Shown here one piece after another: positions 1 to 34,671 of a stretch of 34,671 nt of DNA. Source of the stretch: Thermodesulfobacteriaceae bacterium (lineage in GTDB: Bacteria > Desulfobacterota > Thermodesulfobacteria > Thermodesulfobacteriales > Thermodesulfobacteriaceae); NCBI GenBank assembly GCA_015494725.1, contig WGAR01000161.1:1-34671 (forward strand), written 5' to 3'. The notes beneath the pieces are model-generated. The model was not told where the DNA came from, made no database searches, and saw only the letters and a list, made by a program, of their open reading frames with translations. Positions within the stretch are counted from its first letter, which is position 1. Every line of letters starts with the position of its first letter. Made by a program: the position numbers and the translations under genes.

Positions 1-2
1 CA

Positions 3-1265
3 TCAGAAAAGGATCTCGATCAGGACGCGGTTGAGCAGATCCTCCAGATCCCGAAAGGGCAGGGAAAGCTGGGTGCCGGAGGTCAGGTCCTTGAGCAGGG
101 CGCGTTGTTCCTGCAGTTCCTGTTCTCCCAGAATAAGGGCCCACCTTGCGGAGAGACGGTCGGCCTGGCGCAGGAGGGCCTTAAGACTGCGCCCCTCGTA
201 ATCGGATTCCACCTTAAGCCCTCTCTCCCGCAAAAGCGCGGCCAGACGGAAGGCCCAGCGCCGGGCCTCTTCTCCCAGCGGAGCAATGAACAGATCCGGT
301 GCTGTCCCTTCTTTGGGGGCCCCGCGGGCCACAAGCGACCAGCGTTCCATTCCGATGGCAAAACCCACCGCCGGGGTCTCCGGCCCTCCGAGAGCGGAAA
401 CCAGCCCATCGTAACGCCCACCGGCAGCCACCGTGTCCTGGGCCCCCAGCCCCGCGGCCTTGATCTCAAAGATGGTACGGGTGTAATAATCCAGCCCCCG
501 TACCAGCCGGGGATTCTCGGTAAAGACGATCCCACCCTCCTGGAGATAGGTTTTAAAATGCTGGTAATGCCGTCGGCAATCCTCGCAGAGAAAGGCGGAA
601 AGCACGGGGGCCTCCTGGTATTCCTTCTGACACCCCTCCCGCTTACAATCCAGGGCCCGGAGAGGGTTGCGTTCCGTCCGTCTTCGACAATCCTCACAGA
701 GGCGTTCCCGACGCGAAAAAAGAAACTCGCGCAGGGCCTCCCGGTAAGGGGCACGGCACCCCGGACACCCCAGGGAATTGATCTCCAGACGCAGCTCCCT
801 CGCCCCTCCGGCCCGGAGGATCCCCAGGGCCAGAGCCACCAGCTCCGCATCCATCCCGGCCGAGGCCGCCCCGAAGACCTCCACGTCTATCTGATGGAAC
901 TGGCGCAGACGCCCCTTCTGCGGCCTTTCATGGCGAAACATGGGCCCGATGGTAAAGAGCTTTAAAGGCTTGGGACGACTATATAACCCGTGTTCGATAA
1001 AGGCCCGAACCACCCCGGCGGTGGCCTCCGGACGAAGGGTGAGACTGTCCCCGCTGCGATCCTGAAAGGTGTACATCTCCTTCTCCACGATATCCGTGGA
1101 CTCGCCGATGCTTCGCGCAAAAAGCTCCGTGCGCTCCAGGATGGGGAGCCGAATCTCGGAAAATCCGTGACGCCGCAGGATCTCCCGGGCCTGTTCCTCA
1201 AGCCACCTGAAGACCCCGGCTTCCTCCGGCAAAAGATCCTTAAAACCCCTTACAGCCTTAATCAT
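3..1265 (-). CDS. hisS: Histidyl-tRNA synthetase
   Basis: 420 aa ORF; class II aaRS motifs (MYTFQDRSGDSLTLRPEATAGVVRAFIEHG, GPMFRHERPQKGRLRQFHQ, GLDYYTRTIFEI, GGRYDGL); CxxC-rich insertion. Confidence 0.97.
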   Translation of the reverse strand: MIKAVRGFKDLLPEEAGVFRWLEEQAREILRRHGFSEIRLPILERTELFARSIGESTDIVEKEMYTFQDRSGDSLTLRPEATAGVVRAFIEHGLYSRPKPLKLFTIGPMFRHERPQKGRLRQFHQIDVEVFGAASAGMDAELVALALGILRAGGARELRLEINSLGCPGCRAPYREALREFLFSRRERLCEDCRRRTERNPLRALDCKREGCQKEYQEAPVLSAFLCEDCRRHYQHFKTYLQEGGIVFTENPRLVRGLDYYTRTIFEIKAAGLGAQDTVAAGGRYDGLVSALGGPETPAVGFAIGMERWSLVARGAPKEGTAPDLFIAPLGEEARRWAFRLAALLRERGLKVESDYEGRSLKALLRQADRLSARWALILGEQELQEQRALLKDLTSGTQLSLPFRDLEDLLNRVLIEILF

Positions 1266-1284
1266 CTCTCGAATTCTTCCCTAA

Positions 1285-1623
1285 TCATCTCTCGCAGGGC
1301 GGTTTCTTGTGGCAGATGAGATAAAGATCCGTGACCGTGATCATACCCCGGGTGAGAATTTTTTCCAGTTCCGGGAGCAACTCCTCCACCTTTTCCCGGG
1401 TTTCCACCACCTCTATCTTCAGGGGAAGATTCTCTGCCGCCCGCAGGAGACGACCGGTATGAATCTTCTTGTCCGGACCGTAACCATAAACCCCCTTAAA
1501 CATGGTCAGACCGTGAATATCCCGTTCCCAGAGGAAATCCAGAATAGCCCGATAGAGCGGTTTCCGGCCTATCTTTTCGTCCTCATCCACATAAATAGAT
1601 AAAAGAACACAGCGTCCGTTCAT
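1285..1623 (-). CDS. DUF190 family protein
   Basis: 112 aa; LSIYVDEDEKIGRKPLYRAILDFLWERDIHGLTMFKGVYGYG is typical of DUF190; start overlaps the crcB stop (ATGA). Confidence 0.85.
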   Translation of the reverse strand: MNGRCVLLSIYVDEDEKIGRKPLYRAILDFLWERDIHGLTMFKGVYGYGPDKKIHTGRLLRAAENLPLKIEVVETREKVEELLPELEKILTRGMITVTDLYLICHKKPPCER

Positions 1624-1994
1624 CGCACCAGATATCGGACCAGGACCTCTCCCAGCCGGACCCCGGTCAACCCCAGGCCTATACTAAGCACTATATTCAA
1701 AAAGGTAAATAACCATTCTCCTTCCCGCAGGAGTTGGTGCGTTTCGTAAGCGAAGGTGGAGAAGGTGGTAAAGGACCCCAGAAATCCCACCGCCACCAGC
1801 AGACGCGCTTCCGGGGAAACGAGGAGGGTCTGGGTGGCCAGTTCCATGAAAAAGCCCAGGACGAAGGACCCCAGGATGTTCACAGCCAGGGTTCCCAGGG
1901 GGAAACCCGCCCCGAAGCGGAGAAACCAGCCGCTCACCAGATAACGGCACACTGCCCCCATCCCTCCTCCCAGACCGATATAGAGGAACTTCAT
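1620..1994 (-). CDS. crcB: Fluoride channel CrcB/Fluc
   Basis: 124 aa with GGGMGAVCRYLVSG, PLGTLAVNILGSFVLGF, GFLGSFTTFSTFAYE motifs. Confidence 0.93.
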   Translation of the reverse strand: MKFLYIGLGGGMGAVCRYLVSGWFLRFGAGFPLGTLAVNILGSFVLGFFMELATQTLLVSPEARLLVAVGFLGSFTTFSTFAYETHQLLREGEWLFTFLNIVLSIGLGLTGVRLGEVLVRYLVR

Positions 1995-1997
1995 GGA

Positions 1998-3701
1998 TTA
2001 AAGCTCCACTCCCCAGCGCCGCAGGAAGTTGAGCCCTCCCGGAGGCACGAAGGTTCGGGTATATCCGGCGGCGGTGAGCCATCGCTGGGCCTCATAAGCT
2101 CGACGACTGGAATTGCAGATGAGGATCACGTCCTTATCCCGCGGGATTCGATCCATCTCGCGCCGCACCTTGTCGTACTCCACATGGATCCAGCGTCCGG
2201 GATATTTCTTGACCAGGGGTTCGGCCTCCCGGGGATGACGCGTATCCACAAAAACCGTGTTCGGATCCCCTTCGCGCAAACGCCGGAGAACCTCCTCCCA
2301 GTCTATCTGGACCAGAAGGCCGGTAAGAAGATTCTCGGCGGTATGGGCTACATCATGGATGGGATCCAGAGCCGAATTATAGGGGGGAGCATAGGCCAGT
2401 TCCAGCTGGATCAGATCCTCCACCGTGGGCCGATGGGGAAGAAGGGAGGAGATGGCATGGATCCGGGCGAGCGTCCCGTCGGTATTGGGACCCACCGATT
2501 GAAAGCCCAGCACCCGCCGGGTGCGCCGATCAAAAACCAGCTCCACAAAGATGAATTCCGCACCGGGATAGTAATGGGCCCGCTCGGTCTGGTTGTTCAA
2601 GGCATAGTCCGCATCAAAGCCCTCGGCCCGGGCCACGGAAAGCGAGATCCCGCAGGCCCCGATGGCCAGATCGAAGCATTTCATGATAAACGCTCCCACC
2701 GTACCCGGGAAACGGGTGGGACGCCCGGCCAGATTGTCTCCGATGACCCGCCCCTCCCGATTGGCCAGCGACCCGAGGGGCATGACCACCCTCTTTCCCA
2801 GAACCAGATGCGGAATCTCCACACAGTCTCCCCCGGCATAGATAGTGGGGTCCGAGGTCTGCATCCGATCGTTCACCACAATCCCCATGTTCACCAGAAG
2901 CCCGGCCTTGCGGGCCAGTTCCACGTTGGGTCTTACCCCGGTGGCAAAGATTACGATATCTGCGGGGTAAGTCCCTTTCTCCTCCACCACCTCGGTAACC
3001 CGACCGTCCTTGCCCCGGATTTCCTTGATCCGGGCGTTCACCACCACCTCCACCCCCTTTTCCCGCAGGTGATGCTCCACCATACGGGCGAGAGGTTTAT
3101 CAATAAGCCGGGGGAGCACCTGATCGAGGTACTCCAGCACCGTGGTCTTCACCCCCCAGAGATCGGCGAAGGCCTCGGCCATCTCCAGCCCGATAGGTCC
3201 GGCCCCGATAATCACCGCCCGTTCCACCTCTCCTTTGGCCAGGCGCTGTTTGATCTCTATGGCCTTGTGCAGATCGGAAACGGTAAATACCCCCTCGAGG
3301 TCGCGTCCGGGAATGGGGGGCACGAAGGGCGTGGAACCGGTAGCCAGGACCAGGTAGTCATAGGGGATCTCTTCCTCCTCTCCCGAGTCCAAGTGCTTTA
3401 CCTTTACCACCTTGCGTTGCCGATCCACCTCGGTGGCCAGGGTCCGGGTAAGCACCCGATCAATGGCCTTGGCGTTCTCGAAAAAGGCCTCGTCGCGCAG
3501 CATGTGAAAGGAGGTCTCCCGCAGATGATTCTCGTCGGGAATGTCCCCGGAAACATAATACGGAATACCGCAGCCCCCGTAGGAGATGAGGTTATCTTTA
3601 TCTATGAGGGTTATCTCCAGGCTGGGATCCAGGCGCTTGGCCCGACAGGCGGCCTTGGGCCCGCAGGCCACCGCCCCGATAACGACCACTTTTTTACCCA
3701 T
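1998..3701 (-). CDS. FAD-dependent CoA-disulfide reductase / persulfide reductase with C-terminal rhodanese domain
   Basis: GGCGIPYYVSGD active-site region, FAD/NAD binding motifs, C-terminal rhodanese with CNSSRR loop. Start set to MGKKVVVIGA (ATG at 3701, GGGAGGA upstream) rather than the longer ORF to 3758. Confidence 0.9.
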   Translation of the reverse strand: MGKKVVVIGAVACGPKAACRAKRLDPSLEITLIDKDNLISYGGCGIPYYVSGDIPDENHLRETSFHMLRDEAFFENAKAIDRVLTRTLATEVDRQRKVVKVKHLDSGEEEEIPYDYLVLATGSTPFVPPIPGRDLEGVFTVSDLHKAIEIKQRLAKGEVERAVIIGAGPIGLEMAEAFADLWGVKTTVLEYLDQVLPRLIDKPLARMVEHHLREKGVEVVVNARIKEIRGKDGRVTEVVEEKGTYPADIVIFATGVRPNVELARKAGLLVNMGIVVNDRMQTSDPTIYAGGDCVEIPHLVLGKRVVMPLGSLANREGRVIGDNLAGRPTRFPGTVGAFIMKCFDLAIGACGISLSVARAEGFDADYALNNQTERAHYYPGAEFIFVELVFDRRTRRVLGFQSVGPNTDGTLARIHAISSLLPHRPTVEDLIQLELAYAPPYNSALDPIHDVAHTAENLLTGLLVQIDWEEVLRRLREGDPNTVFVDTRHPREAEPLVKKYPGRWIHVEYDKVRREMDRIPRDKDVILICNSSRRAYEAQRWLTAAGYTRTFVPPGGLNFLRRWGVEL

Positions 3702-3836
3702 TTCTCTTCCTCCCCGCTCTTTTTGTTCTTTCTTAGCACCGTGAGGCCTCCTTCGCAATCTCTGGATTTCGGACTTGTTTCTCCGGACCCCGGAGGTAAA
3801 ATGCCCTTGGCAGAGGTCTAAAGACAGGGTTAAGGC

Positions 3837-4871
3837 ATGGAAACCCTCAAGCCCTATTTAAAGAAACTGGTAGAGGGGCAGGAACTCTCGGAAGGAGAAA
3901 CCATGGAGCTGGTGGGGCTGCTCGTGGAGGGGCAGGCCACCCCGGCTCAGATAGGGGCCCTGCTTACGGCCTGGCGTATGCGCGGGGAGAGCTGGCGCGA
4001 GGTGGCCGGAGCGGCCCGGGCCCTGAGGGAGCGTATGGTGCGGGTGCCCCATGGGGTTTCTCCCCCGGTGGTTGACACCTGTGGCACCGGGGGCGACGCC
4101 AAGGGCACCTTCAATGTCTCCACCGCTGCGGCCCTGGTGGTGGCTGCCGCGGGAGTCCCGGTAGCCAAACACGGGAACCGGTCTGTGACCAGCCGATCCG
4201 GAAGCGCGGACGTGATCGAGGCCCTCGGAATCCCGGTGGAGGTTCCTCCCGAACTTTCGGCCCGGGCCCTGGAGGAAGTGGGTTTTTGTTTCCTCTTCGC
4301 CCCGGCTCACCATCCGGCCCTCCGGACGGTCATGGAACCACGACGGGAACTGGGCTTTCGTACCATCTTCAATCTCCTGGGCCCCCTCTGCAACCCGGCC
4401 GGAGCCGATACCCAGATCCTGGGGGTCTTCGACTTCCTGCTCACCGAAAAGATGGCCTTTGCTCTGGACGCCCTGGGCTGTCGCCGGGCCTTAGTGGTCT
4501 TCGGGGAAGGAGGCTACGACGAATTCACGGTCACCGGTTCAACCAAGGTCTCCGAACTCCGGGAGGGACGCATCACCACTTACTACGTGGATCCCCCGGA
4601 CGTGGGGCTGGAACTCTGCGAGGACCCCGAAGCCCTGAAGGGGGGAGATGCCCGGGAAAACGCCCGCATTATCGAAGACCTCCTGACCGGTCGCGACACC
4701 GGCCCCCGCCGGGACATGGTGCTTCTCAACGCCGGAGCCGCCCTTTACGCCGCCGAAAAGACCCTGGATCTTAAAGGCGGGGTGGCCCTGGCCCGGGAGA
4801 TCCTGGAGTCCGGGGCCGCAGCCCGGAAACTCGAGGAAATAAAACGCTTCTATCGTACGCTGCGCACCTGA
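3837..4871 (+). CDS. trpD: Anthranilate phosphoribosyltransferase
   Basis: 344 aa; VDTCGTGGDAKGTFNVSTAAALVVAAAGVPVAKHGNRSVTSRSGSADVIEALG, FLFAPAHHPAL motifs. Confidence 0.96.
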   Translation: METLKPYLKKLVEGQELSEGETMELVGLLVEGQATPAQIGALLTAWRMRGESWREVAGAARALRERMVRVPHGVSPPVVDTCGTGGDAKGTFNVSTAAALVVAAAGVPVAKHGNRSVTSRSGSADVIEALGIPVEVPPELSARALEEVGFCFLFAPAHHPALRTVMEPRRELGFRTIFNLLGPLCNPAGADTQILGVFDFLLTEKMAFALDALGCRRALVVFGEGGYDEFTVTGSTKVSELREGRITTYYVDPPDVGLELCEDPEALKGGDARENARIIEDLLTGRDTGPRRDMVLLNAGAALYAAEKTLDLKGGVALAREILESGAAARKLEEIKRFYRTLRT

Positions 4872-4880
4872 CCCGTCCCC

Positions 4881-6221
4881 ATGTCCTCCCCTCTCAAGCC
4901 CACCCTTTACCTGGTCTCCTCCTTTGCCGGAGCCATAATCCTGGGCACCATCCTCCTGTCACTGCCCTGGATGCATCAGGATGGACTGGCCTTCATCGAT
5001 GCCCTCTTCACCGCCACTTCAGCGGTTTGTGTTACCGGATTGACGGTGGTGGATACCGCCTCGGCCTTTACCCTGCCCGGCAAAGTGGTCATCCTGATCC
5101 TGATTCAGCTCGGGGGATTGGGGGTCATGACCTTTTATTCCATGTTCTTCCTGCTGCGCGGACGCCGTATCCCCATCGAGGAACGCCTCATCCTGCGGGA
5201 AAGCTTCTGGGGGCGTCGGGGGGGGCGCCTTTCCAGCCTCATCCTTACCATCCTCTTTTACACCATGGTGGTGGAACTTCTGGTTACCCTCCTTCTCTTC
5301 CCCTTTCTGGCCCGGTATTACTCCTGGCCCTCAGCCCTCTTTCATGCCCTGTTTCACGCCGTCTCCGCCTTCTGTAATGCCGGTTTTTCCGACCTTCCCA
5401 GAGGACTGGAGCCCTTTGCCCGGAGTTATTTCTTTCCCCTGATCCTGATGCTGGCTATCCTGGCCGGTAATACCGGCTTCCCCATCGTCTTTGAGGGGGT
5501 ACACCGCTTCCGCCAGAAGAATCGCTCCTGGTCGCTACATTTCAAGCTCACCCTCCTCATTCATCTCCTCCTGGTACTCATCGGGGCCCTGGTCTTTCTG
5601 TGGCTGGAAAACGAAGGGGCCCTGCGGGAATTTCCCGCTCCTCTCCGGATCCTCCAGGCCGTTTTCCTTTCGGTCACCCCGCGCACCGCTGGTTTTTCCT
5701 TTCTGGATATCCGGTATCTGAGCGTGCCTTCCCTTTATTTCCTGCTCTTTCTCATGCTGGTGGGGGCCTGCCCGGGATCCACCGGGGGAGGCATCAAAAC
5801 CACCACCTTCGGGGTGCTTGCCGCCACGGTGTGGAGCCGGCTGCGAGGGTTTTCCCGCACCTCCGTCTTCGGACGCACCATTCCCGACTCCCAGGTTACC
5901 AAGGCCCTCACCCTGGTGGGACTCTATCTCCTGGTCATCTTTACCGCCCAGTTCTTCCTCATCTCCCTGCCCCCGCACCGCCCCTTCCTTAACTCCGGCT
6001 CGGAGTTCCTGGCCCATCTCTTCGAGGTCTTTTCCGCCCTGGGCACGGTGGGGCTTTCCACCGGCATAACCCCCCATCTCTCCACGCCGGCCAAAGGGGT
6101 GCTCATCCTCACCATGTTTACCGGAAGGGTGGGAGTCCTCTCCCTGGCCATGCTTTTGAGCGGGCTTCCCGCCCGGTCCAAAACCTTTTATTATGCTCAG
6201 GAAGAAGTCCTTCTGGGGTAG
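4881..6221 (+). CDS. Trk/Ktr-type potassium uptake transporter, membrane subunit
   Basis: 446 aa; SAVCVTGLTVVDT, AFCNAGFSD, GACPGSTGGGIKTTT, ALGTVGLSTGIT pore-loop motifs of TrkH/KtrB. Confidence 0.95.
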   Translation: MSSPLKPTLYLVSSFAGAIILGTILLSLPWMHQDGLAFIDALFTATSAVCVTGLTVVDTASAFTLPGKVVILILIQLGGLGVMTFYSMFFLLRGRRIPIEERLILRESFWGRRGGRLSSLILTILFYTMVVELLVTLLLFPFLARYYSWPSALFHALFHAVSAFCNAGFSDLPRGLEPFARSYFFPLILMLAILAGNTGFPIVFEGVHRFRQKNRSWSLHFKLTLLIHLLLVLIGALVFLWLENEGALREFPAPLRILQAVFLSVTPRTAGFSFLDIRYLSVPSLYFLLFLMLVGACPGSTGGGIKTTTFGVLAATVWSRLRGFSRTSVFGRTIPDSQVTKALTLVGLYLLVIFTAQFFLISLPPHRPFLNSGSEFLAHLFEVFSALGTVGLSTGITPHLSTPAKGVLILTMFTGRVGVLSLAMLLSGLPARSKTFYYAQEEVLLG

Positions 6222-6224
6222 GAT

Positions 6225-6881
6225 ATGGCTCGCAAACGTTTCGGAATCATAGGTCTGGGACGTTTCGGAAGTTATCTCGCCCGCACCCTGGCCAAGGAAG
6301 GGCAGGAGGTGCTGGCCCTGGACCGCTCGGAAAAGGCCGTTCAGGCGGTAGCCGAAGAGGTCTCCTACGCCGTGGTTGGGGACGCCACCCAGAAGGAAAC
6401 CCTGGAACATCTGGGGTTCCATAAGGTGGACGCCGCGGTGGTGGCCATAGGGACCCTATCCCAGAGCGTGCTGGTCACCCTTTATCTGCGGGAGATGGGG
6501 GTCCCCCGCATCCTGGCCAAGGCCCAGAACGAAACCGAGGGCAAGATCCTCTCCCTGGTGGGAGCCCATCAGGTCATCATCCCGGAAAGGGATTCCGCGG
6601 TGCGCCTGGCTCGATCCCTGGTCATGCCCAATCTCCTGGATTTCCTACCCCTGCTGCCGGATTTCTATATCGCCGAGATCCCCGCCCCGGAGGAGTTCCT
6701 GGGGAAGAGCCTCAAGGAGCTCGACCTTCGTCGCCATTATCGGGTCCATGTCCTGGGGGTGAAAAAGGGGTTCTCCGAGCACATGCATCTTTTTCCGGCG
6801 GCGGACTATACCATCGAAAAAGGGGATCTCCTCTATCTGGCCGGGCACCGGAAGGATCTGGAACGCTTCATGTCTCCCTGA
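6225..6881 (+). CDS. Trk/Ktr potassium uptake regulatory subunit (RCK_N/RCK_C)
   Basis: 218 aa; FGIIGLGRFGSYLARTLAKEGQEVLALDRSE Rossmann motif, VVGDATQKETLEHLG, TrkA-C-like C-terminus; 3 nt after the trkH-like gene. Confidence 0.95.
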   Translation: MARKRFGIIGLGRFGSYLARTLAKEGQEVLALDRSEKAVQAVAEEVSYAVVGDATQKETLEHLGFHKVDAAVVAIGTLSQSVLVTLYLREMGVPRILAKAQNETEGKILSLVGAHQVIIPERDSAVRLARSLVMPNLLDFLPLLPDFYIAEIPAPEEFLGKSLKELDLRRHYRVHVLGVKKGFSEHMHLFPAADYTIEKGDLLYLAGHRKDLERFMSP

Positions 6882-8589
6882 CCCCGGGAAGATACCGTTT
6901 GGCCAGTTCCCTCTCCTGAAAGGCCATAATGTCCTTGAGCGAGATCATCCCCACCACCCTCCGGGACCCCTCCGTGGCCACCACCGGCAATTGAGAAACC
7001 CCCAGACGGGCCATGCGCGAAAGGGCGGTAAAGAGATCATCCTCCGGGGTTACGGTAACCACCTTCCGGGTGGCGATATCCCGGGCGGTAAAGGGTTTTT
7101 CCGAAAAGAGCACCCGTCGCAGATCGTGGAAGGAGATAAGGCCCGAGAGTTCTCCCCGGGAATCCAGCACCAGGATATAGGAATGAGGGGCCCTTTCGAA
7201 TACACTCAGGATCTTCTCCCGGGGTAGATCCTCCGGAACGGAGGGGAAATCCCGGTGCATAATCTCCTTCACCCTGGCGCTCTTAAGCAGGGTTTCCTCC
7301 CATCCCCGCCGCAGGGAAAGCCCGCGGCGCTCAAGTTTTATGGTATAGATGGAGCCCCTCTTGAGATAAGTGGAAATAAAGGTAGAAACGATGCAGGAGA
7401 GCATGAGAGGGAGGATGATGCTATAGTCCCCGGTGAGCTCGAAGATGATGAGGATGGCGGTGATGGGGCCGTGGGTGGTGGCGGCCACCACGGCCCCCAT
7501 CCCCACCAGAGCGTAAGCCCCAGGAGAAGCGGTAAGGGAGGGAAACAGGGCATGGACCACCGATCCCACAAAGCCTCCGGTCATGGCCCCGATGTAAAGG
7601 GAGGGAGCAAACACTCCCCCGGAGTGCCCGGCTCCCAGGACTATCGAGGTAGCCAGGATTTTCAGAAAAATCAAGGCAAAAAGCAGTTTGGCTGGAAGCT
7701 GCCCTAAAAGGGCCTGGTTGACCGTACCGTAGCCCACTCCGAAAACATAGGGCACCCCCACCAGAAATCCGCCCATAATAAGCCCCCCGATAAAGGGATG
7801 CAGATACTCGGGAAGGGGGAGCCGGGCAAAGAGGTCCTCCGAGCGGTAAAGGACCTCGATAAAGAGTACTCCGATTAATCCAGCTATCACTCCCAGAAGA
7901 AGATAAAAGGAATATTCGTGGAGGCTTACCAGAGAATAAGAGGGGGCCTTGAGGGCCGGGAAATCCCCCAGATATTTACGGGCCACCGTGGTGGCGGTAA
8001 CCGAGGCAAGCACGATGGGACTGAAACGTTCCAGACGAAAATCCGAAAGCAGGATCTCCACAGCGAAAAGCACGCCGGCGATGGGGGCATTGAAGGTGGC
8101 TGCGATCCCGGCCGCGGCTCCACAGCCCACAAAAGTCCGCAGACGTTCCTGAGGAACCCGTAGGAGTTGCCCCACCATGGAGCCGGCCGAGGAACCGATC
8201 ATCACGATGGGTCCTTCGCGCCCCACCGAACTTCCGGAACCGATACAGATAGCCGAAACCAGCATCTGAAGAACCGTGAGGCGGGCCCGAATACGTCCCC
8301 CCCGCACTACCAGGGCTTCCATGATCTCCGGCACCCCGTGTCCTTTGGCCTCCCAGGCCCAGAAATGAATGATGGGCCCTACCACCAGACCGGCCAGGGC
8401 CGGGAAGAGGAGCTTCTCCCAGAAAGGCACCTCTCGATAGAAATAGATAAAGTCCTGGGAATGACGATAGAAAAATTCCTGAAAGAACTTGATCAGAAAC
8501 CGGAAGGCAATAGCCCCCCAGCCTCCGATGAGGCCGATAAGGATGGCCAGCAGGGCGGTTATTAAGTGTTCATCAAAACGCCGCCGAAT
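6868..8589 (-). CDS. ClC-family chloride channel/antiporter with C-terminal CBS domains
   Basis: GHGVPE, GREGP, GAGHSGGVFAPSLYIGA motifs and two CBS units. The provided ORF begins at GTG 8430, but ALLAILIGLIGGWGAIAFRFLIKFF is encoded in frame upstream; the best SD-supported start is ATT at 8587-8589. Confidence 0.9.
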   Translation of the reverse strand: MRRRFDEHLITALLAILIGLIGGWGAIAFRFLIKFFQEFFYRHSQDFIYFYREVPFWEKLLFPALAGLVVGPIIHFWAWEAKGHGVPEIMEALVVRGGRIRARLTVLQMLVSAICIGSGSSVGREGPIVMIGSSAGSMVGQLLRVPQERLRTFVGCGAAAGIAATFNAPIAGVLFAVEILLSDFRLERFSPIVLASVTATTVARKYLGDFPALKAPSYSLVSLHEYSFYLLLGVIAGLIGVLFIEVLYRSEDLFARLPLPEYLHPFIGGLIMGGFLVGVPYVFGVGYGTVNQALLGQLPAKLLFALIFLKILATSIVLGAGHSGGVFAPSLYIGAMTGGFVGSVVHALFPSLTASPGAYALVGMGAVVAATTHGPITAILIIFELTGDYSIILPLMLSCIVSTFISTYLKRGSIYTIKLERRGLSLRRGWEETLLKSARVKEIMHRDFPSVPEDLPREKILSVFERAPHSYILVLDSRGELSGLISFHDLRRVLFSEKPFTARDIATRKVVTVTPEDDLFTALSRMARLGVSQLPVVATEGSRRVVGMISLKDIMAFQERELAKRYLPGVRET

Positions 8590-8623
8590 AAAAACCCTCC
8601 CTGCCTAGGATAGCACAGGGAGG
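8590..8623 (-). terminator. Intrinsic-terminator-like hairpin downstream of the TSUP/DUF1634-like pair
   Basis: On the minus strand CCTCCCTG-TGCTATCCTAGG-CAGGGAGG followed by G and TTTTT; perfect 8-bp stem at 8596-8603/8616-8623. Confidence 0.6.
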
Positions 8624-8652
8624 AAGGCTTAAACAACCAAAAATTTGGGGAT

Positions 8653-9060
8653 CTATTTGGTCTTAAAGAGAAGGGAGATGATGAATTCCGCTGCTCCCAC
8701 CAAAAGGAGGATCCGGTAGGTGAGGCTGGGAGCCTTAAAAACCGCCGCCAGCATACTGATGAGCGGGGTGATCATGAGAAGGAGCACTCCCAGCATGCTC
8801 AGGGTGTCCATGTATCCCAGATTCTTGAAGATCCAGCCGTAACCGTGGACCTCAAAACCCTTTACCTGACGCCAGAACTCCGCCGCCGAACCGGTCCAGT
8901 ATTTACTGACCTCGGCCAGAGGGATATAGGGCCGGATCCCCAGGAAATAGAGAATGGCCGGAATGACCATCATGATCACACCCAGCACCGTAAAGATGAT
9001 CATGGTCTTCCCGAAAACCAACCCCATCTCGTCCACCTGAATCTTGCGTTCCTCAGCCAT
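8653..9060 (-). CDS. Small integral membrane protein, DUF1634-like
   Basis: Starts MAEERKIQVDEMGLVFGKTMIIFTVLG inside the larger ORF; several hydrophobic helices; directly follows the TSUP gene (2-nt gap). Family name tentative. Confidence 0.7.
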   Translation of the reverse strand: MAEERKIQVDEMGLVFGKTMIIFTVLGVIMMVIPAILYFLGIRPYIPLAEVSKYWTGSAAEFWRQVKGFEVHGYGWIFKNLGYMDTLSMLGVLLLMITPLISMLAAVFKAPSLTYRILLLVGAAEFIISLLFKTK

Positions 9061-9062
9061 GG

Positions 9063-9947
9063 CTACGCCCCCGGAATAATGTGTGGAATGACGCCCAGGC
9101 CCTGCAAGCCTTTGATCACGTTCATAAAGCCGGCCAGAAAGAGGATGGCCAGCACCATCCAGCGCACAAAGACCGGTTTGATGATCTCCGCCACCTTGGC
9201 CCCGATCCGGGCCCCGATGGTAATGCCCACCACCGCCGGAATTACGATGGAGGGAAGGATGGCTCCCTTGGTAAGATAGATCCCGATGGCCGGGGCGTTG
9301 GCGGTGATGATGAGCATACTGGTGGCGGTGGCTACCTTGATGGGAGCCCCCATAAGCATGTTCAGCACCGGCACGTTGGCCCACCCGGCTCCCAGACCGA
9401 ACATCCCGGCCACGAACCCGATAATGGCAAAAACCACCAGAGAGAGAGGGGTGTTCTTTACCTGAAAGCGTACAATGCGCCCCAGGGAAGGCTCGAACCA
9501 CTCTCCCCGGAGCCCCAGGGCCCGGGACCACCCGTCCACCTCTTCGTCGCGCACCTCCGGAAACTCCAGACGCTTCGAAAGCATCATCACCGCAAAGACC
9601 AGCAGGATAATGGCTCCCAGCATGATCTCGATGTAGTACTTCCCACCGGGAAAGGCGCTGGTCACCTTAAGACCGATGATGCCCCCCACCACCGAGGTGA
9701 TGATCATCACCGGAGCCATAAGGGCGAAGATACGAATGTTGGCCAGCCCGATCTTGGTAAGGTAGGGGACCGAAGAAAGGGCCGAGGTCACCGCCATTAC
9801 CAGACCGGCGCCTCGAATAAAATCTACATGAAAGGGAAAAATAATAGTGGAAAGAGGAACAAAAAGCACTCCTCCCCCCACTCCGGACACCGGCGAAATA
9901 ATACCGATCAACAGAGTGAAAATAAAAAGAATAATAGACCACTCCAT
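9063..9947 (-). CDS. TSUP family transporter (sulfite exporter TauE/SafE-like)
   Basis: 294 aa; IISPVSGVGGGVLFVPLSTI and GFVAGMFGLGAGWANVPVLNMLMG twin TSUP repeats. Confidence 0.9.
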   Translation of the reverse strand: MEWSIILFIFTLLIGIISPVSGVGGGVLFVPLSTIIFPFHVDFIRGAGLVMAVTSALSSVPYLTKIGLANIRIFALMAPVMIITSVVGGIIGLKVTSAFPGGKYYIEIMLGAIILLVFAVMMLSKRLEFPEVRDEEVDGWSRALGLRGEWFEPSLGRIVRFQVKNTPLSLVVFAIIGFVAGMFGLGAGWANVPVLNMLMGAPIKVATATSMLIITANAPAIGIYLTKGAILPSIVIPAVVGITIGARIGAKVAEIIKPVFVRWMVLAILFLAGFMNVIKGLQGLGVIPHIIPGA

Positions 9948-10083
9948 CTATCCGCCTCCGAAACTTAGTTCCGTTTCAACTCCTCTTTATCTCAGAGTCT
10001 CTTAGCAACTTTTGGTCCTCCTGTCAAACGGAATTTTTTACCAAAATCGGCCATCTGGGGTAATTGTACCTGTTTTGGGATGG

Positions 10084-11025
10084 TTAAGTTCTATTTACTA
10101 CCACCACGGTGGGCGAAACAACCCGGTGGATCACCCGTTCGGAAACACTCCCCACCAGGACCTCTTTGAGATACCCCCTCCCTCGACGACCCATAAAGAC
10201 CAGATCGTAACCCCCGGCCTCGGCCTCCCGCACGATCTCCTCCGCCGGATCCCCGGAAACCCTTTTGGTGAGGATACGGGTCTTGAGACCCAGATCCCGC
10301 AGGAATTGTTCGGCCTCGGCAAGCACCGCCTCGGCCTCTTCGGAACGGATCTTCTTTTCCAGGACCGAAAGGATTTCCACCACATAGAAAAGTACGATCT
10401 CCCGGGGTTCCCAGAGCAACCCCAGCCCGGCAGCCTCCTCCAGGGCCTTGCGGGCATAGGGGGACCCATCCAGACACACCAGGAATCGCGGATCGCGGCA
10501 GTGAGCCTTCTCCGCAAAAAGGCGCCCCACCACATAGGTGGAATGTTCGCCCGGACGATGCAAAAGGGCGTGAGTACAGCTTCCCAGCACCAGCTCCGCC
10601 AGATGGGACCGGGCCCGACGGGCGATGATCTCCGCCTTTATCCCCTCGCGGTTGGCCCAGAGCACCAGTTCTCGCGGAGGGTGGCCGCGCAGAATGACCC
10701 TCTCCACCGCCACCTCCGGAAGATCCCTCCGCAGACGTTCTTCGGCCTGAGCCAGAAAGGGCCGGGCCTCCTTCTCAAGATATTTTTCGTAAAGGTCCCG
10801 CAACAGGCCGCTTTCCTCCAGGAGGGCCTCCAGACGCAGGTCCCGACCCAGGGCCTTCTTCAGGGCATCATCCGAGACCACATGGACCAGATAGATCTTC
10901 TCCACCAGTCCGGGAGGCATCTCCCGAAGCATGCACACCAGAAAATCCAGGAGCATCTCCGAAGATCCATCCTTGCCCAGGGGAACCATGGGCTTGGCCA
11001 GATGAGGCAAAAACCTCTGGGGCAT
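10084..11025 (-). CDS. Tandem universal stress protein (two Usp domains)
   Basis: MGRRGRGYLKEVLVGSVSERVIHRVVSPTVVVV ATP-binding Usp signature in the second domain; first domain more degenerate. Start set at MPQRFLP (GGAGGACAAAAATG). Confidence 0.88.
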   Translation of the reverse strand: MPQRFLPHLAKPMVPLGKDGSSEMLLDFLVCMLREMPPGLVEKIYLVHVVSDDALKKALGRDLRLEALLEESGLLRDLYEKYLEKEARPFLAQAEERLRRDLPEVAVERVILRGHPPRELVLWANREGIKAEIIARRARSHLAELVLGSCTHALLHRPGEHSTYVVGRLFAEKAHCRDPRFLVCLDGSPYARKALEEAAGLGLLWEPREIVLFYVVEILSVLEKKIRSEEAEAVLAEAEQFLRDLGLKTRILTKRVSGDPAEEIVREAEAGGYDLVFMGRRGRGYLKEVLVGSVSERVIHRVVSPTVVVVNRT

Positions 11026-11045
11026 TTTTGTCCTCCTGCCAGGAA

Positions 11046-12791
11046 TTAATAGAAGATCAGAAGCCATACGTTGGCTATGGCCACACTTATGAGCATATAA
11101 ATGAATCCCACCTTCATGTACTCGAAGAATTTGATTCGATGCCCGGCGGCCTCGGCGATTCCCAGGGTCACCACATTGGCACTGGCTCCGATCATGGTGC
11201 CGTTACCGCCGAAACAGGCTCCCAGGGCCAGGGCCCACCACAGGACATGCGTCTCGGCCCCCGGGATGACCCGGCTCAGATAGGCGGTGATGGGAAGCAT
11301 GGTGGCGGTAAAGGGAATATTATCCACAAAAGCACTCATGATGGCCGCCACCCACAGGATAAGACAGGTGGCCACGGTAAGGGAACCCTGGGAAAGCCTG
11401 TAAACCCCATCGGCCACCATATCCAGAAGCCCGGTCTCCTCCACCGAACCCACCAGGATGAAAAGGAACATGAAAAAGAGAAGCGTGGTCCATTCGATGT
11501 CTTTTTCCACCACCTCCAGGAGATCCACCTTTTTGGTTACCAGGGCGTAGGTAAAGAGAAGGGAGGCCCCGAAGAGCGCGGCTACCGAAACCTCCATATG
11601 AAAGATCCCGTGGGTAATGAAGAAAAAGATCACCACGGTCATGATGATCAGCCCCACGGCAAGCAGGGTACCGTCGGTGATACGATATTCCTCGCGAAGT
11701 TTGGCGATAAAGGCCTCCACGTCCTCCACCCTGGCCCGGGCGTAATCCTTCCCATAGACCAAGCGGGAAAAAAAGAAAAGGGCCACCATGGAAAGGACCA
11801 CCACCGGTCCGAGGTTCTCCACGAACTGCATAAAGGTAAGCCCGGCGTAGGAACCGATCATGATGTTCGGGGGGTCACCGATGAGGGTGGCGGTGCCCCC
11901 GATGTTGGAGGCCAGGATCTCGGGAATGAGAAGGACCAGAGGGGAGATCCCTAGGGAGAGGGCGATCTCAATGGTCACCGGGGTAAGGAGCAGCATGGTG
12001 GTAACGTTATCCAGAAAGGCCGAGGTAACCGCTGTAAAGGTGGAAAGGATCACACAAAGGAGGAATACGTTCCCCCGGGCCAGCTGATAGCTCTTGTACG
12101 CACACCACTGAAAGATCCCGGTGCGTTTGAGCACCCCCACAATGATCATCATACCCATAAGGAGAAAGATCACGTTCATATCGATGGCGGCGATGGCCCG
12201 CTCGTATGAAATGATGTGAAAGGCCGGATCCCAGATGCCCAGGGTGTAGGTGACAGCGAGCATCAGAGCAGCCCCCAGCATGGCGGCCACGGTACGGTGG
12301 AGGAGTTCGAAACTTATGAGCACGTAAGCCAGAATGAAGACCACGGTCGAGATCCAGAAGGCCGGGCCAGGATACCGCTTGAGGATCACGTTCTTGACCA
12401 CGAAGAGATCCTGCCCGTGCACGGCCCATTCCGAGGGCTCTATCTCCAGTTCCACGGGCCGGAAACTGCTCTTGTAAATCTCCACCACCAGTTTTCCCTT
12501 ACGGAAGGCTTCCTCCGGCACCTCGGCCACCACCTGAAAAGAACCGTCGGCCTCGGTCTCCAGGCTTTCCAGCTCTTCATGCCCGTGTCGGCCTTTACGG
12601 AAGGTGAGGGGCTTTCCGTTGAGCAGGAGACGGATTTCGGCCTCATCCACCGGCTCTTTGTGGGTATCCAGCACCCTTCCGGTGAGATGGAGGCGCAGGA
12701 GTCTTTCCCCGGGAGGGGCGGTTTCCGCGGCCCATCCCTTCATTCCCAAGCACAAAAACCCCAGGACCAGGACCAACACCGCCTTTCTCAT
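11046..12791 (-). CDS. ArsB/NhaD/CitM-type ion transporter with N-terminal signal peptide and exported beta-sandwich-like domain
   Basis: LDNVTTMLLLTPVTIEIA, ASNIGGTATLIGDPPNIMIGS, FVDNIPFTATMLPI, GGNGTMIGASANVV motifs of the IT superfamily; N-terminal ~140 aa soluble domain after MRKAVLVLVLGFLCLGMKGWAAE. Confidence 0.9.
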   Translation of the reverse strand: MRKAVLVLVLGFLCLGMKGWAAETAPPGERLLRLHLTGRVLDTHKEPVDEAEIRLLLNGKPLTFRKGRHGHEELESLETEADGSFQVVAEVPEEAFRKGKLVVEIYKSSFRPVELEIEPSEWAVHGQDLFVVKNVILKRYPGPAFWISTVVFILAYVLISFELLHRTVAAMLGAALMLAVTYTLGIWDPAFHIISYERAIAAIDMNVIFLLMGMMIIVGVLKRTGIFQWCAYKSYQLARGNVFLLCVILSTFTAVTSAFLDNVTTMLLLTPVTIEIALSLGISPLVLLIPEILASNIGGTATLIGDPPNIMIGSYAGLTFMQFVENLGPVVVLSMVALFFFSRLVYGKDYARARVEDVEAFIAKLREEYRITDGTLLAVGLIIMTVVIFFFITHGIFHMEVSVAALFGASLLFTYALVTKKVDLLEVVEKDIEWTTLLFFMFLFILVGSVEETGLLDMVADGVYRLSQGSLTVATCLILWVAAIMSAFVDNIPFTATMLPITAYLSRVIPGAETHVLWWALALGACFGGNGTMIGASANVVTLGIAEAAGHRIKFFEYMKVGFIYMLISVAIANVWLLIFY

Positions 12792-12862
12792 CTCTTCCCC
12801 TCCGCAAGGTGTTATCCCTCAAGGCTTTACTAAAAAATCCCGCTCCTGTAAATCCTTTAGGG

Positions 12863-13129
12863 ATGAAAACCTTCCGTTCGGCCAAAGACCTGCGGCTTTT
12901 CCTCAAAAGGTTTTTCAGGGAAAGGCTTCCCGGCCTGCCTGCGGACTTCCGTCTGGAGGTGGAGGTTTATTCTTATCGACCCCCCAGGGCAGCCCTCAGG
13001 CTCCCGGTACATTCCGAGGGGAACCCCGCCCGGGCCCATCAGGTGGATCGTCTGGTAGCGGAGCTGGAAAGGGAGGGACTGGAGCTCGAGGTCTTCTATC
13101 TGGACGACGAGGCCGAGGCCCTATCCTGA
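12863..13129 (+). CDS. Hypothetical protein (88 aa)
   Basis: ORF MKTFRSAKDLRLFLKRFFRERLPG...; ATG preceded by TTTAGGG; convergent overlap with the next gene. No family recognised. Confidence 0.5.
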   Translation: MKTFRSAKDLRLFLKRFFRERLPGLPADFRLEVEVYSYRPPRAALRLPVHSEGNPARAHQVDRLVAELEREGLELEVFYLDDEAEALS

Positions 13130-14314
13130 ACGGAGTTTATCCTCAAGCCAGAGGGGAAACTCAAACCAGGGCAGGGCCAGATTTCCCTGAGGAAGGAGCC
13201 TTCTCTCCTCCACCTGGCAGACCAATACCCCCTCCCCGGCTTCCTTTCCCGCAAGTTCCCTGAATTTTTTTAAGGGTTCCCAGTGCCTGGGCGTCGGGGT
13301 AGCCGTGAGTTTGATTTCCACCGGATAAAGCTTTCCCTGAAGGGGAAGGATCAGGTCCACCTCCAAACTCTGGCGGGTGCGGAAGTAATAAAGATCGGGG
13401 GAAAGGCCCCAGTGGGCCATGAGTTTTAGGGCCTCACAGACCACCCAACCCTCAAAGAGGGGACCTCCCAGGGGACCGGAAAGAGCCGTCTCCGGAGAGG
13501 GTAAGCGGGTAAGGGTACAGACCAAGGCACTATCCAGGAAATAGAGCCGGGGTCTCTTGACTACCCTCTTGCGGAGATTGCGATAAAACGGAGGCAGAAG
13601 ATAGACAATGTAGGAGGCCTCAAGCACCGAGATCCAGCTCTTTATCGTGGGTACACTCACTCCCACCTCCGCGGCTAAACGACTGTAGTTCAATTCCTGG
13701 CCGTGGAGAGCGGCGAGAAGCCGGATAAAAGTCTCAAAAAGTTTTAGCTCGCGGATATTTTGCAGCTGGCGCACATCTCTTTCCAGATAGGTCTGAAGAT
13801 AAGAACGAACCCAGAGCTCCCTCTTTTCGGGATATAACGCGACCTCTGGATACCCTCCGAGCCAGAGGTATTCCTCGAGCGTTCTCCGGGGGAACAGATC
13901 TTTAATCTCGGAAAAGGAAAAGGGGAGCAGTTCCAGGAGGGCCACACGCCCGGCAAGGGATTCGGTAATCTGACTCATGAGTTGAAACTGTTGGGATCCG
14001 GTAAGGAGAAAACGTCCGGAAAGATGGCGTTTACGATCTATTTCCATTTTGAGGTAGGGAAAAAGTGGGGGAACATACTGGACTTCGTCCAGAATGAGGC
14101 TTTTATCCCGAAAACGGGAGAGAAAGCCCCGGGGATCGGAAAGCGCGAACTCTCTTTCCAGAGGGTCATCAAAGCTGAGATAAGCATAGCGATCTCCGAA
14201 CTCCCGGAGAAGAAAGGTGGTCTTTCCCGACTGACGGGGGCCGGTGATGAGGACCGCAGGAAAATTCTTTACCGCTTCATCCACGGCCCTTTTAAGAAGG
14301 CGAGGAACATACAT
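13121..14314 (-). CDS. AAA ATPase with C-terminal DUF4143-type domain
   Basis: Walker A ITGPRQSGKTTF, Walker B SLILDEVQYVP, LLTGSQQFQLM, C-terminal EVDLILPLQGKLYPVEIK nuclease-like segment. Confidence 0.92.
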   Translation of the reverse strand: MYVPRLLKRAVDEAVKNFPAVLITGPRQSGKTTFLLREFGDRYAYLSFDDPLEREFALSDPRGFLSRFRDKSLILDEVQYVPPLFPYLKMEIDRKRHLSGRFLLTGSQQFQLMSQITESLAGRVALLELLPFSFSEIKDLFPRRTLEEYLWLGGYPEVALYPEKRELWVRSYLQTYLERDVRQLQNIRELKLFETFIRLLAALHGQELNYSRLAAEVGVSVPTIKSWISVLEASYIVYLLPPFYRNLRKRVVKRPRLYFLDSALVCTLTRLPSPETALSGPLGGPLFEGWVVCEALKLMAHWGLSPDLYYFRTRQSLEVDLILPLQGKLYPVEIKLTATPTPRHWEPLKKFRELAGKEAGEGVLVCQVEERRLLPQGNLALPWFEFPLWLEDKLRSG

Positions 14315-14322
14315 GCGAAAAA

Positions 14323-14349
14323 ATTAAACTTGAACTTTAAATTTGTCAA
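14323..14349 (-). promoter_or_regulatory. Candidate sigma70-type promoter of the ATPase gene
   Basis: Minus strand TTGACA (14344-14349), 15-nt spacer, TTTAAT (14323-14328), 8 nt before the ATG. Confidence 0.45.
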
Positions 14350-14351
14350 AA

Positions 14352-14996
14352 CTAACGTCGGCGCTGGGTGATGATGTCCTCGTAGGCCCATTTTTTCAGG
14401 ATGGCCTCCATCTCTTTCCGGGTGAGTTGAGGGCGTTCGTAGAGGCCCGCGGCCTCACGCTGGCGAAAGGCCTCATAGAGGATGATCCCGGTAGCCACGG
14501 AAACGTTGAGACTCCGGACCATCCCCATCATAGGGATCATGATCCGGTGGGTGGCCAGGGGAAGCAGCTCTGGCGAGACCCCTTCCACTTCGTTCCCCAC
14601 CACGATCACCGTGGGGCGGGTATAGTCCACCTCGCGGAAGTCGCGGGTTCCGGCCCCGAGCCAGGTTACCACCACCTGATATCCATCCCGAAGAAATTCC
14701 CGGAGTTTCTCCACCGGATCCTCCACCCTTTCCAGAAAGACCCAGCGATGGGCCCCCAGGGTTACCGCCTCGTTGATCGACGGGCCCTTCGGATCCGGAT
14801 ATCCGTAAAAGATGCGCAGGATGCCCACCGCTTCGGCCGTGCGGATGAGAGCAGAGAAATTGTGTTCGTTGCGGACCCGGTCCATGAAAAGGACCAGATC
14901 CCTCTGACGTTTTTCCAGGACCTCCCTCATGCGAGAAAGTCGCCGGGGGAGAACCAGGTATCTATCCCCGCCCAATTCGACGCAATCCCTCCTCAT
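14352..14996 (-). CDS. trmH: SpoU/TrmH-family tRNA (guanosine-2'-O-)-methyltransferase
   Basis: RMREVLEKRQRDLVLFMDRVRNEHNFSALIRTAEAVGI, VVGNEVEGVSPELL, IPMMGMVRSLNVSVATGIILYEA SPOUT motifs; overlaps the upstream gene by 35 nt if the first ATG is used. Confidence 0.9.
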   Translation of the reverse strand: MRRDCVELGGDRYLVLPRRLSRMREVLEKRQRDLVLFMDRVRNEHNFSALIRTAEAVGILRIFYGYPDPKGPSINEAVTLGAHRWVFLERVEDPVEKLREFLRDGYQVVVTWLGAGTRDFREVDYTRPTVIVVGNEVEGVSPELLPLATHRIMIPMMGMVRSLNVSVATGIILYEAFRQREAAGLYERPQLTRKEMEAILKKWAYEDIITQRRR

Positions 14997-15627
14997 CCAG
15001 AATCCTTATCTGTCGGCCGGAAACCTGGATGAGCCCCTCCTCGGAGAAGCGGGAAAGCACCCGGGAGAGGGTCTCGGGCACGGTCCCCAAAAGAGCGGCC
15101 AGTTCGCCTTTAGGGATCTCCAGCTCGAACTCCGGCCCCCGATGTTCCAAAAGATAGAGAAGATAGGCCGCCAAGCGTTCCGGGACCTCCTTTAAGGACA
15201 GGGAATCCACCAGTGCGGCCATGGTCCGGAGACGCAGGGAGAGGAGGGCGAGCATATTGAGGGCCAGCTCCGGGCGTCGGCGAATGAGGTCCAGAAAGGC
15301 CTCCCGGGGGAAAAAGAGGACCCGGGCCGGGGTGAGGGCCTCGGCCCAGGCCGGATATCGGGAACCGGAAAAGAGGGCCGCTTCGGCAAAGGCCTCTCCG
15401 GGCCCCAGGATATGCAGGGTCTGCTGGCGTCCCCGGGCCGAGAGTCTATAAATCTTAACCATCCCCTCCGCCACCAGATAAAACCCCCGGGCCTCCTCCT
15501 CGGCGGAAAAAATCACCCCGCCCTTATCATAGGAACGAAGCAGGGCTATCCCCGCCAGCCGGGAAAGATCCTCCTCGGAAAGCCCCCGAAACAGGGTGGA
15601 TTTTTCCAGGATCTTCTTTACTTCCAT
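14962..15627 (-). CDS. Crp/Fnr-family transcriptional regulator
   Basis: cNMP-binding fold (LFRGLSEEDLSRLAGIA...GEAFAEAALFSGSRYP) and HTH (GELAALLGTVPETLSRVLSRFSEEGLI). Start MEVKKILEKS; the longer ORF runs antisense through both tRNAs and is rejected. Confidence 0.93.
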   Translation of the reverse strand: MEVKKILEKSTLFRGLSEEDLSRLAGIALLRSYDKGGVIFSAEEEARGFYLVAEGMVKIYRLSARGRQQTLHILGPGEAFAEAALFSGSRYPAWAEALTPARVLFFPREAFLDLIRRRPELALNMLALLSLRLRTMAALVDSLSLKEVPERLAAYLLYLLEHRGPEFELEIPKGELAALLGTVPETLSRVLSRFSEEGLIQVSGRQIRILDEEGLRRIGRG

Positions 15628-15699
15628 AGAACTTATATTTAAGCCTAACTCCGGACTCTTGACAAAGGAGGCATCCCCTGAAAGATTATAGTAGATGCT

Positions 15700-15771
15700 G
15701 GCGGCGTAGCTCAGCGGTAGAGCGGGGATCTCATAAGTCCTAGGTCGGGGGTTCGAGTCCCTCCGCCGCCA
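15700..15771 (+). tRNA. tRNA with CAU anticodon (elongator Met most likely; Ile2 not excluded)
   Basis: GGCGGCG/CGCCGCC acceptor stem, GCTC..GAGC D-arm, GGGAT-CTCATAA-GTCCT anticodon arm, GGGGG-TTCGAGT-CCCTC T-arm; CCA not encoded. Confidence 0.95.
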
Positions 15772-15795
15772 TGGTAAAATAGGAGAAGCTAGAAC

Positions 15796-15870
15796 GGCGG
15801 CGTAGCCAAGTGGTAAGGCGACGGCCTGCAAAGCCGTGAATCCGGGGTTCGAATCCCCGCGCCGCCTCCA
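15796..15870 (+). tRNA. tRNA-Cys (GCA), CCA encoded
   Basis: GGCGGCG/CGCCGCC acceptor, ACGGC-CTGCAAA-GCCGT anticodon arm, CGGGG-TTCGAAT-CCCCG T-arm, U73 discriminator, terminal CCA. Confidence 0.97.
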
Positions 15871-15877
15871 TTAAGGA
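15865..15877 (+). repeat. Left copy of 13-bp direct repeat CCTCCATTAAGGA (includes tRNA-Cys 3' end)
   Basis: Identical to 16246-16258. Confidence 0.9.
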
Positions 15878-15889
15878 GCGAGGTAAAAA

Positions 15890-16255
15890 GTGTCCGCTGC
15901 TTCCAACCCCGGGTTCTCCGAGGAAGCCTTAAGGCCTCTGATAGAAAAGCTTGTCTCCGAGGCCGTGGCCAAATTTATCCAGGAGAACGAACTTCGGGCC
16001 CGGGAACTTTCCCTCATGGAGAGAATCATCCGGGTGGAGGAAGAACTGAAGGCCCTGCGCGAGATCCAGCTCTCCATGCTCCGCGAGATGAACGCTCGCT
16101 TTGAAGCCATGGACAAACGCTTTGAGGCTCTTCAGCGGGAAATGGACAAGCGCTTCGAGGCCATGGAGAAAAGGCTAAACTTTATGCAATGGTTCATGGG
16201 GGCGGGGTTCGCTTTTCTCACCATCCTGGTCACTTTATTCAGATTCCTCCATTAA
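15890..16255 (+). CDS. Small coiled-coil protein with C-terminal transmembrane helix
   Basis: GTG start after TTAAGGAGCGAGG; long charged helix with RFEAMDK/RFEALQREMDK/RFEAMEK repeats; C-terminal FMQWFMGAGFAFLTILVTLFRFLH hydrophobic helix. Confidence 0.8.
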   Translation: MSAASNPGFSEEALRPLIEKLVSEAVAKFIQENELRARELSLMERIIRVEEELKALREIQLSMLREMNARFEAMDKRFEALQREMDKRFEAMEKRLNFMQWFMGAGFAFLTILVTLFRFLH

Positions 16256-16258
16256 GGA
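16246..16258 (+). repeat. Right copy of 13-bp direct repeat CCTCCATTAAGGA
   Basis: Identical to 15865-15877; contains the stop codon of the coiled-coil ORF and the AAGGA ahead of queD. Confidence 0.9.
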
Positions 16259-16261
16259 AAG

Positions 16262-16633
16262 ATGTACGAACTTACCGTAAGAGACGAATTTTCCGCCGCT
16301 CACCAGCTCCGGGGCTACGAAGGGGCCTGCGAGCATCTCCATGGACACAACTGGAAGGTGGAGGTGGCGGTACGGGGCAGGGATCTCAACTCCATCGGGA
16401 TCCTCATCGATTTTAAGGAGCTCAAAAGGGCCCTGCGGGAGGTCCTGGGCGAACTCGATCACCGTAATCTCAACGAACTCCCGGCCTTTCGGGAACTCAA
16501 TCCCTCCTCGGAAAACCTGGCCCGGTATATCTTTGATCGGCTTCGGGAACGACTTGCCGGAAAACCGGTCAAGGTCTATCGGGTTACGGTGTGCGAAACC
16601 GAAAGGGCCTGTGCCAGTTATCTTGAGGACTGA
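16262..16633 (+). CDS. queD: 6-carboxytetrahydropterin synthase (QueD/PTPS family)
   Basis: 123 aa; FSAAHQLRGYEGACEHLHGHNWKVEV, LIDFKELK, LDHRNLNEL, PSSENLARYIFDRL motifs. Confidence 0.93.
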   Translation: MYELTVRDEFSAAHQLRGYEGACEHLHGHNWKVEVAVRGRDLNSIGILIDFKELKRALREVLGELDHRNLNELPAFRELNPSSENLARYIFDRLRERLAGKPVKVYRVTVCETERACASYLED

Positions 16634-17264
16634 TTCGCTCCGGGTCGCCGAACTCCTGGTAACCCTGCAGGGGGAGGGAAGTGCCGCCGGGTGTCCGGTC
16701 TTCCTGGTGAGGCTTTCCGGTTGCAACCTGGCCTGCTCCTGGTGCGACACCCCGGGAACTCGAGCCCCCGAAAGCGGTACCCTTTTCACCCTGACGGAAA
16801 TCCTTGAGCGCTGGCGGGCCTCCGGGCTGCGCGAGGTGCTTCTTACCGGAGGGGAACCCCTGCTTCAGGAAGGGGTCTATCCTTTGATGGAGGCCCTGCT
16901 TTCCGAAGGGGCCCGGATCTATCTGGAAACCAACGGCAGTATCTCCCTTTCCCGGGTCCCCCGGGAGGTGGTCAAGATCATGGATCTCAAAACCCCCTCC
17001 TCGGGCATGAGCCGGGCCAACCTCTATACCAACCTCCGTTATCTGGATCGCAAGGATCAGATCAAGTTCGTCATCGCCGACGAGGAAGACTATCGCTGGG
17101 CCCGGGAGAAGGTGCAGGAACTGGGGCTTTCCTATTTTACCCAGGTCCTCCTCTCCCCGGCCTGGGGAAGGATGCCTCCTCCCAAACTGGCCCGCCTCAT
17201 CCTGCAGGACCGTCTGCCGGTAAGATTCCAGCTTCAGCTACACAAGTTGCTGGATCTTCCCTAG
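16623..17264 (+). CDS. queE: 7-carboxy-7-deazaguanine synthase (radical SAM, QueE)
   Basis: LQGEGSAAGCPVFLVRLSGCNLACSWCDTPGT (CxxxCxxC), LLTGGEPLLQ, YLETNGS. Start uncertain: TTG 16623 or GTG 16611, overlapping queD. Confidence 0.92.
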   Translation: MRTDSLRVAELLVTLQGEGSAAGCPVFLVRLSGCNLACSWCDTPGTRAPESGTLFTLTEILERWRASGLREVLLTGGEPLLQEGVYPLMEALLSEGARIYLETNGSISLSRVPREVVKIMDLKTPSSGMSRANLYTNLRYLDRKDQIKFVIADEEDYRWAREKVQELGLSYFTQVLLSPAWGRMPPPKLARLILQDRLPVRFQLQLHKLLDLP

Positions 17265-18865
17265 GATCTTTCCCGAGGCCGGGGTGTACGTTTCAGGGTT
17301 ACGCCCAGAAGAAAGAGGGTGAGTCCCAGCAACAGCAGGGCCAGGACGGAGAGCAGGAGATGCCCGGAACGCATGTTTCGGTGGAAGATGATCCCCAGAG
17401 CGGTAAGGGTAACCGCCAGCATAAAGAGGGCCGGAAGGAGGGTGAACCCGCGCGGTCTTCCGGACACGGTCAACCACACCGTAAGGGCCAGAAGGGCAAG
17501 AGCCGCCAGAAGTTGATTGGCCGCTCCCATGAGGGGCCAGATCTTTTGCCAGGCCCCGGAGAAGGCCAGAGCCGCGGAAAGCCCTACCGCCACAAGGGTA
17601 AAGGCCACCCGGCTCCGGGGGGTGGAAACATGTTCCCCCTCCCGGGAGAAGAGTTCCTCGAGCATAAAGCGGGCCACGCGCGTGGCGGTGTCCAGAGAGG
17701 TGAGGGCGAAGGCCGAGACCGCCAGGGCGGCAAAGGCCCGTCCCTTTTCCGGAGGGATCCCCAGGGCGGAGAAGAAACCCGCCACCCCGGTGGCAAAGGT
17801 GGCGATGGGCCCCCGGGTATGAAGGAGCCCCTGATAATCGGTCAGACTCAGACCCACCACGGCACAGAGGGAGATGACGCCCAGTAACCCTTCGAGAAGC
17901 ATGGCCCCGTAGCCCACCCAGCGGGCCTGTGATTCCCGGGCCACCTGTCTGGCGGTGGTGCCGGAGCCCACCAGGGAATGGAAACCGGAGATGGCCCCGC
18001 AGGAGGTGATCACAAACAGGATGGGAAAGAGGGGACCTAACTGGTTGGAAAAACCGGTAAAGGCCGGAAGCTCTATCCTGGGAGGATGGAGGAGAAGGCC
18101 GCAGAAGGCCCCCAGGAGAAGACCGTAGAGGAGAAAGGCATTGAGGTAATCGCGGGGCTGAAGCAGGAGCCATACCGGAAAGACCGCGGCCACAAAGATA
18201 TAGGCAAAGAGAAGGAGTCTCCAGGTGGTTTCCGGGAGATGGAGGGGCCATCGGAACCCGGCCCAGATGGAGAGAAGGAGCCCCAGGATCCCCAGAAGGG
18301 TAAGGCCTCCCAGGGGAAGATGAACCCGGTAATAGAGTATTCCGAAGATCACGGCCAGGAGGAGGAAACCCAGGGAAGCGGTGGCCACCGGGGGAGAGGC
18401 CACGAAGGTCTTGGCCACAATCACATCAAAGGCAGCCACCACCAGGATCAGGGTAGCTACGGCAAAGAGCAGAAACCCCTTCTGGGCCACCGGCCCCAGA
18501 TACTGCCGCAGGATTTCCCCGATGGAACGCCCCTCGTGCCGCAGGGAGGCCATGATGGAACCCATGTCGTGGACCCCACCGGCGAGGACCGCTCCCAGGA
18601 CCAGCCAGAGGAAGACCCCCAGCCATCCATAGGAGGCGGCCAGGATAGGACCCACGATGGGCCCGGCCCCGGCTATGGAGGCAAAATGATGCCCGAAAAG
18701 CACCGGCGTGGAGGTGGGAACGAAATCCAGACCATCCCGCAACCGATGGGCCGGGGTGGGACGCCGATCGTCCACCCCAAACCAGCGCGAAAGAAGCCTC
18801 CCGTAAAAGATGAAACCGGCCAGGAATATAGCCCCGGCCAGAAGGACCAGCGACCGGGCCGACAT
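17261..18865 (-). CDS. cstA: CstA-family carbon starvation/peptide transporter
   Basis: TPVLFGHHFASIAGAGPIVGPILAASYGW, GGVHDMGSIMASLRHEGRSIGEI, SCGAISGFHSLVGSGTTARQ motifs. Start at ATG 18865 preferred over the TTG-initiated longer ORF. Confidence 0.93.
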   Translation of the reverse strand: MSARSLVLLAGAIFLAGFIFYGRLLSRWFGVDDRRPTPAHRLRDGLDFVPTSTPVLFGHHFASIAGAGPIVGPILAASYGWLGVFLWLVLGAVLAGGVHDMGSIMASLRHEGRSIGEILRQYLGPVAQKGFLLFAVATLILVVAAFDVIVAKTFVASPPVATASLGFLLLAVIFGILYYRVHLPLGGLTLLGILGLLLSIWAGFRWPLHLPETTWRLLLFAYIFVAAVFPVWLLLQPRDYLNAFLLYGLLLGAFCGLLLHPPRIELPAFTGFSNQLGPLFPILFVITSCGAISGFHSLVGSGTTARQVARESQARWVGYGAMLLEGLLGVISLCAVVGLSLTDYQGLLHTRGPIATFATGVAGFFSALGIPPEKGRAFAALAVSAFALTSLDTATRVARFMLEELFSREGEHVSTPRSRVAFTLVAVGLSAALAFSGAWQKIWPLMGAANQLLAALALLALTVWLTVSGRPRGFTLLPALFMLAVTLTALGIIFHRNMRSGHLLLSVLALLLLGLTLFLLGVTLKRTPRPRERS

Positions 18866-18872
18866 GTCCCTA

Positions 18873-18922
18873 ATTGAAAGGGCTTTTCCGCCCCTTGTCA
18901 ACCGAAAAAAGTCCTCTATAGT
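18873..18922. promoter_or_regulatory. Divergent promoter pair with overlapping -35 boxes (cstA / histidine kinase)
   Basis: Minus: TTGACA (18896-18901), 17 nt, TTCAAT (18873-18878). Plus: TTGTCA (18895-18900), 16 nt, TATAGT (18917-18922). Confidence 0.5.
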
Positions 18923-18970
18923 AGGAGCCAAATCAATATTCGTTTATTTTTGGTTTATTTTTAGATATTT

Positions 18971-20356
18971 ATGTTTATCCTCAGAGAAGACTCCGAAACC
19001 TATCGGGTGGCCCTGGAGGCCGCACCCCTTCTGGTGATCGATGCGGACTTTCGCGTACGTTACATGAACAGTACGGCCCGAAAAGAATACCGGTACGAGG
19101 GAGCCCTTCCGGTACCCTGCTATACCCTCTCCCACGGACTCGAAGAACCCTGCCCCGGGGAATGTCCCCTGAGGAGCATCCTGGCCACCGGACAACCCCG
19201 GGTATGTATCCATCGCCACCGCCATGAGGAAATCCAGCGTTACGAAAAAATCCTGGCCTCCCCGGTGTACGACACCCGGGGACACCTGCGGGGCATCGCG
19301 GAGATCCTGGTGGACATCACTCCTCAGATAGAGGAAGAACGGCAAACCCGCAGAGAACTCGAATCTTTGCTCGAGGCCCTGGATACCCCCAGGCTGGGAA
19401 TCCTCATCCTTGACGGAACTTCCAGGGTGATCTGGGCCAATCAGGGCACCGAGGTCCTCTTCGGCCTTCCTCGAGACCAGATCCTGGGGAAGGATCGAAC
19501 CACCCTTCTGGATGGGAAGACAGGCCCTGGAGAGGAGGGAGGGAGCCGGGAGATATATCTTTCTCCTCAAGGGTCCCTCCCGGGACGCTGGCTGGAGGGC
19601 TTCAGCCATCCCATCCATAAAGGACTCTATGCCGGAGGACGGGTGGAATTTTATCGGGATATTACCCCGCGCAAGCAGATGGAATTACAACTCCAGGAGG
19701 CCAGGAAAAGGGAGGCCCTGTGCCGGGTAGCCGGCGGACTGGCCCATCAATTCAATAACCTCCTTATGGTCATCCAGGGCCTCAGCGAGCTGGTGCTTCT
19801 GGATCTGGGTCAGGAACACCGCCTATCTTCCCATATTCAGCGCATCCTCCAGGCCTGCCACCGGGGAGCGGAGATCATCCGTAAACTCCTCTCCTTCTCT
19901 GGCCAGAGGGTAGAACCCGAACAAACCCTGAATCTTTCCGAATTCCTGAAAAGAGCGGAACCCTTGCTGCGCAGTTCCGCTGGAAAGCGGATCAAACTGT
20001 ATGTGGAAGTTCCTCCCGAACCCCTTCTCCTCAGGGGCAATGAAGAGATATTGCTCCAGATCCTTCTTCCCCTGGTGGCCAACGCCCGCGAAGCCATGCC
20101 CCGGGGAGGAGAACTCCGGATGAAGGCCTATCGTAAGGATCAGGAAGTCTGCCTGGAGATAAAAGACACCGGAAGGGGCATCCCGGAGGAGGATCTCCCC
20201 CATATCTTCGATCCCTTTTTCACCACCAAGGAGCTGGGAGCCGGGCTGGGGCTCTCGGTAGTCTCGGGATCGGTAAGGGCCCTTAAAGGACGCATCGAGG
20301 TGGAAAGCTTCCCCGGTCGGGGGACCCTCTTTCGCCTGTATTTCCCTTCAGTCTAG
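18971..20356 (+). CDS. PAS-domain sensor histidine kinase
   Basis: Two PAS-like segments, H-box GLAHQFNNLLMVIQG, N-box VANAREAM, G-boxes DTGRGIPEEDLPHIFDPFFTTKELGAGLGLSVV. Confidence 0.93.
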   Translation: MFILREDSETYRVALEAAPLLVIDADFRVRYMNSTARKEYRYEGALPVPCYTLSHGLEEPCPGECPLRSILATGQPRVCIHRHRHEEIQRYEKILASPVYDTRGHLRGIAEILVDITPQIEEERQTRRELESLLEALDTPRLGILILDGTSRVIWANQGTEVLFGLPRDQILGKDRTTLLDGKTGPGEEGGSREIYLSPQGSLPGRWLEGFSHPIHKGLYAGGRVEFYRDITPRKQMELQLQEARKREALCRVAGGLAHQFNNLLMVIQGLSELVLLDLGQEHRLSSHIQRILQACHRGAEIIRKLLSFSGQRVEPEQTLNLSEFLKRAEPLLRSSAGKRIKLYVEVPPEPLLLRGNEEILLQILLPLVANAREAMPRGGELRMKAYRKDQEVCLEIKDTGRGIPEEDLPHIFDPFFTTKELGAGLGLSVVSGSVRALKGRIEVESFPGRGTLFRLYFPSV

Positions 20357-21024
20357 TCCCGTAGGGAAAGGTGCTCCCGGATATAGTTCACCACCTCCCC
20401 GGGATCGTCGAGCACGGTGAACAGGGCGAGATCCGACTCGGAGATCTTTCCCCCGGAAAGGACCGTGTTTCGCAGCCACTCCACCAGTCCCTGCCAGTAT
20501 TCGCGCCCCACCAGCACCACCGGAACCGGACGAATCTTGCGGGTCTGAACCAGGGTGATCACCTCAAAGAGTTCGTCCAGGGTACCGTAACCCCCGGGAA
20601 GGAACACAAAGGCCACCGCATACTTGGCCATGAGCACCTTGCGCACGAAAAAGTAGCGCACCTCCAGCTTCAGGTTGGCATAGGGATTGGGCTCCTGTTC
20701 CAGGGGAAGCCGGATGTTGATGCCCACGGACCAGCCTCCGGCCTCGGCGGCCCCCTTGTTGGCGGCCTCCATAACCCCGGGGCCTCCGCCGGTGATTACG
20801 GAGAAACCCGCACGGACCAGTTCCCGGGCGATCTCCTCGGCTTTCTCGTAACAGGGGTCCCCGGGGCGAACCCGGGTGGAGCCGAAGATGGTTACCGCCG
20901 GATAGACCCGGGGAAGCTCCTCGAACCCCTCCACAAACTCGGCCATGATTTTGAAAAGCCGCCAGGATTCCCGGGCGGCCAGACCGTTTAATACGTATTG
21001 TTTTTCGTCTAACTCCTCTCTCAT
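20353..21024 (-). CDS. LOG family protein (TIGR00730-type, cytokinin riboside phosphoribohydrolase-like)
   Basis: TIFGSTRVRPGDP, VITGGGPGVMEAANKGA, FLPGGYGTLDELFEVITLVQT motifs; start at MREELDEK overlaps the recO stop (ATGA). Confidence 0.92.
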   Translation of the reverse strand: MREELDEKQYVLNGLAARESWRLFKIMAEFVEGFEELPRVYPAVTIFGSTRVRPGDPCYEKAEEIARELVRAGFSVITGGGPGVMEAANKGAAEAGGWSVGINIRLPLEQEPNPYANLKLEVRYFFVRKVLMAKYAVAFVFLPGGYGTLDELFEVITLVQTRKIRPVPVVLVGREYWQGLVEWLRNTVLSGGKISESDLALFTVLDDPGEVVNYIREHLSLRD

Positions 21025-21758
21025 TCCCGGAACTCCCGCCAGACTTTGAGGGTTTTTATATCCTGATCCAGCACCCGGAGCAAGAAGTTCTCCAGAAGCT
21101 TCTCCGCTTCCCGCCAGAGATCCCGGGAAAGTACCACCCGGCTCAGGGCCTCCGGGGAAAGACGTCTCCAGGAACGCAGGAGCCCCCGCACCGGCCCGGA
21201 CAGAGGCTGATCCTCCTCCCGGGCACATTCCGCACAGACCGCCCCTCCGCGCCGGAAAGAGAAATACACCCTTTCGGCCAGGGTCCTCTCACAGACCAGA
21301 CAGACCTCCATTTCCGGGGCCCAGCCCAGGAGCGTAAGCAGACGATATTCGAAATAGGCCTTGAGCCCCGGAAGCTCCGGGGTTCGATCCAGGGTCTCCA
21401 GGGCCTCCCGCAGAAGGGGAAAGATCTCCCGTCCCTCGGCCGGAGGAGAAGACCGTTCGCACAGCTCCAGGAAATAGGAGGCCAGCACAAAGGCTCGGGG
21501 ATGGGTGCGCAGGGTTTCCGGAGCCCAAAGAAGATCCGCGGCCTCAAGGATAGGGGCCAGCCCCCGCCGGGGGGGACGCAGATAGACCCGCAGAAGATGT
21601 CCGGGTTCCAGTTTGTTCACAAACCGGCGCCGGCTCCGCCGGGCCCCCTTGGCCACAGCCGCAAAACGTCCTTTCTCCCCGGAGATGAACTGTATCCAGA
21701 GATCGCTTTCGGAGATCTCCTGCACCGAAAGGACCAGGGCCTCAAAAGGCTTGAGCAC
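21021..21758 (-). CDS. recO: DNA repair protein RecO
   Basis: 245 aa; ALVLSVQEISESDLWIQFISGEKGRFAAVAKGARR, CLVC...CAEC zinc motif, C-terminal LENFLLRVLDQDIKTLKVWRE. Confidence 0.92.
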   Translation of the reverse strand: MLKPFEALVLSVQEISESDLWIQFISGEKGRFAAVAKGARRSRRRFVNKLEPGHLLRVYLRPPRRGLAPILEAADLLWAPETLRTHPRAFVLASYFLELCERSSPPAEGREIFPLLREALETLDRTPELPGLKAYFEYRLLTLLGWAPEMEVCLVCERTLAERVYFSFRRGGAVCAECAREEDQPLSGPVRGLLRSWRRLSPEALSRVVLSRDLWREAEKLLENFLLRVLDQDIKTLKVWREFRE

Positions 21759-21759
21759 C

Positions 21760-22128
21760 TCAGAATTTCCAGAAATAAAAAATCAGCGCTAAAACCAGTA
21801 AAACCCCCAGAACCGCAACCACCCACCAGAGCTTGCGGGAGGAGGAAACTTCTCCCCGGATAGGCCCCAGAGTATCCCGGCCCTTCTGGGGACGCACTTC
21901 CCGATAACGGGCCAGAACATCACCGGGATCCAGCCCCACCGCCTCGGCATAGGCCCGAAGATACCCCACAATATAGACCTCTCCGGGTAGTTCCTCCCAG
22001 CGTTCCTCCTCGATGGCTTCCAGGAAACGGCAACTGATCTTGGTCTCAGCGGCAATTTCCGGCAAGGAGAGCCCCTGACGTTCCCTTATCTCGCGTAAAT
22101 AAGCACCCAATCCCGTTCCGGAAGACAT
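21760..22128 (-). CDS. RodZ-like helix-turn-helix membrane protein (short form)
   Basis: LGAYLREIRERQGLSLPEIAAETKISCRFLEAIEEERWEELPGEVYIVGYLRAYAEAVGLDP plus one TM helix; no periplasmic domain. Confidence 0.85.
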   Translation of the reverse strand: MSSGTGLGAYLREIRERQGLSLPEIAAETKISCRFLEAIEEERWEELPGEVYIVGYLRAYAEAVGLDPGDVLARYREVRPQKGRDTLGPIRGEVSSSRKLWWVVAVLGVLLVLALIFYFWKF

Positions 22129-23049
22129 TTAAATAAATACCTTGATGAAAGCCTGTTCTTTAAGCTCTTTTATCCACTTTTGGAAATATTCGTCAAGGGC
22201 TTGTTGATAGAGCTTCTGACGGATCTCCTCCTGAACCTCGGCCAGGGGCTTGGTGGGCTGGGCCTTAACCGAAAGGACCCGGAGGATATACCACCGATTA
22301 CCCACCCGCACCGGTGGAGTAATCTCTCCGGGCCGGGCCCCGGACAGGACCTTGCGCATCTCCGGAGCCAGTTCGTTGAACTTAAAACGCCCCAGATCCT
22401 TTCCGCTTCCGGGAATTTCGGTGTACTTGCGGGATACCACCAGAAAATCGCCCCCTTTCTGGAGCTCCTTCCAGGCCTGACGGATGCGCCCCTCATCCGA
22501 AGTAACAATGGCGGCAAGATGATATATCCGCTCCTCACTGGAGAGATAATGCTCCCGGTAGTAGCGTTTCACGTCCTCATCGGTAATTACAATACGGGCC
22601 TGTACACTTACCTGAATCAGTTTCATCTTGCGCAGCTGTTCCCTTATCTGTTTGCGGTATTCCTCCGGGGTCAACCCCTGCTCCTTAAGGAAACGACGGA
22701 AGGCCTCCCGGCCCCCCAGGCGTTTTATAACCCTCTGCAGGAAGGCCTCCACTTCCTGGTCGCTCACCCGGATCTTATACTTACGAACCGCCTGTTCGAT
22801 GAGTTTCTCCTGGATGAGCCTTTCCAGCACCTCCTTTCGGATCTGGTGTACTATTTTCTGTTCCTCCAGAGGGTCCTTAACCCCGGCCAGATACTTCCGA
22901 TAGAGGGGAAGGGCCGCCTCATCCACCTCGGAAAGGGTGATGACCTCGTTATTCACCACCGCAGCGATGCGGTCCACTATCTTGCCCCAGGCTGTCCCCC
23001 AGAACAGCAGCATCAGACACCAGCATAAAAGCCCTCTTTTAGTGAGCAT
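22129..23049 (-). CDS. SurA-like periplasmic peptidyl-prolyl isomerase (parvulin)
   Basis: Signal peptide, VDRIAAVVNNEVITLSEVDE, parvulin segment KYTEIPGSGKDLGRFKFNELAPEMRKVLSGARPGEITPPVRVGNRWYILRV. Confidence 0.9.
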   Translation of the reverse strand: MLTKRGLLCWCLMLLFWGTAWGKIVDRIAAVVNNEVITLSEVDEAALPLYRKYLAGVKDPLEEQKIVHQIRKEVLERLIQEKLIEQAVRKYKIRVSDQEVEAFLQRVIKRLGGREAFRRFLKEQGLTPEEYRKQIREQLRKMKLIQVSVQARIVITDEDVKRYYREHYLSSEERIYHLAAIVTSDEGRIRQAWKELQKGGDFLVVSRKYTEIPGSGKDLGRFKFNELAPEMRKVLSGARPGEITPPVRVGNRWYILRVLSVKAQPTKPLAEVQEEIRQKLYQQALDEYFQKWIKELKEQAFIKVFI

Positions 23050-23080
23050 GGATTTCCTCCGGCAGGATTTCTCCTAGATT

Positions 23081-26000
23081 TTAACCGCGGAGAAGCCGGG
23101 CCGCACGCAGGGCTTCGGCCAGCACCGGCCCCTGAACCCGCACCCGGAGCTGCCCTTTACGGGTATAGCGCACCCAGCGAAATCCCTCGGAAAGGGCTCG
23201 GATACCCCGGCGGTAAAACTCCTCCGGTCCTCCGAGGTGGAAGACCAACTCCTCTCCCCGGGCCTCCAGTTTGAGAACGCGCAGATGGCGAAGAAGGATT
23301 TTCAGACGGGTAAGATCCAGGAGATGACGGGCCTCCGGGGGAGGATCCCCGAAACGATCCTCCAGGGCCTCCTCGAAACGGCCCAACTCCTCCTCGGTTC
23401 GCACCAGGGAAAGTTCGCGGTAAAGGTGCAGGCGCTGTTCCACGTCCGGCACGTAGGTCTCCGGGAAATAGGCGGGGATCCGCAGGTTGACCTCGGGTTC
23501 CGGCACCTCCTCGATCCTTTCGCCCTTGAGTTCCCGCACCGCCTTTTCCAGGATCTCCAGGTAGAGATCATAGCCCACCGCGGCGATATGTCCGGTCTGG
23601 GCGGTTCCGAGCAGGTTCCCGGCCCCCCGGATCTTGAGATCACTCAGGGCCAGACGGAAACCGGACCCCAGCTCGGTAAACTGCAGCAGGGCCTTAAGAC
23701 GCTTCCGGGCCTCCTCGGTGAGCCCGGTAAGGGAAGGGACCAGAAGATAAGCGTAGGCCTGCACGTTCCCGCGCCCCACCCGTCCCCGAAGCTGGTAGAT
23801 CTCCGAAAGCCCGAAACGATCGGCCCGGCAGACGATAATGGTATTGGCCGAAGGGATATCCAGTCCGCTCTCGATGATGGTGGTACAGACCAGGACATCT
23901 ATTTCCCGCCGCACAAAACGAGCCATGACTTCCTCGAGTTCCCGGGGGGGCATCTGACCGTGCGCCACCGCCACCCGGGCCTCGGGGACCAGGCGTTTCA
24001 CCCAGCTTGCCAGGGCCGAAAGCCCCCGCACCCGGGGATAGACGAAAAAGACCTGGCCTCCCCGGGAAAGCTCTCGCTGAATAGCCTCGCGCACGATTTC
24101 GGGCTCCATCTTGGCCAGCACGGTCTTTACCGGAAGGCGCCCCGGGGGAGGGGTTTCGATCACCGAAAGATCCCGAATCCCCAGGAGGGACATCTGCAGG
24201 GTCCGGGGAATGGGAGTGGCGGAAAGGGCCAGTACATCCACGGTCTTCTTGAGTTCTTTGAGGCGTTCCTTGTGTCGTACCCCGAATCGATGTTCCTCAT
24301 CGATGATCAGGAGTCCCAGATCCCGGAAACGCACATCCGGGGAAAGGAGACGCTGGGTCCCGATGATCACCTGGATCTCACCGGAAGCCAGGGATCGCAG
24401 GGTTTTCCGTTGCTCCGCCTGGGGACGGAGCCGGGAAAGTATCCCCACCCTTACCCCGAAAGGCCCCAGACGCTCGGAGAAGGTCCGGTAGTGCTGCTCG
24501 GCGAGCACCGTGGTAGGCACCAGCACCGCCACCTGTTTCCCGTCACGCACGGCGAGCATAGCGGCCCGCAGGGCCACCTCGGTCTTCCCGTAGCCCACAT
24601 CCCCGGCGAGCAGCCGGTCCATGGGCCGGGGGCTCTGCATATCCGAAAGGACCTCGGCGATAGCCGCTTCCTGATCCGGGGTCTCCTGATAAGGAAAGGT
24701 GGCCTCGAATTCCCGAAAAACCAGATCCGGGGGAGAGAAGGCGTGCCCCCGGGCCACGCGACGGGCGGCGTAAAGGGCCACCAGCTCCTGAGCGATCTCC
24801 TGGATGGCCTTCTTGACCTTCTCCTTACGCCGGGCAAAGGCCTTTCCCCCCAGTCGATCCAGGCGGGGCGGACGATCGTCCACCCCCACATACCGGTGGA
24901 TCTCCCCCAGACGATCCACCGGGAGATAGAGCTTGTCGCCCTGGGCGTATTCCACCAGAAGGAATTCCCCGGGAACCCCTCCGATCTCAAGCCTTACCAG
25001 CCCCCGATAGAGGCCGATTCCATGTTCCCGGTGCACCACATAATCACCGGGGCGTAATTCCTCGAGCTGAAGCGCCGCCCGAAGCCGACGGGGACGCTCG
25101 GTACGCGGAGATTTCCCGAAGAGTTCGCTCTCGGATAGAACCACCAGGGTCATCTCCGGCCAGAAAAACCCCTCGGGCAGATCCCCTACCACTACCTCCA
25201 CCGGAACGATCCAGCGAAAGTCCCGCAGGGGGGCTTCGCACACCGGAGGCGCTTCCTTGAGGATCTCCTCCTGGACCAGAAGTTCAGCCAGGCGTTCCGC
25301 CGAGGTGGGGGCGGAGAGGACCAGCACCAGGTGGTCTCCCTCCTCCAGCACCCTTCGAAGGAGGGCGAGCCCCCGTTCGAGCCCCCGGGCGGGCAGATCC
25401 GGGGAGATCAGAACCGAGGCCGGACGCAACCCCGGATCGAGGGAATCGGCCACCGGCAGTTCCCGCACCTCCATCCTCACCGAATCCCGGAACATGCGCT
25501 CCGTTTCCTCCGGGGTAAGAAAGACCTCCTCGGGTTCCACCAGGAGTTTTCTTTCCATCCGGCGGGCCGCCGCCAGAATCCTCTCCCAGCAAAAGGACAC
25601 CTTCTCCCGGAGTCTCTCCGGTTCAAAGAGGACCACCGGAACCCCTGCCGGGAGAAAATCCCTCAGACTCTCCAGGGAGGGAAAGAGCAGGGGCAACCAG
25701 AATTCCCCCGGTTCCAGGAACTGACGCCGGGCCACCTCCTCCCGCAGGCGAAACACCAGCTCCGAGGGACGGCGACGGCTCTCGGCCCTGAGCCGCAGTT
25801 TTTCATAGACGGATTCCGCATTCCCGCCCAGGAAGACCTCGCGTACCGGAAAGATATAGGCCTCCTCCAGGGTCTGAAGGGTGCGCTGGGTCTGGGGATG
25901 AAAGACCCGGATTTCCTCCAGCGTATCCCCGAAAAAGTCCAGCCGCAGCGGCCCCTCATAGCCCGGAGGCCACAAATCGATTACTCCCCCTCTTACGGCC

Positions 26001-26548
26001 AACTCCCCTACCCGTTGCACCACACCGGAGCGTTCGTATCCCAGCCCCACCAGTTTTTCCAGAAGGGATTCCCGGGGGAAATCCTCCCCGGGAACCAGAT
26101 ATTCATAGACCTCGCGCAGGACCCCGCGGGGAGGCAACCGTCGCAGGAGGGCCTCCACCGAGGTGGCCACCAGGCCGGGCCTTCCGAGAAGAAGATCCGC
26201 CAGGACCTCCATCCGGGAAGCTTCCTCCTCCGGGGAGGGCAGGACCTCGGCAAAGGGAGGGTGTTCCGGTGCCGGAAAGAGCTTGATCTCTAAGGAGGAA
26301 AAGACCCTGAAGGCCTGAACAAAGGCCCGGGCTTCTTTATCTTCGGGAAAAAGAAGGAGGAGGGTCTGGGGAAGGGTTAAGCGGGATAGGAGCAGGGCCA
26401 GGGAGACCGGCCGGAGTCCACCCAGCCGGAGCACCGGCCCCTCGCCCCGCAGACTCTCCTGGAGCCGTGAGAGTAGGGATCTAACCCCCCGCTCTCGGGC
26501 TGCCCCGAGCTCCGGAGATTCACCACCCGTCTCCGGCCATATCTGCAC
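23081..26548 (-). CDS. mfd: Transcription-repair coupling factor
   Basis: 1155 aa; [19 protein letters not shown] RNAP-interaction domain, [65 protein letters not shown]. Confidence 0.97.
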   Translation of the reverse strand: [1155 protein letters not shown]

Positions 26549-26608
26549 CGCCTAACCCACACCTTCGGCCCGGAGAAATAAAACCCTTCCAACACCACCG
26601 AATCGAAA

Positions 26609-26878
26609 CTAAAGGGCCCGGCTTTCCGCCAGGGGATACACACTAACCACCCGATGTCCGCCCCGGGACTCGAATTTCACCACCCCATCGATCTTGGCAA
26701 ACAGGGTAAAATCGCGTCCCATACCCACGTTCACCCCGGGACGAATCCTGGTCCCCCGCTGGCGCACCAGGATGTTTCCGGCCCTGACCACCTGACCGTC
26801 GTAACGCTTAACCCCCAGGCGCTTGCTGTGACTGTCGCGCCCGTTTCTCGAGGCCCCACCGGATTTCTTATGGGCCAT
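26609..26878 (-). CDS. rpmA: 50S ribosomal protein L27
   Basis: [43 protein letters not shown]. Confidence 0.98.
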
Positions 26879-26888
26879 AACTTACCTC

Positions 26889-27203
26889 CTACCCCACAAT
26901 CTCTTCGATACGGAGCACGGTGTAGTACTGCCGGTGCCCGCGCTTGCGTTTATAATTTTTACGCCGTTTCTTCTTAAAGACAATGATCTTCTTGCTCCTG
27001 CCCTGCTCCAGGATGGTGGCCTTCACCCGGGCTCCCTCTACCAGAGGCGTTCCCACCCGGGGCTCTCCCTCGCCGGCCACCAAAAGCACCTCGGAAAGCT
27101 CTACCGTATCCCCCGGCTCCCCCGGAAGTTTTTCCACCCGAAGGACCTCACCCGGAGCCACCTTGTACTGTTTTCCACCCGTCTTGATCACCGCAAACAC
27201 CAC
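26889..27203 (-). CDS. rplU: 50S ribosomal protein L21
   Basis: [32 protein letters not shown] ... [25 protein letters not shown]. Confidence 0.98.
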
Positions 27204-27220
27204 GACCCCTCCTTCCGCGA

Positions 27221-27259
27221 AATCCGCTGCATTTTTATGTCTCTTCAGCGGATTGTCAA
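27221..27259 (-). promoter_or_regulatory. Candidate rplU promoter with embedded 9-bp inverted repeat
   Basis: Minus strand TTGACA (27254-27259), 16 nt, TAAAAA (27232-27237); AATCCGCTG (27221-27229) / CAGCGGATT (27246-27254). Confidence 0.5.
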
Positions 27260-29826
27260 GGCCCGCCGATCTCCCTCCGGGGTTTCCCCAGATAGTATCC
27301 CTGCGCCAGATCGATCCCTACCTCCCTGACCTTGCGAAAGATTTCCTCATCCTCCACGAATTCGGCGATGGTCTTAATATCCAGGGTCCGGGCCAGGGTC
27401 ACCGCACTCTGCACCAGGGCCAGATCCACCTTGTTCCTGGCCATGGAACGGATAAAATCCCCCTCGATCTTAAGATAATCTATGGGAAAATGTTTAATAT
27501 AGGTAAAGGAAGAAAAACCGGAACCAAAATCATCCACTGCAAATTTAAAGCCGTCTTTTTTAAGCTTACGTACAAAATCACGCAAAATTTTTAGATTCTT
27601 TACTGTTTCTCGCTCCGTAAGTTCGAAAACGATTCTGTGCGGAGGGACATCATATTTACGCAGGATATGCCGCACCTCCTCGATAAAGGAGGGAAGCACC
27701 AGGGACTTGGGCGATAGATTGAAGAAAAATTCCACCTCGGTGGATTCGGCGGAGATCTTTCGAACCGCATTCTCCAGCAGGGTGAGATCCATCCGCTGGA
27801 GAAGACCACTGGTCTCGGCGATATGGATAAACTCCCGGGCCGGGAGAATCCGACCATCGGGTTGTTCAATACGCATAAGCACCTCGTAGGCCCGGGCCTC
27901 CAGGGTATGCACATCCACTATGGGCTGGAAGTAGGGCAAGACCCTCTTCTCTTCCACCGCGGTGGAGAGGATGGAGCTCTTCTTCAGGACCTCCTCGGCG
28001 ATAAGGGACAGATCCTCCGGACTGGGAAGGGCCACCTTGTTCTTGCCCTCCCTCTTGGCCTTGTAAAGCATGTTGTCCGCGATAAGGAAAAGCTGCTTGG
28101 CATCCCGGGCATGGTCCGGAAAAACAGCGATCCCGATGGAAGCCGTGGCCTTGACCTTTCGCCCCTCCGGAGAAACCAGGGAGAATTCTTCGATATTCTT
28201 GAGAAGACGCAGGGCCACCGAGTAGGCCTGTTCCTCGCCGGCATAGGGCAGAACCATGGCAAACTCATCGCCCCCGTAACGGGCCACCAGATCCTCCTTC
28301 CGGAACATGTCCCGAAGGATACCGGCGATCCCCTTGAGCATCTGATCGCCAAACTCATGGCCGTAGGCATCGTTGATCAACTTGAAATTGTCTATATCCA
28401 CGATTAGAAAGGCAAATTTATAATTATGTCTCCGGGCCCTCTCCACTTCGTAATCCAGCAACTCCCAGAGGACCCGCTGATTGTAAAGCTCGGTAAGGGG
28501 ATCGCGGGTGGCGTAGTATTCCAGCTCCTTGGTGTACTTGTGGATAGCCTTGGCTGAGCCCACAATATTGAGCAGCGTGGGAAGCACACTCTGCACCGCC
28601 AGCCCCTTGATCTCGCTCTGGACATCCAGGAGATTCATCCCCAATCCCAGCGCTCCGCCTATCAGAGGCTTCTCCAGCACCAGGACCCGGGTATAGGCCT
28701 CCAGGTCCTCCACGGGACGTTTCTCCGGGGAGCGTTTGGTTTCCACCTCCCGGTGGATATAAGTAATGCCCGCTTCCTTCTCCCAGGCCCCGGATGACCG
28801 CAAATGTTTCTCGATCAATTCCTCCACCCTCCGCTGACAATCCCCGTGCACCCTGGTGTTCCAGAAAATATAGGCGTAAAAATCCTCCCCCTCCTCCCTG
28901 AAGATCACAAAAAAGAAGGTAAAACATATCTTGTCCGAAATACCATCTAAGGCATTTATTACTATATACTCCCAATCTATAACCGCTTCGGAAGTAATAA
29001 CAAAGTTTTCGAGAAATTTCATTTGGAATTCAAGAATATCTTTGTCTATAGCGATCTTTCGCACTCGATCCACGAAATAAGCCACCTCGTCTCTTATGGA
29101 ATTGAATTCCTGGAAGCTGAAGTCGATCCTTTCGATGTTCAGTTCGGAAAGATCCGAGACCTTGCGAATGCGTTCCAGTTCGCGGTGGAGGCCCTCGATC
29201 TTTTTACTTATCTTGGTGCGAAGCACATAACTTATCAGGGCAGCCACCAGCAGGGGAAAAACGAAGAGCAACCCCAGGATAACCAGGATCTTCCGTTTTA
29301 TGTAACTGAATTCGCTCTCCAGGTCGTATTCAATCTGAATGACTCCCAGGATATCCCCGGACTTGGCCTCCGTATGGCAGGCTATGCATTCGTATTTGGC
29401 CACGATGGGCTTGACCAGAAAAAGACGGCTTTCTTCCAGCTGTCTCCATTCTTTTCCCTGCGTGAAAGCCCTTCTCACCTTCGGAAGGCCATTAAGATGC
29501 TGCATGGAACGGGGAGTAAAGAGATAGATCTTTACCTGATTGTTCTGATTCAGGCTTTCAAAGATCCGGATTATTTCCAGGAGCTCCGAGGACTTGACCC
29601 CTTTGCGCATAAGCTGATAAAGGCTGTTAAAGATGGTCTCGGAGACGGTATAGGCATTCTGCAGGGCCACGGTCTCCAGGCCTTTTTTCATTTCCAGATA
29701 AAGGGAGACACTGATCAGGACCGAGCCTATCAGGGCACCACAGAAGGCCACAAAGACCAGAAAACAGGAAAGTCTCTTGGAAATAAAGACACGATTACCT
29801 TCTTCCGTTTCGGAAGGCGCCGTCAA
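27256..29826 (-). CDS. Membrane-bound GGDEF-EAL protein with N-terminal periplasmic sensor carrying a CxxCH motif
   Basis: Two TM segments flanking a domain with [26 protein letters not shown] (with RKED I-site); EAL-type [35 protein letters not shown]. Confidence 0.95.
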
Positions 29827-29868
29827 ACCAAATCTCCGTGGGCCCGATTTTTCTATAGATTTGAAACT

Positions 29869-31809
29869 TTAAATGATTTCGTCCTCCCCGGCAATATATT
29901 TTCGGCGGCAGCGCTCCAGGACCTCAAAGAGAAGACCGATCACCTCGGCAAAGACCGGATAGAGTTTTTCTTCCAGCCACTGCAATCTCCTCTCCATGGC
30001 GCAGCCGGCCCCGCATTCCCGCAGGAATTGCTCGTACTCATCGACCAGACTGTGGAGCTTTCGGTGCGGATCCTGGACCCTTTCCACCAGGGCCGCTATC
30101 TCCGGATCACGGGGACGCCAGACCGCCAGCACCCTCCCTAGGTAGCAGCGGGTGGGGTCCCTTTCCACCTGTGGAACTTCGTTCCTGAGCACGGCCTCGA
30201 TCACCCGGCAGCGCCACATGATATGGGCGAGCACCGCCTCCTGAAGGGCCAGGGCGCAGGGCAGACCCTTTATTTCCAGACCGCCTTCCTTTACCTGAAA
30301 GAGCTGGTTTATTCTCTCCAGTTCCTCCACGCTCTCCTTAACCCCCTTGAGGGTAAAGTTGAGCTCGGTGCTCAAATCCGAGAAGGTGGCTGCGGTGCCG
30401 GTAAGACGCTCCGACTGCTGCGACAGCCCTTCCACCTCGGAGACCACCCGTTCCAGACTTCCAGAGATCTGGGAGACCACCGCCGTCTGTTCCTCCACCG
30501 CGCTGGCGATGGTGTTGGCGTGTTCGTTGAGTTCCACCACGGTACGGGTAATCTCATCCGTAGCCGAGACCGCCTGTTCCACGCCCTCCTGGATTCTCCG
30601 GATGGTCTCGGTGATACGCTCCGTGGCCTCGGCGGTCTGGCGGGCCAGTTCCTTGACCTCGTTGGCCACCACGGCAAAGCCCTTGCCGGCCTCCCCGGCT
30701 CGGGCCGCCTCGATGGTAGCGTTTAAGGCCAGGAGATTGGTCTGATCGGCGATGGTCCGGATCACCTCCACGATGCTCCCGATCTCCCGGGCCTGGTCCC
30801 CCAGGGATTTCACCACCTGATCGGTAAGTTCCGCCTTTTCCCGGGCCTCACCGGTGGCCTGCGCGGTGCGACTCACACTCTGGGAAATCTCGTTTATGGC
30901 CTGGTTGAGTTCCTGGGCCGCCCGGGTAACTTCCTCCACCGATTCCCGGGTGCTCACTATGGCCCGGGCGATATCCTCGGAAAAACGCTGCAGTTCCTCC
31001 GCCCCGGAGCTCAGACTTTCTCCGGAACTACGGACCACCCCCTCGGAGACCCCCTGAAGCTCGCTCTGCACCTTAACCGCCTGAAGGGTGCGGGAGATGA
31101 AATTGGAAAGCCCCCGGGCGGCCTCGGCCAGAACCCGTACTTCCTCAAGCCTGGCCCGGGGGATCTCCACCCGCAGGTCTCCGGCCCCCAGGTGTCGAAA
31201 GACCTCGGTGATCTCCGAAAGGGGACGAATGATGGTCCTCCGGGTGAAAAGGAAGATGGCGATCAACAGGGCCACGAAAACCACCATAGCCACCATCAGG
31301 GCCGATTCGAGATAACGCTTGCTCCGCTGGGCCACCCCCTCGATCACCTTGACCACCTGATCCGAGGCCTTAAGGAGGCGTTCGTTATTCTCGCGTATAA
31401 AACGCAGGTGTTCCTCAAAGGAAGGATCCTGCGGGGAAAGTTTTTCCAGCACCCGGAGCTCCCCCTTAAACCGATTCCAGAGGGCCAGATTCCTCCTCAG
31501 GGCCTCCTGGGCGGCCTTCTCCTTCTGCACCAACGGATCCCTCTGCACCATCCGGAGATTGCGCTCGTAGAGGGCTATGGACTCCTCCAGTCGTTCCGCG
31601 TTCCGGGAAGAAGGGTTGCGTACGAATTCATAAAGTTCCTTGGTCATCCTCTGGGTGAGCATTCGCTGACGTCCGGCCAGGTTAACCAGCCGCACCAGAT
31701 CGTCCTGATAGCGAAAGAGATACCACACCGCCCCCAGGGAAAAGAGTTGCAGGAGAAAGAGGATACCCAGCCCCAGCAGTAAAAGCCTGCGCAGGGAAAA
31801 GAGCCGCAT
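29869..31809 (-). CDS. Methyl-accepting chemotaxis protein with PilJ/NarX-type N-terminal domain, HAMP and C-terminal CZB-like domain
   Basis: [22 protein letters not shown] (PilJ/NIT P-box-like); [47 protein letters not shown] signalling hairpin; C-terminal [14 protein letters not shown]...[11 protein letters not shown]...[10 protein letters not shown]. Confidence 0.95.
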
Positions 31810-31928
31810 AGTTTTCCTCCTTAAAAGTCTAGTCTCGGAATATATTTTTGCCTCTGTATCTTTTGTATCTTTTTATCCAGGAAAATCAAGGGGGATTTAT
31901 CTTTTTCGGGCTGGAGGATACGGGATTT

Positions 31929-34670
31929 CTAGGCCGCGGCTACGGCCTCGCGCCGGCCGCAACACTTCTTGTATTTCTTTCCGCTTCCGCAGGGGCAGGG
32001 GTCGTTGCGCCCGATCTTCTGCCGGCGGATGGGTTCCTGACGGGGGCGTTCGGCCTCCGCGCCCTCCTCGCCCCGCCCGTAGCGCAGGCGCATCCTCCGA
32101 CGACGCCGCTCCTCCTCCATGCGCTGAACTTCCTCTTCCCGCACCACCTGCACCCGGAAGAGATAAGCCAGAGTCTGCTCCCGGATACGATTTAAAAGAT
32201 CCTCAAAAAGCTCGTAGGCCTCGCGCTTGTATTCCTGAAGAGGATCCTTCTGCCCGTAGCCCCGAAGCCCCACACTCTCGCGCAGATGGTCCATGGTGAG
32301 GAGGTGATCCTTCCAGAGGGCATCAATGGTCTGAAGGAGGAACATCTTTTCCAGATACCGCAGAAGCTCCGGCCCGGTCTCTTCCTCCTTGCGGCGATAG
32401 AAGGATAGGGCCTCTTCGGAGAGTTTTTCCGCCAGGGCCTCGGTGTCCTCCGGGACCTCCGAAAGATCCGGGGCAAAACCGAAGACCGCCCGGAAACGCT
32501 CGGAAAGCCCCTTAAGATCCCATTCCGCGGGGGGCTTTTCCTCCCGGAATTCCTCCACGATCCCCTCGCATACATCCCGGATCATGTCCTCGATCCAGTC
32601 TCTCACCGATTCCGCGGAAAGGATCTCCCGGCGCTGCCGGTAAATGGTCTCCCGCTGGAGATTCATCACATCGTCGTATTCCAGGAGGTGCTTCCGGATC
32701 TCGAAGTGCTGGGCCTCGACCTTCTTCTGGGCCTGCTCTATGGCCTTGGAGAGCCAGGGATGTTCAATGGGCTCGCCCTCCTCCATGCCGAGCTTGTCCA
32801 TGAGGCCCTTGATCTTTTCCGAGCCGAAAAGACGCAGAAGCTCGTCTTCAAGGGAGAGGTAAAAGCGGGAGGATCCGGGATCGCCCTGGCGCCCGGCCCG
32901 GCCGCGCAACTGGTTGTCAATGCGCCGGGACTCGTGGCGCTCGGTCCCGATGATGTGAAGCCCGCCGAGGGCCTTCACCTTTTCGTAGTCGGCCTGACAC
33001 TGACGGACCTTCTCGTAGAGGACCTCGGCCCAGCGCTCGGGATACTTTTCCGTGGGGTCGCGCCCCTCCCGGGCCATGGAAAGGGCCTCGTGCCAGGCCC
33101 GCTCGTCAATCTGGGAAAGATCATAGCCCTCACGCTCAAGCTCCTCCTTGGCCAGCCCCTCGGGGTTTCCCCCAAGGAGGATGTCCACCCCGCGGCCGGC
33201 CATGTTGGTGGCGATGGTCACCGCGTGGGGGCGTCCGGCCTGGGCGATGATGGCCGCCTCGCGCTCATGATACTTGGCGTTTAGCACCTGGTGCGGGATC
33301 TTTTTGCGCTTGAGCATCTTCGAGAGCCGCTCGCTCTTTTCTATGCTCGTGGTCCCCACCAGCACCGGGCGCCCCTTCCGGTAAAGCTCCTCGATCTCCC
33401 GCACCACGGCCTCAAACTTCTCCCGCTCGGTGCGATAGACCACATCCGGGTAATCGATGCGAATCATGGGTTTGTTGGTGGGGATGACCACCACGTCAAG
33501 GTTATAGATCTCCTTGAACTCCGCGGCCTCGGTCTCCGCGGTGCCGGTCATGCCGGCGAGCTTTTCGTACATGCGAAAGTAGTTCTGGAAGGTGATGGAG
33601 GCCAGGGTCTGGTTCTCGGACTCGATCCGCACCCCTTCCTTGGCCTCGATGGCCTGGTGCAGCCCGTCGGACCAGCGGCGCCCGGGCATGAGCCGCCCGG
33701 TAAACTCGTCCACGATGATCACCTGCCCGTCCTTAACGATATAGTCCACATCCCGGTGAAAGAGATGGTGCGCCCGCAGGGCCTGATGGATGTGATGCAC
33801 CAGGTTCACGTGCCGCGGATCGTAAAGATTGGGGATCCCGAGGAGCCGCTCCACCTCGGCCACCCCTTCCTCGGTAAGCACCACCGTCCTGGTCTTCTCC
33901 TCAATGGTGAAGTGTTTATCCTTCTTGAGGTTGCGTACCAGCTTGTCGATCTCGTAGTAGATCTCGGTGGACTCCTCCGAGGGGCCGGAGATGATGAGCG
34001 GGGTCCGGGCCTCGTCAATAAGAATGGAGTCCACCTCATCCACGATGGCGTAGTAGTGATCACGCTGCACCATGTCCTCAAGGGAATACTTCATGTTGTC
34101 GCGCAGATAATCGAAGCCGAACTCGTTATTGGTGCCGTAGGTGATGTCACAGGCGTAGGCCTTCTTGCGTTCGGGATCCTCCATGCCGGAGACGATGACC
34201 CCTACGGAAAGCCCCAGGAAACGATAGATGGCCCCCATCCATTCGGCATCCCGCCGGGCGAGATAATCGTTCACGGTGACGATGTGCACCCCGCGCCCGG
34301 TAAGGGCATTGAGATAGGCCGGAAGGGTGGCCACCAGGGTCTTACCCTCGCCGGTCTTCATCTCGGCGATCTTTCCCTGGTGAAGGACGATCCCGCCCAT
34401 GAGCTGAACGTCGAAGTGCCGCATCCCGAGGACCCTTCGGGCGGCCTCCCGCACCACGGCAAAGGCCTCGGGAAGAAGATCATCCAGCGTGGCCCCGCGG
34501 GAGAGCCGTTCCTTGAACTCCGCGGTCTTGGCCGCAAGCTCGTGATCCTTGAGCCTGCGCATCTCGGGCTCCAGCGCATTGATGCGCTCCACGATGGGCC
34601 GGAGCTTCTTCAGCTCCCGCTCGTTCTTGGTCCCCACGATCTTGGCCGCAATCTTGGTAAAAAGTCCCAT
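31929..34670 (-). CDS. secA: Protein translocase ATPase SecA (complete)
   Basis: 913 aa; [85 protein letters not shown]-terminal [19 protein letters not shown]. Confidence 0.98.
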
Positions 34671-34671
34671 G

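Follow-up and report, generated by a model that had tools for sequence, protein, structure and literature searches.

A small gene for a predicted membrane-anchored coiled-coil protein, probably gained within its genus between tRNA-Cys and queD

A small gene, whose product is predicted to be a helical, membrane-anchored coiled-coil rod, has probably been gained within its genus in the tRNA-Cys–queD gap of a Thermodesulfobacteriaceae bacterium, and the 13-bp direct repeat that brackets it is probably coincidental. We give this reading as a whole a probability of about 75%. The gene lies in contig WGAR01000161.1, all 34,671 nucleotides of which were analysed and are called the window here.

Results and Discussion

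The locus and its gene

The open reading frame (ORF) and its surroundings are laid out as follows.

15699..15772, + strand: tRNA-Met (CAT), located with ARAGORN; opens the presumed transcription unit, in a tRNA-Met–tRNA-Cys–queD order also found in relatives.
15796..15870, + strand: tRNA-Cys (GCA) with encoded CCA, located with ARAGORN.
15865..15877, + strand: left copy of CCTCCATTAAGGA, 6 nt of the tRNA-Cys acceptor/CCA end plus 7 nt.
15890..16255, + strand: ORF of 121 aa with head, RFEA-repeat coiled-coil stalk and C-terminal membrane anchor, assigned from purifying selection, family membership and the AlphaFold helix.
16067..16183, + strand: predicted coiled-coil stalk with three RFEA units; orthologs differ in unit number.
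16184..16249, + strand: predicted C-terminal transmembrane anchor, with the hydropathy maximum at residues 102-120; conserved across the family.
16246..16258, + strand: right copy of CCTCCATTAAGGA, comprising Leu-His codons, the stop codon and queD leader.
16262..16633, + strand: queD, 6-pyruvoyl tetrahydropterin synthase family (PF01242, Pfam E 2.4e-44).

The ORF starts with a GTG codon at 15890, stops with a TAA ending at 16255 and has its head at about residues 10-60. Its putative Shine-Dalgarno (SD) sequence is AAGGAG at 15873-15878, most of which is covered by the 7-nt extension of the left repeat copy. A promoter and terminator scan found no promoter-like site between the tRNAs and the ORF, upstream of tRNA-Met or elsewhere in the region; being blank over the whole region, the upstream side of tRNA-Met included, the scan is uninformative on read-through.

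The ORF is found between tRNA-Cys and queD in four genomes of one genus: the source genome (G000), its sister species Thermosulfurimonas dismutans HyVt-483 (G005, contig DRMH01000012; 98% in SecA), G001 (JALWCD010000034) and G003. The source and sister genes differ at 18 sites over 120 aligned codons, with 1, 0 and 17 differences at codon positions 1, 2 and 3 respectively. The dN is 0.0036 and the dS 0.251, compared with 0.018 and 0.195 for queD of the same pair, so that dN/dS of the ORF is below that of queD. These substitutions show a genuine gene under strong purifying selection, and a spurious ORF was ruled out by dN/dS together with the conservation of orthologs. The orthologs are 121 (G000), 142 (G005), 135 (G001) and 104 (G003) aa long and differ by heptad units. 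The stalk has 3 RFEA units in the source genome and 6 in the sister species, where the three extra 21-bp units include a near-perfect 42-bp duplication. The 104-aa ortholog, which spans a contig break with overlapping contig ends, has lost part of its head as well.

Carriers and unoccupied sites

The tRNA-Met, tRNA-Cys, queD order is kept across most of the sampled taxonomic order. In all 24 unoccupied relatives measured, which come from several families (loci L003-L032), the gap between tRNA-Cys and queD is 7-39 nt, and in the three carriers that could be measured within one locus it is 391-452 nt. The unoccupied sites include two members of the genus (G002 and G004), a neighbouring genus (G008) and outgroups with a detectable tRNA-Cys. 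Because carriers and unoccupied tRNA-Cys–queD sites both exist in the same genus and order, the ORF is a real insertion. The short spacing, which leaves queD a very short leader, is itself a conserved arrangement of tRNA and mRNA.

The protein and its family

By alignment and profile searches, the ORF product is a member of a protein family, which an alignment of 24 members defined as a conserved head (RVEEELKALRE), a stalk with a variable number of RFEA-type units and a C-terminal hydrophobic anchor (QWFMGxGF). The best hydrophobic window of the protein is at residues 102-120. AlphaFold2, run with 24 aligned sequences, gave a single helix over residues 11-120 (mean pLDDT 86, pTM 0.40); as a single-helix monomer model it carries no information on oligomers or partners. 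In Pfam and NCBIfam, neither the ORF product nor two tested orthologs reached a curated cut-off, and the matches were low-scoring generic coiled-coil ones; a distant homolog (L050) exceeds the KxDL cut-off by 2 bits. Matches of the family profile in the PDB were to coiled-coil stretches of viral fusion proteins (E about 0.001) and were taken as compositional. A literature search on the protein family and on the tRNA-Cys–queD operon found nothing useful.

Several genera of the same taxonomic family have multiple copies; in others, G004 included, the searches found no member. Its other copies lie at dispersed, unrelated loci with locus-specific neighbours, and no operon partner recurs across unrelated sites. 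Judged from these alignments and profiles, it is an uncatalogued multicopy family of RFEA coiled-coil, tail-anchored proteins, and the ORF product is most likely an ordinary accessory membrane-anchored coiled-coil protein.

Several family genes sit at contig ends (G000:C45, G003:C187/C20, G013:C13, C48, C34, C17, C16, C22), and short-read assemblies therefore probably under-count the family. In three copies from the complete genome G009 (L186, L188, L192), stop codons interrupt the matched stretch; family copies thus decay. The flgE-adjacent copy L154 (G002:C2), of 79 aa, has a head without stalk and anchor and is probably broken. A second coiled-coil family (L151, L152, L156, L160), whose N-terminus resembles a signal peptide and whose tail past the membrane segment is longer, adjoins housekeeping genes such as that for enolase.

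Gain or loss

The four copies at the tRNA-Cys site form one clade (support 97/88), made up of G000 with G005 and G001 with G003. Two other copies from the same genus fall outside it, one of them located between flgE and a ribonuclease R-like gene (gene names by inspection). A gain of the gene inside the genus is probable, since by parsimony it takes fewer events than repeated loss.

The alternative is that an older ancestor already had the ORF at this site and that G002, G004 and others lost it independently. Its best argument comes from G004, which groups with G000 and G005 in the SecA tree, inside the carriers, although its site is unoccupied. This placement requires either one loss or a misleading gene tree, which counts against a simple gain and suggests that loss probably does happen. 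SecA is the sole informative species-tree marker; the other markers are weak, the concatenation is weakly supported and its Mfd part is a wrong-frame fragment for G001. In line with loss, no family member at all was found in G004, whose assembly is a single contig and 99% complete. However, the tight tRNA-Cys–queD spacing in every one of the measurable unoccupied genomes and the smaller number of events under a gain both weigh against presence in the ancestor, and we consider it unlikely.

Dispersed copies

In the Caldimicrobium-type genomes G019 (L166-L171) and G011 (L174-L175), eight aligned copies have in common an upstream block of about 65 nt, which has a sharp edge at GGCTTG and includes a promoter-like TATTATACT. 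A further 30-160 nt downstream are also common to the copies, and the sequence farther out is mostly unrelated, except that L168 and L174, being orthologous loci, have longer common sequence. The pattern is one of dispersed gene-plus-promoter duplication, and it is the most interesting lead from this work. In G019, the flanks of L166, L167, L169 and L172 also contain further repeats, in blocks as long as several hundred bp, within 1.5 kb of the copies.

One reading of the family is that of a mobile but non-autonomous gene, spreading together with its promoter as one unit, with the copy at tRNA-Cys as an old landing. The dispersal of copies without recurrent neighbours, and the sharp edge and unrelated outer flanks in G019 and G011, are in agreement with this. 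But the tRNA-Cys copy has no flank in common with the other copies of its genus, and neither terminal repeats nor a recombinase were identified. The left edge coincides with that of the promoter-like element, which selection alone could keep, and ordinary duplication suffices as an explanation. We therefore regard mobility as distinctly unlikely. The same low standing goes to a broader speculation, in which the ORF would be one of a family of small non-autonomous mobile genes, each a promoter with its coding sequence, that spread through thermophile genomes without a recombinase of their own and land where housekeeping operons have short gaps between genes, their stalks changing rapidly in length.

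The 13-bp repeat

The initial annotation had seen in this locus a candidate minimal gene cassette, integrated at the 3' end of tRNA-Cys, with the repeat as attL and attR. Its description of the DNA was accurate in sequence, coordinates and geometry: the repeat occurs at 15865-15877 and 16246-16258, the left copy consists of the last 6 nt of tRNA-Cys including the encoded CCA plus 7 nt (in agreement with the ARAGORN end at 15870), and the right copy supplies the stop codon of the ORF and the queD leader. Between the copies there is indeed no integrase, one ORF with family support being found there, which encodes a coiled-coil protein. The extra gene and the existence of unoccupied relatives also stand; integration by attL and attR is not supported.

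CCTCCATTAAGGA has exactly two copies in the 1.75-Mb draft genome, 381 bp apart. A 12/13 match to it (CCTCCTTTAAGGA) lies at 15186-15198, about 680 bp upstream, which shows that such motifs arise elsewhere in the window. Within 1 kb of each other, 9 overlapping 13-mer pairs (about 5 distinct repeats) occur in the window versus about 2-3 pairs in simulated sequence; a local exact 13-mer repeat is therefore not unusual here. A 13-mer that crosses the tRNA-Cys end and recurs nearby gave 0 hits in 2.08 Mb of simulated sequence, in a test that was chosen after the repeat had been seen. An exact 13-mer at the tRNA end is thus nominally unlikely by chance, which counts against a coincidence.

In G000 the longest stretch that the two junctions have in common is 13 nt; for G005, G001 and G003 the figures are 10, 5 and 4 nt, respectively. 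The left junction reads CCTCCAATCAAATTAGGGAGC in G001 and CCTCCAATAAAGAAGTAGG in G003, both of which lack the 7-nt extension of the left copy. The right junction reads TTTCTGCGCTGAGGG and TTTCTGCACTGAGTG, respectively, which encode Phe-Leu-Arg/His-stop through other codons (CTGCGCTGA in G001 and CTGCACTGA in G003 at the position of the right copy). Thus the repeat is incomplete in the sister species and not kept in the two other carriers; the initial annotation had itself named failure of the repeat to persist in an ORF-carrying sister species as an outcome contrary to its proposal. An empty site with a single CCTCCATTAAGGA, which it had also suggested looking for, was absent from the unoccupied relatives examined: their junctions are CCTCCATTTTTCGCC (G002), CCTCCAGATTTTCCAGG (G004) and CCTCCACTAATAATCC (G008), and what they have in common is CCTCCA, the tRNA end itself, to which G002 adds the next two T. 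An att repeat was rejected on these junctions of the three other carriers and of the unoccupied sites.

The exact placement of the repeat, on which the initial annotation had rested its case, is a consequence of the narrow gap: with only 7-39 nt free in the 24 unoccupied relatives, any insert is forced to abut the tRNA. Nor were related coiled-coil ORFs found at tRNA ends elsewhere, as no other family member has a tRNA closer than 200 bp. Phage, plasmid and viral collections were searched and no relatives of the ORF were found in them. The 13-bp repeat is, on this comparison, best read as coincidental and not as the mark of a mobile cassette. A minimal integrative cassette, recombined site-specifically into the tRNA-Cys 3' end by a recombinase acting in trans, would fit a genuine insertion just 3' of the tRNA and the exact repeat of 13 bp in G000 and 10 bp in its sister, but the repeat fails in G001, G003 and the unoccupied sites and includes just 6 nt of the tRNA, relatives of the ORF neither adjoin tRNAs nor occur in the mobile-element collections, and the unit has no integrase, so that this reading is largely refuted already and highly improbable.

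Proposed model

We propose that the gene was gained within the genus in the very short tRNA-Cys–queD space. It would now be a cistron of a tRNA-Met–tRNA-Cys–ORF–queD unit, most likely read through from the tRNA promoter; tRNA 3' processing would free its mRNA, and translation would start from its own SD, AAGGAG. The repeat would have arisen when the conserved tRNA acceptor end and the adjacent SD happened to match the Leu-His-stop codons and a second SD-like stretch. Most likely the product is a helical coiled-coil rod whose C-terminal helix anchors it in the membrane and whose head and stalk face the cytoplasm; it would oligomerise and serve there as a spacer or scaffold. The length of the rod would drift through gain and loss of 21-bp heptad units.

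A tempting story of tRNA integration is removed by this model: the compact tRNA-Cys–queD arrangement makes any inserted gene resemble a tRNA-targeted cassette. At the same time, an uncatalogued, multicopy and length-variable family of membrane coiled-coil proteins is brought to attention in Thermodesulfobacteria and other phyla.

Comparison with known systems

Like genomic islands and integrative elements at tRNA 3' ends, the locus has additional DNA immediately 3' of a tRNA gene, present in some relatives and absent from others. Unlike them, it lacks an integrase, its repeat includes just 6 nt of the tRNA and is not kept among carriers, and the unoccupied relatives have no single copy of the repeat.

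Proteins of the CCDC90-like/DUF1640 family (PF07798) have an N-terminal head, a coiled-coil stalk and a C-terminal transmembrane anchor. A similar general layout is predicted for the ORF family, from one modelled helix over residues 11-120 and a hydrophobic C-terminus in the ORF product. PF07798 had no match in the G000 genome and none to the ORF product at E up to 1; a match above the cut-off was found in G002 at a separate locus (C2:5535-5933).

Bdr proteins of Borrelia form a multicopy family in which the number of short coiled-coil repeats varies and the C-terminus bears a hydrophobic anchor. Although Borrelia belongs to a different phylum, the ORF family, compared by description only, resembles them in being multicopy, in its variable coiled-coil repeats and in its hydrophobic C-terminal anchor.
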